NCBI RefSeq assembly: GCF_035593265.1
Contig: NZ_CP141614.1
Coordinates: 2,604,001 to 2,668,000 of the forward strand
DNA from: Limnochorda sp. LNt
GTDB taxonomy: Bacteria > Bacillota > Limnochordia > Limnochordales > Geochordaceae
Length of the DNA: 64,000 nucleotides
Direction of reading: 5' to 3'
The notes below the pieces were generated by a model. It searched no databases, was not told the origin of the DNA, and was given only the letters and a program-made list of their open reading frames with translations. Shown here in pieces: positions 1-64,000 of the stretch. The position numbers and the translations under genes are program-made. Every line of letters starts with the position of its first letter. Position 1 is the stretch's first letter.

Positions 1-296
1 TCGGTTACCAGGCTGAACAGTTCGGCAAGGGTTCCGGTGAAGGGCGTGGGCTCCCACCCCCCGCGGTGGTTGGCCATGTCCAGCGCGTACCGGCCTTGGT
101 CGATGCGGCCGAAGCGAAGGCGCGGCATCTTCTCGCCCCCCTCCTCCGCGTAGATGACCAGGTGACGGCCTCGGCTCAGCACGCCCAGGTGGGTGAACCC
201 CCGGGCCGTGAGGAGCTGCTGGATCTCCTCCCGGGCTGCCTCATTGAGGACTCGACGCACCTCGGGCCGGTCCCACCAAGGAGGCCTTGGCGGCAC
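1..296 (-). CDS. Hypothetical protein, C-terminus cut by window edge
   Basis: An open frame runs leftward from a GTG that directly follows the stop codon of the adjacent transposase and continues off the window without a stop; about 98 residues are visible. It starts VPPRPPWWDRPEVRRVLNE and later has HLVIYAEEGGEKMPRL and LDMANHRGGWEPTPF. An internal GTG at position 260 is an alternative start. I do not recognise the family. The protein-like composition, and a better fit than the overlapping plus-strand frame, support it as real. Its tight contact with the transposase suggests either a passenger gene of the element or a host gene hit by insertion. Confidence 0.45.
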   Translation of the reverse strand, partial: MPPRPPWWDRPEVRRVLNEAAREEIQQLLTARGFTHLGVLSRGRHLVIYAEEGGEKMPRLRFGRIDQGRYALDMANHRGGWEPTPFTGTLAELFSLVT

Positions 297-1413
297 TTAT
301 GCCACCGCCCTCTCCTGCATCGGGTACCCCCGGAAGGTCCAGTGGAAGGGGTGACCCTCCTCGGTATTCCACCGGGCGATGAAGGCCAGCACGCGCTCTC
401 GCAGTTCCTCGGCGGAGTGGAAGTCCCCGTGCTTGAGGCACCGGCGCTGCAGGATGGAGAAGAAGATCTCCACCTGGTTCACCCACGACGCATGCCGCGG
501 CGTGTACACGAACTCGAACTTCCCGCCGTGACGGGCGTTGAAGCGGCTCCACCGCGCCTGCGGGCCGTCATGGTGGATGTTGAGGTTGTCCCAGATCACG
601 ATGATCCGCGCCGCCTCCCGGTACGCCTCGGCGACTGCCTCCAGGAGGCTCACCAGGTCCTCCGCCGTCCGCGTCGGCCCGCAGCGCGCCGTGACGCGCC
701 CGGTACGGATGTCGAAGGCGGCCAACAGCGACTGGGTCCCATGGCGGATGTATTCGTACTCGCAGCGCCCGGGCCTGCCGGGGATCGCGCGGCGCGTCTC
801 GTGCTTGCGCTCCAGCGCCTGCATCCCGGTCTTTTCGTCGATGCACAAGATGACGGCATCGTCCGGTGGGTCCCGGTACAGGCCGACGATGCGGTTCACC
901 TTCGGCTTGAAGTCCGGGTCGGGCTGTGCAGCCACATGCGCACCCGGTGAGGCCGCAGGGCGTTTTGCTCCAGGGTCCGCCAGATGCTGCTCCGGCTCAT
1001 CGGCAAACCGAGGGTCCGTCGGACGGCATCGGTGAGGGTGTCGTACGTCCAGAGCGTCTGGCCTTCGAAGCCGTAGTTGGCGGGGGCGTCGCAGGCCAGG
1101 GCGATCACCTCGCAGCGCTGCTCCGGGCCAAGCGCGGCGGTCGCCCCGAGCGGGGTCGATCGTAGAGGCCGGCGACGCCCGCCTCGAGGAACCGGTCCCG
1201 CCACTTGCGGACCGTCCGCTCCGTGACGCCGACGCAGGCGGCGACTCGTGCGACCGAGGAACGGTGGTGAAACAGCCCCCAGATGATGGAAGCCCGCAGC
1301 CAGAGCCGGTGCTCGACCTTCTGGCCGAACTTCCACTCCCGCAGCGCTTTGCGCTGGTCCGCGGTGAGCTCGGGCAGCGGCCAGCTCACCGGGTCCGCGC
1401 TCCGCATCGCCAT
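297..1413 (-). pseudogene. IS630-family transposase with two frameshifts
   Basis: DDE transposase of the IS630/Tc1-mariner group, read in three pieces. Piece one (1413 to about 1120) carries the helix-turn-helix VGVTERTVRKWRDRF and ends LYDRPRSGRPPRL. Piece two continues with GPEQRCEVIALACDAP and ends HRVRMWLHS. Piece three (to 297) has the catalytic triad: D in ILCIDEKTG, D in VIWDNLNIHH and E in NQVEIFFSILQ. Each junction needs a -1 shift and fits the loss of one base, one in a G run near 1120 and one in a C run near 928. The pieces together look full length (about 370 residues). Either the copy is dead or the sequence has homopolymer errors; programmed frameshifting is a weaker option because no A-rich slippery heptamer is visible. 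Element ends were not identified. Confidence 0.85.
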
Positions 1414-1601
1414 ACGGGCAGCCGTTTCCGGGTCACCTTTGACCCCCGCGAACGTCTCCGGATCCCGTCGTGGCGCCAGTTCGCGCCCTTCGGCCGGACT
1501 CCTGCTGCCCTGCGAAATTTCTTGCCCGGCTGTGCCGGTTTAGGTTGTCAAGGAGCCGTCATGTCCAGGGAACGAACTTGTGGGACGTAGTACTAGTTGC
1601 C

Positions 1602-3197
1602 CCTGATAAACTCGTCCAGAGAAGGCCGTCGTGACGGGCTTACCCCTCTCCTCCCCGAGACCGAATGATGCTAGAATCGGCCCCAGGGGGGCATGGCATC
1701 GTGCGTCGGGAGCGCAACGTGGCTTTCAAGGCGGACCTGTTCGAAAGCCTCATCGACCCCCAGCTCTTCGAGCTGCCCAAGGAGCTGGCCATCATCGACC
1801 GGCTGCTGGACGACGAGCGCTTCCTGGAGCCTATCCGGCGCAAGCTCACGGCCCGGCGGGGTCGGCCCACCATCCCCCTGGAGACGTACCTGCGCATGAT
1901 GTACCTGAAGCGCCGGTACCGGCTGGGCTTCGAGGCCCTCGTCAAGGAAGTGGCCGACAGCCTGGTCTGGCGGCGCTTTTGCCGGTTGCGCTTGACCGAC
2001 AAGGTGCCCGATGCCACCACCCTCATCAAGCTGACGCACCGACTGGGTCCGGAAGTCATCGAGCAACTCAACGACGCCCTGATGGCCCAGCTGGTGGAGG
2101 CGCGGCTGATGAAGCGCCACGGCCAGCGGATCCGGGTGGACACCACGGTGGTGGAAGCCAACATCCATCACCCCACCGACGCGGGCCTGCTGGCCGACGG
2201 GTGCGGGTGCTGACGCGGCTGATGCGCCGGGCCAAGCAAGCCGGCATCGGGGTACGCCTTTCGGTCCGAGACCGCCTGCGTTCGGTCCGCCGCCGGCTGC
2301 GCCGCATCGGCCAGGTGCTTCGCCGGGGAGGGGAGAAGGCCCAGGCCGAGGTGGACCGGCTTACCGCCGAAGTGGCTCGGCGGGCCGAGCAGACGCTTCA
2401 GGAGGCCGAGCGCATGGCTCGGGCTGTCCAGCGCCGCATCCGACAGCTCGGTCCGGCGGTCGGCGCTCGTTACCGGGCCCTCGCGCAGGGTCTGGTCACG
2501 TACACCCGCCGCCTGCGCCGGGTGCTGGAGCAGACCCGGCTTCGCTTGCAGGGCATCCGGACCATCCCGGACCGGCTGGTCAGCCTCTTCGACCCGGATG
2601 CGCGCCCATCCGGCGGGGAAGCTTCGAAGCCCGTCGAGTTCGGCTACGAGCTGACCCTGGTGGAGACCCAGGAGGGCTTCATCAGCCACTGGCGGCTGCA
2701 TGTCGGCAATCCCAGCGACGATAGCTTGCTGGTGGACGCCGTGGCGGGCCACATCCACGCGGTCGGAGCCACGCCCGAGCGGTGGCCGCCGACCGGGCAT
2801 GAGCAGCCGGGCCAACGACGCGGCGCTGCGGGCGATGGGCATCGCGCACGTGGCCTGCCGGCCCGAGGCGGTCGGGCTCGTCGACTTTTCGAGCGACGCT
2901 GGGCCTTTCGGCGGTTGCTGCGCTGGCGCAGCGGCCAGGAGGGGCGCATTGCGCACCTCAAAGACACCTTTGAACTCGACCGCAGCCGCTATCGGGGTGC
3001 CGACCGGGCGGCGACCTGGAGCGGGGAGGGCATCTTCGCCCACAACCTGACCCGGGCGGCCCGCCGGCTGCTGGCCCTGGCCCCGGCGCAAGCCTGAGCG
3101 AGCCCCGATGGCGGGGATGAAAGGCAGAAGCTCAGCACGGCAACGCCCTCTCGCCACGGGTCAGCCCCTCTCTCGACAGTCGGCGATTTTATCAGGA
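1602..3197 (+). mobile_element. Insertion sequence with imperfect terminal inverted repeats
   Basis: The left end at 1602-1616 reads CCTGATAAACTCGTC and the right end at 3182-3196, read inward, is CCTGATAAAATCGCC, so 13 of 15 bases match. The single large gene between them is the frameshifted transposase. The hexamer GTACTA occurs just outside both ends (1590-1595 and 3199-3204), but at unequal distances from the repeats, so a target duplication is only possible. The right end lies about 20 bases upstream of the nth start codon, and an AGGAGGT sequence sits at the boundary. Confidence 0.65.
1665..3097 (+). pseudogene. DDE transposase (DUF772 / IS1182- or ISNCY-like), frameshifted
   Basis: The N-terminal part to 2213 has LFELPKELAIIDRLL, an ETYLRMMYLKRRYRLGFE segment typical of DUF772, and the catalytic-region motif RVDTTVVEANIHHPTDA. 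It then stops, while the neighbouring frame continues VRVLTRLMRRAKQ through an Arg-rich helical stretch to SGQEGRIAHLKDTFELDRSRYRG and IAHNL near the end. A short central part, MSSRANDAALRAMGIAHVA, is in the first frame again. Reading the full protein needs four single-base corrections, near 2202, 2782, 2796 and 2854, each consistent with one missing base in a G or C run. A likely true start is GTG near 1719. Assignment to IS1182 versus ISNCY groups is uncertain. Confidence 0.8.
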
Positions 3198-3215
3198 GGT
3201 ACTAATCTAAGGCGT

Positions 3216-4040
3216 ATGAGCACAGCCCGATCGACGTCCGCCCAGGTGCCCCGCGATCCCCGCCGGGAGTCCGCGCGCCACCGTCGGGCCAGGGCCCGCG
3301 CCATCCTGGAGGCCCTGCGAGCCCGCTACCCGCAGGTGAGGGTGCCGCTCCGCCACGCCTCCCCGCTGCAGCTGCTGGTGGCCACCATCCTCTCGGCCCA
3401 GTGCACGGATGCGACGGTCAACCAGGTGACCCCCCGGCTCTTCTCGACCTTCGGCGACGCGAAGGCGCTGGCCGAAGCCGACCGGCAGGCGCTCGAGGCC
3501 ATCATCCACCCGACGGGCTTCTTCCGGCAGAAGGCGCGGATGATCCAGGAGACGGCGCGCCAGGTCCTGACCCGCTTCGGCGGCGAGGTGCCCCGCCGCA
3601 TGGAGGAGTTGCTGACGCTGCCGGGCGTCGGGCGCAAGACGGCCAACGTCCTCCTCTCGGCGGCCGCCATCGGGGGGTGGCAGGGATGGGACCCGGAGGC
3701 CGGGGGGCTGGGCATCGTGGTGGACACGCACGTCGCCCGCCTCTCCCGCCGGCTGGCGCTGACCATGGCCGCCGATCCCGCTCGCATCGAGCAGGACCTC
3801 ATGGCTCTCTTCCCCAAGGGCGAGTGGCCCACGCTGCCCTTGCGGCTCATCTACTTCGGCCGGGAGGTATGCCTCGCTCGGCGCCCCCATTGCGGGGCCT
3901 GCGAGCTGGGGTCCGTCTGCCCGGCCGGACCGCACGCGGGCGCCACCCCGTGGCTGGCCGGTGGCCGAGAGGGGGCTGGCAGGCCGGCGGGTGGTGCGGC
4001 AGAGCCTGGGGTGTCCTCCAGGGGAGCCCGGTCCCGGTGA
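3216..4040 (+). CDS. nth: Endonuclease III (DNA glycosylase/AP lyase)
   Basis: Base-excision repair enzyme that removes oxidised pyrimidines and nicks at abasic sites. The helix-hairpin-helix LPGVGRKTANVL contains the catalytic Lys, and the catalytic Asp is in VVDTHVARLSRR. The iron-sulfur cluster Cys spacing C-x6-C-x2-C-x5-C is intact (CLARRPHCGACELGSVC). At 274 residues it is longer than the usual 210-220, with about 30 extra residues at the N-terminus and a proline/glycine-rich tail. ATG at 3216 was chosen because upstream in-frame starts lie inside the insertion sequence; an AGGAGGT at 3194-3200 is rather far (15 nt) from it. Confidence 0.93.
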   Translation: MSTARSTSAQVPRDPRRESARHRRARARAILEALRARYPQVRVPLRHASPLQLLVATILSAQCTDATVNQVTPRLFSTFGDAKALAEADRQALEAIIHPTGFFRQKARMIQETARQVLTRFGGEVPRRMEELLTLPGVGRKTANVLLSAAAIGGWQGWDPEAGGLGIVVDTHVARLSRRLALTMAADPARIEQDLMALFPKGEWPTLPLRLIYFGREVCLARRPHCGACELGSVCPAGPHAGATPWLAGGREGAGRPAGGAAEPGVSSRGARSR

Positions 4041-4125
4041 CGCCGCACCGATGGGCGGCCTCCCGAATCCTATGATGACAGCACGGCAGGGCCCGGCCCT
4101 GGCCCTGCCCGCGGGGAGGTCTTGC

Positions 4126-4866
4126 ATGAAGCGTCTTGGTTTGCGGTGGTGGATCCCGGCCGCGGCCATCGCGACGTTGTCGCTGGTCACCGCCCTGGCG
4201 TCGGCCCCGGGAGCGTCCGCCGAGGGTGACGCCTCGAGCGAGCGCACCCTGACGGTGACGGGGCGGGCTACCATCACGGCGCCTCCCGACGTCGCCCGGA
4301 TCACCCTCGGGGTGGAGTCGCAGGCACCCTCGGCCCGTCAGGCCCACGAGGCCAACGCCCGCAAGGTGGAGCGCATCGTCGCCGCGCTCTCGGAGCTGGG
4401 CGTGGCGGCCCGCGACATCCAGACGGCCGGCATCTCCCTCACGCCCATCTACCGCACCGAGGAGCGGGGCGGTGAACCTCGCCTGACGGGCTACCGCGCC
4501 ACCTATGCGCTGCACGTCCGGGTGCGGCCGGTGGAACAGGCCGGCACGGTGGCCGACGCGGCCGTCCAGGCGGGCGCCAACCGCATCGAGAGCATCCAGT
4601 TCACCGTCGAAGACCTGGAGGCCATCAAGCAGCAGGCGCTGCGGCAGGCGGTCGCCGATGCCCTGCGCCAGGCTCAGGTGCTGGCCGAGGCCGCCGGGGT
4701 CCAGCTCGGCAGCCTGCTGACGCTGCGCGACGCCTACTTCGGCTCGCCGGAGATGCCGGTGCGGCTGCCGTTGGCGCGACTGTCGGAGGCGTCCGCGGAT
4801 ACGCCGGTCCTGCCGGGCGAGCTCGGCTTGCAGGCCGCTGCCACGCTGGTCTTCGAGCTTCGCTGA
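4126..4866 (+). CDS. SIMPL-domain (DUF541) secreted protein
   Basis: 246 residues. The first 31 form a signal peptide (basic MKRLGLRWW, hydrophobic core, ALASAPGASA cleavage region). The rest is a SIMPL/DUF541 domain: RTLTVTGRATITAPPDVARITLGVE at the start, a helix with AHEANARKVERIVAAL, AARDIQTAGISLTPIY and a C-terminal QALRQAVADALRQAQVLAEAAGV helix. The family (E. coli YggE, Brucella BP26) is periplasmic or exported and oligomeric, with stress-related roles that are not well defined. A GGGGAGGT ribosome binding site sits 7 nt before ATG. It appears to be transcribed alone. Confidence 0.88.
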   Translation: MKRLGLRWWIPAAAIATLSLVTALASAPGASAEGDASSERTLTVTGRATITAPPDVARITLGVESQAPSARQAHEANARKVERIVAALSELGVAARDIQTAGISLTPIYRTEERGGEPRLTGYRATYALHVRVRPVEQAGTVADAAVQAGANRIESIQFTVEDLEAIKQQALRQAVADALRQAQVLAEAAGVQLGSLLTLRDAYFGSPEMPVRLPLARLSEASADTPVLPGELGLQAAATLVFELR

Positions 4867-4936
4867 GGCGGTCCGGCCGGGTCCGCCCGGCGACGATTCG
4901 CGGCCGGTCGGGATTCGCACCTGGCGCGCCTTCGCC

Positions 4937-4987
4937 TTGACGCCGACCCCGCCCCCGTGTTAGAAGCATTCGCAAGGTTTGCACGCT
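4937..4987 (+). promoter_or_regulatory. Promoter and candidate operator of the ScfR-like regulator
   Basis: TTGACG at 4937-4942 and TAGAAG at 4961-4966 (18-base spacer) form a plausible sigma-A promoter. Directly at the expected transcription start is TTCGCAAGGTTTGCA (4969-4983). This resembles the TTTGCAA-type half-sites bound by RamB/PrpR-class members of the same regulator family, so autoregulation is a reasonable guess. Confidence 0.4.
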
Positions 4988-5009
4988 GCCGCACGGGGGC
5001 GGGTGTCGG

Positions 5010-6530
5010 GTGAGCATCAACCCGATCCACGTCATCTTCGGCCTCAAGCTCCGCCAGGCGCGGCTCGGCCAGGGCCTCTCCCTCACCGAGCTGGCGGCCC
5101 GCGCGGGGCTGTCGCCCTCCTACGTCACCGAGATCGAAAAGGGCCGCAAGTACCCCAAGGCCGACAAGATCTTGCGCCTGGCACGGGCCTTGGGCTACGA
5201 CTACGACCAGCTCGTCTCCCTGCGCCTGGAGCCGCCGTTGCACTTCCTGGAGAGCGCCCTCAGCTCCCAGGTGCTCCAGCAATTCCCGCTGGAGCTCTTC
5301 GGGGTGGATCCGGCGGCCGTGGTGGGGCTGCTGACCCGCTCGCCGGCGGAGATCGGCGCGCTCGCCCAGGCCCTGGCCGACGTGGCCCGCGGCTACAACA
5401 TCCGGGAGGAGCACTTCTTCCGGGCCGCCCTGCGCTCGTATCAGGAGCTGCACGGCAACTACTTCGAGGAGCTGGAGCGGGAGGCCGTGGCCTTCGCCCG
5501 GTCCGTGGGGCTCGACCGTTCGCTGCCCGTGCCCGAGCAGGCCCTGCAGGAGGTGCTGCAGGGCCGCTTCGGCTACGAGCTGGGCCTCATCCCGGCGGAC
5601 GCCCGTCCGGCCCTGGCCGCCTACCGGGCCATCTTCCTACCGGGCCGGCGGCCCCGGCTTCTGCTCAATCCCGCCCTGACCGGGCCTCAGCGCAAATTCG
5701 TACTGGCCCGGGAGGCCGGCTACCGGATCCTCGAGCTCGGCGAGCGCGCCCTGACCAACCCTCCCGACCGGGTCGACTCCTTCTCCCAGGTCCTCAACGA
5801 CTTCAAGGCGGCCTATGTGGGCGGCGCCATCCTCATGCCGGAGCGGCCGGTGGTGGCCGACCTGGCCGCCCTCTTCGAGCTGACCACGTGGCAGCCGGAG
5901 CGGCTCTACCGGCTCCTGGAGGCCTACGACGTGACGCCCGAGACCCTGCTGTACCGGTTCAGCGAGCTGGTGCCCCGCCACTTCGGGCTCAAGGTGCACT
6001 TCCTGCGCTTCTCCGAGATCAACGGCACCTATCGCCTCTACAAGCACCTCAACATGAGCCAGCTCTCGCTGCCCAAGGGCTTCGACCTCAAGGAGCACTA
6101 CTGCCGTCGGTGGCTGACGGTCCGCCTCATCCGAGAGCTGGCGCGCCTCGGCCAGCCGGGCCCCCTGCTGGGCATCCAGCGGTCGCGGTTCCTCCAGTCG
6201 CAGCGCGAGTTCCTCTGCCTGGGCTTCGCCCGGCAGGAGAACCTGCCGCCGTTCTTGCGCACCAGCGTCACGCTGGGACTGCGCATGGACGACGAGCTGC
6301 GGGTCCGGGTGCGCTTCGCCTCCGATCCATGCATCCCCGAGGGCCTGCTCAACGAAACCTGTGAGCGCTGCCCCCTCCCGCCGGAGGCGTGCCATGAACG
6401 CGCCGCACCTCCGGAGCGATGGGAGCAGGAACAGGCCATCGACGAGCGTAGGAGGGCCTTGGAAGAGCTCACGCGCGACGGAGCGCCGGTCGGGGACGTC
6501 CCCTCCAGCGTCTCGTCCGCCACCGGGTAG
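5010..6530 (+). CDS. XRE-family regulator, ScfR/RamB-like (HTH + ImmA/IrrE-like + DUF2083)
   Basis: 506 residues. Residues about 8-65 form an XRE helix-turn-helix (LTELAARAGLSPSYVTEIEKG). The middle resembles the ImmA/IrrE (M78) domain, but the metalloprotease HExxH is absent: the equivalent segment reads LAREAGYRILELGE. The C-terminal part matches the DUF2083 region of short-chain fatty acyl-CoA-responsive regulators (ScfR, RamB, PrpC regulators), including a Cys cluster CERCPLPPEAC. Such proteins control acetate, propionate or glyoxylate metabolism by sensing acyl-CoA. The start is GTG at 5010. The next gene begins 11 nt after the stop, so the two probably form an operon. Confidence 0.8.
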   Translation: MSINPIHVIFGLKLRQARLGQGLSLTELAARAGLSPSYVTEIEKGRKYPKADKILRLARALGYDYDQLVSLRLEPPLHFLESALSSQVLQQFPLELFGVDPAAVVGLLTRSPAEIGALAQALADVARGYNIREEHFFRAALRSYQELHGNYFEELEREAVAFARSVGLDRSLPVPEQALQEVLQGRFGYELGLIPADARPALAAYRAIFLPGRRPRLLLNPALTGPQRKFVLAREAGYRILELGERALTNPPDRVDSFSQVLNDFKAAYVGGAILMPERPVVADLAALFELTTWQPERLYRLLEAYDVTPETLLYRFSELVPRHFGLKVHFLRFSEINGTYRLYKHLNMSQLSLPKGFDLKEHYCRRWLTVRLIRELARLGQPGPLLGIQRSRFLQSQREFLCLGFARQENLPPFLRTSVTLGLRMDDELRVRVRFASDPCIPEGLLNETCERCPLPPEACHERAAPPERWEQEQAIDERRRALEELTRDGAPVGDVPSSVSSATG

Positions 6531-6541
6531 GGAGGTTCGCG

Positions 6542-8074
6542 ATGTCGCCGTCTGCCGAGGAGGTCCGGTCCTCCAGCGAGTTCGCCGAGCTCCTCGAGAT
6601 CCTGGGCACGGTCGCCGATCTGCACGCCGCGTCGGCGGTGCTCCACTGGGATCAGGAGACCCAGATGCCCCCGGGCGGCGCCACCGACAGGGCCCTGGCG
6701 CTGTCGACGCTGGCGCGGCTGGGTCACGAGACCTTGGTCCAGCCCCGCGTCGGCGAGCTCCTGGCGCGCCTGGAGGGGCGGACGGCCGATCTGCCCTACG
6801 ACTCCTTCGAGGCCAGCCTCGTCCGGGTGACCCGACGCCACTACCAGCGTGCCATCAAGATCCCCGCTCGGCTGGCCGCGGAGCTGGCCGAGGCCGCCTC
6901 GCTGGCCACCGATGCCTGGACCCGGGCCAAGGCGGCCAACGACTTCGGTGCCTTCGCCCCTCACCTGGAGCGCAACGTCCGGCTGGTGCGCGAGGTGGCC
7001 GATTGCATCGGCTACGCGCAGCACCGCTACGACGCCTTGCTGGACGAGTACGAGCCCGGCATGACGCTGGACGACATCCGCCCCCTCTTCGCCCGGCTCA
7101 AGGATCGCCTCGTGCCCCTGGTGCGAGCCATCGCCCGGCGAGCCGAGGCGGTGGACGACGCCGTCCTGCACCAGGGCTACGACGAGGCCGGCCAGTGGCG
7201 CCTGACCGTGGAGGTGCTGCGCGCGATCGGCTACGACTTCCAGCGGGGCCGCCAGGATCGCTCCGCGCACCCCTTCACCACCAGCTTCGGCCCCGGCGAC
7301 GTGCGGGTCACGACGCGCATCGACCCCAACGACTTCTCGTCGGCACTGTACTCCTCCATCCACGAGGGCGGACATGCCCTCTACGAACAGGGGATCCCCG
7401 AGGCCCTCCGGCGCACGCCGCTGTTCGACGGGGCGTCGCTGGGGATCCACGAGTCGCAGTCCCGCCTCTGGGAGAACGTGGTGGGCCGCTCCCGGGCCTT
7501 CTGGCGCTTCCTCTTGCCCAAGGCCCAGGCCATCTTCCCCGAGCAGCTGGGGCGGGCCGACGCGGAGACCCTCTACCGGGCCGTCAACCGCAGCCAACCC
7601 AGCGAGATCCGCACCGAGGCCGACGAGGTAACCTACAACCTCCACATCTTCCTGCGGCTGGAGATCGAAGACGACCTGCTCGAGGGGCGCCTCTCGGTGG
7701 CCGATCTGCCCGACGCCTGGAACGCCAAGATGGAGGCCTACCTGGGGCTGCGTCCCCGCGACGACGCCCACGGCGTGCTGCAGGACATCCACTGGTCCCA
7801 CGCCTCCATCGGCTACTTCCCCACGTACACCCTGGGCAACATCCTGTCGGTGCAGTTCTACGAGCAGGCCTGCCGGGAGCGCCCCGAGATCCCCGACGCC
7901 ATCGAGCACGGCGACTTTGCGCCGCTGTTGTCGTGGCTGCGGGAGCGGATCCACGTCCACGGGGCCAAGTTGACGCCGCAGGAGCTGGTGCAGCGGGTGA
8001 CGGGTGGGCCCATTCGCATCGAGCCCTACGTGGCCTACCTCGAGCGCAAGTACGGCGAGCTGTACGGTCTGTGA
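6542..8074 (+). CDS. Carboxypeptidase Taq, M32 metallopeptidase
   Basis: 510 residues, the normal length for M32. The zinc-binding motif HEGGHALYEQ is present with the following conserved segments HESQSRLWENVVGRS and QPSEIRTEADEVTYNLHI. The enzyme removes C-terminal residues from peptides and is cytoplasmic (no signal peptide). GGAGG lies 7 nt upstream of ATG. It follows the ScfR-like regulator by 11 nt, and a 10-bp inverted repeat after the stop can end transcription. Confidence 0.95.
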   Translation: MSPSAEEVRSSSEFAELLEILGTVADLHAASAVLHWDQETQMPPGGATDRALALSTLARLGHETLVQPRVGELLARLEGRTADLPYDSFEASLVRVTRRHYQRAIKIPARLAAELAEAASLATDAWTRAKAANDFGAFAPHLERNVRLVREVADCIGYAQHRYDALLDEYEPGMTLDDIRPLFARLKDRLVPLVRAIARRAEAVDDAVLHQGYDEAGQWRLTVEVLRAIGYDFQRGRQDRSAHPFTTSFGPGDVRVTTRIDPNDFSSALYSSIHEGGHALYEQGIPEALRRTPLFDGASLGIHESQSRLWENVVGRSRAFWRFLLPKAQAIFPEQLGRADAETLYRAVNRSQPSEIRTEADEVTYNLHIFLRLEIEDDLLEGRLSVADLPDAWNAKMEAYLGLRPRDDAHGVLQDIHWSHASIGYFPTYTLGNILSVQFYEQACRERPEIPDAIEHGDFAPLLSWLRERIHVHGAKLTPQELVQRVTGGPIRIEPYVAYLERKYGELYGL

Positions 8075-8077
8075 CGA

Positions 8078-8108
8078 GGCGCCCGGGCCTTCATCCATCC
8101 CGGGCGCC
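8078..8108. terminator. Bidirectional hairpin between convergent genes
   Basis: GGCGCCCGGG (8078-8087) and CCCGGGCGCC (8099-8108) form a perfect 10-bp stem with an 11-base loop, between the ends of the M32 peptidase and macro-domain genes. The right arm overlaps the end of the macro-domain gene. There is no T-run on either side, as with other hairpins in this window. Confidence 0.6.
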
Positions 8109-8684
8109 CGCCGCCTGCATCAGCCGCCGGTAGACGTCGAGGTGCGCCCGCGAGAAGAGCACGAATCGCACCTCCCTAAGCGGCAGGCCCCCGCTGGCCG
8201 CACGCTCCCGCACGAAGCCGGTGACGGCCTGCAGGGCCACCGGCGCGGCGAGCTCGACGGGGTACCCGTAGGCGCCCGTGCTGATGGACGGAAAGGCGAT
8301 GCTCTCGAGCCCACGCTCCACGGCCAGCGCCAGCGCGCTCCGGTAGGCCGAGCGCAGGGTCTCGGGCTCTCCATGCCCGCCCCCCTGCCAGATGGGGCCG
8401 ACGGTGTGGATTACCCACCGAGCGGGCAGCCGGCCTCCCGTCGTGATGACGGCCCGCCCCGGCGGCAGGGGGCCCTGGCGCGCCACGATGGCCCTGCACT
8501 CCTCCAGGATCCGGGGGCCGCCGGCGCGGTGGATGGCTCCGTCCACCCCACCGCCTCCCATGAGGCTGGAGTTGGCCGCGTTGACGATGGCGTCGACCGC
8601 CTGTCGGGTGATATCGCCCTGCAGGGCCACCAGGCGCACGCCCTCCACCTGGAGCTCGATGCCCTCGGCTTCTGCCGCCTCCAT
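8091..8684 (-). CDS. Macro-domain protein (probable ADP-ribose/O-acetyl-ADP-ribose hydrolase)
   Basis: 197 residues, almost entirely one macro domain of the MacroD/YmdB type. Visible motifs are LQGDITRQAVDAIVNAANSS, the glycine loop LMGGGGVDGAIHRAGG, GRAVITTGGRLPARWVIHTVGP and the phosphate-binding loop FPSISTGAYGYP. Family members remove acetyl from O-acetyl-ADP-ribose or ADP-ribose from acidic residues. ATG at 8684 follows an AAGGAGGGG site. It diverges from the YczE-type gene with almost no space between them. Confidence 0.92.
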   Translation of the reverse strand: MEAAEAEGIELQVEGVRLVALQGDITRQAVDAIVNAANSSLMGGGGVDGAIHRAGGPRILEECRAIVARQGPLPPGRAVITTGGRLPARWVIHTVGPIWQGGGHGEPETLRSAYRSALALAVERGLESIAFPSISTGAYGYPVELAAPVALQAVTGFVRERAASGGLPLREVRFVLFSRAHLDVYRRLMQAAGARDG

Positions 8685-8720
8685 CCTCGCGCCCCTCCTT
8701 TCGATATAATGGCATACACC

Positions 8721-9524
8721 ATGGACCTTCCGTCGGCCCCCTCGAGCCGATCGGGCTCCCTGGCCATCCGCGGCAGATGGCGATCGCCGATGCGCTGGCT
8801 GTGGATGGTCGCGGGCATGACCCTCATCGCGTGGGGCATCCGGCTGCAGGTGGTGGCCAGCCTGGGGCTCGGCCCTTGGGACGTGCTCCACATGGGGCTG
8901 AGCCTGCGCTTGCCCATCACGTTCGGCCAGGCCAACCAGCTGGTGGGCCTGGTGCTGGTCCTGGGAGCCTGGGCCATGGGCGAGCCCCCTCGCCTGGGCA
9001 CGCTGCTCAACATGTGGTACGTGGGCGCCGCCTACGACCTCATCGAGGCCTGGCAGCTGGTGCCGCTGCCCGGGGGGATGCTGGCCGCGTGGGTGGCCCT
9101 CCTGGCGGGGATCGCGCTCCTGGCGGTGGGTTCGGCGTGGTATCTGAGCGCTGGCCTCGGCGCCGGCCCTCGTGACGGCATGACACTGGCCCTGGCCCGG
9201 CGCCTCGCCCGCGGACGGATCGGAAGCCGTGCCCCGGCGGGCGCCCGAGTGCGCAGCGAGCCCGGCGTCGGCATGGCCCGCGTGCTGCTGGAGGGCAGCG
9301 CCACGCTGGCCGGCTACGCCCTCGGCGGCCCCGTCGGCGTCGGCAGCATCGTGGTGGCGGCGCTGGTGGGCCCTGGCCTGGCCGTGGCCATCCCATGGTT
9401 TCGCTTCGCCCGTCGCTGGTGGCACGCCGAGCCGTCGCTCTCTTCGCCCGAGGGGCGGCCAGCAGACGGCGGGGCCGGCCACGCTCGCCTGGCCGGGGCC
9501 CCGACAGGGGCGAGACGGCGATGA
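8721..9524 (+). CDS. YczE/YyaS/YitT-type integral membrane protein
   Basis: 267 residues with about five membrane segments (WLWMVAGMTLIAWGIRLQV, ANQLVGLVLVLGAWAMG, WVALLAGIALLAVGS and others) and the family signature LGLGPWDVLHMGLS. Function is not established; relatives are predicted transporters or membrane factors near secondary-metabolite genes. The start is uncertain: TATAAT (8705-8710) overlaps a first ATG at 8709, so a transcript would begin near 8717 and ATG 8721 would be nearly leaderless; ATG 8790 is the alternative. A basic, low-complexity tail follows the last membrane segment. The stop overlaps the next start (ATGA). Confidence 0.75.
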   Translation: MDLPSAPSSRSGSLAIRGRWRSPMRWLWMVAGMTLIAWGIRLQVVASLGLGPWDVLHMGLSLRLPITFGQANQLVGLVLVLGAWAMGEPPRLGTLLNMWYVGAAYDLIEAWQLVPLPGGMLAAWVALLAGIALLAVGSAWYLSAGLGAGPRDGMTLALARRLARGRIGSRAPAGARVRSEPGVGMARVLLEGSATLAGYALGGPVGVGSIVVAALVGPGLAVAIPWFRFARRWWHAEPSLSSPEGRPADGGAGHARLAGAPTGARRR

Positions 9525-9958
9525 GCCCGCCCCGACGGCCACGGTCACGGTCGCCCCGCGTCCCGCCCGAGGACTCCTTCTTCGAGGAGCAGCTGCGGGC
9601 GCTGCAGGGACGTCCGGGCTCCGCCCCGGCCCGCCGCCAGCCTCCCGACCATGAGCGGCACGCCATGGAGGAGCGCCTGGCCCTCGTCCTGCGCCGGGCC
9701 GGCCTGGCCGACTTTCGCCGGCGGGTGCGGGTCGGCATCTACGAGGCGGACTTCCTCTTCCCGCGCCAGCGCCTGGTGGTGGAGCTCGACGGCCTGGTGC
9801 ACCTGGCCTCCGGCGTGCAGGCCAAGGACCGTCGCAAGGACCAGGCCCTGCGGCAGATGGGCTACCGGGTGCTGCACGTCGCCAACCGCGACCTGGTCGC
9901 CGCGCCGGACGTGGTGGTGCAGCGCATCCGCCGGGCCCTGGCCGGGCACGGCCGGTAG
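9521..9958 (+). CDS. DUF559 endonuclease-like protein
   Basis: 145 residues. After a basic, proline-rich start, residues 50-140 form a DUF559 domain of the PD-(D/E)xK-like fold: AMEERLALVLRRAGL, VGIYEADFLFPRQRLVVELDGLVHL with the acidic pair, then KDRRKDQALRQMGYRVLHV. These resemble very short patch repair endonucleases, but the biological role of stand-alone copies is unknown. Its ATG overlaps the stop of the YczE-type gene, so it is translated from the same message. Confidence 0.8.
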   Translation: MSPPRRPRSRSPRVPPEDSFFEEQLRALQGRPGSAPARRQPPDHERHAMEERLALVLRRAGLADFRRRVRVGIYEADFLFPRQRLVVELDGLVHLASGVQAKDRRKDQALRQMGYRVLHVANRDLVAAPDVVVQRIRRALAGHGR

Positions 9959-9985
9959 GCGGTGACCTGCCTGCCCGTCACCGCC
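9958..9985. terminator. Bidirectional hairpin
   Basis: GGCGGTGAC (9958-9966) pairs perfectly with GTCACCGCC (9977-9985), between the convergent DUF559 and pepT genes. No T-run follows. Confidence 0.55.
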
Positions 9986-11252
9986 CCATGCGCTCGGCCC
10001 AGAGCTCCAGCAGGTGGATGACCGTCTCCACCGCCTTCTCCATCCATGGCACCGACGCCCACTCGGTGCGGCTGTGGTAGTTCATCCCGCCCGTGAAGAG
10101 GTTGGGCGTCGGCAGCCCCTGTTGGGTGAGGCGGGCGCCGTCGGTGCCCCCCCGTATGGGTACCTCCACCACCTCGAGGCCGGCTTTGCGGATGGCCTCA
10201 CGCGCCAGCTCCATCACCTCGGGGTGGTCGGCCAGCCGGCGAGCCATGTTGGCGTAGCCGCCCGTCACCTCCAAGGCGGTGCGGGCGCCCGGATACCGCA
10301 GCTCGAGCCCCTGGAGGGCCTGGCGCACCATCTCGTGGAGCCGGTCGAGCTCCTCGACGCTGAAGTGCCGCAGCGCCACCTTGAGCGTGACCCGCTCCAC
10401 GTTGCCCTCGATGGCGTCGACGTGGATGAAGCCCAGGTGACCGTCGGTCGTCTCGGGCAACCGGCTGGCCGGCACCTGAGCGATGAAGTCGGCGGCCAGC
10501 CGCACCGCGTTGATCATGCGGCCACGGGCGGTGCCCGTGTGGGCGCTGCGGCCCTCGATGGTCACCCGCAGGTTGCGGGCGTCGAAGTTCTCCCCCGACA
10601 GCTCGCCGGCGCCGCTGCCGTCCAGCGTGTAGGCGGCCACGCACCCGAAGCGACGCACGTCGAGGAAGCCGATGCCGCGCCCCGTCTCCTCGTCGGGGGT
10701 GAAGGCCACCCGGACCGGCGGCCGGGGTCGATGGGGCTCGCGGATGAGCCGGCAGAGGGCCTCCATGATCTCGGCCACACCCGCCTTGTCGTCCGCGCCC
10801 AGGAGCGTGCTGCCGTCGGAGCTGACCAGGTCGTGGCCCACGCAGGCGAGCAGCGCCGGCTGGTCGGCCGGATCCAGCACCGGTCCCGCCGGCAGGCGAA
10901 TGGGGCGCCCGTCCCAGGCGCGATGCACCAGGGGCTTGACCGAGCGGCCCGGCACCCCCGGAAACGTGTCGTAGTGGGCCAGCAGGCCGATGGCCGGCCC
11001 CGGGACGGTACCGGGCAGGGTGCCGAGGACGATGCCGTGCTCGTCCAGCTCCACGTCCTCGAGACCCATGCGCTCCAGTTCGTCTCGCAGCAGACGGGCC
11101 ATCTCCCACTGCTCGGGAGTCGACGGCACCTGGGCGACTCCCTCGGCCGAGGGGCTGTCGACCTGCACGTAGCGCAGAAACTTGGCCAGCACGCCCTCCT
11201 CCAGCAGGCCCGGATCGGGTATCCTGTCAGGACGTCGCATCGTGGTCGTCAC
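9978..11252 (-). CDS. pepT: Peptidase T (tripeptide aminopeptidase, M20B)
   Basis: 424 residues, close to the usual 410. Metal-binding and catalytic motifs of M20 are visible: LLAHYDTFPG (His, catalytic Asp), GADDKAGVAEIM (bridging Asp), TPDEETGRGIGF (catalytic Glu), and a late His in GGMNYHSRTEWAS. It releases the N-terminal residue from tripeptides in the cytoplasm with two zinc ions. GTG at 11252 was chosen for its GAGGAGG site 7 nt upstream; ATG 11240 is possible. Confidence 0.93.
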   Translation of the reverse strand: MTTTMRRPDRIPDPGLLEEGVLAKFLRYVQVDSPSAEGVAQVPSTPEQWEMARLLRDELERMGLEDVELDEHGIVLGTLPGTVPGPAIGLLAHYDTFPGVPGRSVKPLVHRAWDGRPIRLPAGPVLDPADQPALLACVGHDLVSSDGSTLLGADDKAGVAEIMEALCRLIREPHRPRPPVRVAFTPDEETGRGIGFLDVRRFGCVAAYTLDGSGAGELSGENFDARNLRVTIEGRSAHTGTARGRMINAVRLAADFIAQVPASRLPETTDGHLGFIHVDAIEGNVERVTLKVALRHFSVEELDRLHEMVRQALQGLELRYPGARTALEVTGGYANMARRLADHPEVMELAREAIRKAGLEVVEVPIRGGTDGARLTQQGLPTPNLFTGGMNYHSRTEWASVPWMEKAVETVIHLLELWAERMGR

Positions 11253-11351
11253 GGCCGCCTCCTCGCCAAGGTGGGTGTGAGGGACGATACCAGGATACGT
11301 CGGACGACCGCCGAAACCCCTCGTCCTTGGGAAAGGATGGCGACAAGGGCA

Positions 11352-12728
11352 ATGCCGAAGGTCTGGCTGCTGTCGGGTATCCGCTACGATCCGGCCCGCG
11401 TGGGCGACGTGGGCACCCTGCTGGCCGACGCCGCCGACTGGCGTCCGCTGGCCCGCCGACCGGCGGGAGGGCCGTCGCGGCTCGAGAGCGGGCCCGAGAC
11501 CGGCACCAGCGACGCTCGCCCCCATGCCTCCCGCCTCTTCTCCGACTGGGCCGGCACGGTGGTGAGCGAGTGGCTGGCCAGGGGGCTGCTGGTGCGCGAC
11601 GAGGAGCCCACGCTCTACCTCTACGAGGCCAGGCGCCCGGTGCCGGAGGAGCGGCGGCACGGCCCCGGAGTCGCCGAGATCGCCTCCTACCGGGCCGTGG
11701 TGGCGGCGCTGGGGGTGAGCGAGCCGGCGCCACCCAGGCGCGTCGAGAGCCTCGACCCGGCGGCCGTCGACCCCATGATGCCCGTGATGAAGGCCTTCGC
11801 CGTCGACGTCGCCCCCGTCTGGGGCCTCTTCGCCAAGGCGGCCGCTGGTCCCCGGCGGACGCGGCTCGACGAGATCCTGGCCGGGACCGTCGAGCAGGGC
11901 GAGCCCGTCCTGGCCATCGAGGCGGGCGACGGGAGCTCCCACCGAGTCTGGCGCCTGCAGGTCGACCTCGCCCAGGAGCTGGCCGACATCCTTTCGCAGG
12001 TGCCCATCGCCGTCGTGCAGGGCGGGCTGCAGGTGGAGGCCCTCCGGCGCCTGGCGGCCCAGTCCCCCGACGGGCGGGTCAACGGGGTGCCGCCGTCGGT
12101 GCTGGCATTTCTCACGCCCTGCGACTCGCCCGCCGATGCCGGCGAGACCCCGGCGATCCTGCCGGTGCACCGCCTGCTGCTGGCATCGTCACGCCTCGAT
12201 GCGGCAGGCGTGGAGCGGCGCCTCTCGGCCTACTTCCGCCTGATCGACGTCGCTACCGAGGCGGAGGCTCCCGCCTCCCTCGAGCTCGTCGATGCGGCGC
12301 TGGCACAGCTGGGACGGGCTCGCGACGAGTTCACCGGCTTCGTCCTGTACCTGGGAGGGGGGCGGGTCAAGGTGGCGCGCTCCAAGGGACGCATGCTGAT
12401 GGAGAACTGGACCCATCCCCTGGGCCGGACGACGTGGCGGGCGATGGACGTCAACGTGCTGCACGCGCTGGCCTTCGAGCGGGCGCTGGGCATCGGCCTC
12501 GAGGCGAGCCGCCTGCACGCGCCACCCCTCGACGTGGAGGAGTCGGCGCCGGGCGCCATCGAGCGGGTGGACCGCGGCGAGGCCGCGGCCGCCTTCTTGC
12601 TGCCGCCCCCATCGCCCCAGCAACTGCTGACCGTAGCCCTCGACAGCAACCCCATCCCCGCCGACTCGGTGCGCCCGTGGCCCCCCATCCCGGCGGGGCT
12701 GATCCTGCGCTGGCGACGGCCCTCCTGA
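11352..12728 (+). CDS. DUF1015 family protein, divergent
   Basis: About 458 residues. Overall layout matches DUF1015: an early YDPARVGDVGTLLADA, a central HRVWRLQ, then ILPVHRLLLASS and a C-terminal AAFLLPPPSPQQLLTVALDSN followed by PIPAGLILRW. The usual ADGHHRYETAL motif is replaced by VVQGGLQVEALRRL, so any activity depending on it may be lost. The family's function is unknown; it often sits near serine biosynthesis genes, which is not the case here. ATG 11337 is an alternative start. It diverges from pepT. Confidence 0.72.
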   Translation: MPKVWLLSGIRYDPARVGDVGTLLADAADWRPLARRPAGGPSRLESGPETGTSDARPHASRLFSDWAGTVVSEWLARGLLVRDEEPTLYLYEARRPVPEERRHGPGVAEIASYRAVVAALGVSEPAPPRRVESLDPAAVDPMMPVMKAFAVDVAPVWGLFAKAAAGPRRTRLDEILAGTVEQGEPVLAIEAGDGSSHRVWRLQVDLAQELADILSQVPIAVVQGGLQVEALRRLAAQSPDGRVNGVPPSVLAFLTPCDSPADAGETPAILPVHRLLLASSRLDAAGVERRLSAYFRLIDVATEAEAPASLELVDAALAQLGRARDEFTGFVLYLGGGRVKVARSKGRMLMENWTHPLGRTTWRAMDVNVLHALAFERALGIGLEASRLHAPPLDVEESAPGAIERVDRGEAAAAFLLPPPSPQQLLTVALDSNPIPADSVRPWPPIPAGLILRWRRPS

Positions 12729-12734
12729 GGCGGC

Positions 12735-14513
12735 CTACGACGGCAGGCGCTCGACGTACCGGTTGGTGATGGGGAAGCGCCAGTCCCGGCCGAAGGCCCG
12801 GGGGGTCACCTTGACCCCCGGGGGCGCCTGCCGCCGCTTGAACTCGCTGCGCGCCACCATGGCCGCGAAGCGCTCCACGGTCTGGGGCCGGAAGCCCATG
12901 GCGACCAGCTCGGGAGCGTCGCGGTCCTCCTCGACGTAGGCGGCGATCATGGGGTCCAGCTCCTCGTAGGGCGGCAACTCGTCGGTGTCGCGCTGGCCGG
13001 GCCGCAGCTCGGCCGAGGGGGGCTTGACCAGGACGCGCTCGGGGATGACCGGCTCGTCCTCCCGACCATTGCGCCAGCGGGCCAGGCGGTAGACCCAGGT
13101 CTTGGGCAGGTCCTTGATGACGGCGAAGCCGCCGGCCGTGTCGGCACCGTACAGGGTCAGGTAACCCACGGCCAGCTCGCTCTTGTTGCCAGCCGTCAGC
13201 ACCAGCCACCCGAACTTGTTGGAGAGCGCCATCATCAGCGTGCCGCGGATGCGGGCCTGCAGGTTCTCCTCGGCCGTGTCGAAGGGACGTCCGCCGAAGA
13301 GAGGAGCCAAGGCCTGCAGGTAGGCCTCGAAGACGGGCTCGATGGGCACGACCTCGCAGCGGATGCCCAGTCGCCGCGCGACCTCCTGCGCATCCTGCAG
13401 GCTCTCGGGGGAGGTGAACCGGGAAGGCATCGTCACGCCCACCACCCGCCGGGGCCCGAGGGCGTCGACGGCCAGGGCCGCCACCAGCGACGAGTCGATG
13501 CCACCCGACATCGCCACGGCCACCGTCTCGAAGCCGTTCTTGGCCACGTAGTCACGCAGGCCCAGACGCAGGGCACCCCACACCTCCGCCTCGGGCTCGG
13601 GCAGAGGGTGGGCATCGGTCACCACGGAGACCGGGGCCGCTGGAGGGGCGGGGGCCGACGGCCGTGCCGGCCGCGGGTCGAGGGCGACCATCTCGACGGC
13701 CGGCGCTGCCTCGTGCTGGCTCAGGTAGAGCCGCTGCTGGCGGCGCCGGGGGTCGTGCAGCCGGCGATGAAAGACCGACGCCGGGTCCACGTCGGCCACC
13801 ACCAGCGCCTCCTCGAAGCACGGGGCTCGCGCCACGGTACGGCCGTCCTCGTCGATGACGGCGCTGCTGCCGTCGAAGACCAGCTCGTCCTGGCCGCCCA
13901 CCATGTTGACGAAGGCCAGGGCCACGCGATAGTCAGTGGCGCGGGTGGCCAGCATCCGCTCCCGCTGGGCGATCTTGCCCATGTGGTACGGCGAGCTCGA
14001 CAGGTTGACCAGCAGCTGGGCGCCGCCTACCAGGCTCTGGAGCCGGGCGGGGCCGTCGGGGTACCAGATGTCCTCGCAGATGTTGATGCCGATGCGCCAG
14101 GAGCCCAGCTGCACCACCAGCGGCCGGCGGCCGGCCTCGAAGTAGCGCAGCTCGTCGAAGACGCCGTAGTTGGGCAGGAGCATCTTGCGATGCACCGCCC
14201 GGATCTGCCCGGCCGCCACCACCGCGGCGGCGTTGTAGATGTCGTCGTCGGCGTCGACGAAGCCCACGACCGCCACGATGGGGGGCAGGCGCCGGGCCAG
14301 GGCGTCCAGCACCCGACGGTTCTCCCGCACGAAGCCCGGACGGAGGAGCAGGTCTTCGGGCGGGTAGCCCGTCAGGGCCAGCTCGGGAAAGGCGACGAGC
14401 TGCGCGCCGGCCTCGTAAGCCGCCGCGGCCAGGGTCTCGATCTTGCGCGCGTTACCCTCCAGGTCTCCGACGGTCGCGTCGATCTGAGCCAGGGCGATGC
14501 GCAGCCGGTGCAT
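12735..14513 (-). CDS. nadE: Glutamine-dependent NAD+ synthetase
   Basis: 592 residues, two domains. The N-terminal nitrilase-like glutaminase has the Glu-Lys-Cys triad in AFPELALTGYPPEDL, VHRKMLLPNYGVFDE and INICEDIWYPDGP. The C-terminal synthetase has the ATP pyrophosphatase loop AVAMSGGIDSSL and later TAGNKSELAVGYLTLYGD-type substrate motif (here GYLTLYGADTAGG). It amidates nicotinic acid adenine dinucleotide to NAD+ with ammonia channelled from glutamine. Only 2 nt separate its start from the stop of the upstream aldolase gene, so the two are probably co-transcribed. Confidence 0.96.
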   Translation of the reverse strand: MHRLRIALAQIDATVGDLEGNARKIETLAAAAYEAGAQLVAFPELALTGYPPEDLLLRPGFVRENRRVLDALARRLPPIVAVVGFVDADDDIYNAAAVVAAGQIRAVHRKMLLPNYGVFDELRYFEAGRRPLVVQLGSWRIGINICEDIWYPDGPARLQSLVGGAQLLVNLSSSPYHMGKIAQRERMLATRATDYRVALAFVNMVGGQDELVFDGSSAVIDEDGRTVARAPCFEEALVVADVDPASVFHRRLHDPRRRQQRLYLSQHEAAPAVEMVALDPRPARPSAPAPPAAPVSVVTDAHPLPEPEAEVWGALRLGLRDYVAKNGFETVAVAMSGGIDSSLVAALAVDALGPRRVVGVTMPSRFTSPESLQDAQEVARRLGIRCEVVPIEPVFEAYLQALAPLFGGRPFDTAEENLQARIRGTLMMALSNKFGWLVLTAGNKSELAVGYLTLYGADTAGGFAVIKDLPKTWVYRLARWRNGREDEPVIPERVLVKPPSAELRPGQRDTDELPPYEELDPMIAAYVEEDRDAPELVAMGFRPQTVERFAAMVARSEFKRRQAPPGVKVTPRAFGRDWRFPITNRYVERLPS

Positions 14514-14515
14514 GG

Positions 14516-15211
14516 TCACGGCGAGGTGCGCACCCCCTCGACGCTGCGGGGCCCCGAGCCGCCGGGTCGCTGGCCGTAGTGGGCCAAATAGCCCTGGCGC
14601 ACCCGCATCACCTCGTCGGGGGGCAGCAGCAGCGGCGAGCCGGCCACCCTCGCCGCCCAGTAGACACGCGCGGTCGACTCCAGCACCCAGGCCGCCTGGA
14701 GGGCCTCGCGCAGGTCGCGGCCCACCGCGATGGCCCCGTGGTTGCGCAGGAGAGCCGCCTGGCGCCCCTCGAGGGCCTCCACGGTGTACCGACCGAGCTG
14801 CTCGGTGCCCGTGGTGGCGTACTCCGCCACCCGCACCTCCCCGCCCAGCACGGCGGCGGCCTCCCCCAGGATGGGCGGCAGCGACCAGCCGAGCACCGCC
14901 AGGACGGTGGCGTAGGTCGAGTGAGTGTGCACCACGGCCCCCACGTCGGCCCGGTGGCGGTAGACGAGCAGGTGCGTCGGGAGCTCCGTGGAGGGGCGCC
15001 GGCGCCCCTCCACCCGGCGACCCTGTCCGTCGACGACGGGCACGTCGTCGGCCTCGATGCGGTCGTACTCCATCCCCGAGGGGGAGATGGCGATGTAGCC
15101 CGTCTCGGGGTCCCGGGCGCTGACGTTGCCGGAGGTACCCACCACGAGCCCGGTCTGCAAGAGCCTCCGGCCGACTCCGACCACCTCTGCCCGCAATCGT
15201 GCCAGCAGCAT
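14516..15211 (-). CDS. Class II aldolase/adducin family protein (L-fuculose-phosphate aldolase-like)
   Basis: 231 residues. Zinc ligands are visible in VVHTHSTYATVLA (HxH) and LLRNHGAIAVG (His), and the substrate loop in VVGTSGNVSARD plus SPSGMEYDRI. Such enzymes cleave phosphorylated sugars to dihydroxyacetone phosphate and an aldehyde, or act as epimerases, so the exact substrate cannot be read. ATG 15211 follows a weak site. It lies directly upstream of nadE and diverges from the T-box/metG transcript. Confidence 0.82.
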   Translation of the reverse strand: MLLARLRAEVVGVGRRLLQTGLVVGTSGNVSARDPETGYIAISPSGMEYDRIEADDVPVVDGQGRRVEGRRRPSTELPTHLLVYRHRADVGAVVHTHSTYATVLAVLGWSLPPILGEAAAVLGGEVRVAEYATTGTEQLGRYTVEALEGRQAALLRNHGAIAVGRDLREALQAAWVLESTARVYWAARVAGSPLLLPPDEVMRVRQGYLAHYGQRPGGSGPRSVEGVRTSP

Positions 15212-15249
15212 GGATCTCGGCCCCCTCCGGCCGGTCGGCACCCGGCCCC

Positions 15250-15280
15250 TTGACATCCAGGATGCGAGGACGACAGAATA
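15250..15280 (+). promoter_or_regulatory. Promoter of the T-box leader and metG
   Basis: TTGACA at 15250-15255 and CAGAAT at 15274-15279 with an 18-base spacer. The predicted start, near 15286, begins the structured leader. Confidence 0.6.
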
Positions 15281-15285
15281 GGGCC

Positions 15286-15600
15286 ACATCCAGTATAGGT
15301 CAAAGTCAGCCGCCATGAAGGGGAGCGAGTAGGCGGGAGACCTGCCTCCCAGCGAGCCGGGAGGGTGCGAGCCGGCGGCAAGGACCCGCCCAACATGGCC
15401 CCGGAGCGGCCCCTCCAACGTCGCCCCGCCGGCGATCAGTAGAGGGAGCCGGGTGCGCCCGTTATCGCGCCAGGGTATCCGGCCGGGGTCGGGCCGCGTA
15501 CCCGTGGAGGCTGTCCGCCGCGAGGCGGCAGCGAAGCCGGGGTGGTACCGCGCAGGCGCGCAAGCCCTTCGCCCCCAGGGGAGGCGAGGGGCTTTTCGTT
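15286..15600 (+). ncRNA. T-box leader, probably methionine-specific
   Basis: The T-box antiterminator signature GGGGTGGTACCGCG is at 15539-15552 and is followed by a GC-rich terminator stem (15562 to about 15596) ending in TTTTCGTTTT. The upstream Stem I region contains the AGTA motif (15330 region) and a candidate specifier ATG at 15395-15397 in CCAACATGGCC, matching the Met codon expected for a methionyl-tRNA synthetase gene. Uncharged tRNA would stabilise the antiterminator and switch metG on. The exact 5' end and the specifier assignment are inferred. Confidence 0.88.
15562..15600 (+). terminator. Intrinsic terminator of the T-box leader
   Basis: Arms AAGCCCTTCGCCCCC (15562-15576) and GGAGGCGAGGGGCTT (15580-15594) pair with a G-U and one mismatch, followed by a T-rich tract. 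It is mutually exclusive with the T-box antiterminator. Confidence 0.8.
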
Positions 15601-15645
15601 TTGGCCCGCACCAGTCCAGGCCCTCATGAGGAGGTCGTTGGTCGG

Positions 15646-17658
15646 ATGGGTGAGACGAGCGGCAAGTTCTACGTGACGACGCCCATCTACTACCCGAGCG
15701 ATCGGCTTCACATCGGCCACGCCTACACGACCACGGCGGCCGATGCGCTGGCGCGCTGGCATCGCTTCCTGGGCGAGGAGGTCTTCTTCCTGACCGGCTC
15801 GGACGAGCACGGCCAGAAGATCCAGCGCAAGGCCGAGGCGAGAGGCGTCAGCCCCCAGCAGTACGTCGACGAGATCGTCGCCACCTTCAAGGAGCTGTGG
15901 AAGCGGCTCGACATCCAGTACGACCGCTTCATCCGCACCACGGACCCCGACCACGTCCGGGTCGCCCGGTACATCTTCAAGACCATCTACGAGAAGGGCG
16001 ACATCTACAAGAGCACCTACGAGGGCTGGTACTGCGTCCAGTGCGAGACCTTCTGGCTGGAGAGCAAGCTGGTGGAGGGCAAGTGTCCCGACTGCGGGCG
16101 GCCCGTCGAGTGGCTCGAGGAGGAGAGCTACTTCTTCCGACTCTCCAAGTACGCCGACCGCCTGCTGCGGCACATCCGCGAGCACCCCGAGTTCATCCAG
16201 CCGCCCAGCCGGCGCAACGAGATGGTCGCCTTCATCGAGCAGGGGCTGGAGGATCTGTGCGTCTCCCGCACGACCTTCGATTGGGGCATTCCGGTGCCCG
16301 TCGACGAGCGCCACGTCATCTACGTCTGGTTCGACGCGCTGACCAACTACCTGACCGGCGTCGGCTACCTGGAGGAGCCGGCCAAGTTCGCCCGGTACTG
16401 GCCGGCGGACCTGCACCTGGTGGGCAAGGAGATCGTACGCTTCCACACCATCATCTGGCCCATCATCCTGATGGCGGCCGACCTGCCGTTGCCCAAGCAG
16501 GTCTTCGGGCACGGGTGGCTGCTGTTCGATCAGCAGAAGATGAGCAAGTCGAGGGGCAACGTGGTGGACCCCAACGTGCTCATCGACCGCTACGGCAGTG
16601 ACGCCATCCGCTACTTCCTGCTGCGGGAGGTGTCGTTCGGGCAGGACGGCAACTTCTCCGAGCAGGCCCTCATCGATCGCACCAACGCGGATCTGGCCAA
16701 CGACCTGGGCAACCTGGTCTACCGGGCCTTGAGCATCCTGGAGCGCTACGAGCAGGGCATCGTGCCCGAGCCGGGACCGGAGCAGCCCGTCGATCGCGAG
16801 CTGGTGGAGCTGGCCGAGCAGGTGGCGTCCGAGGCCAACCGGCGGATGCTGGAGCTGGACATCAACACGGCGCTGGCCACCATCTGGCGTTTCGTGGGCC
16901 GCGCCAACAAGTACATCGACCAGACCGAGCCCTGGCAGCTCAACCGGCGCCGCCCGCAGGACCCGGCGGCCGCGGAGCGGCTGCGCACCGTGCTCTACCA
17001 CCTGGCCGAGGCGCTGCGAGTGACGGCGCTGTTGGTCGCACCCTTCCTGCCCAAGACCGGGCAGGCCATCTGGGAGCAGCTGGGCATCGACGAGCCGCTG
17101 GCGAGCCAGCGCTTCTCCGACCTGAGCTGGGGACGGATCCGGCCCGGCACCCGCACGCGGCGGGGCCAGCCGCTGTTTCCCCGCATCCTCGGCGAGGAGA
17201 GCGCCCGGCAGGTACCGGTGGGCCAGGAGAGCCAAGGCGCCCCCGCCGCTTCCGAGGGTGCGACGGCCCGGGCCGCGGCAGGCGTGGCCCAGACGCCGGC
17301 GCCCGGCGGCGAGGCCCAGGAGGATGACGGCCTGATCGGCATCGAGGAGTTCGCCAGGGTGAGACTGCGGGTGGCGACGGTGCTGGAGGCCGGCCGGATA
17401 CCCGGTGCGGATCGACTGCTCAAGCTCCAGGTGGATCTGGGCGAGGGGCGGCCCCGCCAGATCGTGGCGGGCATCGCGCGTCACTACGCCCCCGAGTCGC
17501 TGGTCGGCAAGCGCATCGTGGTGGTGGCCAACCTCAAGCCGGCCACCCTGCGCGGCGAGCGCTCGGAGGGGATGCTCCTGGCCGCCACGGCTCCCGATGG
17601 CCAGCTGACGCTCGTGACGGTCGAGGAGCCCGTGCCACCGGGGAGCGTGGTCAAGTGA
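15646..17658 (+). CDS. metG: Methionyl-tRNA synthetase with C-terminal tRNA-binding domain
   Basis: 670 residues, class I synthetase. The HIGH motif is in DRLHIGHAYTTT and the KMSKS loop in DQQKMSKSRGNVVDP. A zinc knuckle with CVQCETF and CPDCGRP lies in the connective peptide. The last 110 residues, from about IGIEEFARVRLRVATVLEAG, form the EMAP/Trbp111 tRNA-binding domain that aids dimerisation, joined by an Ala/Pro/Gly-rich linker. ATG 15646 was chosen over upstream in-frame codons in the leader because of GAGGAGG at 15627-15633. It is controlled by the T-box and overlaps tatD by 4 bases. Confidence 0.97.
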   Translation: MGETSGKFYVTTPIYYPSDRLHIGHAYTTTAADALARWHRFLGEEVFFLTGSDEHGQKIQRKAEARGVSPQQYVDEIVATFKELWKRLDIQYDRFIRTTDPDHVRVARYIFKTIYEKGDIYKSTYEGWYCVQCETFWLESKLVEGKCPDCGRPVEWLEEESYFFRLSKYADRLLRHIREHPEFIQPPSRRNEMVAFIEQGLEDLCVSRTTFDWGIPVPVDERHVIYVWFDALTNYLTGVGYLEEPAKFARYWPADLHLVGKEIVRFHTIIWPIILMAADLPLPKQVFGHGWLLFDQQKMSKSRGNVVDPNVLIDRYGSDAIRYFLLREVSFGQDGNFSEQALIDRTNADLANDLGNLVYRALSILERYEQGIVPEPGPEQPVDRELVELAEQVASEANRRMLELDINTALATIWRFVGRANKYIDQTEPWQLNRRRPQDPAAAERLRTVLYHLAEALRVTALLVAPFLPKTGQAIWEQLGIDEPLASQRFSDLSWGRIRPGTRTRRGQPLFPRILGEESARQVPVGQESQGAPAASEGATARAAAGVAQTPAPGGEAQEDDGLIGIEEFARVRLRVATVLEAGRIPGADRLLKLQVDLGEGRPRQIVAGIARHYAPESLVGKRIVVVANLKPATLRGERSEGMLLAATAPDGQLTLVTVEEPVPPGSVVK

Positions 17659-18473
17659 CGGCCGCTTCCGGGGCGGAGGCCCCCCCGCTGGTCGACACGC
17701 ACCTGCACCTCGACGACACACGCTTCGACGACGACCGGGAGACGGTGCTGCGCAGGGCTCGGCAGAGCGGCGTGCGGGCTGTCCTGAGCTGCAGCACCGA
17801 CCTCGACAGCGCCCGGTACACCCTGGCATTGGCCCGCCGCTTCGCCGCCGGCGACGCGATGCCAGCGGTGGGCGTCGCGGTCGGCGTCCACCCCCACCAG
17901 GCGGGCCGGGTCGGCTCGATCGAGGCGGCGCTCGAGGCGCTGGAGCGGCTGGCCGCCGAGCCTCAGGTGCGGGCCATCGGCGAGATCGGGCTGGACTTCC
18001 ACTACGACTTCTCGCCGCGTGACGTGCAGCAGGAGCTCTTCGAGCGGCAGCTCGACCTGGCCCAGCGGATCGGCAAGCCCGTCTGCGTCCACGCGCGGGA
18101 GGCGGAGCCCACCGTGCTCGCGACCATCCGGCGCTACCCGCGGGTGAGGGGCGTGTTGCACGCCTTCGCCGGCGACCGGGAGCAGGCCGAGCAGGCCCTG
18201 GCGCTGGGCTGGTACCTGGGCGTGGGCGGGATGCTGACCTTCCGCAACGCCGACGCCATTCGGGCCGTCGTCAGCGCGGCGCCATTGGAGCGTCTGGTCC
18301 TCGAGACCGACGCGCCCTACCTGGCGCCGGTGCCCCACCGCGGCCGGCGCAACGAGCCCGCCTACGTCGCGCTGGTGGCCGAGAGCCTGGCGCGCCTGCA
18401 CGCGCTGCCTGTCGAGGCCGTCGCACAGCTGACCACGCGAGCGGCGGTCGAGCTGTTGGGGCTGGAGTTCTAG
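17655..18473 (+). CDS. tatD: TatD-family metal-dependent deoxyribonuclease
   Basis: 272 residues. Metal ligands follow the TatD pattern: HLHLDD near the start, GEIGLDFHYDF, CVHAREAEPTV, LHAFAGD and ETDAPYLAPVPHRG. The family has 3'-5' exonuclease activity in DNA repair and RNA turnover. The GTG start overlaps the metG stop (GTGA), the same metG-tatD order seen in Bacillus. Its end overlaps the convergent ppa gene by 4 bases. Confidence 0.95.
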   Translation: MTAASGAEAPPLVDTHLHLDDTRFDDDRETVLRRARQSGVRAVLSCSTDLDSARYTLALARRFAAGDAMPAVGVAVGVHPHQAGRVGSIEAALEALERLAAEPQVRAIGEIGLDFHYDFSPRDVQQELFERQLDLAQRIGKPVCVHAREAEPTVLATIRRYPRVRGVLHAFAGDREQAEQALALGWYLGVGGMLTFRNADAIRAVVSAAPLERLVLETDAPYLAPVPHRGRRNEPAYVALVAESLARLHALPVEAVAQLTTRAAVELLGLEF

Positions 18474-19075
18474 CGGGGTCGCTCGCCGCAGGCGACGGAG
18501 GACGGGGAGGAGATGTCACGGGCGCCACTGAGGAAGCGCCGCCGGGCCTCCACGATCAGCCGCCAGGCATGGCGTGCGTCGTGCCAGCCACGGATGATGC
18601 AGGGCTTGCCCTCGAGCTCCTTGTAGACCTTGAAGAAGTGCTCGACCTCCCGCAGGAAATGGTGGGGCACGTCGGCCAGCGTATCCATCTCCTCCAGCCG
18701 CGGGTCGACGCTTACGACGCCCAGGACCTTGGTATCGGGCCCCTTGTCGTCCTCCATGTCGAGTGCGCCCAGCACCCGCACGGGCACGGCGCACCCCGGG
18801 AAGGTCGCGATGCTGGAGATGACCAGCACGTCCAGGGGATCGCCGTCCTCGGCCAGCGTATCGGGTACGAAGCCGTACTCGCCGGGATAGTACATGGGCG
18901 AGTAGAGCACCCGGTTGAGCACCATGCGGCCGGTGGCGGGGTCGTACTCGTACTTGTTCTGGGTGCCCTTGGGCACCTCGATGACCACCAACACCGACTC
19001 CGGCAGGCCTGCCACCCCGTCACCCGATGCGATCGACGCCTCCGTACGGACCCCTCCCCTCGCTCTGGTTCTCAC
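18470..19075 (-). CDS. ppa: Inorganic pyrophosphatase, family I
   Basis: 201 residues. Family I signatures: VVIEVPKGTQNKYEYD, YSPMYYPGEYGFVPDTL, EDGDPLDVLVISS (the DxDPxD metal site) and DDKGPDTKVLGV. It hydrolyses pyrophosphate to drive biosynthesis. The GTG at 19075 overlaps the preceding stop (GTGA), implying coupling; the first 20 residues are not family-like, so GTG 19015 (181 residues) is an equally good start. Confidence 0.95.
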   Translation of the reverse strand: MRTRARGGVRTEASIASGDGVAGLPESVLVVIEVPKGTQNKYEYDPATGRMVLNRVLYSPMYYPGEYGFVPDTLAEDGDPLDVLVISSIATFPGCAVPVRVLGALDMEDDKGPDTKVLGVVSVDPRLEEMDTLADVPHHFLREVEHFFKVYKELEGKPCIIRGWHDARHAWRLIVEARRRFLSGARDISSPSSVACGERPR

Positions 19076-19383
19076 CAGAAGCCGAGAAGCGCTCTGGCCT
19101 CCTCGCTCATGCGCTCGGGCGTCCAGGGCGGATCCCAGACCAGCTCCACCTCGACCTCCTGGACCCCCGGCAACTGTCGAACGGCCTGGTCCACCATCTG
19201 GTTGACCATGAAGGCCAGCGGGCAGCCGATGGCCGTCAGCGTCATGCGCACGTGCACCCTGCCGCCCTCGATGGAGATGCCGTAGACCAGCCCCAGGTCC
19301 ACGACGTTGATGCCGAGCTCCGGGTCGACGACCTGCTTGAGCGCCTCTCGGACCGCGTCCTCGGTCAACGGCGAGGCTGCCAT
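19072..19383 (-). CDS. MIP18/SufT-like (DUF59, PaaD family) protein
   Basis: 103 residues. DUF59 core: VREALKQVVDPELGINVVDLGLVYGI, then MTLTAIGCPLAFMVNQMV with the conserved Cys, and a C-terminal VELVWDPPWTPERMSEEAR. Stand-alone members such as SufT take part in iron-sulfur cluster delivery; others act in phenylacetate oxygenase maturation, for which no genes are seen here. It is translationally coupled to ppa. Confidence 0.87.
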   Translation of the reverse strand: MAASPLTEDAVREALKQVVDPELGINVVDLGLVYGISIEGGRVHVRMTLTAIGCPLAFMVNQMVDQAVRQLPGVQEVEVELVWDPPWTPERMSEEARALLGFW

Positions 19384-19490
19384 GTGCGTCGCACCCCCCG
19401 ATGACGACTTATTATACCCGTTGAGCCGTCCTTCGTCCGCGGCATCCTCCCCTGGCAGAGCCGCCGGGCCGGGCGCATAGGATCTCTCGC

Positions 19491-19940
19491 GTGGACATGT
19501 GGGAGTCGCTGCTGCTGCTGGCATTGGGCGCCCTGGGGCTGGCCGGGGGCAACGACGCCGTCGGACTGGCGGCGCTGCTGGCCCTGGCCCTGCGCACCCT
19601 GGGGACGCCCGGCACGGTGGAGAGCGTGGCCCGTCAAAGCACCGAGATCGGCATCCTCTTCCTGGTGCTGGGACTGCTGCTGCCCGCGGTGGGCGGAGTG
19701 GCCGGGGCGCCCGAGCTCTTCGGGCGGGTGGCCCTGACCCGCACCGGCCTGTTGAGCTTCGTGGTCGGGCTGGTCTCGAGCCGCCTGGCCGCGGACGGCG
19801 TCTCCCTCATGCGGGAGCGCCCGGAGGTGCTGCTGGGGCTGGTGCTGGGCTCGCTGGCCGGGGTCTGGGCGCTGGGCGGGATCCCCGTAGGCCCCCTGGT
19901 GGCGGCGGGCCTGGTGGCCCTGATGGCACGCCTGTTGTGA
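19491..19940 (+). CDS. DUF441/UPF0756 membrane protein
   Basis: 149 residues with four hydrophobic segments: LLLLALGALGLAGGND, TEIGILFLVLGLLLPAVGG, TRTGLLSFVVGLVSS and VLLGLVLGSLAGVWALGGIPVGPLVAAGLVALMARLL. The family (B. subtilis YtwI, E. coli YeaL) has no known function. GTG 19491 or ATG 19497 could be the start; no strong ribosome binding site is visible. Confidence 0.8.
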   Translation: MDMWESLLLLALGALGLAGGNDAVGLAALLALALRTLGTPGTVESVARQSTEIGILFLVLGLLLPAVGGVAGAPELFGRVALTRTGLLSFVVGLVSSRLAADGVSLMRERPEVLLGLVLGSLAGVWALGGIPVGPLVAAGLVALMARLL

Positions 19941-19974
19941 GGGGCCGGGGAGCTTCCGTTTCTTGCCGGTTGTG

Positions 19975-20003
19975 TTGACGCAATGGCGGTTATTCCATAT
20001 AAT
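19975..20003 (+). promoter_or_regulatory. Strong sigma-A promoter of abrB
   Basis: TTGACG (19975-19980), a 17-base spacer and a perfect TATAAT (19998-20003). The region is locally AT-rich against the GC-rich surroundings. It leaves a leader of about 60 nt before abrB. Confidence 0.85.
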
Positions 20004-20068
20004 GTAATGCGCGCTAATCTGGAAACGATAGGAATTCGTGCCTCGACCGGGGAAGGGGAGCGAGGACG

Positions 20069-20314
20069 ATGAAGTCGACCGGCATCGTGCGCAAGGTCGA
20101 CGACCTGGGCCGTGTCGTCATCCCGATCGAACTCCGGCGCACCCTGCAGATCAACGAGAAGGACCCGCTCGAGATCTATGTCGACGGCGAGAAGATCATC
20201 CTGAAGAAGTACGAGCCGACGTGCATCTTCTGTGGCAACGCCGAAAACCTTCACCGATACCGCGACAAGAACATCTGCGCCGACTGCCTGCACCAGTTGC
20301 GCCAGGTCTCCTGA
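20069..20314 (+). CDS. abrB: AbrB-family transition-state regulator with Cys4 tail
   Basis: 81 residues. The N-terminal swapped-hairpin DNA-binding domain is nearly identical to Bacillus AbrB (STGIVRKVDDLGRVVIPIELR, EIYVDGEKIILKKYEP). Unlike B. subtilis AbrB, the C-terminus is a short CIFC-x15-CADC motif (C-x2-C-x15-C-x2-C), as in clostridial AbrB, which probably binds a metal. It represses stationary-phase genes in relatives. Position close to rsmI and metG-tatD is conserved in Bacillota. Confidence 0.95.
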   Translation: MKSTGIVRKVDDLGRVVIPIELRRTLQINEKDPLEIYVDGEKIILKKYEPTCIFCGNAENLHRYRDKNICADCLHQLRQVS

Positions 20315-20328
20315 GAGCACCGTCGACG

Positions 20329-20375
20329 CCGGGGCGGGCCGAGGGACATCGAGGCCGCCCCTCGCCTCGCCCCGG
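20329..20375. terminator. Possible hairpin between abrB and gltB
   Basis: CCGGGGCG (20329-20336) can pair with CGCCCCGG (20368-20375), with GAGG/CCTC pairing further in. It lies between convergent genes; there is no T-run. Confidence 0.4.
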
Positions 20376-20381
20376 CCCATC

Positions 20382-23300
20382 TCATTCGGTCGACACGTGC
20401 GGGTCGACCTGCTCGTGGATCGGCCGCACCTCCACGAAGCACGCCCGACAGTCGGCGGCCAGCCGTTCGACCTCGGCGGCCTCGGCATGCTGGCCGCTCT
20501 CGCGCAGGTAACCGACGTACTCGCCCAGCAGCTCCTGGATGTCGGCCACGCCCCGCTCGTCCAGGGGCCGCAGCTCCACCCTGGCGCCCCTGGCGATCCG
20601 GCGCCGCAGCGCGGCCTCGTCGAGCCCCAGGTGCGGCGCCAGGCGCAGGTAGACCACGCCGCCCGTCATGCCCGAGCAGATCCACGGCCCCGGGTCCCCC
20701 AGCACCACCGCTCGGCCGCCGGTCATGTACTCGAAGGCGAAGCCCTTGAGCTGGGCCGTGCACGTCATGTGGCCTCGCGCGTCGTCGATGGGCGCCCGGG
20801 GCAGCGCTCCGAAGACCACGTCGGCCCCCGAGAGCCGGATGGCCGCTCGAGAGTCGGCCTCTCCCTGCACGAAGAGGCGGCCGCCCTGTGCCCCGTAGGC
20901 GAAGCTCTTGCCCACGGCACCGTTGACCCGTCGGCCGGTGGCGCCCACGCCCTTCAGGATCACCATTCGCCCGCCTCTCGCGCACTTGGCGGCGCCGTCC
21001 TGGGCACCGCCCTGCACCACGAGCTCCAGGCCCTCCACCAGGAAGGCCCCCGCCCCGTTGCCGACGGCCGCGGCGCCCTGCACCTCCAGCCGGGTCGTGG
21101 ACGTCAGCCGCCGCCGCACCTGCTGGCCGGCCAGCGGCGTGGCCAGCACCCGGTCGCAGCACCCGGCCCCGTCCACCACCAGGGTCGGTGAGGTCGTGGC
21201 TTGGGGCCCCTCCCCTGCGCCGACGGCCACGGCGGCGGGTACGAGCTGGTCGTCGACCTCCACGTCATGGGGTTGGGCCGCCCGACCGGGGACGGGCCAT
21301 GCCGGCTGCAGCAGCTCCCCCAGGTCGACGCGGTCTTGGAGCGCCACCTGCTCCAGGCAGTCGCTGCGGCCTACCAGATCCTGCAGCCTCGAGGCCCCCA
21401 GCCCCGCCGCGAGCTGCCGGAGTTGGTCGCCCATGGCCGCCAGCAGCCGGGCCAGGGCCTCGGCCGCCTGCTCGGTCTGCCGCGGGACGAATCGCTTGAG
21501 CCCCCGGGCCAGGGCCTCCTCGAGGTCCTCGATCTGGGTGGCGATGCCGACGTGACACGTGTCGAGCTGGCAGCCGCGGCAGATGGTGCAGCCGATGGCC
21601 ACCATGGCCAGGGTGCCGAAGCCGACCCGGTTGGCGCCCAGCAGGATGCACCGCATCACGTCGAGGGCGCTGCGCATGCCGCCGTCGGCCCAGATCTCCA
21701 CCCGCTCCCTGAGCCCTGCCGCCACCAGGGCCCGGTGAAGCTCGACGATCCCGAGCTCCGCCGGCAACCCGACGTGCCGCAGCGCGTGCTGCCGGGCCGC
21801 CCCCGTCCCCCCGTCGAAGCCGCTGAGGTTGACGATGTCGGCGCCGGCCTTGACGATCCCGACGCCGATGGTGCCTATCCCCGGCACCACCGGCACCTTG
21901 ACGGCGATCCGGGAGCGGGGGCTGACCGTCTTGAGCTCGTGGATGAGCTGGGCCAGGTCCTCGATGGAGTAGATGTCGTGGTTGTTGGAGGGCGAGATGA
22001 GGTCGACCCCCGGCCGGGCGTGGCGGGCCTGCGCCACCTTGGCCGACACCTTGCGGCCCGGCAGGTGCCCTCCCTCGCCCGGCTTGGCCCCCTGGCCGAT
22101 CTTGATCTCGATGACCCAGGCGCCGTTGAGCATCGCGGCCTCGACGCCGAAGCGGCCCGACGCCACCTGGATCCCCCGGTGACGCGGGTAGCGGCCCACC
22201 AGGTCGGCGATCTCGCCGCCCTCCCCGTTGAGGCAGACGATCCCCGCCCGCACGGCCGCCTCCAGATAGGCCCGGTAAGCCCGCTCACCCTGCGAGCCGA
22301 ACGACATGGAGCTGATGACGAAGGGCAACGCGTGCTCTCCGATGGAGAGGTCCACCTGCACGGGGTCCACCGGGGCCACGTCGCGGGGCGGGCGCAGGGC
22401 GAGCAGGTGACGGAGCGCCACGGCGCTCTCCCGCTCCAGCGCCTCGATGCGCGCGGCGAGTCCGGCGTACGCCTCCTCTCCCCGCGCCACCGCGCCCACG
22501 GCCTTCCAGAGGCGAGGCCAGTGCCGGGGAGGCCGCACCAGCTGCGCGGGCTCCCGGCCGGCGGCGATGGCACGGCGACGAGCCGTCTCGGCCTCCAGCT
22601 GGCTCCACCCGATGCCGGCCCGCTCGGAGGCGGCATAGCCGTCCACCTCCAGCAGCCGCACGAGATCGGGCGACAGCCCGATGCAGGAGAAGAGCCGGGC
22701 GTAGCCCCTCAGCTCGTGGATCCCCAGCGTGGAGAGCACCTTCTCGATGCCCTTGCGCAACGCCTCCGCCAGGCGCTCGACGCCGGCTGCCACGTCGCCC
22801 CCGGCGGCTGCCCGCCGGGCGGCCAGCTCCATCATCATCCACGGCGCGACCGCATCGGCGCCGAAGCCCAGGGCCACGACCACGTCGTGCAGATTGCGCA
22901 GGGCTCCGCTCCTCAGCACCAGCCCCGCGCGCCGGCGCAAGCCGGCAGCTCGCCGCAGGGCGGCGTCGACCGCGGCCACCGCCAGGTGCGGATCGATCCA
23001 GACGCCCCCCGCCTCGTCCTCGAAGAGGCCCTCGTCGTCCAGCGCGACCAGCCGCTTACCCGACGAGACCGCCTCGCAGGCCTGGCGACCCAGACGCTGC
23101 AGCGCCTGCTCGAGCGACTCCCCTGATCGCCGGCGGGCCGGCAACACCACGGCCGGCAACTCGACGAGCAGGTCCTCCCAGCGGCGCGTCCCCAGCCGCT
23201 CGGCCACCTGCCGCGCCTGGCCAGGCCCCAGCACCGACCCGGTCGGGGCGCCGCCCACCAGCAGCGGCAGCCGCAGCTCCAGCGCGAGAGGCGCCGGGTC

Positions 23301-25031
23301 GCGGACCGTCTGCCATGCCTGCAGGGCCGGGCGGCCGCCGATGACGACCTGCGTGGAGAAGTGCTCCATCTCGCGTTCGCGGTCGATGGCCGGGTTGGTC
23401 ACGACCGCCACGGTCTCTTTGAAGTAGTCGGACAGGTTGTGCAGGTCGGGGGAGAGGGCCGCCAGGGGCGCGTCGTAGCCGAGGGAGCCGATGGGCTCGC
23501 TGCCCGTCTCGACCATCGCCTCGACGAGTTTGACGTCGTCGGCCTGCCATGCCCACGCGGCCATCAGACGCTGCAGCGAAGCCTCGGGCATCTCGACGGC
23601 CGGGTCAGGGCTCGGGGACTCGGTCGGCGGCGGTGCGGTGGGGCGGGCCGCCCGGTCGTCGCGCGCCTCGTCGTCGAGGAGCGGGCCCAGACGGCGGCGC
23701 CAGCGGCTCACGATGCGCTCCTGGAGCAGCGGATACGGCATGACGCGCACCCCACCCGGCTCCAGCGTCACGCCTACCTTCTCCCCGGGCCCCAGGGGAC
23801 GGGGATCGTCCACCAGCTGGGCGGTGGGCACGATGCCGGGCTCGGAGGCGAAGATGACCCACTCCCGGGTCGGCACCTCCCACAACGGCCGCAACCCCAG
23901 GGCGTCCACCGCCATGACCGCCTCGTCGCGGTGCCGGGCGAGGATGGCCGCGGGCCCCTGGGCGAAGGGCCCCCATGCCCGGCGGAAGTGGGCATAGCAG
24001 GCCCGGATGGGCTCGGGCTGCCGCTCCATCTCGTCCAGGATGGGCGGGAAGAGGATCTCCACCGCCTCCGCCAGCGAGTAGCCCCACCGGTGGACCAGGG
24101 TGTCGGCCGTGCGGTTGAGGTTTTGGGAGTCGCTGCCGCCCGGCACGGTCGGCACCCCGATCTGGTCGGCCTCCATGACGAGCCGGCGGATGGTGTTGAT
24201 CTCCCCGTTGTGCGCCAGCAGCGAGAAGGGCTGTGCCCGGTCGAAGGTGGGGGCGGTGTTGGTGGAGTAGCGGTTGTGCCCGATGACCGCCCGGGTCGCG
24301 AACGCCGGGTCCGTCAGGTCGGTGTAGGCGGCGGCGAGCCCGCGGGCATCTCCCACCACCTTGTAGACCACGGTGTGGGTGCTCATGGAGACCACGTGCA
24401 CCCCGGCGAAGCGTCGCTCGATGGCTACCGCCGCCTCGAACAGCCGGCTGCCGGCCGCCGTCTGGGCCCGTCTGCGGCCGGAGGCCAGCGTCCCGTCGCC
24501 CTGCAGCGCGGTGGAGGGTGGCCACAGCCCCTGGTGCTCCGGCTCCACCCACAGTCCGAGTTGCCAGAAGGCCGGCGCCTGGCTTCGCCCTCGTGGCCCG
24601 AGCGCGTCGGCTCGAAAACCGTCGTCGAGGCTCACCAGCACCCGTATCCCGCGACGGGCCAGCAGCGCCTCGATGCCCTGGAGGACTGCCTCGCCGTCCG
24701 GCAGCGCCGCACCCGTGCCGGTCGGCCCGACGAACAGGTGGGCGACGGCGAACCACGGCTGCATGGCGAGGTCAGGGTCGTGTCCGGCGCGTCGCAGGCG
24801 CTCCGCCCAGATCGCCCGAGGGATGTCGGTCTGGACGCCGCACCCGTCACCCTCGCCATCGATGCGGCCGGCGCGGTGCGTCAGGAGCTGCAGCGCCTCC
24901 AGGGCGGCATCCAGCGTCCGCCGCGAAGGCGCGGGGTCTCTCGCGAAGACGGCCACCAGGCCACAGCTCCCGTGCTCGTATCGGCGGGCATAGGCGTCGG
25001 GCCGACTGGCCACCAGTCGCAAGGGCTCCAT
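20382..25031 (-). CDS. gltB: Glutamate synthase, large subunit
   Basis: 1549 residues. An N-terminal Ntn glutaminase domain follows a 22-residue propeptide, with the nucleophile Cys23 in EHGSCGLVAVFARD; ATRAVIGHNRYSTNT and LLAHNGEINTIRR are substrate motifs. A central domain (about 480-780) leads to the FMN domain (VISSMSFGSQGERAY, SPSNNHDIYSIEDLAQLI) with the 3Fe-4S cysteines in CTICRGCQLDTCHVG, and a C-terminal GXGXG beta-helix (about 1290-1480). It makes two glutamates from glutamine and 2-oxoglutarate. No gltD small subunit is near, so the electron donor (separate GltD or ferredoxin) is unclear. It interrupts the usual rsmI-abrB neighbourhood. Confidence 0.95.
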   Translation of the reverse strand: MEPLRLVASRPDAYARRYEHGSCGLVAVFARDPAPSRRTLDAALEALQLLTHRAGRIDGEGDGCGVQTDIPRAIWAERLRRAGHDPDLAMQPWFAVAHLFVGPTGTGAALPDGEAVLQGIEALLARRGIRVLVSLDDGFRADALGPRGRSQAPAFWQLGLWVEPEHQGLWPPSTALQGDGTLASGRRRAQTAAGSRLFEAAVAIERRFAGVHVVSMSTHTVVYKVVGDARGLAAAYTDLTDPAFATRAVIGHNRYSTNTAPTFDRAQPFSLLAHNGEINTIRRLVMEADQIGVPTVPGGSDSQNLNRTADTLVHRWGYSLAEAVEILFPPILDEMERQPEPIRACYAHFRRAWGPFAQGPAAILARHRDEAVMAVDALGLRPLWEVPTREWVIFASEPGIVPTAQLVDDPRPLGPGEKVGVTLEPGGVRVMPYPLLQERIVSRWRRRLGPLLDDEARDDRAARPTAPPPTESPSPDPAVEMPEASLQRLMAAWAWQADDVKLVEAMVETGSEPIGSLGYDAPLAALSPDLHNLSDYFKETVAVVTNPAIDREREMEHFSTQVVIGGRPALQAWQTVRDPAPLALELRLPLLVGGAPTGSVLGPGQARQVAERLGTRRWEDLLVELPAVVLPARRRSGESLEQALQRLGRQACEAVSSGKRLVALDDEGLFEDEAGGVWIDPHLAVAAVDAALRRAAGLRRRAGLVLRSGALRNLHDVVVALGFGADAVAPWMMMELAARRAAAGGDVAAGVERLAEALRKGIEKVLSTLGIHELRGYARLFSCIGLSPDLVRLLEVDGYAASERAGIGWSQLEAETARRRAIAAGREPAQLVRPPRHWPRLWKAVGAVARGEEAYAGLAARIEALERESAVALRHLLALRPPRDVAPVDPVQVDLSIGEHALPFVISSMSFGSQGERAYRAYLEAAVRAGIVCLNGEGGEIADLVGRYPRHRGIQVASGRFGVEAAMLNGAWVIEIKIGQGAKPGEGGHLPGRKVSAKVAQARHARPGVDLISPSNNHDIYSIEDLAQLIHELKTVSPRSRIAVKVPVVPGIGTIGVGIVKAGADIVNLSGFDGGTGAARQHALRHVGLPAELGIVELHRALVAAGLRERVEIWADGGMRSALDVMRCILLGANRVGFGTLAMVAIGCTICRGCQLDTCHVGIATQIEDLEEALARGLKRFVPRQTEQAAEALARLLAAMGDQLRQLAAGLGASRLQDLVGRSDCLEQVALQDRVDLGELLQPAWPVPGRAAQPHDVEVDDQLVPAAVAVGAGEGPQATTSPTLVVDGAGCCDRVLATPLAGQQVRRRLTSTTRLEVQGAAAVGNGAGAFLVEGLELVVQGGAQDGAAKCARGGRMVILKGVGATGRRVNGAVGKSFAYGAQGGRLFVQGEADSRAAIRLSGADVVFGALPRAPIDDARGHMTCTAQLKGFAFEYMTGGRAVVLGDPGPWICSGMTGGVVYLRLAPHLGLDEAALRRRIARGARVELRPLDERGVADIQELLGEYVGYLRESGQHAEAAEVERLAADCRACFVEVRPIHEQVDPHVSTE

Positions 25032-25164
25032 CCGCAAAGCCCCCCTGGCTCCCGGCGAGTCGAGCCGGCGTTCGGCGGCGAGGCGGGCCGGGGTGCGCCC
25101 GGCGGGACGCCCATCGACCCGGCGACGGGACGGCCGTGCCCGCCCGCACCGCCTGCCGGCGCCC

Positions 25165-25223
25165 CTCGGGGGAGGCCCCGAGGGTTTGGCGAGCATTGTA
25201 GCAGGAGGGAGCGACGCTCACAA
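25165..25223 (-). promoter_or_regulatory. gltB promoter and leader hairpin
   Basis: On the minus strand, TTGTGA (25223-25218), 17 bases, then TACAAT (25200-25195). The transcript would start near 25188 and have a leader of about 155 nt. At its beginning, CTCGGGG and CCCCCGAG (minus-strand arms within 25182-25165) form a compact hairpin. No known riboswitch class was recognised in the leader. Confidence 0.6.
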
Positions 25224-25283
25224 TGCCTTTTGCGAATGTATACTGGATGGGAGTGCGGCCCGCCGCCGGGACAGGGCGGCAGG

Positions 25284-26009
25284 TCAGTCGGAGCCGGGCT
25301 CCCCGGAGGGGCCGGGCTCCGGAGATCCGGGAGCAGGCGGAGCCACCACCAGGGTCAGCTCGCCCACCGCAGGCACCTCGCCCTGCTCCACCCGCCGGGC
25401 CAGGCCGGAGAGCGTGTCACGCACGACGGACTCGTGCACCTTGGTCAGCTCCCGTGCCAGGGCCGCCTCCCGGTCGCCCAGGACGGCGGCCATGTCGGCC
25501 AGGCTCTCGCCGAGCCGGTGCGGCGCCTCGAAGAAGACCAGCGTCGCAGGGAGCGCCCGCAGCCACTCCAGGCGCCGCAGCCGCGCCCGGCGCCTCGCCG
25601 GCAGGAATCCCTCGAACCAGAAGGGCTCCGCCGGCAGCCCCGCGACCGCCAGGGCCGCCACCACCGCCGAGGCGCCCGGGATCACCCGCACCGCGACGCC
25701 CGCTTCGTGGGCGGCCCGCACCAGATCCGCACCCGGGTCGGAGACCACGGGGGTGCCGGCGTCGGTCACCAGCGCCACGCTCTGGCCGGCGTGCAGGCGC
25801 GCCAGCAACTCCGGCAGCCGCTGGCGGGCATTGTGCTCGTGGAAGCTGACCAGCGGCCTCCGGATGCCGTGGGCATTGAGGAGCTTGAGGGTACGTCGGG
25901 TGTCCTCCGCGGCGATCAGGTCCACCCGCTGCAGGGTCTCCAGGAGCCTGAGCGAGACGTCCTGCAGGTTGCCGATGGGGGTGGCGCAGACCCAGAGCGT
26001 GCCGCTCAC
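25284..26009 (-). CDS. rsmI: 16S rRNA (cytidine1402-2'-O)-methyltransferase
   Basis: 241 residues, SAM-dependent tetrapyrrole-methylase fold. Motifs: LWVCATPIGNLQDVSLR, AAEDTRRTLKLL, SFHEHNARQR, LVTDAGTPVVSDPG and GASAVVAALAVAGL. It methylates the ribose of C1402 in the ribosomal decoding centre. The GTG start overlaps the ricT stop, and it is the last gene of the tmk-holB chain. Confidence 0.96.
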   Translation of the reverse strand: MSGTLWVCATPIGNLQDVSLRLLETLQRVDLIAAEDTRRTLKLLNAHGIRRPLVSFHEHNARQRLPELLARLHAGQSVALVTDAGTPVVSDPGADLVRAAHEAGVAVRVIPGASAVVAALAVAGLPAEPFWFEGFLPARRRARLRRLEWLRALPATLVFFEAPHRLGESLADMAAVLGDREAALARELTKVHESVVRDTLSGLARRVEQGEVPAVGELTLVVAPPAPGSPEPGPSGEPGSD

Positions 26010-26794
26010 GCCGCCGGGTGACCGTCCTCCAGCTCCGGGCTGGCCGTCGGGCCGGCCCCGGCCTGGGACGTGGCCGCACCGCCGCGGCACGGACAGGCGG
26101 CCGCCCCCTGCACCTCGAAGGCCAAGCAGCACATCAACCGGCCGCAGAGGCCCGAGAGCTTGTCGGGATTGAGGGCCAGCCGCTGCTCCTTGGCCATGCG
26201 CAGCGTCACCGGCCGCAGGTCTTGCAGGAAGGTCCGGCAGCAGAGCGGCAACCCGCACGGGCCGATGCCCCCGACCATGCGAGCCACGTCGCGGGCGCCG
26301 ATCTGGCGGAGGTCGATGCGGGTCTGGAAATGCCCCGCCAGATCCTTGACGAGCCCCCGGAAGTCGACCCGCTCCTCGGCGCTGAAGTAGAAGGTGAGCC
26401 GGCTCCCATCGAAGGCGTACTCGGCATCGATGAGGCGCATCGGCAGCCGGTGCCGCTCGATCATGGCCCGGGCGGCCTGCATCGCCTCGGGTTCGCGCTC
26501 GGTCCACGCCTGGCGGGCGGCCATGTCCTCGTCCGTCGCCACCCGGAGCACGGGGCGCAGCCCGTCGGGCGCCTCGTGGCGCGGGACAAGACGCGGCGCC
26601 GACACCACCTGCCCCGTCTCGTGGCCGTGCTGGGCCTCGACCACGACCCAGTCGCCGGGTGCCAGATCGAGGCCGCCGGCGTCGAAGTCGTGCACCTTGC
26701 GGGTCTTGGGGAAGCGCACCTCCGCTACGCGGACCGTGTCGGATGGCTCGCCCTGGCCGCCGGCCCCGTCCGGGCCCGGCGCAACGTCATCCAT
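26006..26794 (-). CDS. ricT: RicT/YaaT (PSP1 domain) protein
   Basis: 262 residues. PSP1-type core: VRVAEVRFPKTRKVHDFD, GDWVVVEAQHGHETGQVV, DGSRLTFYFSAEERVDFRGLV, with the conserved cysteines in GIGPCGLPLCCRTFL and SGLCGRLMCCLAFE. In B. subtilis it forms a 4Fe-4S complex with YlbF and YmcA that affects sporulation phosphorelay and RNase Y activity. ATG 26794 makes a 70-base overlap with holB; a shorter version starting inside the protein is possible. The C-terminus adds a Cys-containing, Gly/Ala-rich tail. Confidence 0.92.
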   Translation of the reverse strand: MDDVAPGPDGAGGQGEPSDTVRVAEVRFPKTRKVHDFDAGGLDLAPGDWVVVEAQHGHETGQVVSAPRLVPRHEAPDGLRPVLRVATDEDMAARQAWTEREPEAMQAARAMIERHRLPMRLIDAEYAFDGSRLTFYFSAEERVDFRGLVKDLAGHFQTRIDLRQIGARDVARMVGGIGPCGLPLCCRTFLQDLRPVTLRMAKEQRLALNPDKLSGLCGRLMCCLAFEVQGAAACPCRGGAATSQAGAGPTASPELEDGHPAA

Positions 26795-27813
26795 GCCCAG
26801 TGGAGCACCAGCCTTCGCTGGGTGTACTCGCCCAGCATCCGCCGCGCCGTCAAGAGCGTCTCCAGGGCCTCCACGGCGCGTACGGGGTCCACGAGCTGGC
26901 CGACGGCGACGACCCGGTCGCGCAGGCCGGCGTCGATCAGGCAGTCCGCTCTCCTCGCCCAGCCCCATGCGGCCACATCCCGCCACAACCATATCATCGC
27001 CTGCATCTGCGCGTCCACTTCCCACGGCGCCGCCTGGTCCGCGGCCCGGGCGAGCCCGATGAGCTCGCGCGGCGCGCCGTCGACCGCCTGCTCGATCCAC
27101 TCCATGGCCCGTTGCCGCGAGGCGGCGACCGCTGAGCCCGAGGGGTCCAGGGCACGGCCCGGCAGGCCTCCGGCCAGCACCGCCCGGGTGAGGGCCTCGT
27201 CGGCGTCCAGGCCCAAGCGGGATGCCAGGGCACGGGCCAGCACGGGCGCCGCCACCGGCCCCACGAAGAAGCGCAGGCACCGGGACTGGATGGTCTCGGG
27301 GATGCCCTGCAGGTCGGCGGCCAGCAACAGGATGGCAGCCGGACCCGGAGGCTCCTCCAGGGTCTTGAGGAGGGCGTTGGCCGCCTGCAGGCTCATCCGA
27401 TCGGCCTGCTGGATGACGGCCGCCTTGCCCCACGCCGAGGTGGCGGACATCCCGAGCCAGCTGCGCAGGCGCCGGACCTGGTCGATGCCGATCCCGTCGG
27501 CCTCCGCGGCCGGCTCGACCCAGGTGACGTCCGGGTGGCGGCGCGCGGCCACCGCCTGGCACGCCTCGCAGACGCCGCACGCCTCTCCCTCGGGGGAGCG
27601 ACGGCGGCAGGCCAGCGCCGCCACGAAGGCCGAGGCCAGGCTGGTCTTGCCCGCGCCTTCGGGGCCGTACAGCAGGTAAGCGCCCGGCCCCCGTCCCTCG
27701 GAGGCGGTGCGGGCCAGCCACTGCACCACCCGGGCATGGCCGACGATCTCGGAGAACCGCAACGGGTGCGACCGGCTCGCGGCCTCGCTCCGGGGAGAGC
27801 CCTCATCGGACAA
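26725..27813 (-). CDS. holB: DNA polymerase III delta' subunit
   Basis: 362 residues, AAA+ clamp-loader subunit. FSEIVGHARVVQWLART, a complete Walker A GPEGAGKTSL, zinc-site cysteines CRRRSPEGEACGVCEAC, then ALLKTLEEPPGPAAILL (sensor 1 region) and IPETIQSRCLRF with the SRC motif. It works with DnaX and delta to load the beta clamp. The predicted start is TTG 27813, overlapping the end of yaaR by 11 bases. Confidence 0.93.
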   Translation of the reverse strand: MSDEGSPRSEAASRSHPLRFSEIVGHARVVQWLARTASEGRGPGAYLLYGPEGAGKTSLASAFVAALACRRRSPEGEACGVCEACQAVAARRHPDVTWVEPAAEADGIGIDQVRRLRSWLGMSATSAWGKAAVIQQADRMSLQAANALLKTLEEPPGPAAILLLAADLQGIPETIQSRCLRFFVGPVAAPVLARALASRLGLDADEALTRAVLAGGLPGRALDPSGSAVAASRQRAMEWIEQAVDGAPRELIGLARAADQAAPWEVDAQMQAMIWLWRDVAAWGWARRADCLIDAGLRDRVVAVGQLVDPVRAVEALETLLTARRMLGEYTQRRLVLHWAWMTLRRARTGPAARASHPTRSA

Positions 27814-28276
27814 GGTCCAGCAGCAACCCCCTGATGTCGTCGAGACGGGCGGCCACGGCCAGCGCGGCGCGCTGCCCCTGCAGCACCTCCCGGGCCAGCT
27901 GGTCCAGCGCCTCGTCCACCTTTCGCACCACGACGTGCAGACGCCGCCCGCCCCTGGGATCCACCCGCAGCTGCCGGTCCACCGCGTAGGTGCGGGCCAG
28001 GGCGAGCTGACAGAAGCGGCGCACGGCCTGCCGGTACGCGAAGAGCGTCGACTCGCCAGGAGAGCGGCGCAAGGCGTCGCCCGCGCGCTCCACCTGGTCC
28101 AGGGCCAGCTGGAGCGCCTCCTGGTAGCGCCGGCGATCCGCCTCCACGAGCTCGGTGCTGAACGCCCGAGCCGGCGCCCGTCCCCCCGTCGCCGCCCGGG
28201 CGCTGCCCCGGCGCGCCGTCGTCACCTGAGGTGCCCGGCGCCGACGGGGCAGGCCCTCGATGCGCGACCCCTCCAT
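27803..28276 (-). CDS. YaaR family (DUF327) protein
   Basis: 157 residues. After a basic 40-residue start it is helical, with DRRRYQEALQLALDQVERAG, STLFAYRQAVRRFCQLALA and the signature VVVRKVDEALDQLAREVLQ near the end, as in B. subtilis YaaR. Function unknown; it is found consistently between darA and holB. Confidence 0.85.
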   Translation of the reverse strand: MEGSRIEGLPRRRRAPQVTTARRGSARAATGGRAPARAFSTELVEADRRRYQEALQLALDQVERAGDALRRSPGESTLFAYRQAVRRFCQLALARTYAVDRQLRVDPRGGRRLHVVVRKVDEALDQLAREVLQGQRAALAVAARLDDIRGLLLDLVR

Positions 28277-28281
28277 CGGGG

Positions 28282-28572
28282 CTAGACCCGCTCGAAGCGG
28301 TCGATGCCCAACACGAAGACGGTGGCGCCGGCCACCTCCACCTCGGTGCCGGGGCGGCTCCCCGCGTGGCGCCGACGATGGCAGGCCTCCCGGATGCAGT
28401 CGAGGGCGGCCCCCACGCGATGGTCGTCGACGCCGATGAGCAGCGTCGTGTTGCCCTCCCGCAGGAACCCCCCGGTGCTGGCCAGCTTCGTCGCGCCGAA
28501 GCCCCGCTCCACCAGCCGCGCCATCAGCGCGGGCGCGTCCTGGTCCTGCACGACCGCCACCAACAGCTTCAT
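28282..28572 (-). CDS. darA: DarA/PstA, cyclic-di-AMP receptor of the PII-like family
   Basis: 96 residues, slightly shorter than the usual 109. [53 protein letters not shown] follows the family closely, including the GGFLR-x-GNTT loop that binds c-di-AMP. The B-loop region between the strands is shortened. ATG overlaps the tmk stop (ATGA). Confidence 0.94.
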   Translation of the reverse strand: MKLLVAVVQDQDAPALMARLVERGFGATKLASTGGFLREGNTTLLIGVDDHRVGAALDCIREACHRRRHAGSRPGTEVEVAGATVFVLGIDRFERV

Positions 28573-29239
28573 CGTCGCACCGGTGCCTCCCACCCCAGCT
28601 CCTGCAAGCGCTCGCCCAACCGGCGCACCACCACGTCGCGCAGCTCCGACTGGACGGCTCGTCGCGGCTTGCCCGTCACCTCGACCCGGACGATGCGCTC
28701 CGGGTAACGGGCCGCCAGGGCCGCATAGCCTTCCCTCACCCGCCGGAAGAAGGCCTCCCCCCGGGACTCGATGCGATCCCGCTCCGGCGCCCCGGCGCCG
28801 GGCAGGCGCTGGCCGACCGGCAGGTCCAGCCAGAAGGTCAGGTCTGGCTGCAGGCCGCCCGTCACCCAGCGGTTGAGTCGCTCCACGAGCTCGCCGTCCA
28901 CCTCCGAGCCGAAGACCTGGTAGGCCACCGACGAGTCGGCGTAGCGCTCGCAGACCACCACAGCGCCTCGCTCCAGCCAGGGGCGCAGCACCTGGGCCAC
29001 GTGCTGGGCACGGTCGGCCATCAGGAGCAACAGTTCGGCCTCGGGCACCGGGATCCCCTCCGGCTCACCTCCTCGCAGGAGCAGGGTCCGCAGGCGACGC
29101 CCCAGCGCCGTCCCGCCCGGCTCGAAGGTGTGCCGCACCTGCAGCCCCCGGCGGCGAAGCCAGGCCGCCAGCGACCGAGCCTGCGTGCTCTTGCCGGTGC
29201 CGTCCAACCCCTCCAGGGTGATGAGAAGCCCCCGGGGGC

Positions 29240-29243
<4 letters not shown>
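28569..29243 (-). CDS. tmk: Thymidylate kinase
   Basis: 224 residues. P-loop [10 protein letters not shown], substrate motifs [13 protein letters not shown] and [20 protein letters not shown] and a LID region. It phosphorylates dTMP to dTDP. ATG overlaps the stop of the upstream R3H-ATPase gene, and its own stop overlaps darA. Confidence 0.96.
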
Positions 29244-30853
<1,610 letters not shown>

Positions 30854-30915
30854 GACCTCACGGCGTGCGGCCGGCTTGATGGTGGGCAATCAGCCCTTCA
30901 CCACCCTCGTCGGAC

Positions 30916-32394
30916 TCATGCATCCACGACCCATGCCTCTCGCCCCTGGCCCGGGCTGCCTCGGAGCTGGGCTCCCGACGCCACGAGCCGCAGGGCGAAC
31001 GATGCGACTTCGTCTGTGATCATTTCCCCGGGAATCGCCAGGGGGGTCCCCGGCGGATAGGGCGTCACGGTGGCCGCCGAGACGTGCCCCACTGCCTGCT
31101 CCCAGAGGACGCGCCGGGCCGCCCCCAGAGCTGCCCGCCGGGGCCGCATCACCAGCGGCCCGGCCGGCGGCATGGCATCTCCCCACCGGCCGGTCGAGCC
31201 ATCGCACCGGGCTCGCCGGCCGTCCCCGCCGGCCACCTCCCTCGCCAGCGCCCCCAGGGCCGAGGCGAGGGACCCGACGCTCGCCTCGTCGTCGGCCCCC
31301 GTCACGATGAAGACGACGTAGCTCCCGCCGGCCATCTCCGGCCAGACGCCGTGGCGGCGCCGAAGTGCCGCGGCCACCTCCCAACCCGGCAACCCCAAGC
31401 CCGTCACGTCCACCGTCAGGCGCGTCTCGTCGAGGACGTAGGATGCCGGCAGGTCGGTCGGCGCCAGACAGCGGTACGGGCCGGACGCCTCGATGGCGGC
31501 GCGCGCCCGGCGGGCCAGCTCAACGGCCCGTGCCACACGCGAGGGCCCGTGCCGCTCCATCTCCAACCGCGCCGCGTCCAGGGAGGCCAGCAGCGCCGGC
31601 TGCGGGCTCGTGCTCTGCACCCAGGCCAGCACCCGGTCGACCCGGTCGGCGTCCGGCTCGCCGTGGGGGCCCGTCCAGTGCAGCAAGGCCGCCTGGGTCA
31701 GCACGGGCAGGGTCTTGTGCGCGCCGTGCACCACCAGGTGCGCCCCGCAGCGCACACCGGTCGGCGGGGCGGGCGCCGGGTAGAAGGCGAGGTGCGCGCC
31801 GTGCGCCTCGTCGACGAGCAGCGGTGACGGACGGGATGCGGCGGCGATGCCGGGCACGTCGGCGACGACGCCCTCGTACGTCGGGCTGGTCACCAGCACC
31901 GCGTCGGGGCCGGCGGCTCGGGCCGCCGCCACGTCCTGCGGGGTGGGGGGCAGGGTCATCCCCCATCCCTCGAGCCATCGGCAGGGGAGGAAGACGGGCA
32001 TGGCGTCGGCCAGCACCAGGGCATCGATGACCGAGCGATGGACCCATCTCGGCATCAAAAGCCGGCCGCCGGGGGGCACGCTGGCCAGCACCATCGCGAG
32101 GACCCCGGCGGTGGCGCCGTTCCACAGCAACCAGCTCCGCTCGCTGCCCCACGCCCGGGCCGCCAGCCGGGCCGCCTCCGAGGCGGCCTCGAGCAGGTCG
32201 TCACCGTGAGCCGGGTCCCGGACGGCGTCGCCCCCGTCCCAGGCCCACGGGACCCCGGTCCGAGCCATCCATCCGGCCGGCACCCACTGCCCCCGCTTGT
32301 GGCCAGGGGTGTGGAAGACGACGGGTCGACGCCTCGCCGCTCGGCTCAGGGCTCGCAAAAGCGGAGCCGACCTCGCCCGGGTCGCCTGCGCCAC
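30916..32394 (-). CDS. Orn/Lys/Arg decarboxylase family PLP enzyme (YaaO-like)
   Basis: About 492 residues, fold-type I. VFHTPGHKRGQW and DLLEAASEAARLAARAWGS at the start, PLLVDEAHGAHLAF with the PLP-contacting Asp, VVHGAHKTLPVLTQAALLH with the Schiff-base Lys, and a C-terminal YPPGTPLAIPGEMIT typical of the family. It is shorter than classical decarboxylases, like B. subtilis YaaO and SpeA; arginine or lysine is the likely substrate. The start was placed at GTG 32394 (or TTG 32397) behind GAGGAGC; GTG 32424 is further upstream. It leads the block to tmk, as yaaO does in Bacillus. Confidence 0.88.
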   Translation of the reverse strand: MAQATRARSAPLLRALSRAARRRPVVFHTPGHKRGQWVPAGWMARTGVPWAWDGGDAVRDPAHGDDLLEAASEAARLAARAWGSERSWLLWNGATAGVLAMVLASVPPGGRLLMPRWVHRSVIDALVLADAMPVFLPCRWLEGWGMTLPPTPQDVAAARAAGPDAVLVTSPTYEGVVADVPGIAAASRPSPLLVDEAHGAHLAFYPAPAPPTGVRCGAHLVVHGAHKTLPVLTQAALLHWTGPHGEPDADRVDRVLAWVQSTSPQPALLASLDAARLEMERHGPSRVARAVELARRARAAIEASGPYRCLAPTDLPASYVLDETRLTVDVTGLGLPGWEVAAALRRRHGVWPEMAGGSYVVFIVTGADDEASVGSLASALGALAREVAGGDGRRARCDGSTGRWGDAMPPAGPLVMRPRRAALGAARRVLWEQAVGHVSAATVTPYPPGTPLAIPGEMITDEVASFALRLVASGAQLRGSPGQGREAWVVDA

Positions 32395-32481
32395 CAAGCT
32401 CCTCGCATCGCCTCCGAGGTCCACTTTAGCGCCCGCACCCTCCGGGAGGAAAGCCCCCTCGGGGGGCGTAGAGCATCCATC

Positions 32482-33756
32482 ATGTACCCGCACGCCTTCG
32501 GCGATACGCCGCCGCCCCAACGCTGGCGGCTCCTCGCCGTGGCCACCCTGCAGCAGGCCGGGTTGACGCTCGTACGCTTCGGGTTGCCCGCGCTCGCTCC
32601 CTTCGTCCGAGCGGACATGGGGCTCTCGCTCCCTCAGACCGGGGCGGTCCTCGGAGCCTTCGACCTGGGCGCGCTGCTGGCCTTCTATGTGACCGGCGTC
32701 GCGACCGAGCGGTGGGGCGAGCGGCACGTCATGGCCGTGGGCGCCCTGCTGACGGGCCTGCTGGCGGCGGCCGCCTCGATGGCCCCTTCCCTCGTCGTCC
32801 TGACCCTGGTGCTGGCCGCGGCCGGGACGGGCTTTGCGTCGAGCCAGGTGGCGGGGAGCCACGCGGTCCTGAGCTGGTTCGGCTTCCGCGAGCGAGGGCT
32901 GGCCATGGGCGTACGGCAGGCGGGGCTTCCCATCGGGGGTCTGGCGGGGGCGTGGCTCCTGCCCTGGCTGGCGACACGGTACGGATGGCGGCTGGCACTG
33001 TTGGTGGCGGCGGCTTGGTGCGCGGCCGCGGGGCTGGCGACATGGATCGGGCTGGCGGACCTTCGGCGGGTCGGTCCCGAGCCGCAGCCCCCGGCCGGGG
33101 CGGCTCCCTCGTTCGTCGAGGCGCCGTGGCGCTTCGTCAGGGACCCCACCCTGGTGCTCACCACGCTGACGGCCTGTCTGCTGGCCGCGGGCCAGTTCAG
33201 CCTCACCGGCTACCTGCCCCTGTACATGGTGGACGTCTTCGGCTGGGCCCCTGCGGGGGCCGCCCGGTTGCTGCTGCTGGTCCACGCCGGCGGCATCGCC
33301 GGCCGGTTGCTGTGGGGATGGATCTCCGACCGGCTGTTGGGAGCGGACCGGGTTCGGCCGCTGGCGCTGGCGGCCTGGGCCGCCTCGATGTCGGCCGCGA
33401 TGGTCGCGTCGCTGGCGGGGCTTTCGCCGCTCTCGACGCTCGTGGCCGGGGGGGCCGCCCTGCTGAGCGGCTTCACCATGCTGGGATGGAACGGCCTCTA
33501 CGTCACCCTCCTCTCCGAGCGGGCGGGCTCCTCCGCGGCGGTGATGCTGGGGCTGAGCATGACGGTCCTGTACGTCTGGACCATGCTCTCCCCACCCGCC
33601 TTCGGGTGGCTCGTGCAACACGTCGGCGGCCACCACTCCCTGGCCTGGTGGGCCGTCTCCGCCCTGCAGATGGTAGCGGTGGCGACGGCGGCAGGCATCG
33701 GGCGGGTGCTGGCCGGGACGCGCGCCGGCCGGCGCTTGCCCGCCGAAGTGCGGTAG
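32482..33756 (+). CDS. MFS transporter
   Basis: 424 residues, about twelve membrane segments in two halves of six separated by a cytoplasmic loop near residue 190-205. Loop motifs ATERWGERHVMAVGAL (after segment 2) and WGWISDRLLGADRVRPL (after segment 8) match the MFS A-motif. It resembles nitrate/oxalate- or cyanate-type MFS proteins loosely, but substrate cannot be told. GGGAGGAAAG lies further upstream than normal (about 25 nt). It diverges from the decarboxylase gene. Confidence 0.85.
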   Translation: MYPHAFGDTPPPQRWRLLAVATLQQAGLTLVRFGLPALAPFVRADMGLSLPQTGAVLGAFDLGALLAFYVTGVATERWGERHVMAVGALLTGLLAAAASMAPSLVVLTLVLAAAGTGFASSQVAGSHAVLSWFGFRERGLAMGVRQAGLPIGGLAGAWLLPWLATRYGWRLALLVAAAWCAAAGLATWIGLADLRRVGPEPQPPAGAAPSFVEAPWRFVRDPTLVLTTLTACLLAAGQFSLTGYLPLYMVDVFGWAPAGAARLLLLVHAGGIAGRLLWGWISDRLLGADRVRPLALAAWAASMSAAMVASLAGLSPLSTLVAGGAALLSGFTMLGWNGLYVTLLSERAGSSAAVMLGLSMTVLYVWTMLSPPAFGWLVQHVGGHHSLAWWAVSALQMVAVATAAGIGRVLAGTRAGRRLPAEVR

Positions 33757-33771
33757 GGCTCCACGGACGCC

Positions 33772-33821
33772 TTGACAGGAACCGCCCTCTTGCCTACGAT
33801 GGCGGCGACCGACCGGTCGGT
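33772..33821 (+). promoter_or_regulatory. TetR promoter with palindromic operator
   Basis: TTGACA (33772-33777), 17-base spacer, TACGAT (33795-33800). The perfect 14-bp palindrome ACCGACCGGTCGGT lies at 33808-33821, exactly at the expected start of transcription. This suggests autorepression by the TetR protein encoded next. Confidence 0.75.
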
Positions 33822-33841
33822 TTCGAAGGGGAGGAGCCGCG

Positions 33842-34453
33842 ACGTCCCCGGCACTGGAGCGCCGCTCACCCGAGGCCACCCGCCGCCGCTTGCTGGAGGC
33901 CGCCATCCAGGTCTTCGCCCGCAAGGGGTACTACGGCACGACGGTGGACGACATCGTCGCCGAGTGCGGCAGCTCCAAAGGGGCCTTCTACTTCCACTTC
34001 GAGAGCAAGGAGGCCCTCTTCTTGCGCCTCGTCGAGGAGTTCGCCGGCCGGCTGGCGGGCGCGCTGGAGCATGCCGTGCGCCACGCGGCCCGAGGCGGCC
34101 CGGGCAGGGTCGAGGCGGCCATCACGGCGGGGCTCGAGCTGATGGGGCGGTATCCGGAGCTGACCCGGCTCTTCTTGATCGAGGCGGTCGGCATCAACCC
34201 GCAGTTCGAGGCCAAGCGCCGTGAGCTGATGGATCGTTTCGCCCACGTCATCCGGGGGTACCTCGAACAGGCCGCCTCCCGGCATCCCCTGGCCGTGGGC
34301 GACACGGCGCTGGCCAGTGCGGCCATCCTGGGCGCCCTCAACGAGGTGGTCGTCTGGTGGCTGAGCAGACCGCAGGAGCGCCCGCTGGCGGAGCTGGCCC
34401 CCGAGTTGACCCGGTTCGTCCTGCGAGCCATCGGCTGGCAGGCCCGGGCGTGA
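33842..34453 (+). CDS. TetR-family regulator with a non-standard start
   Basis: About 203 residues. The helix-turn-helix region is complete: RRRLLEAAIQVFARKGYYGTTVDDIVAECGSSKGAFYFHFESKEALF, followed by the helical ligand domain. No ATG, GTG or TTG precedes helix 1 in this frame; the first is TTG 33890, which would remove part of helix 1. GGGGAGGAG (33828-33836) is followed 5 nt later by ACG 33842, and CTG 33854 is another option. Either a rare start codon is used or the sequence has an error. Its stop overlaps the next gene (GTGA). Confidence 0.8.
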   Translation, partial: TSPALERRSPEATRRRLLEAAIQVFARKGYYGTTVDDIVAECGSSKGAFYFHFESKEALFLRLVEEFAGRLAGALEHAVRHAARGGPGRVEAAITAGLELMGRYPELTRLFLIEAVGINPQFEAKRRELMDRFAHVIRGYLEQAASRHPLAVGDTALASAAILGALNEVVVWWLSRPQERPLAELAPELTRFVLRAIGWQARA

Positions 34454-35214
34454 CGCTCCCCCTCCGACCGGCGAGCGGCGAGGGCCCGCCTCATCTGCCC
34501 GCCCTGGGGCTGCCCGCCCTCTACGCCGCCTGCGTCCTGGCGTACGGCGGCCTGGCGCCGGCGACCGTTTGGGCATGGATCACGCTGGCAGCCGCGGGCA
34601 CCGCCGTCGTCGTCGGTGCCATCGGTCGGATCGTGCATCCGGAGCCGGCCGGCGGCGCGCCGCACCTCGAGCGGGGCCCCGGTGCGGCAAGACTCTTCGC
34701 GCTGGCCGTCGGCGGAGCACTGGTGCTCATCGTGGCCGCCGGCCAGCTCAACCGCGCGAGCCTGTGGCTGTCACCGCTGCCGGCCGCGCTCTGGGTCGCC
34801 TCCGGGCAGGCGCGAAGCCGCGGCGGACCGGGGTGGGTGCCGGCCCTGGCTCAAGCGATGGGGCCCGTCGCCGGCTGGGTAGCCGTTCGTGGGATCGTGG
34901 AGGGGCCCGCGTGGCTGCTGGCAGCTGCCACGGCTCTGTGGCTCGGCCGCGGCGTCGACGTCCGCTCGCCGGGCACGCGTCTCGCCCACGCGGGCGCCGT
35001 GGCGTTGTGGGTGATGACCGGGTGGGCATGCGGACGGGTCGGGTGGTACTTCGGTGGCATCGCCCTGGCGGCAGCCCTCCTGGCCTGGTATCACGCCGAC
35101 GCCGCACGCCCGGCCGGCGACCCGGCCGCATCCCGGCGGGTGCTCATCGTTCACGCAGCCGTCGGGCTGTCCGTGCTGGCGGGGTCGCTGCTGGACGTCG
35201 TGACGGCGCCGTGA
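34450..35214 (+). CDS. Polytopic membrane protein, remotely UbiA-like
   Basis: 254 residues with about eight hydrophobic segments. The order of segments from LSPLPAALWVASGQARSRGG onward (LAQAMGPVAGWVAVRGI, LAAATALWLGRGVDV, WGWYFGG-like WYFGGIALAAALLAWYHA) recalls UbiA prenyltransferases, but the Asp-rich NDxxDxxxD and DxxxD motifs are absent. It may be a degenerate relative without prenyl transfer activity, or unrelated. Coupled to the TetR gene by a GTGA overlap. Its end overlaps convergent yaaL by about 70 bases. Confidence 0.5.
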   Translation: MTLPLRPASGEGPPHLPALGLPALYAACVLAYGGLAPATVWAWITLAAAGTAVVVGAIGRIVHPEPAGGAPHLERGPGAARLFALAVGGALVLIVAAGQLNRASLWLSPLPAALWVASGQARSRGGPGWVPALAQAMGPVAGWVAVRGIVEGPAWLLAAATALWLGRGVDVRSPGTRLAHAGAVALWVMTGWACGRVGWYFGGIALAAALLAWYHADAARPAGDPAASRRVLIVHAAVGLSVLAGSLLDVVTAP

Positions 35215-35482
35215 GCGGGGCCGCGGCGGCCTCTCGCGCCTCGAGCGCCTCGCGGCGAAGACGGTTGGCCAGCCGTAGCAGGTAGACGTAGCGGCGCTCC
35301 GCCGCCTGCATGGCGAAGATGGCGTGATCCACCAGGTCCGGATCGGTCACCGAGTCGAACTCGTTTTGGGCCGCTATCCACTCGCGGCGGGCCTGCTCGA
35401 CGAGGGCGGCGACCTCGGCCGGTACGGCGGGGGTGAGGGCGACCGGCTCCGGCCCGGCCCCCGACGACGATTGCGCTGGCAC
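35144..35482 (-). CDS. YaaL family (DUF2508) protein
   Basis: 112 residues. The core REWIAAQNEFDSVTDPDLVDHAIFAMQAAERRYVYLLRLA matches DUF2508 (YaaL). The Ala/Pro/Arg-rich tail that overlaps the convergent membrane-protein gene may not be conserved. Function unknown; the position after recR is conserved in Bacillota. GTG start. Confidence 0.85.
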   Translation of the reverse strand: MPAQSSSGAGPEPVALTPAVPAEVAALVEQARREWIAAQNEFDSVTDPDLVDHAIFAMQAAERRYVYLLRLANRLRREALEAREAAAAPLTAPSRRPAATPPARTARRLRER

Positions 35483-35592
35483 CGCAGACGACCCCTTCCG
35501 TTCGGGCGGTCGACGCCCTCGCGGCGCCGCCCACGGTGCAAGGGTATGCGGATCCGGGGAGGCTATGCCACGCTCCGACCGGCGGGCGCTCG

Positions 35593-36192
35593 CTAGATCT
35601 CGCGCCGGCCCTCCAGCGCGCGGGCCAGCGTCACCTCGTCCAGGTACTCCAGGTCACCGCCCACGGGCATGCCATGGGCCATGCGGGTCACCCGTACGCC
35701 GAGCGGCTTGATGAGCCGGGCCAGGTACATGGCGGTGGCCTCGCCCTCGACGTTGGGGTCGGTGGCCAGTACCACCTCCCTGACTTCCCCGGATCCCAGC
35801 CGGGCGATCAGCTCCTGGACCTTGAGCGCCTCCGGGCCCACCCCCTCCATCGGGGAGAGGGCGCCGTGCAAGACGTGGTAGAGCCCCTTGAAGGCCCGGG
35901 TGCGCTCCATGGCCGTCACATCCTTGGGCTCCTCGACCACGCAGATGACGGAGCGGTCCCGGCCCGAGCCTGGCTGGCATAGGCGGCACGGGTCGGCGTC
36001 GGTGAAGTTGAAGCAGACCGAGCATAGCCGCGTCCTCTCACGAGCCTCCACGATGCTCTCGGCCAGGCGGCGGGCCTGGTCGGGGCCCATCCGTACGATG
36101 TGGAAGGCGAGCCGCTGCGCGGTCTTGGGGCCGATGCCCGGCAGGCGCATCAGCTCGTCCACGAGCCGGGCGATGGGGCGTGCGAACTCCAA
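35593..36192 (-). CDS. recR: Recombination protein RecR
   Basis: 199 residues, full length. Helix-hairpin-helix LMRLPGIGPKTAQRLAFHIV, zinc finger CSVCFNFTDADPCRLC, and Toprim domain with VICVVEEPKDVTAMERT, VVLATDPNVEGEATAMY and the C-terminal Walker-like MAHGMPVGGDLEYLDEVTLARAL. It works with RecO and RecF in gap repair. TTG 36192 is the start, 21 bases after the ybaB stop. Confidence 0.96.
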   Translation of the reverse strand: MEFARPIARLVDELMRLPGIGPKTAQRLAFHIVRMGPDQARRLAESIVEARERTRLCSVCFNFTDADPCRLCQPGSGRDRSVICVVEEPKDVTAMERTRAFKGLYHVLHGALSPMEGVGPEALKVQELIARLGSGEVREVVLATDPNVEGEATAMYLARLIKPLGVRVTRMAHGMPVGGDLEYLDEVTLARALEGRREI

Positions 36193-36213
36193 CGGGCCGC
36201 GCTCCTCTCCGCC

Positions 36214-36549
36214 TCAGGCGCCGGGCAGCCCCGGCAGGCCCAGCTCCTCGTAGAGGCGCGCCATCTCCCTCTCCACCATGACCTTGGCCTGGCGAAGCGC
36301 CTCGTTGGCCGCCGCCACGATGACGTCCTGGAGCATCTCCAGGTCGGACGGGTCGACGGCCGTCGGGTCGATGCGCAGGGCCCGCAGGCGTCCGCTGCCA
36401 TCGGCCACCGCCGTGACGGCGCCGCCACCAGCCGAAGCCTCGACGGTGCGCTCGGCCAGCTCCTGCTGCAGGCTCTCCAGCGACTGCTGGAACTTCTGCA
36501 GGCTCTTCATCGCCTTGGCCATGTTGAACGGACCGGGAAGACCGGGCAT
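36214..36549 (-). CDS. YbaB/EbfC nucleoid-associated protein
   Basis: 111 residues. NMAKAMKSLQKFQQSLESLQQELAERTVEASAGGGAVTAVADG is the family core, with a C-terminal Gly/Leu/Pro tail. It binds DNA as a dimer; B. subtilis YaaK occupies the same dnaX-recR slot. ATG 36549 lies 7 bases after 36557, the stop of the frame that carries the apparent dnaX tail. Confidence 0.94.
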   Translation of the reverse strand: MPGLPGPFNMAKAMKSLQKFQQSLESLQQELAERTVEASAGGGAVTAVADGSGRLRALRIDPTAVDPSDLEMLQDVIVAAANEALRQAKVMVEREMARLYEELGLPGLPGA

Positions 36550-36689
36550 GACGAGCTCACGCTCCTTCGCTCGGGGACTGCGGGTCGGGCACGGTGCCGT
36601 CGGCATCGGGCGGCTCCTCGAACTCCCGGATGATCCGGGCCCCCAGGATGTCCAGGACCGCCCGCAGCGTCGCCTCGTCCCACTCGCCC

Positions 36690-38414
36690 TCATCGGACTC
36701 CGCGCGCCGGCGCCGGGCCGCCCGGGCCGCCGCCGGACGTGCCCGGGCCGGGGCGGCTCCTCGGCTGCCGCCACCTCGTGTGGCGCGGCCGAAGGCGGCC
36801 CACCCGGGCAGGCGCCGGCGGCGCCGGCGGGCGCGGCGGAGGAGCAGGTTCGGCCGGCTCCTCGGCCACGGAGGCCGCGGGCTCCGGAGGCGAGGCCGAC
36901 TCCCCGTTGACGATCTCGGTGCGGATGGTGACCGGGCGGCCCAACAGCCGCGCACAGACCTTCTCCACCAGCTGCCGGGCCTTCTCGTCGCCCTCGACCG
37001 CATTGCGATGGAAGGCCCTGTCCTCCGGGAAGCCGATGGTGATCTCCAGACCGTCGACCCGGATGGGACGGCCCTCTCGCAGCAACGCCTCCACCTTGGC
37101 GGCGCTCCGGCGCTGCTGGTTGCGCAGCGTGGTCAGCACGTCGCCCCACCGCCGCTGCACCTCGTCCAGCAGCAACGGCCCCCCTTGCGGTCGAGGCGCG
37201 GCCGGCGGCGACACCGCAGGGGAGGGCGCCGGCGCGGTGGCACGCACCGGGTCCGAGGGCGAAGACGGCTCGGCGACCGGTCGGCTCGGCGGCGGAGGCG
37301 TCGCCTCCGGGGCCGGCCTCGCCAGCCGCATCAGCGCCAGCTCCAGCACGAGACGGGGATCGGGCGCCCAGCGCATCTGCGGCTCGGCCGCGATGAGGCT
37401 CTCCATGGCCGCCACCAGGCGTGGCAGGGGCGAGCGCTCGCCGAGGGCGGCCGCGCCAGGGGTCGGCGACGGTACCCCGAGACCTGCCTCCTGCTTGCCA
37501 CTCAGGAGCTTGTGGGCGGCCGCATCCCGCAGCAGGCTCAAGAGATCCTTGGCCACGAGACGGGGGTCCACTCCCTCTTCGGCCGTGAGGCGGCCGATGA
37601 GGGCCAGCCCCGCCGCCACGTCTCCGTCCACGAAGTGCCGGGCCAGCTCGGCCAGCGCCTCCGGGCGCACCAGGCCCAGCACCTCGGCCACCACCGAGGC
37701 GTCGAGCCGCTCGGGGCTGTAGGCCATGCACTGCTCCAGCATGGAGAGGGCGTCGCGCACGCCACCGTCGGCGTGACGGGCCAGCAGGGCCAGGGCCTCG
37801 GGCTCGGCCTCGACCCCCTCGGCCCGCGCCACCGCGGCGAGGTGGCCGATGAGCTCGTCGGCCGTCAGCCGGCGGAAGTCGAAGCGCTGGCAGCGGGAGA
37901 GGATGGTGGCCGGCACGCGCTGGGGCTCGGTGGTGGCGAAGATGAAGACGACGTGCGGCGGAGGCTCCTCCAGCATCTTCAACAAGGCGTTGAACGCCTC
38001 GTTGGTCAGCATGTGCACCTCGTCGATGATGTAGACCTTGTACCGAGACTGGGCCGGCGCGAAGCGCACCCGCTCCCGCAGCTCCCGGATCTCGTCGATG
38101 CCCCGGTTGGAGGCGCCGTCGATCTCCATCACGTCGAGGGAGGAGCCCTCGGTGATCTGCCGGCAGGAGGCGCAGGCGTTGCACGGCTCGGGGGTGGGCC
38201 CCTCGGCGCAGTTGAGCCCCTTGGCCAGCAACCTGGCCAGCGTGGTCTTGCCGGTGCCCCGCGGCCCGGCGAAGAGGTACGCGTGGGCCGTGCGGCCCCG
38301 GGCCAGCGCATGCGCCAGCGTGCGCACAACGTGCGCCTGGCCGACGACCTGCTCGAAGCGCTGCGGGCGCCACTTGCGGTAGAGCGTGAGATGCGGCTGC
38401 AACGGAGCGTTCAC
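36690..38414 (-). CDS. dnaX: DNA polymerase III subunits gamma/tau (tail out of frame)
   Basis: 574 residues in this frame. Walker A GPRGTGKTTLARLLA, zinc cysteines CAEGPTPEPCNACASC, Walker B YKVYIIDEVHMLT, and LSRCQRFDFRR. Domain III follows to about residue 500, then a Pro/Ala/Arg-rich linker. The frame ends at 36690, but a typical DnaX tail (EWDEATLRAVLDILGARIIREFEE) lies in another frame that ends at 36557, just before ybaB. The segment PSAAPHEVAAAEEPPRPG in the third frame looks like natural linker, so two single-base shifts (near 36810 and 36720) are likely. GTG 38414 start. The product loads the sliding clamp; the tail would bind the polymerase. Confidence 0.92.
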   Translation of the reverse strand: MNAPLQPHLTLYRKWRPQRFEQVVGQAHVVRTLAHALARGRTAHAYLFAGPRGTGKTTLARLLAKGLNCAEGPTPEPCNACASCRQITEGSSLDVMEIDGASNRGIDEIRELRERVRFAPAQSRYKVYIIDEVHMLTNEAFNALLKMLEEPPPHVVFIFATTEPQRVPATILSRCQRFDFRRLTADELIGHLAAVARAEGVEAEPEALALLARHADGGVRDALSMLEQCMAYSPERLDASVVAEVLGLVRPEALAELARHFVDGDVAAGLALIGRLTAEEGVDPRLVAKDLLSLLRDAAAHKLLSGKQEAGLGVPSPTPGAAALGERSPLPRLVAAMESLIAAEPQMRWAPDPRLVLELALMRLARPAPEATPPPPSRPVAEPSSPSDPVRATAPAPSPAVSPPAAPRPQGGPLLLDEVQRRWGDVLTTLRNQQRRSAAKVEALLREGRPIRVDGLEITIGFPEDRAFHRNAVEGDEKARQLVEKVCARLLGRPVTIRTEIVNGESASPPEPAASVAEEPAEPAPPPRPPAPPAPARVGRLRPRHTRWRQPRSRPGPGTSGGGPGGPAPARGVR

Positions 38415-38477
38415 CTGCGACCCCAACGGGTCAGGAGTTCGACGCCGGGCCCCGCCCCTCATGCCGGGCCGGCGCGA

Positions 38478-38513
38478 GGGCGGCTCGCCCTCGGCGAGGA
38501 GGACGAGCCGCCC
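38478..38513 (-). terminator. Hairpin between SRP RNA and dnaX
   Basis: GGGCGGCTCG and CGAGCCGCCC (38478-38487 and 38504-38513) form a perfect 10-bp stem directly downstream of the SRP RNA on the minus strand. No T-run follows, so it may pause, attenuate or mark RNA processing rather than terminate. Confidence 0.5.
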
Positions 38514-38520
38514 GACAGAA

Positions 38521-38796
38521 GTGGCCGTGCACCCGCCGTTGACGCGACCCCTCCGGGCGATACCCCGGCCGCCAGCTCGGGCCAGGCACCCTTGCGGCAC
38601 CCAGGGGTGCTCACTTACCGTTGCTTCCTCCCGGACCTGGCGGGGTTCGTGAGTCCCTGCTGCGCAAGACCCGGCCGTCAGCGCCACGTACCGGGGCCGG
38701 ACCCCACAGGGGCCGGCCGCGGGCGGGCATTCGACCCCGCTATAGCGGATTGCGGGTACAGGGCACCGCTACCTCCCCGTCTAGCACGGCCAAGCC
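38521..38796 (-). ncRNA. ffs: Signal recognition particle RNA, large Bacillus type
   Basis: Minus strand. The S-domain is unmistakable: GCCAGGTCCGGGAGGAAGCA with the tetraloop region, near 38625-38645. The 5' part, CCGTGCTAGACGGGGAGGT then AGCGGTGCCCTGTACCCGC, matches the Alu domain of the 270-nt Bacillus scRNA. The 5' TGGCCGTGC pairs with 3' GCACGGCCA (38522-38530), giving a length of about 276 nt. It forms the protein-targeting particle with Ffh. Location just upstream of dnaX is as in Bacillus. The ends are estimated from pairing. Confidence 0.95.
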
Positions 38797-38820
38797 CATA
38801 CCTTGCGATGGGGCGTCCCC

Positions 38821-38826
38821 ATTATA
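38821..38826 (-). promoter_or_regulatory. -10 box of the SRP RNA promoter
   Basis: A perfect TATAAT on the minus strand (38826-38821), about 25 bases upstream of the estimated SRP RNA 5' end. No good -35 was found at normal distance. Confidence 0.6.
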
Positions 38827-38915
38827 CCACCGGACCTCTTCCTGCAGGGGTCCCGGGATCCTGGCCAGGAGCCCGTGGTGGCCGGGTCGAATGGATGGGC
38901 CGGAGGTACCTGCCG

Positions 38916-39416
38916 GTGACGGTCCAACCCGACTCTTCGTCTACCCTGCCGTCTCCCGTGCAGCGGGTGGTCGACGCCCTTCGGGAGCGAGGCGTCGACT
39001 TCGAGCTGCGGCGCTTGGGGGCCAGCACGCGGACCGCCAGGGAGGCGGCTGCCGCCGTGGGGTGCGAGGTGGGCCGCATCGTCAAGAGCCTGGTCTTCGT
39101 CGCCGGCGACGAGCCGGTGGTGGTGCTGGCCTCGGGCGCCCACCGCGTCGACCTGGGGCGGCTCGAGGCGGTGCTCGGCGTCCCGGCCCGTCCCGCCTCG
39201 CCCGCGCAGGCCGAGGCCGCGACGGGCTTCCCCGTCGGGGCCATCCCGCCCGTGGGCCATGCGCGACCGCTGCGGGTCGTGATGGACGAGGCCCTGCTGG
39301 CCTACCCGCAGGTCTGGGCGGCTGCCGGTACGGCCCAGGCCCTCTTCGCCGCCGACCCTCGAGAGTTGCGCCGCGCCACGCGAGCCCGGGTGGCGGCCAT
39401 CGGGGGCGGCGGCTGA
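38916..39416 (+). CDS. YbaK/EbsC-type aminoacyl-tRNA deacylase
   Basis: 166 residues. VQRVVDALRERGVDFELRRL, AREAAAAVGCEVGRIVKSLVFV with the catalytic Lys, VVVLASGAHRVDLGRL, ATGFPVGAIPPVGHARPLRVVMDEALL. The family hydrolyses mischarged tRNAs such as Cys-tRNA(Pro). GTG 38916 was chosen for the GGAGG 9 nt upstream; ATG 38895 would add seven residues. Confidence 0.9.
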   Translation: MTVQPDSSSTLPSPVQRVVDALRERGVDFELRRLGASTRTAREAAAAVGCEVGRIVKSLVFVAGDEPVVVLASGAHRVDLGRLEAVLGVPARPASPAQAEAATGFPVGAIPPVGHARPLRVVMDEALLAYPQVWAAAGTAQALFAADPRELRRATRARVAAIGGGG

Positions 39417-39423
39417 GACCCGT

Positions 39424-40272
39424 CTAGCGGCGCGCCGCCGCCCGCAACGCGGCGAAGGCCGCCGTCAGCGCCAGGACGATGGCCGGGCCCGACGGGATGG
39501 CCAGATAGTAGGAGAGGTAGAGCCCCGCCACGGAGCCGGCGACGGCCAGTCCCACCGAGAGGGCGGCCATCTCGCCGAGGCTGCGCGCCACCAGTCGGGC
39601 CGCCGCCCCCGGCGTCACCAGCAGCGCGAGCGTCATGGTGGCGCCTACCGTCTGCAACGCGAGCACCGTGGTCAGCGCCACCAGCGCCAGCAGTCCGTAC
39701 TGCAGCCATCCGACCGGCAGCCGCAGCGTCACCGCCAGCACGGGGTCGAAGGCCACGATGGCCAGCGGCCTCCACAGCGCCAGCACGAGAGTGGTGGCCA
39801 CCGCGGCCAGCCCGGCCGCCCGCATCAGGTCGGCCGGGCCCACGCCCAACAGGTCGCCGAAGAGCACGTGGGCCAGGTCCACCGCGTACGCCCGCCGCGT
39901 CGAGATGATGGCGACCCCCAGGGCCAGCGCCGCCGCCATCACCACGCCGATGGCGGTCTCCTCCCGCACGTGGCCTTGCCGCGCCACCGCGTGGATGGCC
40001 GCCGATGCGACGAGGGCTGCCGCCAGCGCACCCCAGAACAGGGCCGCGCTGCCCGCCCCGGCCACCAGGTATGCCACGGCCACGCCCGGCAGCACCGCGT
40101 GCGCCAGGGCATCGGCGAAGAAGGCCGTGCCCCTCACCACCGTGAACGTGCTGGCCAGCCCGCCCACGCCTCCGACCAGGAGGACGGCCACCAGGGCATG
40201 GCGCATGAAGCCGTACTCCAATGGCTGGCGCAGCCACAGCCAGACCGACTGGAGGACCTCCACGGCGCTCAC
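39424..40272 (-). CDS. znuB: Zinc/manganese ABC transporter permease
   Basis: 282 residues, ABC-3 permease with about eight membrane segments. GTAFFADALAHAVLPGVAVAYL is the family signature, and AVDLAHVLFGDLLGV and GWLQYGLLALVALTTVLALQTVG follow. Last gene of the fur-znuA-znuC-znuB operon; the GTG start overlaps the znuC stop. Confidence 0.92.
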   Translation of the reverse strand: MSAVEVLQSVWLWLRQPLEYGFMRHALVAVLLVGGVGGLASTFTVVRGTAFFADALAHAVLPGVAVAYLVAGAGSAALFWGALAAALVASAAIHAVARQGHVREETAIGVVMAAALALGVAIISTRRAYAVDLAHVLFGDLLGVGPADLMRAAGLAAVATTLVLALWRPLAIVAFDPVLAVTLRLPVGWLQYGLLALVALTTVLALQTVGATMTLALLVTPGAAARLVARSLGEMAALSVGLAVAGSVAGLYLSYYLAIPSGPAIVLALTAAFAALRAAARR

Positions 40273-41045
40273 GGCGCCATCCGCCCCCCGCAGACGACCG
40301 GCTCGGGCCACGATGCGGGCGGCGAGCCACCCCCGGGCCGGGCGCAGACCCGATCCGGCGGCCCGTAGGCCAGCAGCCGCCCGTTGAGCACCAGCACCCG
40401 GTCGAACCAGTGGCTGCCCGCCACGAAGTCGAGGTCGTGGGTGGAGATCATGACCGCCACCCCACGTGAGCGAAGCTGCGAGAGAGCCTCCACCAGCGCG
40501 GCCTGCGCCCCCTCCTCCACGGCATTGAAGGGCTCGTCGAGCACCATCAGCGGCGCGCCCTGGGCCAGGGCCCGGGCCAGGAAGACCCGCTGCTGCTGAC
40601 CGCCCGACAGGCGCTGGATAGGTGTGCGCGCCAGGTGGGCGAGCCCCACCTGGTCGAGGGCCTCCCACACGGCCCGCCGGTCCTCGGGGCGCGGGCGGCG
40701 CCAGAGGCCGAAGAAGGGATAGCGCCCCATCATGACCACGTCCCACACCGAAGCAGGGTAGTGCCAGTTGACGGCCTCCTGCTGCGGCGCATAGGCCAGG
40801 GCCGGGGCGCCACGCTCGGCCCGCGGGGCGAGGGCGACGCGCCCCTGCGTCGGCCGCAGCAGCCCCGCGATGCACTTGAACAGCGTGGACTTGCCGGCGC
40901 CGTTGGGCCCCACCACGGCCACCCGCTCCCCCGGGAAGACGGCGAACGTGACGTCCCGCAGGACGACCCGGGGGCCGTAGGCGACGGTCAGTCCCTCCAC
41001 CTCCAGCACGGGCCGGCCCGCTACGGGCTCCCACTCGTCGCTCAT
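40269..41045 (-). CDS. znuC: Zinc/manganese ABC transporter ATPase
   Basis: 258 residues. Walker A VGPNGAGKSTLFK, Q-loop YAPQQEAVNW, signature RLSGGQQQRVFLARAL, Walker B LMVLDEPFNAVEEG and switch His in ISTHDLDF. The PQQEAVNWHYP segment is typical of metal (ZnuC/MntB-type) ATPases. ATG overlaps the znuA stop, and its stop overlaps znuB. Confidence 0.94.
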   Translation of the reverse strand: MSDEWEPVAGRPVLEVEGLTVAYGPRVVLRDVTFAVFPGERVAVVGPNGAGKSTLFKCIAGLLRPTQGRVALAPRAERGAPALAYAPQQEAVNWHYPASVWDVVMMGRYPFFGLWRRPRPEDRRAVWEALDQVGLAHLARTPIQRLSGGQQQRVFLARALAQGAPLMVLDEPFNAVEEGAQAALVEALSQLRSRGVAVMISTHDLDFVAGSHWFDRVLVLNGRLLAYGPPDRVCARPGGGSPPASWPEPVVCGGRMAP

Positions 41046-42034
41046 GGCCGCAACGCCTCCACGATCCGCTGGACGTTGGTACGCATGTACCCCTCGTACG
41101 TCTCGGCCCCGGAGCCCGGCGGCCCCAGCGAGTCGGTGTAGAGGGTGACCAGGGGCAGGCCGGTCTCCCGGCTCACCCGCTCGGCCAGCACCGGGGAGGC
41201 CGTCGCCTCCGCGAAGATGGCCCCGACCGGCAGCGACCGGATGCGATCGAGCAGCCGGGCGGTGCTCGCCGCCGAGGCCTCGGCCAGTGTACTGGTGCCG
41301 GGCAGGACGGTGCCCACCAGGGTGAAGCCGTACTCGACGGCCAGGTGCCCCAGCGCGTCGTGGTTGGTGACCAGCAGCCGCCGCTCGGGCGGGATGGTGG
41401 CGACCTGCTGCCGGATCCACGCATCCAGCGCCTGCAGGCGCTCGTGGTAGGCCGCGGCCCGGGCGCGGTAGCCCGCCTCCCCCGCCGGATCGATGCGGGC
41501 GAGGCTGTCGGCGACGACCTCCACGGCCATGGCCACCCGCGGCACGCTCCACCAGAAGTGGGGATCCCACTCGGACTCCTCGTCGTGGTCGTGGGCGTGC
41601 CCGTCGGGCGCTGCCGTGCCCTGCTCGGCGGGGATATCGTCCCAGCGCAGGGCCACCCGGGGCGCCAGCTCGAGCACCGTCGCCCGCGACGGGGTGTGCG
41701 CGACCAGGCGTGACAGCGACGCCGGCTCCAGCCCCGCCCCGACCATCACGACCAGATCGGCTCCCGACAGGCGCTGCGCATCGCCGGGGCCTGGCTGGTA
41801 GGCGTGCGGGTCCGCCCCCACGGGGAGCAGGGAGACCACGGACCACTCGTCGCCCGCCACCTGCCGCACCAGGTCCGCCAGGATGGTGGTCGAGGTGACG
41901 GCGCGCCGTGTGGCCGCGGCCGCCCGCGCCCCCGGCTCGAGGGAGGCGGCCATGAGCGAGGCGGCCATGGCAACGGTCCCGACGGCGAGGGCGGCGATGG
42001 CCCCGCCGAGCAGGCTCTTGAGACGCTGTCTCAT
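41042..42034 (-). CDS. znuA: Metal-binding substrate-binding protein (ZnuA-like)
   Basis: 330 residues, cluster A-I binding protein. A signal peptide covers residues 1-40 (hydrophobic GGAIAALAVGTVAMAASLMA). Metal ligands: His in GADPHAYQPGPGD, His in WDPHFWWSVP, His in TNHDALGHLA and Asp in TLYTDSLGPPG. A His/Asp-rich loop, HAHDHDEESEWD, favours zinc over manganese. It captures the metal outside the membrane and passes it to ZnuB. Confidence 0.92.
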   Translation of the reverse strand: MRQRLKSLLGGAIAALAVGTVAMAASLMAASLEPGARAAAATRRAVTSTTILADLVRQVAGDEWSVVSLLPVGADPHAYQPGPGDAQRLSGADLVVMVGAGLEPASLSRLVAHTPSRATVLELAPRVALRWDDIPAEQGTAAPDGHAHDHDEESEWDPHFWWSVPRVAMAVEVVADSLARIDPAGEAGYRARAAAYHERLQALDAWIRQQVATIPPERRLLVTNHDALGHLAVEYGFTLVGTVLPGTSTLAEASAASTARLLDRIRSLPVGAIFAEATASPVLAERVSRETGLPLVTLYTDSLGPPGSGAETYEGYMRTNVQRIVEALRP

Positions 42035-42086
42035 GACACGGATGGCTATCTCCCCCCGCTCGGGCTCCAGGCCCGGAGCCGGCGCG

Positions 42087-42593
42087 TCACCCCTCGCCCG
42101 CGCACGCCGGGCAAAGCCCGTAGAACTCGAGCAGATGGCCCTGCACCCTCACGCCCCACTGGCGCTCCAGCTGGAGCGCCAGGGCATCGGCGTCGCAGCG
42201 CCCGAACTCGATCACCCGATGGCACCTGTTGCAGATGAAGTGGTGGTGGTGGCCCCCATCGGCCGCAGCGTAGTGGGCCTGGGCCGTGCGCAACAGGGAC
42301 GGCTGCACCGCGCACAGCCGGCTCAGGATGGCCAGGGTCCGGTAGACCGTGGCCCGGCCCACCCCCGGATGCCTGCGCTGCACCTCGGCGACGATCTCGG
42401 GAGCGCTGCGGTGCTCCCCCGATTGCATCGCCTCCACGACCGCCCGCCGCGCCGCCGTCAGGCGGTAGCCGGCCTTGCGCAGCGCCTCCAGCATGACCGC
42501 CCCGGCCGCCTCGCGCTCGCCGGACGGCATGCCGTGGCGCTCGACGCCGGATTGGGTCTCGTCGTGACGGCTCGGGCGAGTTGATTGAGACAT
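42087..42593 (-). CDS. zur: Fur-family metal regulator, probably Zur
   Basis: 168 residues. The winged helix EALRKAGYRLTAARRAVVEAM and VGRATVYRTLAILSRLCAV is followed by HHHHFICNRCHRVIEFG and CPACAGEG, giving two CxxC pairs for structural zinc, and the regulatory His set. An N-terminal extension of about 35 residues is unusual. The gene leads the znu operon (52 bases to znuA), which points to zinc control; Mur or Nur roles are less likely. ATG 42593 lies within its own operator. Confidence 0.88.
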   Translation of the reverse strand: MSQSTRPSRHDETQSGVERHGMPSGEREAAGAVMLEALRKAGYRLTAARRAVVEAMQSGEHRSAPEIVAEVQRRHPGVGRATVYRTLAILSRLCAVQPSLLRTAQAHYAAADGGHHHHFICNRCHRVIEFGRCDADALALQLERQWGVRVQGHLLEFYGLCPACAGEG

Positions 42594-42629
42594 CGTCTCA
42601 ATTATGAACCGGTCCCCCACCGGCGTCAA
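42584..42629 (-). promoter_or_regulatory. Promoter and operator of the zur-znu operon
   Basis: On the minus strand, TTGACG (42629-42624), a 17-base spacer and CATAAT (42606-42601). Directly downstream is a perfect 8-3-8 inverted repeat, ATTGAGAC-atc-GTCTCAAT (42584-42602), covering the transcription start and the ATG. It is the obvious binding site for the Fur-type regulator. The sequence differs from the Bacillus Zur, Fur and PerR boxes. Confidence 0.85.
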
Positions 42630-43108
42630 CGGCCCCGCTCCTCGCGGGGTGCCAGGCAGCGGCGGACGAAGGCGTAGTGGCCCGGGGCCATGCTCTCGTC
42701 GCTGAGGGCCGCCACCTCGACCCAGCGCACCTCCGTCACCTCGTCGAGCTGCGCCCGGACCGGGACGTCAGGGGCCTCGACCCGGTAGAAGAACCGCAAC
42801 GAGTTGAAGGCGTGCTGGAAGAAGGCGACGAAGCCCTGATCGAACCCCACGAACGCCCTCACCGAGACCTGCAGCCCCGTCTCCTCCTCGTACTCCCGCC
42901 GCAGCCCCTCCTCCAGCGTCTCCCACGGCGCGACGGCGCCGCCCGGGAGCTCCCACCGCCCCGAGAAGCGGGATCGTGCCACCAGCACGCACCCGTCCCG
43001 CAAGGCGATGCCGTAGGCGGCCGGCCTGAACCGCAAGGCCTCGGCAGGAAACTGACGGGGCTCGCCCCGCACCGTGATGCACGCCACCATCCGCTTCGGC
43101 GCCCGCAT
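42626..43108 (-). CDS. NUDIX hydrolase
   Basis: 160 residues. The NUDIX box is GGAVAPWETLEEGL followed by RREYEEETGL, preceded by VLVARSRFSGRWELPGG. The substrate is unknown (nucleoside diphosphate linked to a moiety). ATG 43108; no strong ribosome binding site. Its stop codon overlaps the -35 box of the zur promoter. Confidence 0.87.
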   Translation of the reverse strand: MRAPKRMVACITVRGEPRQFPAEALRFRPAAYGIALRDGCVLVARSRFSGRWELPGGAVAPWETLEEGLRREYEEETGLQVSVRAFVGFDQGFVAFFQHAFNSLRFFYRVEAPDVPVRAQLDEVTEVRWVEVAALSDESMAPGHYAFVRRCLAPREERGR

Positions 43109-43180
43109 GCTCTCCCGCCCCTCTATCGGTGATCGCGCACCCGGCAGGAAGTGGCCGCCGGGAGACGAAGGTGCCTGGCC

Positions 43181-44404
43181 GTGAAGGCCGTCCAGTTCGA
43201 CGTGACCATCCCCCGCTACGTAGCGGCGCGCCTGGCCGGGCGCGTGACGCCCGAGGCCTACACGGGCCCGCTCGGGGCCGCCCGGCTGCGGGAGCTGCCC
43301 GTGCCACCGCTGCCCGGCCCGGACTGGGCCCTGATCCGCACTCGGCTCGGCGGCGTCTGCGGGAGCGATCTCCACACCATCTTCCTGGAGACGAGCCCCT
43401 CCACCTCCCCCCTGGCCTCCTTCCCCTTCGTCCTGGGCCACGAGAACGTGGGCGTCATCGAGCACCTGGGCCCCGAGGTCGAGGGCTTCTCGGTCGGGCA
43501 GCGGGTCGTCGTGGATCCGGTCCTGGGCTGCAAGGCCCGCGGCATCGACCCGCCGTGCCCTGCCTGCCAGCGGGGCGACTATCAGCTCTGCCATCGCTTC
43601 ACCGAGGGCAGGCTCGCGCCGGGCACCCTCATCGGCACCTGCCGCGACACGGGCGGGAGCTGGGGGGAGTACTTCGTCGCCCACCGCTCGCAGCTGCTCG
43701 CGGTGCCGGAGACGCTCTCCGACGAAGCCGCCCTCATGGCCGAGCCCTTCGCCGTGGCGCTGCACCCCGTGCTGCGCTGGCCGCCGACCCAGGGCCAGAC
43801 GGCGCTCGTCATCGGCGCGGGCACGGTGGGCCTCGGGGTGGTGGCAGCGCTTCGCGCCCTCGTCCCAGGGATACGGGTGGTGGCGGTCGCGCGTCACCGG
43901 CACCAAGCCGACATGGCCGCCCGCCTCGGCGCGGATCAGGTGGTCACCGAGCGGGGGGCGGCGCTGGATGCCCGGCTGGCGTCGCTCCTGGACGCCAGGC
44001 TCTTGCGCCCCATCCTGGGCAGGCCCGTGCCCGTGGGCGGCGCCGACGTCACCTACGAGTGCGTGGGCAGCGCCGCCAGCATCGGCGACGCCCTGCGCTT
44101 CACGCGTGCCGGCGGGCGGGTGGTGCTGGCCGGACTGGCCGCCATGCCCCGGGGGGTGGACTGGACCCCCATCTGGCTCAAGGAGCTGGAGCTGCGGGGC
44201 ACCTACTGCTACGGCTACGAGCGCCTGCCCGACGGGCGGCGGATCCGCACCATGGCCTACGCGCTGGAGCTGATGGCAGAGGGCAGGGTGGACCTGGCGC
44301 CGATGGTCACCCACACGTTCCCGCTGGAAAGGTGGCGGGACGCGGTCCGCACGGCCAGCCGCAAGGGAGGCTCCGGGGCGATCCGCGTCGCCCTGGCACC
44401 CTGA
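43181..44404 (+). CDS. Zinc-dependent alcohol dehydrogenase (MDR family)
   Basis: 407 residues. Catalytic zinc ligands GGVCGSDLHT and LGHENVGVIE, structural-zinc-like cysteines spread over CKARGIDPPCPACQRGDYQLC-type loop (residues about 120-140), and the Rossmann motif VIGAGTVGLGVVAAL. Related to threonine/sorbitol dehydrogenase-like enzymes; substrate unknown. GTG 43181 was preferred; GTG 43151 would add ten residues. Confidence 0.87.
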   Translation: MKAVQFDVTIPRYVAARLAGRVTPEAYTGPLGAARLRELPVPPLPGPDWALIRTRLGGVCGSDLHTIFLETSPSTSPLASFPFVLGHENVGVIEHLGPEVEGFSVGQRVVVDPVLGCKARGIDPPCPACQRGDYQLCHRFTEGRLAPGTLIGTCRDTGGSWGEYFVAHRSQLLAVPETLSDEAALMAEPFAVALHPVLRWPPTQGQTALVIGAGTVGLGVVAALRALVPGIRVVAVARHRHQADMAARLGADQVVTERGAALDARLASLLDARLLRPILGRPVPVGGADVTYECVGSAASIGDALRFTRAGGRVVLAGLAAMPRGVDWTPIWLKELELRGTYCYGYERLPDGRRIRTMAYALELMAEGRVDLAPMVTHTFPLERWRDAVRTASRKGGSGAIRVALAP

Positions 44405-44414
44405 GGGGCGTCCC

Positions 44415-45452
44415 CTAGGGCCCCAGCCGCGCCAGCACCCGGTGGGCGTCGTCGTACCCGGCCCGCATGGCCGCCGCGATGGCCTCCCGGTCATCGAAGC
44501 CCAGCGTGCCGGGGGGATCCAGCTCGTGGCCGGGGCAGATCTCCACCAGCCCTACCACTCGCTTGCGGCGCCCCTCCTTCTCGTAGCCGATGGCCGCCTT
44601 GAGCCGGCGCATGACGGGGCCGTCGGGGTCGGGGCTCTGCTCGATGATCGCCACGATCTCGTTGATGCGCCGGGCTTCCCGCAGGTCCTCGTACAGCAGC
44701 CGGTCCAGCATCACCGGCCAGAGGCGGCGCAGCACCGAGAAGACGTCGGGCATGGGATGGGGATCCGGCGCCGGGCCGTCACCGCCGCAGCGGGGCGTGG
44801 TGGCGACCACCAGCACGTCGGCCACCCCCCGGCGGATGACGGGTGCCAGCGGCGCGTTGTCGAAGACGCCGCCGTCCGCATGCCAGTGCTCCCCAATGCG
44901 GCGCGACGGGAAGGCCACAGGCAGCGCGGACGAGGCCAGCACGGCGTCCAGCACCCGCACGTCGGGCGTCGAGCGGTCGAAGACCACCGGCCTGCCCGCG
45001 TTGAGGTCCGCGGCGGTCACCAAGAGCTCCACCCGGCGATAATCGCCCAGGCGACGCTGCGGCGGGAGGAAACGGCAGAGACGCTCCACGGCACGGGCGT
45101 GGTCCAGCAGCGAGCGCACCGACCGCCAGACGGCCGGCCTGGGACCGCAGATCACCAGCCGCGCCAGCGCCGACAGGAGCCCCCGCCACTGGATCCGCAC
45201 GGTACCCCGCAGCTCCAGCCACGTGCGCGCCAGGGCCTCCAGTGCACCGGGCAGATCGCCCGACTCGATGCCCTCGGCCACGATCGCCCCGTGGATCGCC
45301 CCGATGGAGCTGCCGCTGATGATCGCGAAGGGTGACGGCCCGAGCCGCTCCACCACGGCTCGCAGCACCCCCGCCTGGTAGGCTCCCCTCGCGCCGCCCC
45401 CGCTCAGCACCAGGCCGAGCGGCGCGAGGGGTCGGGTCCGCACCTGCGTCAC
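44415..45452 (-). CDS. Patatin-like phospholipase
   Basis: 345 residues. Oxyanion loop LVLSGGGARGAYQAGVL, nucleophile elbow IISGSSIGAIHG (GxSxG) and catalytic Asp in WHADGGVFDNAPL. Such enzymes hydrolyse acyl esters in lipids. GTG 45452 has GGGAGG about 10 nt upstream; ATG 45482 is another start. It converges on the alcohol dehydrogenase and diverges from the acyl-CoA dehydrogenase. Confidence 0.92.
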   Translation of the reverse strand: MTQVRTRPLAPLGLVLSGGGARGAYQAGVLRAVVERLGPSPFAIISGSSIGAIHGAIVAEGIESGDLPGALEALARTWLELRGTVRIQWRGLLSALARLVICGPRPAVWRSVRSLLDHARAVERLCRFLPPQRRLGDYRRVELLVTAADLNAGRPVVFDRSTPDVRVLDAVLASSALPVAFPSRRIGEHWHADGGVFDNAPLAPVIRRGVADVLVVATTPRCGGDGPAPDPHPMPDVFSVLRRLWPVMLDRLLYEDLREARRINEIVAIIEQSPDPDGPVMRRLKAAIGYEKEGRRKRVVGLVEICPGHELDPPGTLGFDDREAIAAAMRAGYDDAHRVLARLGP

Positions 45453-45593
45453 ACTGCCCCGCCTCCCACGATGCTGGCCCATCGAGGCGCACGCGAGCGC
45501 CGTCCCAAGGTATGCGATGGCCTCGGGAGCCGGTGACCGGGCCAGGGAAACCGGTCTCGAACGTCGAACGCCGGCCCGGAGCGTGATGGGGCC

Positions 45594-46751
45594 GTGTTGG
45601 ACTACTTCGACGCCCTGGATCTCCTCTCCCCCGAGCAGCGCCAGCTGCAGCAGGAGATGCGGCGGTTCCTGGACGCCGAGGCGCTGCCGTACGTCCGGGA
45701 GTGGTGGGAGCGGGGCGAGTTTCCCCGGCACCTCATCGCCCGCTTCGGCGAGCTGGGGCTCCTGGGGGCCAACCTGCCGGAACAGTGGGGGTGCGCCGGT
45801 CTCGACAACGTCGCCTACGGCCTCGTCATGTGCGAGCTGGAGCGCGTCGACTCGGGGCTGCGCAGCTTCGCCAGCGTGCAGGGCGCGCTGGTGATGTACC
45901 CCATCTACGCCTACGGCTCCGACGAGCAGCGCCGCGAGTGGCTGCCGCGCCTGGCCCGGGGCGAGGCGGTGGGCTGTTTCGGACTGACGGAGCCCGAAGG
46001 GGGCTCGGACCCCGGCACCATGGCCACCCGCGCCCGGCGGGACGGCGGCGACTGGCTGCTGACGGGCGTCAAGCGGTGGATCACCAACGGCAGCATCGCC
46101 GATGTGGCCGTCATCTGGGCGCGGGACGACGAGGGGGTCGTGCGGGGCTTCCTGGTGCCCACCGACCGACCCGGCTTCACGGCTCGGGAGATCCCCCACA
46201 AGATGAGCCTGCGCGCCTCCATCACCTCGGAGCTGATCCTCGACGACGTGCGGGTGCCCGCCTCGGCCATGTTGCCGGGGGCCGAGGGGCTGCGGGCGCC
46301 CTTGAGCTGCCTCACCCAGGCACGTTACGGCATCGCCTGGGGGGCCGTGGGCGCCCTGGAGGCGGTCTACACCGAGGCGCTCGAATTCGCCCGGAGCCGG
46401 GTCACCTTCGGCCAGCCCATCGCGTCCCGCCAGCTGGTGCAGGCCAAGCTGGCCGAGATGGTGGCCGACCACACCAAGGGTCTCTTGCTGGCCTGGCGCC
46501 TGGGTCGTCTCAAGGACGAGGGCAGGCTCCGCTACACGCAGGTCTCGCTGGCCAAGCGCGACAACGTCCGGGCGGCGCTGCGCGCGGCCCGCATGGCCCG
46601 CGAGATCCTGGGCGCCTCGGGCGTCACGCTGGAGTACCACGCCATCCGCCACATGCTCAACCTGGAGAGCGTCGACACCTACGAGGGCACCTACGACATC
46701 CACACCCTCATCGTGGGTCGGGACGTGACTGGGCTGTCGGCGCTGGAGTGA
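45594..46751 (+). CDS. Glutaryl-CoA dehydrogenase-type acyl-CoA dehydrogenase
   Basis: 385 residues. Flavin motifs GCFGLTEPEGGSDPGTM and RWITNGSIADVAVIWA, RYGIAWGAVGALEAVYTEAL and the C-terminal YEGTYDIHTLIVGRDVTG with the catalytic Glu at the GcdH position. It oxidises and decarboxylates glutaryl-CoA to crotonyl-CoA, the last stage of lysine/tryptophan or glutarate breakdown. GTG start. It is followed after 69 bases by a CoA-transferase gene. Confidence 0.9.
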   Translation: MLDYFDALDLLSPEQRQLQQEMRRFLDAEALPYVREWWERGEFPRHLIARFGELGLLGANLPEQWGCAGLDNVAYGLVMCELERVDSGLRSFASVQGALVMYPIYAYGSDEQRREWLPRLARGEAVGCFGLTEPEGGSDPGTMATRARRDGGDWLLTGVKRWITNGSIADVAVIWARDDEGVVRGFLVPTDRPGFTAREIPHKMSLRASITSELILDDVRVPASAMLPGAEGLRAPLSCLTQARYGIAWGAVGALEAVYTEALEFARSRVTFGQPIASRQLVQAKLAEMVADHTKGLLLAWRLGRLKDEGRLRYTQVSLAKRDNVRAALRAARMAREILGASGVTLEYHAIRHMLNLESVDTYEGTYDIHTLIVGRDVTGLSALE

Positions 46752-46820
46752 GAGCGTCGCCGACGGGGGGTACCCGGCCGGCCGACGACGCCGGCGGGTG
46801 TGGCACGGGGGGATGGGCCG

Positions 46821-48044
46821 ATGGAGGCGCCGCTGGCAGGCATCCGCGTACTCGACCTCTCCCGGGTGCTGGCCGGGCCGTACGCCACCCAGATCCTGGC
46901 CGACCTGGGCGCCACGGTCTGGAAGGTGGAGCCCCCCTGGGGCGACGAGACCCGGGGCTGGGGCCCGCCCTTCGTCGAGGGCGAGAGCGCCTACTTCCTC
47001 GCCGTCAACCGCGGCAAGCGGAGCCTGGCCATCGACCTCAAGGATCCGCGGGGCCAGGCCCTGGTGCGGGAACTGGCCCGGCAGGCCGACGTGCTGGTGG
47101 AGAACTACAAGGTGGGCGACCTGGCCCGCTACGGCCTCGACTACGCGTCGCTGAGCCGGCTCAACGCGCGCCTGGTCTACGCCTCCATCACGGGGTTCGG
47201 CCAGGACGGACCCCGAGCTGCCGAGCCCGGCTACGACATCGCCCTGCAGGGCATGACGGGCATCATGAGCGTCACCGGCGAGCCCTACGGGCCCCCCACC
47301 AAGGTGGGGGTGGCCTGGATCGACGTGATGACCGGGATGATGGCGGCCGTGGGGATCCTGGCAGCCCTGCACGAGCGCGAGCGTAGCGGGCGGGGCCAGC
47401 ACCTGGACCTGAGCCTGCTGGAGGTGGGGCTCTCGGCCATGGCCAACCTGGCGCAGAGCTTCCTCGTCACCGGCGTCTCCCCACGCCGCGTCGGCAACGC
47501 TCATCCCCAGATCGTACCCTACCAGGCCTTCGAGGCCGCCGACGGATGGCTGATCGTGGCGGTGGGCAACGACGCGCAGTACCGGCGGTTGTGCGAGGCC
47601 CTCGGGCGCCCCGACCTGGCCGACGACGAGCGCTTCCGCACCAACGAGGGACGGGTGCGCCACCGGGACCGGCTCGTGCCCATCCTGTCCGCGCTCTTGC
47701 GGAGCCGCCCCCGCCAGGCCTGGCTGGAGGCGCTGCGGCAGGCGGGCGTGCCGGCGGCGCCGGTCTACGAGCTGGGCGAGGCGCTGGCCGACCCCCAGGC
47801 GGTCGCCCGAGGCGTGGTGTGGCGGGTGCCCCATCCGAGCCTGGGCGATCTGCCAGTCGTCTCAAGCCCCCTGCAGCGTCTGTCGCGTACCCCGGCCGCG
47901 CCGGCCGGCCCGCCCCCACTCTTGGGGCAGCACACCGCGGCGGTGCTGGCCGAGGTGCTGGGGCTCTCGCCGCAGACCATCGAGGAGCTCCGAGCCAGCC
48001 GCGTCATCGTCACCACCTCGCCGCCCGCCCGGGCGCCGGGGTGA
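46821..48044 (+). CDS. Class III (CaiB/BaiF) CoA-transferase
   Basis: 407 residues. LAGIRVLDLSRVLAGPYATQILADLGATVWKVE is the family start; VNRGKRSLAIDLKD, YDIALQGMTGIMSVTGE and the catalytic Asp in VAWIDVMTGMMAAVG follow. With the neighbouring GcdH-type enzyme it probably acts as succinyl-CoA:glutarate CoA-transferase (SUGCT-like), activating glutarate. ATG 46821 with GGGGGG upstream. The C-terminal 25 residues are low in complexity. Confidence 0.9.
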   Translation: MEAPLAGIRVLDLSRVLAGPYATQILADLGATVWKVEPPWGDETRGWGPPFVEGESAYFLAVNRGKRSLAIDLKDPRGQALVRELARQADVLVENYKVGDLARYGLDYASLSRLNARLVYASITGFGQDGPRAAEPGYDIALQGMTGIMSVTGEPYGPPTKVGVAWIDVMTGMMAAVGILAALHERERSGRGQHLDLSLLEVGLSAMANLAQSFLVTGVSPRRVGNAHPQIVPYQAFEAADGWLIVAVGNDAQYRRLCEALGRPDLADDERFRTNEGRVRHRDRLVPILSALLRSRPRQAWLEALRQAGVPAAPVYELGEALADPQAVARGVVWRVPHPSLGDLPVVSSPLQRLSRTPAAPAGPPPLLGQHTAAVLAEVLGLSPQTIEELRASRVIVTTSPPARAPG

Positions 48045-48160
48045 GCCTCCCGCCCTGACCCACCTGCTCCGAGGCGGGCGCGCAGGGGACGCCGAGCTCG
48101 TCCGCCAACTCTCCGGCGAGCCGGCGGCCACCGGCTGCCGGGTCAGACGAGAGGGCGGAG

Positions 48161-49258
48161 GTGGAGCAGGTGGCATCGGCGCAGGTCCACCGCATCGCGG
48201 TCATACCTGGCGACGGCATCGGGCACGAGGTCGTCCCCGCGGCCCTCGAGGCGCTCGAAGCGGTCGCCGCCCTGGACGGCTCCTTCCGGTTCGCCTTCGA
48301 CCGATTCCCGTGGGGGTGCGACCACTACCTCGAGACGGGACGGATGATGCCGCCCGACGGGCTCGAGCAGTTGCGGGGCTACGACGCCATCTTGCTGGGA
48401 GCCGTGGGGCACCCCTCGGTGCCGGACCACGTCTCCCTGTGGGGGCTGTTGCTGCCCATCCGGCGCACCTTCGAGCAGTACGTCAACCTGCGGCCCGTCA
48501 AGCTCCTGCGGGGCGTCACCAGCCCGCTTCGGGGCCGGGGGCCCGACGACATCGACTTCGTCGTCGTACGGGAGAACAACGAGGGCGAGTACTCCAACGC
48601 AGGCGGGCGCCTCTTCGCCGGCACCCCCCACGAGATCGTCGTCCAGGAGTCCATCTTCACCCGCCGGGGCGTCGAGCGGATCATGCGCTTCGCCTTCGAG
48701 CTGGCGCGCCGCCATCCCAAGCGGCGGCTCACGTCGGCCACCAAGTCCAACGGCATCAGCTATACCATGCCGTTCTGGGACGAGGTCTTCCGGGAGATGG
48801 CCGCCCGCTACCCGGACGTGGCGACGGACCAGTTCCACATCGACGCCCTGGCCGCCCGGTTCGTCACCCATCCCCACCACTTCGGGGTGGTCGTGGGCTC
48901 CAACCTCTTCGGTGACATCCTCACCGACCTGGGGGCGGCCATCGCTGGCAGCATCGGCATCGCGCCCTCGGCCAACCTCAACCCCGAGCGCCAGTACCCC
49001 TCGATGTTCGAGCCGATCCACGGCTCGGCCCCCGACATCGCCGGCAAGGGCATCGCCAACCCGGTGGGCCAGATCTGGTCCGGGGCCATGATGCTGGAGC
49101 ACCTGGGTCACCCGAGGGCCGGCCGGCGGCTCCTGGCGGCCATCGAGCACGCCCTCGCCGAGCGAGGGGTCAAGACCCCCGATCTCGGGGGCTCCGCCAC
49201 CACCCGGGAGATGACGCAGGCCATCGTGCGCTCCCTGGATGAGGTGCCGGACCCTTGA
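48161..49258 (+). CDS. Tartrate/D-malate dehydrogenase (isopropylmalate dehydrogenase family)
   Basis: 365 residues. IAVIPGDGIGHEVVPAALEAL, LRPVKLLRGVTSPLRG, VVVRENNEGEYSNAGGR, TSATKSNGISYTMPFWDEV, the Asp metal ligands in NLFGDILTDLGAAIAGSIG, and FEPIHGSAPDIAGKG. The ENNEGEYSN motif separates the TtuC/DmlA group from LeuB. It oxidises and decarboxylates tartrate or D-malate with NAD+ and a divalent metal. GTG start; 116 bases separate it from the CoA-transferase gene. Confidence 0.9.
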   Translation: MEQVASAQVHRIAVIPGDGIGHEVVPAALEALEAVAALDGSFRFAFDRFPWGCDHYLETGRMMPPDGLEQLRGYDAILLGAVGHPSVPDHVSLWGLLLPIRRTFEQYVNLRPVKLLRGVTSPLRGRGPDDIDFVVVRENNEGEYSNAGGRLFAGTPHEIVVQESIFTRRGVERIMRFAFELARRHPKRRLTSATKSNGISYTMPFWDEVFREMAARYPDVATDQFHIDALAARFVTHPHHFGVVVGSNLFGDILTDLGAAIAGSIGIAPSANLNPERQYPSMFEPIHGSAPDIAGKGIANPVGQIWSGAMMLEHLGHPRAGRRLLAAIEHALAERGVKTPDLGGSATTREMTQAIVRSLDEVPDP

Positions 49259-49284
49259 CAGTCCCCCGGTCGGGGTCGTATGGC
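49255..49284 (+). promoter_or_regulatory. Promoter of the TPP-thiD transcript
   Basis: TTGACA (49255-49260), 18-base spacer, TATGGC (49279-49284). The -35 box overlaps the stop codon of the preceding dehydrogenase gene. Confidence 0.6.
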
Positions 49285-49295
49285 TAAGCCGACAG

Positions 49296-49391
49296 GACGC
49301 CGGGGGAGCGCCCCGTGTGGCGCTGAGAGTGCGGTGGTGGCCGCAGACCCCTCGAACCTGATCCGGGTCATGCCGGCGTAGGGATGGCGTC
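49296..49391 (+). ncRNA. TPP riboswitch
   Basis: All THI-box landmarks are present: P1 arms GACGCC and GGCGTC (49296-49301 and 49386-49391), GCTGAGA (49322-49328), the GAACCTGATC segment (49354-49363) and CCGGCGTAGGGA near the 3' end. It senses thiamine pyrophosphate and lies 106 bases before thiD. The expression platform was not resolved. Confidence 0.95.
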
Positions 49392-49497
49392 GTCGGGTGA
49401 AGCGCCTGCACCGGGCGGTCTCGCCTGCTGGTGCCCGCCTTGGCCGGCTCGCCTCCGGGAGTCGCCCTCCCCCAAGAGAAGGGAGCACGAGAGTGCC

Positions 49498-50349
49498 ATG
49501 GTGCAAGGTGTCGGGCTGCCCCGGGCGCTGACCATCGCCGGCTCCGACAGCGGCGGCGGGGCCGGCATCCAGGCTGACCTCAAGACGTTCTTCGCCCTGG
49601 GCGTCTACGGGATGTCCGCGATCACGGCCCTGACGGCTCAAAACACCCTGGGGGTCCAGGGCGTCCACGAGGTGCCGGCCGAGATGGTGGCGCAGCAAAT
49701 CGACGCCGTCGCCACCGACATCGGCGTCGACGCGGCCAAGACCGGCATGCTGGCCAGCGCCGCCATCGTGGAGGCGGTGGCGGATCGGGTACGGGCCCAC
49801 GGCCTGCGACAGCTGGTGGTGGACCCCGTCATGGTGGCCAAGAGCGGAGATCCCCTCCTGTCCGCCGACGCCGTGCAAGCCGTGCGCCGGCTGCTGCTGC
49901 CGGTCGCGCTGGTGCTCACGCCCAATCTGCCCGAGGCCGCCCGCCTGACCGGCCTGGCCGTCGAAGGCCCCGAGGCGATGCGAGAGGCGGCTCGACGCCT
50001 GCACGCCATGGGGGCTCGCTACGTGGTAGTCAAGGGCGGGCACCTGCACCACCGGCGGGACGAGTCCGTCGACCTGGTCTACGACGGTTCCGCCTTCGTG
50101 GAGCTCGCCGGCCCTCGGTTCGACACGCCCCACACGCACGGCACGGGCTGCACCTTCTCGGCGGCCATCGCCGCCTACCTGGCTCGCGGGCTCGATCCGG
50201 TGGAGGCCATCCGCCAGGCCAAGGAGTTCGTCTCCCGTGCCATCCAGGCCGCCGTACCCCTGGGTGCCGGTCACGGCCCCACCCACCATTGGGCCGGTGC
50301 GGATCTGGATGGGCCGGGGTGGGAGATGAGTCGGGTCGCCCGCGCCTAA
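49498..50349 (+). CDS. thiD: Hydroxymethylpyrimidine/phosphomethylpyrimidine kinase
   Basis: 283 residues, ribokinase fold. [67 protein letters not shown] and the anion-hole/catalytic [19 protein letters not shown]. It phosphorylates HMP and HMP-P for thiamine synthesis. ATG 49498 with GGGAG upstream. It is the only thiamine gene seen here. Confidence 0.96.
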
Positions 50350-50374
50350 CACGTGACATCTATCTAACGTACTC

Positions 50375-50403
50375 TTGACACACCCGCCGGCCCGTGCCAT
50401 AAT
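50375..50403 (+). promoter_or_regulatory. Promoter of amt
   Basis: TTGACA (50375-50380), exact 17-base spacer, CATAAT (50398-50403). It leaves a leader of about 150 nt. ACATGACA occurs twice in the leader (50498-50505 and 50509-50516), 11 bases apart, and ACGTGACA lies upstream at 50351-50358; these could bind a regulator. No known riboswitch was recognised. Confidence 0.75.
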
Positions 50404-50557
50404 GCGCGCCAACAGCCGGGACCGGTCTCGGTAGGCCGGAGGGGGTGTCGAGATGATGGCCGCCCGCGCGCACGTCGACCCCGCTTCCCCTCCTTAGACA
50501 TGACAAGCACATGACACGCCTCGATCCATCGACTGTCCAGGGAGGGGGCGGACGGCG

Positions 50558-51874
50558 ATGACGTCCGAGAGTCTGGCCCGTGCCATCGACACGTCGTGGG
50601 TGCTGGTGGCGGCCTTCCTCGTCTTCTTCATGCAGGCGGGTTTCGCCATGGTGGAGGCGGGCTTCACCCGCGCCAAGAACGCCGGCAACATCGTCCTCAA
50701 GAACCTGATGGACTTCTCTGCCGGCAGCGTCGCGTACTGGCTGGTGGGCTTCGCCCTGATGTACGGGGCCTCTGCGGCAGGCCTGCTCGGGACGAGCGGC
50801 TTCGCGAGCCCCTGGTCGGTGACGGGGCTCGAGTGGACCGGCTTGCCCATCGAGGCCTTCTGGATGTTCCAGGTGGTCTTCGCCGGCACCGCCGCCACCA
50901 TCGTCAGCGGCGCCATGGCCGAGCGCACGCGCTTCGCGTCCTACCTCACCTTCGCCTTCGTCATCTCGGCGCTGATCTATCCCATCCTGGGCCACTGGAT
51001 CTGGGGAGGCGGGTGGCTGGCACGCCTCGCGGTGCCCGTCAAGGACTTCGCGGGCTCCACGGTCGTCCACAGCGTGGGCGGCTGGGCGGCGCTGGCCGGG
51101 GTCCTGGCCGTGGGAGCCCGGATGGGGCGCTTCTCCCAGCAGGGGCCCCGCAACGGCATCGAGCCGGCCGTGGCCGGCCACAGCCTGACGCTGGCTGCCC
51201 TCGGGGTCTTCATCCTCTGGTTCGGCTGGTTCGGCTTCAACCCTGGCAGCACGCTGGGGGTGACCGGGGATCGGGCCGCCCTGGCCGCCCGGGTCGCCGT
51301 CAACACCAACCTGGCGGCCGCCACGGGAGCGCTGGCCGGCCTGTTCCTATCCAAGCTGCACCGGGGCAAGTTCGCCGTCGACGCCGCCCTCAACGGCACC
51401 CTGGCCGGCTTGGTCGCCATCACGGCGGGGGCCCCTTACGTGAGCGACATCGGGGCCCTGATCATCGGGGTGCTGGGCGGCGCCACCATGTACGGTGCCA
51501 CGCTGCTCCTGGAGGCGTGGCGGGTGGACGACGCGGTGGGCGCCATCCCCGTGCACGGCGTGGCCGGCGCGGTGGGCACCCTGGCCGTCGGGCTCTTCGA
51601 CCTGGAGACGGGCCTGTTGTACGGGGCGGGCCCGGCCCAGCTCGTCAGCCAGCTCATCGCCGTGGTGGCCTGCTTCGTCTGGACCTTCGGCGTCTCATGG
51701 CTGGCCTTCGCGGCCATCAAGGCCGTCATGGGCCTGCGGGTGACCCCCGAGGAGGAGGCGCACGGGCTCGACGTGCACGAGCACGGCGTGGTGGCCTACC
51801 CCGACTTCACGGCGGGGCATCCGGTGGAGCCGGGCGCGGTCACGGCCCCGGCCATGGGCGCCTCCGGGCGTTGA
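50558..51874 (+). CDS. amt: Ammonium transporter
   Basis: 438 residues, about eleven membrane segments. VLVAAFLVFFMQAGFAMVEAG at the start, FQVVFAGTAATIVSGAMAERT, the first pore His in STVVHSVGGWAALAG, WFGWFGFNPGS, and the second pore His in AIPVHGVAGAVGTL. The C-terminal regulatory tail contains GLDVHEHGVVAYPDF. No glnK/PII gene is adjacent. AGGGAGGGGG lies before ATG. Confidence 0.96.
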   Translation: MTSESLARAIDTSWVLVAAFLVFFMQAGFAMVEAGFTRAKNAGNIVLKNLMDFSAGSVAYWLVGFALMYGASAAGLLGTSGFASPWSVTGLEWTGLPIEAFWMFQVVFAGTAATIVSGAMAERTRFASYLTFAFVISALIYPILGHWIWGGGWLARLAVPVKDFAGSTVVHSVGGWAALAGVLAVGARMGRFSQQGPRNGIEPAVAGHSLTLAALGVFILWFGWFGFNPGSTLGVTGDRAALAARVAVNTNLAAATGALAGLFLSKLHRGKFAVDAALNGTLAGLVAITAGAPYVSDIGALIIGVLGGATMYGATLLLEAWRVDDAVGAIPVHGVAGAVGTLAVGLFDLETGLLYGAGPAQLVSQLIAVVACFVWTFGVSWLAFAAIKAVMGLRVTPEEEAHGLDVHEHGVVAYPDFTAGHPVEPGAVTAPAMGASGR

Positions 51875-51924
51875 GGCCCGGGGCGAACGAAGGCTGACGG
51901 ACCCCTGTCAGGGAGGGGACGCGG

Positions 51925-51972
51925 CGATCCTCCCCGAGGCGGCGCCCCACGGGCCGCCCCGAGGGAGGATCG
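51925..51972 (+). promoter_or_regulatory. Long hairpin covering the ribosome binding site of the next gene
   Basis: Outer arms CGATCCTCCC (51925-51934) and GGGAGGATCG (51963-51972) pair perfectly; inner arms GGCGGC (51938-51943) and GCCGCC (51953-51958) extend the stem. The 3' outer arm holds GGGAGG, the ribosome binding site for the ATG at 51976. It may end the amt transcript, shut off translation of the small gene, or both. There is no T-run. Confidence 0.7.
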
Positions 51973-51975
51973 TCC

Positions 51976-52206
51976 ATGCTCGACCCCTGCGGCAATTTCT
52001 GGTGGACGCAGGAGGCCATCCGGGCCCGGACCCGCGAGGGGTACGCCCGCGCCGAGCCCGCCTTGCGCGGGGAGTATCGCAGCCGGGAGGAGTGGGCCCT
52101 GGCCTTGCGCTCGGCCATGGCCGCCGACGCCGCACGCCGTCGCCGCCGGCTCGCCCGCCGCCTCCGCCGCGGGATGATGCGTCTGCTCGGCCTGCTGGGC
52201 CTGTGA
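51976..52206 (+). CDS. Small Arg-rich hypothetical protein
   Basis: 76 residues: MLDPCGNFWWTQEAI at the start, charged helix in the middle and AARRRRRLARRLRRGMMRLL near the end. GAGGGAGG lies 7 bases before ATG. I do not recognise it. The very basic C-terminus suggests nucleic acid or membrane binding, but this is only composition. It sits between amt and a WYL regulator, 53 bases from the latter. Confidence 0.55.
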   Translation: MLDPCGNFWWTQEAIRARTREGYARAEPALRGEYRSREEWALALRSAMAADAARRRRRLARRLRRGMMRLLGLLGL

Positions 52207-52259
52207 GGATCCCCAGGAATCCCGCCACGAGAGGCGAACGGTCATTCGGGGGGAGACCC

Positions 52260-53276
52260 TTGAACCGGACCGAGCGCCTGGCGGCCATCACCCTCTACCT
52301 GCTGGCTCGTCGCCGGGTGACGGCCGCCGAGATCGCCCGGGCCTTCGAGGTGAGCGAGCGCACCGTCTACCGCGACCTGCAGGCCCTCGCGGAGGGAGGG
52401 CTGCCGCTCGTCGCCGTGCCGGGGGCGGGGGGCGGCTATGAGTTGCCACCCGCCTACCGGCTCACGCCGCTCACCCTCACCCCGGACGAGGCGGTGGCCG
52501 TCTGGGTGGCCGTCGAGGCCCTCGGCGGCCCCGACCACCCGCTGCGCGAGGCGCTGAGGGGCGCCTGGCTGAGGATCCACGCCGCCCTGCCCGAGGAGCT
52601 GCGCCGCTCCATCGTCGACGTGGGGGCCGCCGTGGACGTGAGCCGCATGGGCCCCGAGGTGCGGGTGGGCCAGGGCGTCTTCGCCGCGGTGGTGCGGGCC
52701 CTGCGGGAGCGGCGCCAGCTCCTCATCCGCTACCACGTGCCGGCGACCGGCGAGACGACCCAGCGGGTCGTCGACGTGTATGGCCTGGCCTGCGTCCAGG
52801 GTCGCTGGTACGCTCCCGCCTACTGCCACCTGCGCGCGGGTCTGCGCTCGTTCCGGCTGGACCGCATCGAGCGGGCCGAGCTGCTGGAGAGCGGCTACCC
52901 CTACCCCCGTGACTTCGACGTCCGCCGGTGGGTGCAGCAGACCTTCGCCATGGCGGATGACGCCGGAGAGCGCCTGGCGGTGCGGGTGCGCTTCTCACCC
53001 CGGGCCGCACGGCGCGCCGTCGACGACCGGTTCTTCCGCGGCTGCGTGGAGCGACTCGCGGACGGCGGCATGGAGGCCCGCCTCAGCCTGCCGGCGCCCG
53101 AGCTCCCGTATTGCGCCGAGCTGGTGCTGGGCTACGCGGGGGAGGCGGAGGCGGTGGAGCCGCCCGAGCTGCGCGACCTGGTCGCCGCCCTCGCCCAGCG
53201 GGTGGCGTCGCGGCACGCAGGACCGCCGGCTACGGACGGCGGCCCTGCTCGCCAGCCTGCGGCGTCGCCGTGCTGA
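52260..53276 (+). CDS. WYL-domain transcriptional regulator (DeoR-type HTH)
   Basis: 338 residues. HTH VTAAEIARAFEVSERTVYRDLQALAEGGLPL followed by a WYL domain: VVRALRERRQLLIRYHV, GLACVQGRWYAPAYCHLRAGLRSFRLDRIERAEL (WYL-like box), and the WCX extension at the end. WYL domains bind ligands or nucleic acids in regulators of DNA damage and other stresses. TTG 52260 has GGGGGGAG just upstream. The end overlaps the convergent DUF2892 gene. Confidence 0.88.
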   Translation: MNRTERLAAITLYLLARRRVTAAEIARAFEVSERTVYRDLQALAEGGLPLVAVPGAGGGYELPPAYRLTPLTLTPDEAVAVWVAVEALGGPDHPLREALRGAWLRIHAALPEELRRSIVDVGAAVDVSRMGPEVRVGQGVFAAVVRALRERRQLLIRYHVPATGETTQRVVDVYGLACVQGRWYAPAYCHLRAGLRSFRLDRIERAELLESGYPYPRDFDVRRWVQQTFAMADDAGERLAVRVRFSPRAARRAVDDRFFRGCVERLADGGMEARLSLPAPELPYCAELVLGYAGEAEAVEPPELRDLVAALAQRVASRHAGPPATDGGPARQPAASPC

Positions 53277-53451
53277 TGCGGCAGACCCCGTAGAGAGGGC
53301 AGTAGCCCGACGCGGCCGTGGCGCCCAGGATGACGCCGATGGCCAGCGCGACCCACCTCCAGGGCGAGGCCCACGCGATGGCCACCGCCACCAGCGCCAG
53401 CGCCACGACGGTGCGAACGGCGCGATCCCACGACGCCAGGTTGTGCTGCAT
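53230..53451 (-). CDS. DUF2892 membrane protein
   Basis: 73 residues. SWDRAVRTVVALALVAVAIAW is the first membrane segment, VALAIGVILGATAASGYCPLYGVCRIST the second with the family's CPLY-x2-C-x-IST signature. Often linked to rhodanese-like sulfur metabolism; no partner is seen here. Confidence 0.85.
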   Translation of the reverse strand: MQHNLASWDRAVRTVVALALVAVAIAWASPWRWVALAIGVILGATAASGYCPLYGVCRISTATPQAGEQGRRP

Positions 53452-53530
53452 GAGCGATGATACCCCCCGGGGTAGTCTAGCGCCCCGTCGCTCGCCCGGT
53501 CAACACGGCCCCGGCCGCCACGCGCCCCCG

Positions 53531-54358
53531 TCAACCCTTGACGGCACCGGCCGTCAGCCCCGCGATGAACTGCCGGGACATCACCAGGTACAGCGCTACC
53601 AGCGGCAGGCTCGCCAGCACCATCCCCGAAAAGAGCAGGCCCCAGTCGGTCTGGTACTGACCGAAGAAGATGGTCATACCCAGGGGGATGGTCTTGAGCC
53701 GGTCCGACTGGATGAAGAGCAGTGGGAAGAACATGTCGTTCCACCAGGGGACGAAGTTGACGATGGCGACGGTGGCCAGGGCCGGGCGGATCAGCGGAAG
53801 CATCACCTTCCAAAACGCCTGGAACTCCGTGCAGCCGTCGATGCGCGCCGCCTCCCGCAGCTCGCCCGGCAACGACCGCAAGAAGCCGGTGAGCAGGAAG
53901 ACCGACATGGGCATGCCGCTGGCGGCGTAAGTGAAGATGAGCGCCCAGTGGGTATCGAGCAACCGGAGCTGCTTCATCAGCAGGAACAGGGGCAGGATCC
54001 CCAGCCGGACGGGCACCATGATGCCGGCCAGGAAGAAGAGGTAGACCCAATCTCGCCCCCGAAACGGCAGCCGGGCTATGGCGTACGAGGCCATGGAGGC
54101 GCAGGTGAGCACCAGCGCCAGCGACGCGCCCGTCACCCAGACGCTGTTGCGGAAGTAGACCGAGAAGCTGGCCCGGCTCCAGACCCGAGCGAAGGGCTCC
54201 AGGCTCCAGGAGGCCGGCAGCCCGAAGGGGTTCATGAAGATCTCCCGGGTGCTCTTGAAGGCCGTCACGACCATCAACGCGAGCGGGGCCAGGAAGACGA
54301 CGGCCATGGCCGTCAGGAAGGCGTAGAGCAGCACGTCCCAGAGGCGCCGCGTCGCCAC
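53531..54358 (-). CDS. Sugar ABC transporter permease (MalG type)
   Basis: 275 residues, six membrane segments. The EAA loop ELREAARIDGCTEFQAFWKVMLPLIRP contacts the ATPase. The C-terminal AGLTAGAVKG is typical. It works with the MalF-type permease and binding protein upstream. No ATPase gene is in this operon, so a shared MsmK-like ATPase is probably used. Confidence 0.92.
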   Translation of the reverse strand: MATRRLWDVLLYAFLTAMAVVFLAPLALMVVTAFKSTREIFMNPFGLPASWSLEPFARVWSRASFSVYFRNSVWVTGASLALVLTCASMASYAIARLPFRGRDWVYLFFLAGIMVPVRLGILPLFLLMKQLRLLDTHWALIFTYAASGMPMSVFLLTGFLRSLPGELREAARIDGCTEFQAFWKVMLPLIRPALATVAIVNFVPWWNDMFFPLLFIQSDRLKTIPLGMTIFFGQYQTDWGLLFSGMVLASLPLVALYLVMSRQFIAGLTAGAVKG

Positions 54359-54359
54359 G

Positions 54360-55286
54360 TCAGTATTCCACCTGCCGTCCCTGCAAGAGCCGGATCCCCA
54401 GCCACGAGACCGCCGCCACCATCATGAACATCAGCACCGCGATGGCCGAGGCGATCCCGACCTGGCCGGGCTCGCCGCCCGTCGTGGAGTCTCCGAAGGC
54501 GGTGCGGTAGAAGAAGGTCCCCAGCAAGTCCGTGGAGTAGGCCGGGCCGCCGCTGGAGCCCTGCATGACGAAGACCAGCTCGAAGGCGTTGAAGTCGTAG
54601 ATGAAGGTGAGGATGGTCACCATCCCCATGACCGGCGCCAGCAGGGGCAGCGTAACGTGGCGCAGCGTCTGCCAGGCGTTGGCCCCGTCGACGCGAGCCG
54701 CCTCCTCCATCTCGGCGGGGATGGCCTGGAGGCCCGCCAGGAAGACCAGGATGGGGAATCCCAGCCACCGCCAGGCGTTGATGAGGATGATGCTGACGAG
54801 AGCCGTCCGGGGTTGCCCCAGCCACGGCTGGGCCCACTGCCCCAACCCCACCAGGCGCAGCAGCTGGTTGAAGCCGCCCCACAGCGGGTTGAGCAGCAAG
54901 AGCCACAGGAAGCCCACCACCACCAGCGACAGGGTGTAGGGCAGGAAGTAAGCGGCCTGGAAGAAGCCGAAGCCCGGGCGCTTCTGGCGGAACAGGAGCG
55001 CGAAGAGGAGCCCCAGCGTGCTCTGGATGACGAAGGTCATCGTGAAGAAGAGGACGTTGTGCTTGAGCGCCCCCACGAAGCGCACGCTGAAGGGCGGCTC
55101 CAGGAGCACCGTGCGGAAGTTGCGCAGCCCCGCGAAGCCCTCCCGCACGAGGCCGTCCCACTCGAAGAGGCTGTAGCCCAGGGACGAGGCGAGGGGATAG
55201 ACCATGAAGAGGCCGTAGAGTACCACACCTGGCAACAGGAAGGCCAGATGGACGCGTCGTCCCAGCCACCGGTCCAGCATGTCCAT
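54360..55286 (-). CDS. Sugar ABC transporter permease (MalF type)
   Basis: 308 residues, six membrane segments. EMEEAARVDGANAWQTLRHVTLPLLAP is the EAA loop. FLLPGVVLYGLFMVYPLASSLGYSLFEWDG is the usual N-terminal segment. It is one base from the MalG-type gene and 22 bases from the binding-protein gene. Confidence 0.93.
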   Translation of the reverse strand: MDMLDRWLGRRVHLAFLLPGVVLYGLFMVYPLASSLGYSLFEWDGLVREGFAGLRNFRTVLLEPPFSVRFVGALKHNVLFFTMTFVIQSTLGLLFALLFRQKRPGFGFFQAAYFLPYTLSLVVVGFLWLLLLNPLWGGFNQLLRLVGLGQWAQPWLGQPRTALVSIILINAWRWLGFPILVFLAGLQAIPAEMEEAARVDGANAWQTLRHVTLPLLAPVMGMVTILTFIYDFNAFELVFVMQGSSGGPAYSTDLLGTFFYRTAFGDSTTGGEPGQVGIASAIAVLMFMMVAAVSWLGIRLLQGRQVEY

Positions 55287-55308
55287 CCCCTCGCCCCATA
55301 CGTTTGCG

Positions 55309-56583
55309 TCAGCGGCCCTGGAAGGGCGCGTACCAGCGGGCCAGCCCCTGCTGGATCTCCCGCGCCACCTGCTCCACCGTCATCTGCCCGATGAAGAGGG
55401 ACTGCAGCGTGTTTTGCAGCAGGGTCGAGCCGCTGGGCTGGTCGTAGCGGAAGGCCGTCAGCATCAAGTACGGCGTGCCGTGCCGGCGCATCAGGTCGGC
55501 GAGCTTGGCCAGCGTCGGCGACGACGGCACCGTGCCGGGCACCGCCGACATCTGCTCGAGCCGGTCGGTGAACATCTGCCCGTACTCCCGGGTGGCCAGC
55601 CACCGCACGAAGGCCAGGGCCTGGTCCGGGTGCGCCGTGGAGGCGTTGATGCCGTACGAGCCGTCGACGTACATGGTGTGCCAGACCGGGTCGCCCGCCC
55701 GCTCCGGCGGCACCAGGAAGGCGCCGATGCGCAGATCCGGATTCATGGCCTTCATGGTGCCGAGCTCATAGGAGCCGGCCATCCACATGGCCGCCATCTC
55801 CTGGGCGAACATCGCCTGCATGTCGGTGTAGGCGATGCCCTCGAACCCCGGCGGCAGGTGCGGCTTGAGCTCCAGCATCTTGCGCAACGCGTCGAGGAAG
55901 CGCGGATCCTCGAAGGTGGTGCGCCCGCTCACCACGTCCTCGTAGAAGGGCGTGCCTCCGTAGAAGTTGGGCGCCACCGCCCCGAAGAAGGTCTCCATGG
56001 TCCAGCCGTCCTTGGAGCCGTTGGCGAAGGCGATGTAGCCGGCGTTGCGCACCTTGCCGGCCAGGTCGAGGAACTCCTGCCAGGTCTGCGGCTCTCGCAG
56101 ACCGAGTTGGTCGAAGATGCGCTGGTTGTAGAGGATCTGCACGGTCTGCACCGCGAAGGGCACCCCGTAGATGCGGCCGTCGCGGATGCTGCGCGCGCCG
56201 CCGAGCACCTCCTTGGAGAAGCCCTCCAGGGCCGGCACCCTGCCGTCCAGGGCCATCAGGTAGCCCGCGTTGGCCAGGGGCTCCAGGCCGCCGTAGGCCC
56301 GCAGCTGGATGATGTCGGGACCCGAGCCGGCCTGCAGGGCCGTCGCCAGGATGGTGTTGTACTCGGTGTTGCGATACGGCACGAAGCGCACCTCGACATC
56401 CGGATGAGAGGCCTGGAAGACCCGGATGAACTGCTCGTAGGCCGCCTGGTCCTCGGTGCGCCAGCTCCAGAACGTCAGCGTCGTCTTGGCGGCCATGGCC
56501 GGGCCGGCGGGCAACGCCGCCAGCATCACCGCCGCGATCACGAGCGCCATCGCCCAGGCGCGTCGATTGGACGAAGACGTCAC
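55309..56583 (-). CDS. Sugar ABC transporter substrate-binding protein
   Basis: 424 residues, family 1 binding protein. Signal peptide about 1-32 (MALVIAAVMLAALPAGPAMAA). No lipobox Cys is visible, unlike most monoderm Bacillota binding proteins. TLTFWSWRTEDQAAYEQFIRVFQASHPDV and GRIYGVPFAVQTVQILYNQRIFDQLGL are characteristic. The ligand cannot be read. GTG start overlaps the stop of the RpiR gene. Confidence 0.92.
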   Translation of the reverse strand: MTSSSNRRAWAMALVIAAVMLAALPAGPAMAAKTTLTFWSWRTEDQAAYEQFIRVFQASHPDVEVRFVPYRNTEYNTILATALQAGSGPDIIQLRAYGGLEPLANAGYLMALDGRVPALEGFSKEVLGGARSIRDGRIYGVPFAVQTVQILYNQRIFDQLGLREPQTWQEFLDLAGKVRNAGYIAFANGSKDGWTMETFFGAVAPNFYGGTPFYEDVVSGRTTFEDPRFLDALRKMLELKPHLPPGFEGIAYTDMQAMFAQEMAAMWMAGSYELGTMKAMNPDLRIGAFLVPPERAGDPVWHTMYVDGSYGINASTAHPDQALAFVRWLATREYGQMFTDRLEQMSAVPGTVPSSPTLAKLADLMRRHGTPYLMLTAFRYDQPSGSTLLQNTLQSLFIGQMTVEQVAREIQQGLARWYAPFQGR

Positions 56584-57563
56584 CGCAGCACCTCCTCGTC
56601 GTCGTGGGTCGTCTCCACGGACCGTCCTCGCCTCGGCGAACCCCTCGCGCCCCCACCCCCTCTCGCACCCGGTCGCAGGTGCTTGTCGGCCACCGCCTGC
56701 CGGCTGCGCATCAGCCGCTCCATCGCGCCGGCCCCCATCCGGATGGTGACGGCTATGAACAGGGCGTCGACGACCGCGAGCTGGGCCATGCGGGAGACGA
56801 TGGCGCCGCTCCGGAAGAGTCCCTCCTGCCCTCCCGTGAAGAAGACGATGTCGGCCCGCTGGGCGATGGGCGACTCCATCTGGTGGGTGACGGCGATGGT
56901 GGTGGCACCGGCCCGGGCGGCCGTCTGCATGGCGTGGAGCGTGTCGATCGTGCCGCCCGAGTGCGAGATGGCCACCGCTACGTCACGCGGCCCGAGCAGG
57001 GCCGCGAAGGTCGACTGCAGGTGCGGGTCGAGGTAGGCCCAGGCATCCAGGCCGATGCGGGCGAACTTGTGCTGGGCGTCCAGGGCGACGAAGCCGGAGG
57101 CCCCCACGCCGTAGAAGTGAAGCCGGCGCGCCTGGACGATGACGTCGACGGCCCGCGCCCAGACTCGCTCGTCGAACAGCGCCAGGGTCTCCTGCAGCGC
57201 CTGCTGGTAGTGGGCCAGCAGCTTCTGGCGGATGGTCGGCAGGTCATCGCCCGCCTCGATCTCCCCGTAGACGGGCAGGGAGGTCGCCGGCTCCCGGGCG
57301 CCCGACTCGACCGCCAGGGCGATGCGCATCTGCTGGTAGCCCTCGTAGCCGAGGCGCTGCGCGAACTTGACCACGGTCGACTCGCTGGTGCGGGTCTGCT
57401 CGGCCAGGGCCGTGATGCTCAGGTGGACCGCCTCGGCCGGCCGGCTCAGGATGTAGTCGGCCACCCGGCGCTCCGAGGGGCGGAGCCGGGCATACAGCCC
57501 GCGCATCCGGGCCAGGCAGGCCTCCGGCAGCTGGTCGGCTGGCGCCGTGGGCTGGCGTCGCAT
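56580..57563 (-). CDS. RpiR/MurR-family regulator
   Basis: 327 residues. N-terminal HTH (LRPSERRVADYILSRP, ITALAEQTRTSESTVVKFAQRLGYEGYQ) and a SIS sugar-phosphate domain (RRLHFYGVGASGFVALDAQ, DVAVAISHSGGTIDTL, TIAVTHQMESPIAQRADI). It leads the ABC importer operon and probably senses a phosphorylated sugar made by the nearby kinases. ATG 57563 follows GGAGGG. The tail is Arg/Gly-rich. Confidence 0.93.
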   Translation of the reverse strand: MRRQPTAPADQLPEACLARMRGLYARLRPSERRVADYILSRPAEAVHLSITALAEQTRTSESTVVKFAQRLGYEGYQQMRIALAVESGAREPATSLPVYGEIEAGDDLPTIRQKLLAHYQQALQETLALFDERVWARAVDVIVQARRLHFYGVGASGFVALDAQHKFARIGLDAWAYLDPHLQSTFAALLGPRDVAVAISHSGGTIDTLHAMQTAARAGATTIAVTHQMESPIAQRADIVFFTGGQEGLFRSGAIVSRMAQLAVVDALFIAVTIRMGAGAMERLMRSRQAVADKHLRPGARGGGGARGSPRRGRSVETTHDDEEVLR

Positions 57564-57632
57564 CGGTACCCTCCTTCGCCGCAACCGGTTCGACAGGGGG
57601 AGCGAGAATACCTTCCAGATCTGCTATCGACC

Positions 57633-57649
57633 GGGAAAATGATTTTCCC
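57633..57649. promoter_or_regulatory. Palindromic operator upstream of rpiR
   Basis: GGGAAAAT-g-ATTTTCCC, a perfect 8-1-8 palindrome in otherwise GC-rich DNA, 70 bases upstream of the RpiR start. A TATTCT sequence on the minus strand lies between it and the gene. It is a good candidate for the RpiR binding site; AAAAT/ATTTT half-sites are common in this family. Confidence 0.7.
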
Positions 57650-57791
57650 ACCCGACGCCGGCCCGGCGCGGGGCCGGCGAGCGCCGTCAGGGGCAGGGCC
57701 ATCGCCAGCAGACTCGCCCATGGGACCATGCCGGCGCCTCGTTCGGCATGGCGGAATGGATGCCTCGCCCCCATCCTCGCCCGCCGGGTAG

Positions 57792-58136
57792 GCTGGGCGG
57801 GGGGCGTCCGACCTGTACGACCTGCACGCGCACTTCATCCCGCCGCCGGTCCTCGACTGGCTACGGCGGCACGCGGACGACGTAGGGGCGCGATGGGAGC
57901 GCCGCGACGACGGCCGCGAGGTGCTGGTGGTCGGCGGCAAGTGGCCCTTCGAGCTCAAGCCGGCCTTCTACGAGCCCGAGCGCTTCCTGCGGGAGCAGGC
58001 CGAGGTCGAGGTTGCCCTCATGGTACCGCGCCGCTCCGGGGAGAGGGGGGCGGGGGTTCGGGCTATCCGAACGGCCCGGACGTGCGCGGCGCGCCGGGCG
58101 GCGAGCAGGACCCGAGACATGGGCAACCGGGCCTAA
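57792..58136 (+). pseudogene. Amidohydrolase 2 (ACMSD-like) N-terminal remnant
   Basis: The frame reads SDLYDLHAHFIPPPVLDWLRRH, with the metal-binding HxH and the proline pair of the aminocarboxymuconate-semialdehyde decarboxylase group, then [30 protein letters not shown]. After that, near 58025, similarity ends and an Arg-rich run leads to a stop. There is no ATG, GTG or TTG before the HxH motif. Only about 75 of the usual 300 residues remain, so this is a decayed gene. Confidence 0.7.
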
Positions 58137-58160
58137 ACCCTCGAAGGTGGGTACCGATGA
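58134..58160 (+). promoter_or_regulatory. Sigma-28 (SigD)-type promoter of the chemoreceptor
   Basis: TAAA (58134-58137), exactly 15 bases, then ACCGATGA (58153-58160), against the consensus TAAA-N15-GCCGATAT. It lies about 50 bases before the start of the chemoreceptor gene. Confidence 0.65.
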
Positions 58161-58209
58161 AGGAGGTGGTACACACCATCCGAGCACCCGTCACGAGGAG
58201 GCCGTCTCA

Positions 58210-59934
58210 TTGACCTTCCTGCGCAACCTGCGCGTCTCGATCAAGGTCCTGCTCATCGTAGCCATCAACGTCACCATCTCGGTGGTCATCGGGGCTTGGG
58301 CCATCCGGGGCATGGGCACCATGGAGCAGGCCCTCGAGCGCGTCTACCAGGGCGACGTGCTGGCGTTGGAGGCGGCCTCCCAGGCGGAGCGGGCGGCGCG
58401 CCGCATCGCCGTCGAGGGCCTGACCATGGCCCTGGCCGCCGCCTCCGGAGCCACCTCGGACCTGGCCACCTATGAGGCCAACATCCGGGGCTACCAGGCC
58501 GACTTCCAGGCGGCCGTCGAGTCGTACCTGGCCACCTCCCCGTCGTCCGGCGAGCGGCAGCTCGTGGAGCGCATCATGGCGACCTGGGAGCCCTACGTGC
58601 GGGCCGTCGCTGGATTCACCGCCCTGGCCCGCAGCGGCGCAGACACCGCCGCCGTCATCCAGGCCCTCGAGCGGGACGTAGTCCCCCTTCGCCAGACGCT
58701 GATGAGCCAGATCGAGGAGCTCCAGGGGCTCAACGTCGACGCGGCCCGCCAGCGCCACGACGACAATCAGCGGCTCTACGGCTCCACCCGCTCGGGGCTC
58801 CTCGCGCTCATCGTGGTCGGCGCCGTGCTGGGCATCGCGGTCAGCATGGGCATGGCTCGCCTGGTGACCCGGCCGCTTGGCGCCATGGTGGCCGGAGCCC
58901 AGCGCATGGCGGTCGGTGACCTGACCCGGCGCGTCGGCCACGCTGGCCGAGACGAGGTGGGGATGGCCGCCCGGGCGCTGGACGAGGCGGCCGAGGGGTT
59001 GCTGCGGCTGATCCGTACCGTCCGCCAGAGCGCCGAGCAGGTCGCATCGGCTTCGGAGGAGCTGGCCAGCTCGGCCGAGGAGGTGGGCCGCGCCGTCGAG
59101 CAGGTGGCCGAGACGGTGGACCAGATGGCCAAGGGCGGTCAGCGCCAGTCGGCCGCGGCCGGCACCACCTCCGAAAACGCCCGGGCCATGGGCGAGATGG
59201 TGCGGGAGGTCGCGGAGGCCACCCGCCAGATGGCCGAGCAGGCCGACCAGGCCGCCCGCCTCGCCCGCGACGGCCAGGCGGCCCTGGGTGCCATCACCCA
59301 GCGCATGGCGCACATCGAGGAGACCGTGGGCGAGTCCGGCCGGGCCGTTCAGGACCTGGGTCAGCGTTCGCAGCGGATCGGCCAGATCGTCGACGTCATC
59401 ACGGGCATCGCCGAGCAGACCAATCTCCTGGCCCTCAACGCGGCCATCGAGGCAGCCCGCGCCGGCGAGCAGGGCCGCGGGTTCGCGGTCGTAGCCGAGG
59501 AGGTCCGCAAGCTCGCCGAGCAGTCACGGCAAGCCGCCGCCCAGATCGCCACCCTGGTGAGCGAGATCCGCGAGGAGGTGGAGCGGGCAGTGCGCAACAC
59601 CCAGGCCGGCTCCCTGGCGGTGGCCGAGGGCGTCCAGGAGGTGGAGGCCTCGGGCCAGACCTTCGAGGCCATCACCCACGCCGTGAATCGCATGGTGGAG
59701 CAGCTCCACCAGGTAAGTGCAACCGCTCAGCGCATGGCCGAGGCCGGTGACCAGGTGGTCAAGGCGGTGGACGAAATCGCCGCCATCACGGAGGAAAACG
59801 CCGCGGGCGCCCAAGAAGTGGCTTCCACCACCCAGGAGCAGTCGTCGGCGGTGCAGGAGATCGCCAGCTCCGCAGGCTCCCTGGCGGACATGGCCCAGGC
59901 CTTGATGAAGGCCGTCGAGGCCTTCAAGGTCTGA
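58210..59934 (+). CDS. Methyl-accepting chemotaxis protein
   Basis: 574 residues. First membrane segment at residues 9-30 ([23 protein letters not shown]), a four-helix-bundle sensor to about 195, second segment ([19 protein letters not shown]), HAMP domain ([23 protein letters not shown]), then a coiled-coil signalling domain with the hairpin tip [24 protein letters not shown] 58210 with GAGGAGG 8 bases upstream. The ligand is unknown; it neighbours a sugar transport and kinase cluster. Confidence 0.95.
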
Positions 59935-59938
59935 GCGT

Positions 59939-59982
59939 CGAGGCAGGCTCCCGGGGGCCCGGCTCACCGGGAGCCTGCCTCG
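59939..59982. terminator. 16-bp perfect inverted repeat, bidirectional terminator
   Basis: CGAGGCAGGCTCCCGG (59939-59954) and CCGGGAGCCTGCCTCG (59967-59982) pair fully around a 12-base loop, between the convergent chemoreceptor and PfkB kinase genes. The right arm and loop include the stop codon of the kinase. Confidence 0.75.
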
Positions 59983-60962
59983 ACCAACGTCTCCACCTCG
60001 GACCGGGTCGGCAACGCGGTCATCGCGCCCCTCACCCGTACGGCCAGGGCGCCCGCCGCGTTGGCGAAGCGCAAGGCCCGCGCCAGCTCGGCGGGGGACA
60101 TCCGGCGGGCCGCCTCGACGACCGGCACTCCCTGCCGGGTGGCGGCCTCCCAAAGGCGCCAGAGCAGCGCCGCCCAGAAGGCGTCGCCCGCCCCCGTCGT
60201 GTCCACGGCCTCGACGGCAAAAGTCGGCGCGGCCGCCGACTGGCCGTCCCGCCCCACCGCCCAGCTCCCGTCGGCTCCCTCGGTGACCACGAGCAGCGCG
60301 ACGCGACGGTGCGCCGCCAGCAGGCGCAGGGCTCCCTCCCGGCCGGTCCGGCCGGCCAGGAGCGCCAGTTCCTCCCGGCTCACCTTGACGAGGTCGGCCC
60401 GGTCGATGGCCGCGCGCATCTCGTCGAGGGCCCGGGCGGGATCCCCCCAGAGCGCCGCTCGGTAGTTGACGTCCAGCGAGACGGTGACGCCGGCGGCCCG
60501 GGCCTCCTCGAGGGCGGCCAGCAGGGCGGACCGCCCCGGCTCGTCGGCCAACGTCACGGTGCCGTGGTGCAAGACGGCTGCTCGCCGCACCGTCCCGGCG
60601 TCGAGGTCCTCCGACCGCAGCAGCGTGTCGGCCCCCGGCTTGCGGTAGAAGGCGAACTGGCGCTCCCCGCCCTCCCGGTTGGCGACGAAGGCCAGGGTCG
60701 TCAGGGCCTCGGCCGTCAGGCGCATCCCCGACACGTCCACGCCGTTGTCCGCGAGGAAGCCCCGCAAGAACCTGCCGAAGGGGTCGTCGCCCACGACGCC
60801 CACGAACCGCACCGGCACCCCCAACCGGGCCAGGCCCACGGCCACGTTGGCCGGCGCCCCGCCGGGGCAGCGCTCGAAGGAGACGACCTGCTCCAGCGGG
60901 ACGCCCGGCTGTTGCGAGACCATGTCGACGAGGGCCTCTCCGGCGACGAGGACGTAGGACAC
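59964..60962 (-). CDS. PfkB-family sugar kinase (fructokinase-like)
   Basis: 332 residues. GGAPANVAVGLARLGVPVRFVGVVGDDPFG is PfkB signature 1, and VDTTGAGDAFWAALL is signature 2 with the catalytic Asp. VSLDVNYRAALWGD suggests fructokinase or 2-keto-3-deoxygluconate kinase. The GTG start is 15 bases after the FGGY kinase stop, so the two kinases form an operon. Confidence 0.9.
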   Translation of the reverse strand: MSYVLVAGEALVDMVSQQPGVPLEQVVSFERCPGGAPANVAVGLARLGVPVRFVGVVGDDPFGRFLRGFLADNGVDVSGMRLTAEALTTLAFVANREGGERQFAFYRKPGADTLLRSEDLDAGTVRRAAVLHHGTVTLADEPGRSALLAALEEARAAGVTVSLDVNYRAALWGDPARALDEMRAAIDRADLVKVSREELALLAGRTGREGALRLLAAHRRVALLVVTEGADGSWAVGRDGQSAAAPTFAVEAVDTTGAGDAFWAALLWRLWEAATRQGVPVVEAARRMSPAELARALRFANAAGALAVRVRGAMTALPTRSEVETLVEAGSR

Positions 60963-60977
60963 GGCACCGTCCGCCCC

Positions 60978-62498
60978 TCACTCGATCTCCTCATAGAGCG
61001 CCAGCATGCGCCGCACGAGACGCTCGTAGCGGCGGGCCAGCGCCTCGTAAGTCGCCCGCAGGGCCGGCTCCGGGGTGACCGTGAACGCCCCGGGGTTGAA
61101 GCGCCGGGCCGTCGCGACCGGTTCCGAGAAGAGGCCGATGCCCCACCCCGCCAGGACCGCCGCTCCCAGCGAGGCCGCCAGCCCCACCCTGGGCGTGCGC
61201 ACGGGCATCCCCATGACCGCCGCCTTGATCTCGAGCCACAGACGGCTACGAGCACCGCCTCCCATGGCCACGACGGTGGTGGGCGACAGGCCCGCCTCCT
61301 CCAGCACCGTGCGGCAGGCCCGTAGCTCGTAGGCGACGCTCTCCAGGGCCGCCCGCACCAGGTGCGCCCGGCCATGCTCGAGGGTCAGGCCGACCAGCGC
61401 GCCCCGGGCCAGGGGTTGCCATCGCGGCGCTCGGGCCCCCATGAAGTAGGGGAGCATCACGAGCCCCTCCGCGCCCGCCGGCACCCTGGCCGCCTCCTCG
61501 CCCATGAGTCGGTAGACGTCCTCTCCGGCCTCTCGGGCTCGACGATGCTCCTCAGCGTAGGCCAGCGCCCGCAACCATCGCAGGATCGCGCCCGTGGCGT
61601 TGAGTCCCTGCTCCGCCAGCCACTGCCCGGGCAGCACGTGGGCGGTGTACGTCAGACGTGGGTCTCTTTGGGCCGGGAGCGAGGAAGCGACGGTCGAGAG
61701 GTTGGAGGTGGTCCCCGTCGACTCCATGGCCTCGCCGGCCACGAGGCCGACCCCCAAGGCCTCGCAGCAGCGATCGCCTCCGCCCGTCACCACCGGCACG
61801 CCTGCGCGAAGCCCCAGGGCGCGGCCCGCCTCCGGGGAGAGGCCTCCCACGACGGCGTGCGACGGCGTCACGGGTGGGAAGCGCTCGGGGTCGATGCCGA
61901 TCTCGTCGAAGGCCGGCGCCCACCAGCGGCCCCGCTCCATCTCCCACATCATGGTGCGACTCGCCAGGGAAGGGTCCGTCACGAAGCGACCCGTGAGCCG
62001 GTGCGCGACGAAGTCGCGGGGCTGCAGCAGCCATCGGGTCCGGGCCAGCAGGGCCGGCTCGTGGCGCTTGAGCCACAGGAGCTTGGCCAGCGTGAAGGTC
62101 GCGTCGGGCACCATGCCGGTGGCACGGTGGATGGCCTCGGCCCCCCATCGCCGCACGAGCGCGCCGATCTCCTCGGCGCCTCGCCGGTCCATCCACGAGA
62201 TGGCACGAGCCAGAGGGCGGCCGTCCCGGTCGGTCAGCGCGACCGTCTCCCGCTGGGAGCTCAAGGCGATGGCCGCCACCTCGGGGGTGGACGCTTCGGC
62301 AGCCTCGAGGGCCGCGCGCGTCGCGGCGATGGCGGCCTGCCACCAATCCTCGGGGTCTTGCTCGGCCCACAGAGGTCTCGGGTGGTGGGTGGGATACTCG
62401 GCCTGCCCCACCGCCACCACCGTCCCCTCGGTGTCGACCAGGGCGGCCTTGCAGGCGGTGGTCCCCACGTCGATCGCGAGCAGGGTCGTGCGGGCCAT
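60978..62498 (-). CDS. FGGY-family sugar kinase (xylulokinase-like)
   Basis: 506 residues. AIDVGTTACKAALVDTEG (phosphate-1 motif), AIALSSQRETVALTD, ESTGTTSNLSTVA and MLPYFMGARAPRW, then VVAMGGGARSRLWLEIKAAVMGMPV (FGGY signature 2-like). Closest in appearance to xylulokinases, but ribulokinase or another polyol kinase is possible. Together with the PfkB kinase and the ABC importer it suggests uptake and phosphorylation of a pentose or polyol. Confidence 0.9.
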   Translation of the reverse strand: MARTTLLAIDVGTTACKAALVDTEGTVVAVGQAEYPTHHPRPLWAEQDPEDWWQAAIAATRAALEAAEASTPEVAAIALSSQRETVALTDRDGRPLARAISWMDRRGAEEIGALVRRWGAEAIHRATGMVPDATFTLAKLLWLKRHEPALLARTRWLLQPRDFVAHRLTGRFVTDPSLASRTMMWEMERGRWWAPAFDEIGIDPERFPPVTPSHAVVGGLSPEAGRALGLRAGVPVVTGGGDRCCEALGVGLVAGEAMESTGTTSNLSTVASSLPAQRDPRLTYTAHVLPGQWLAEQGLNATGAILRWLRALAYAEEHRRAREAGEDVYRLMGEEAARVPAGAEGLVMLPYFMGARAPRWQPLARGALVGLTLEHGRAHLVRAALESVAYELRACRTVLEEAGLSPTTVVAMGGGARSRLWLEIKAAVMGMPVRTPRVGLAASLGAAVLAGWGIGLFSEPVATARRFNPGAFTVTPEPALRATYEALARRYERLVRRMLALYEEIE

Positions 62499-62579
62499 CT
62501 CGCCACCCCCGCTGCGTCAGGATCTACCGGAGGCTCGGGCCGCAGTCCTGCCGTGGGCGGGATGGCCGCGGAGAGGTAG

Positions 62580-62603
62580 GGGGCCTGGCAGACGCCAGGC
62601 CCC
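62580..62603. terminator. Hairpin
   Basis: GGGGCCTGGC (62580-62589) and GCCAGGCCCC (62594-62603) form a perfect 10-bp stem with a 4-base loop, just after the minus-strand protein remnant. No T-run. Confidence 0.55.
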
Positions 62604-62611
62604 GGAGCTCC

Positions 62612-62730
62612 TCACCAGCTGAAGGCGAGCCCGACCAGGCCGTGGACCGCGACGTTGGGCACATCTGCGTGGCCTTCGGCCACGGGCACTCGAGCCCAGG
62701 CGGCGGTGACCCTCAACTTGCCAGGACGGC
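62612..62730 (-). pseudogene. Remnant of a possible beta-barrel protein C-terminus
   Basis: About 40 codons before a TGA: RPGKLRVTAAWARVPVAE, then a last strand VAVHGLVGLAFSW ending in an aromatic residue. Alternating hydrophobic residues and the final Trp recall outer-membrane barrel C-termini. There is no start or upstream part; the TetR promoter overlaps it. It may be chance. Confidence 0.3.
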
Positions 62731-62767
62731 GAGGAGCCGGTAAGATTTAGGTCGGTCGTCCGACCGA
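62718..62767 (+). promoter_or_regulatory. TetR promoter with operator
   Basis: TTGCCA (62718-62723), 17-base spacer, TAAGAT (62741-62746). TCGGTCG-tc-CGACCGA (62752-62767) is a 7-2-7 inverted repeat at the expected transcription start. It shares GGTCGG/CCGACC half-sites with the operator at 33808. Confidence 0.75.
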
Positions 62768-62780
62768 TGGGAGGATGCCC

Positions 62781-63410
62781 ATGCAGGCCAGGGTTGCCAG
62801 CCCCACGGGCCAGACGATCCTCGACGCGGCGTACCGCTGCATGGTCCGCAACGGATACGCGGCGGTCTCCATGCGCCAGATCGCCCGGGAGGCGGGCGTG
62901 GCTCTCAGCCAGCTGCACTACTACTTCCGCTCCAAGGACCACCTCCTCGTGGAGGTGCTGCGCCGCACCATGGAGCAGCACGTGCGGGAGACGGTGAGCC
63001 GGCTGGCGGAGCTGCCCCCCGAGCGGCGCGTGCACGGGCTGCTGGCCCTGATCCGCACCAAGCTGCGGCAGGACCCCGGCTGGTTCCGGTTGCTCTTCGA
63101 CAGCCTGGTCCTGGCCTCCCGTGACCCCGAGGCTCGCCAGCAGGTCCGGCGGCTCTTCCAGGAGCTGTCCGAGGAGGCGGGCCGTCGGTTTCCGCAACTG
63201 TGGCAGATGTCCGCAACGGGTCGGGCCGGGACGGTTCGAGGCCGCCTGCAGCCCTGGCCAGGCGCCCTGAGCCCGACCGCGCTGGGGCGGGTCGTGGTCG
63301 CCACGCTGTACGGCCTGGCCTTGCAGCTGCTGGTGGAGGGCGCGGACCAGGCCTCGGAGCCCCTCTGGTTCGGTGAGCTGATGGCCGCGGTGAGTCCCGC
63401 CGGGCAGTAG
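62781..63410 (+). CDS. TetR-family regulator
   Basis: 209 residues. HTH AAYRCMVRNGYAAVSMRQIAREAGVALSQLHYYFRSKDHLL, then a helical ligand domain. ATG 62781 was chosen over 62775 because GGGAGG (62769-62774) ends directly before the latter. It is followed 34 bases later by the RND exporter gene and probably represses it. Confidence 0.9.
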   Translation: MQARVASPTGQTILDAAYRCMVRNGYAAVSMRQIAREAGVALSQLHYYFRSKDHLLVEVLRRTMEQHVRETVSRLAELPPERRVHGLLALIRTKLRQDPGWFRLLFDSLVLASRDPEARQQVRRLFQELSEEAGRRFPQLWQMSATGRAGTVRGRLQPWPGALSPTALGRVVVATLYGLALQLLVEGADQASEPLWFGELMAAVSPAGQ

Positions 63411-63444
63411 CGGCGAGCGGACGTGGACGAGGAGGCAATCGCGC

Positions 63445-64000
63445 GTGAACCTTCTGGCCAGGCTCGTACTCCAGCGACCGTGGCTGGTGCTCGGCGTGCT
63501 GCTGGCGATCACCGTCGCCTTCGCCGCCTTTCTCCCGAGGCTGGGCATCTCCAGCGACGTGGCGTCGATGGTGCCCGAAGACGATCCGGTGGTGCGCCAG
63601 CTGGTCGACGTCGTGACCGAGTTCGGTTCGCAGGACGTGCTGATGGTGGTCATCTCCGGTGCCGACGTCTACCGGCCGGAGACCCTGGAGAAGGCGTGGC
63701 GCATCGCCGAAGAGCTCGAAGCCATCCCAGGGGTCGCCTCGGTGCTGTCGCCGCTCGACGCGGAGCTCGTCACCGGCTCCGAGCTGGGTCTCGAGATCCA
63801 GCCGGTCGCCTCCGCCCCTCCCTCGACGCCCGAGGAGATCGCGGCCTTCCGCGCCCGCCTGGCCCGCAGCCCGGCGGCAGCGCCTCTCGTCTCGACGGAC
63901 GGCACGGCGCTGGCCATGGTCGTCACCCTGGAGCCCGACATGGCCTACGGCCAAGAGTTCAACCAGGTCGTCGCACCCCGGCTGGAGGCCGTGGTGGCCG
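63445..64000 (+). CDS. RND/MMPL-superfamily exporter, 3' part beyond window
   Basis: 185 residues visible. First membrane segment PWLVLGVLLAITVAFAAFLP, then LGISSDVASMVPEDDPVVRQLVDVVTEFGSQDVLMVVI, the typical start of the first extracytoplasmic porter domain in MMPL-type exporters. GTG 63445 has GGAGG about 10 bases upstream. It likely exports lipids or hydrophobic compounds under control of the TetR protein. Confidence 0.87.
   Translation, partial: MNLLARLVLQRPWLVLGVLLAITVAFAAFLPRLGISSDVASMVPEDDPVVRQLVDVVTEFGSQDVLMVVISGADVYRPETLEKAWRIAEELEAIPGVASVLSPLDAELVTGSELGLEIQPVASAPPSTPEEIAAFRARLARSPAAAPLVSTDGTALAMVVTLEPDMAYGQEFNQVVAPRLEAVVA

Follow-up and report, generated by a model that had tools for sequence, protein, structure and literature searches.

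A hairpin over the ribosome-binding site of a small Arg-rich gene and its possible role in insulating a WYL regulator operon

Why should the ribosome-binding site of a small gene lie within the stem of a very stable hairpin, a short distance behind the ammonium transporter gene amt? The hairpin may regulate the small gene, may end the message of amt, or may do neither. We analysed this locus in its surroundings, a stretch of 64,000 nucleotides (hereafter the window), and compared it with related genomes. The following elements of the window are discussed.

50375-50403, +: likely amt promoter and putative source of read-through RNA, TTGACA-17-CATAAT with TG, 11/12 consensus match.
50558-51874, +: amt, ammonium transporter gene (PF00909, E 3e-120).
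51894-51911, +: palindrome CTGACGG-ACCC-CTGTCAG, putative operator of the WYL regulator, 1 mismatch to CTGACAG-N4-CTGTCAG.
51923-51928, +: predicted -10 element by family geometry, GGCGAT, a weak match; the alternative is GATCCT at 51926-51931.
51925-51934, +: 5' arm of the hairpin, CGATCCTCCC, pairing with the SD.
51935 (about +/-3), +: predicted transcription start, the last T of the -10 element (51928) plus 7.
51938-51958, +: inner stem-loop, expected to stay in RNA made from the operon's own promoter.
51963-51972, +: 3' arm of the hairpin, which is the ribosome-binding site (SD), GGGAGGATCG.
51976-52206, +: Arg-rich ORF of 76 codons, predicted first gene of the operon, with positional counterparts in genomes G002, G003, G008 and G005.
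52260-53276, +: gene of an HTH-WYL-WCX transcription regulator (PF08279, PF13280, PF25583), TTG start.

Hairpin geometry and burial of the SD

The outer stem consists of ten perfect pairs (51925-51934 with 51963-51972), followed inward by two further pairs (51935-51936 with 51960-51961) and by an inner stem of 6 bp (51938-51943 with 51953-51958) that closes a loop of 9 bases. The 3' arm is followed by TCC and then by the ATG at 51976. An earlier note on this DNA had described the 10-bp outer stem, the 6-bp inner stem and the 9-base loop, and had identified the 3' arm as the ribosome-binding site, 3 bases before the ATG; the sequence agrees with this description to the base. On folding, the 48-nt hairpin reached -38.4 kcal/mol (z -5.60), none of 200 shuffles was equally stable, and such stability occurred in just 2 of the 7,994 plus-strand 48-nt segments of the 64 kb. 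Perfect 10-bp inverted repeats are in themselves near chance in this GC-rich window, with 14 in 64 kb vs 10.4 in shuffles. The idea of a repeat element found no second copy of the hairpin, and no Rfam covariance model (riboswitch, thermometer or leader) matched the hairpin region at E up to 1.

Two other hairpins of the window are recorded here as observations in their own right. The most stable one (59937-59984, -47 kcal/mol, without a T-tract) lies directly after the gene at 58012-59934 and overlaps the end of a convergent gene. At 4948-5003, the 3' arm of a perfect inverted repeat stops shortly ahead of a predicted start at 5010, and this repeat is possibly a second start-masking hairpin.

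Opening the SD costs 13.9 kcal/mol, vs a median of 4.1, which makes it the most buried of 170 SD-bearing starts sampled in 464 kb of this genome; the starts were predicted with a simple GC3/SD rule, and the rank is therefore approximate. The burial depends on where the RNA begins. For RNA 5' ends up to 51926 the unpaired probability of the SD is 0.000, and for 5' ends from 51934 onward it is about 0.33, the opening cost dropping from 17 to 6 kcal/mol as the 5' end passes the 5' arm. The SD is hidden only in RNA begun upstream of about 51926. The same 5'-end folding comparison revealed no comparable masking in the corresponding operons of G002, G003, G005 and G008, although G002 and G003 likewise have a same-strand gene upstream.

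The small ORF, the WYL regulator and the palindrome

The ORF at 51976-52206 contains 18 Arg among its 76 codons and has a GC3 of 0.92, compared with 0.87-0.95 in its neighbours. This GC3 is coding-like, and the ORF is the 76-residue Arg-rich gene of the earlier note. The WYL gene begins 53 bases further on, and its product is 64% identical to the G002 protein. An extended start of the WYL gene at GTG 52002 was rejected, since the orthologs align from TTG 52260. In G002 and G003, which belong to the same family, a small basic ORF starting ML directly precedes the orthologous WYL gene, and the gene before it is something other than amt. The relatives keep the pair without amt, which ties the small ORF to the WYL regulator and corrects its earlier placing as a follower of amt. 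Judged by gene order, it is the first gene of a conserved operon with the regulator and no appendage of amt. In G008 and G005, of the same order, the WYL gene is likewise preceded, at a greater distance, by small basic ORFs and by the palindrome; in G005, which is Limnochorda-type, an ABC transporter lies between the small ORF and the WYL gene. The WYL gene is absent from G001, and no nearer relative with the locus occurred in the genomes examined.

Searches of 101 genomes, further genome contigs, Pfam and NCBIfam gave no convincing relatives of the 76-residue ORF, and BLASTP gave no alignment with the small ORF of G003. By position and composition it appears as the counterpart of the relatives' small ORFs, with homology unproven. 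The small ORFs of G005 and G008 are better conserved and share H..LL.EAE.ER and RRRP; their profile found weak matches elsewhere, all without the palindrome. In the comparison of G002 with G003, 7 synonymous and 7 non-synonymous codon differences fall within the first 76 codons, and the stretch of 66 bases that leads from the operator to the ATG is almost identical. The earlier note had looked to conservation of the stem or the small gene: G002 and G003 keep the operon, the operator and the position of the small gene, but not the stem. As a separate observation, the WYL gene of G003 (L032, G003:C4:58817-59826) is broken at residue 204 into two overlapping frames, by a frameshift or a sequencing error.

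The palindrome CTGACAG-N4-CTGTCAG precedes the small ORF in G002 and G003 and is the sole exact copy in each genome. In the 3.0 Mb of the window genome, just two sites come within one mismatch of it, namely 51894-51911 and an exact copy (G000:C1:1323749-1323766; L037:1501-1518) that is flanked by a DinB_2 gene and by a glyoxalase-family gene diverging from it. The latter locus is probably a second target of the WYL regulator. The DinB ortholog of G005, whose protein is 51% identical, also has a palindrome with 1 mismatch upstream, and the palindrome stands upstream of the -10 element of DinB-family genes in two genera (window genome and G005). Binding of the palindrome at 51894-51911 by the WYL protein is likely by analogy with SiwR of Mycobacterium smegmatis, a WYL activator that acts on DinB genes via a palindrome upstream of -10 and frequently has a glyoxalase-family gene as its neighbour (PMC10693628). 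In G005 and G008, the leader from palindrome to small ORF (L034:10280-10570 minus; L040:1690-1900 plus) contains a short ORF (..GSMGCPPxGVRxS) and a hairpin, GAGGCCGTGACACC...CACGGCCTC, followed by T's; this arrangement is attenuator-like and had no Rfam match.

Promoter geometry and the readings of the hairpin

With the nine sites aligned by the palindrome, all of them carry T at position +17 past it and six carry A at +13. Given a background T of 0.12, the probability of T in all nine is about 4e-7 when corrected for 60 positions. The hexamers at +12 to +17 include TATCCT, TATGCT, GATACT, CATCCT and CAGAAT. For one site (L053) we picked the strand by eye; without this site and another uncertain one, T occurs in 7/7. 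In sequence terms, the conserved T at +17 marks the predicted -10 element. The GATCCT alternative in the window would move the start to near 51938. Under either choice, the 5' arm would lie outside RNA made from the operon's own promoter, a placement that follows from the operator/-10 geometry and from a -10 element that is weak in the window. Since nine operator/promoter sites put the start near 51935, the operon's own mRNA is expected to lack the masking arm, which makes it unlikely that a switch acts on this mRNA. Of the translational switch proposed earlier, the masking of amt read-through RNA remains.

We propose that the region controls a two-gene operon, encoding a small Arg-rich protein and then the WYL regulator. 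The regulator would bind the palindrome, which lies upstream of the -10 element, and control both its own operon and the DinB/glyoxalase locus elsewhere. RNA from the operon's own promoter would begin at about 51935, just past the 5' arm, and leave the SD accessible, whereas read-through RNA from the amt promoter would carry both arms, fold into the -38 kcal/mol hairpin and block translation of the small ORF. The hairpin would thereby shield the regulator operon from a strongly transcribed neighbour, much as in gene e of phage T4. Insulation from amt read-through is our best single reading, because the SD is masked in long RNA only, the amt promoter is near-consensus and the terminator scan found no U-tract terminator after amt; we consider the chances of this reading about even. 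It presupposes that transcription reads through from amt and that insulation has been selected for. Insulation would not be general in the family, because G002 and G003 have a same-strand upstream gene without SD masking. The poor -10 hexamer of the window and the frequency of strong hairpins in tandem gaps of this genome also count against this reading.

Alternatively, the amt message could end in the hairpin, which would act as a terminator or decay-stop without a U-tract, with the small gene merely following. Its great stability and its position 50 nt past the amt stop fit this, as do other U-less hairpins in the window at most 4 nt from gene ends (at 8078 and 59937) and the fact that U-tract terminators around the hairpin are at chance level. 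The stem is, however, followed by TCCATGCTC rather than T; it is absent from the terminator scan, and we rejected it as an intrinsic terminator of the GC stem and T-tract type. Strong hairpins are frequent in the tandem gaps of this genome (29/111 vs 12 expected), but divergent gaps are equally enriched, which leaves no tie to gene ends; this enrichment was discarded as proof of U-less termination for being unspecific. The exact identity of the 3' arm with the SD would also be a coincidence, and we regard a 3' end of amt as improbable.

Fortuitous pairing, in which a GC-rich promoter and discriminator complement a GGGAGGA SD by chance and without consequence, seems equally improbable to us. 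The near-chance number of perfect 10-bp repeats and the loss of the stem in G002 and G003 speak for it, and the z-score of -5.6 and the rank of 1/170 in SD burial against it. Least probable, and in our judgement quite unlikely, is a true translational switch, operated by temperature, a ligand or a protein, in the operon's own mRNA, which would then begin upstream of 51925. Any RNA with both arms has an SD unpaired probability of 0, and the burial is extreme among the sampled starts, as such a switch would have it. Nevertheless, the conserved operator/-10 geometry sets the start past the 5' arm, Rfam gave no match, the masking is not conserved in relatives, and a 10-bp GC-rich stem would be hard to open unaided.

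Returning to insulation, a fuller form of it is tentatively put forward and falls somewhat short of an even chance. One 10-bp segment would serve both as promoter, from -10 to start, and as masking arm of its own ribosome-binding site, so that the message would be translatable only from the regulator-controlled promoter; the product would be an uncharacterised small Arg-rich protein of a WYL/DinB stress regulon. If true, a promoter element doubling as an anti-SD arm would provide a sequence-readable rule for recognising operons shielded from read-through out of a neighbouring gene, which as a source of noise is seldom considered in bacterial chromosomes. For a candidate WYL regulator of Limnochordia-type bacteria, it would also supply an operator (CTGACAG-N4-CTGTCAG, with the -10 element at +12 to +17) and a co-regulated small basic protein that evolves fast.

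Comparison with known systems

In the fold-back of IS10, external read-through transcripts mask the transposase start and internal ones do not, and the likeness to the present locus lies in this division. IS10 differs in being a mobile element with antisense control and no tie to a WYL operon. ISPpu9 was set aside as a precedent for read-through masking, its mechanism being different. PafBC (6sj9, 7p5x) are WYL/WCX relatives by sequence (best PDB match E 3e-22), with another regulon and promoter; to our knowledge, no hairpin on the PafBC operon itself is known.

The regulator resembles SiwR, described as HTH-WYL-type, in its HTH, WYL and WCX domains by Pfam, and the loci share a palindrome upstream of -10, a DinB_2 target and an adjacent glyoxalase-family gene (PMC10693628). 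SiwR and its DinB genes are divergently arranged, whereas here the DinB gene lies elsewhere in the genome (DinB site at 1,323,749, WYL gene at 2,656,260); the passages of that report on which we draw mention no small basic gene for SiwR, unlike the operon of small ORF and WYL gene found here (PMC10693628). Because the regulator gene is not adjacent to the DinB gene, we say only that the WYL regulon may work like SiwR. Further traits of a SiwR-like regulon would be binding of the palindrome by the regulator, induction by genotoxic stress and binding of ssDNA.

A close parallel to the hairpin is found in the T4 genes e (lysozyme) and soc, in which a stem sequesters the SD when the RNA comes from far upstream; RNA from the promoter immediately upstream, which misses the 5' portion of this structure, is well translated (PMC3014915). 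The SD of the present hairpin is likewise paired in RNA that begins at 51926 or earlier (unpaired probability 0.000). Gene e is a phage late gene with a measured effect of about 100-fold (PMC3014915), whereas the present case is a chromosomal regulator operon with a start placed by inference. The proposed mechanism is of a known kind, and the present locus would be a new instance of it.
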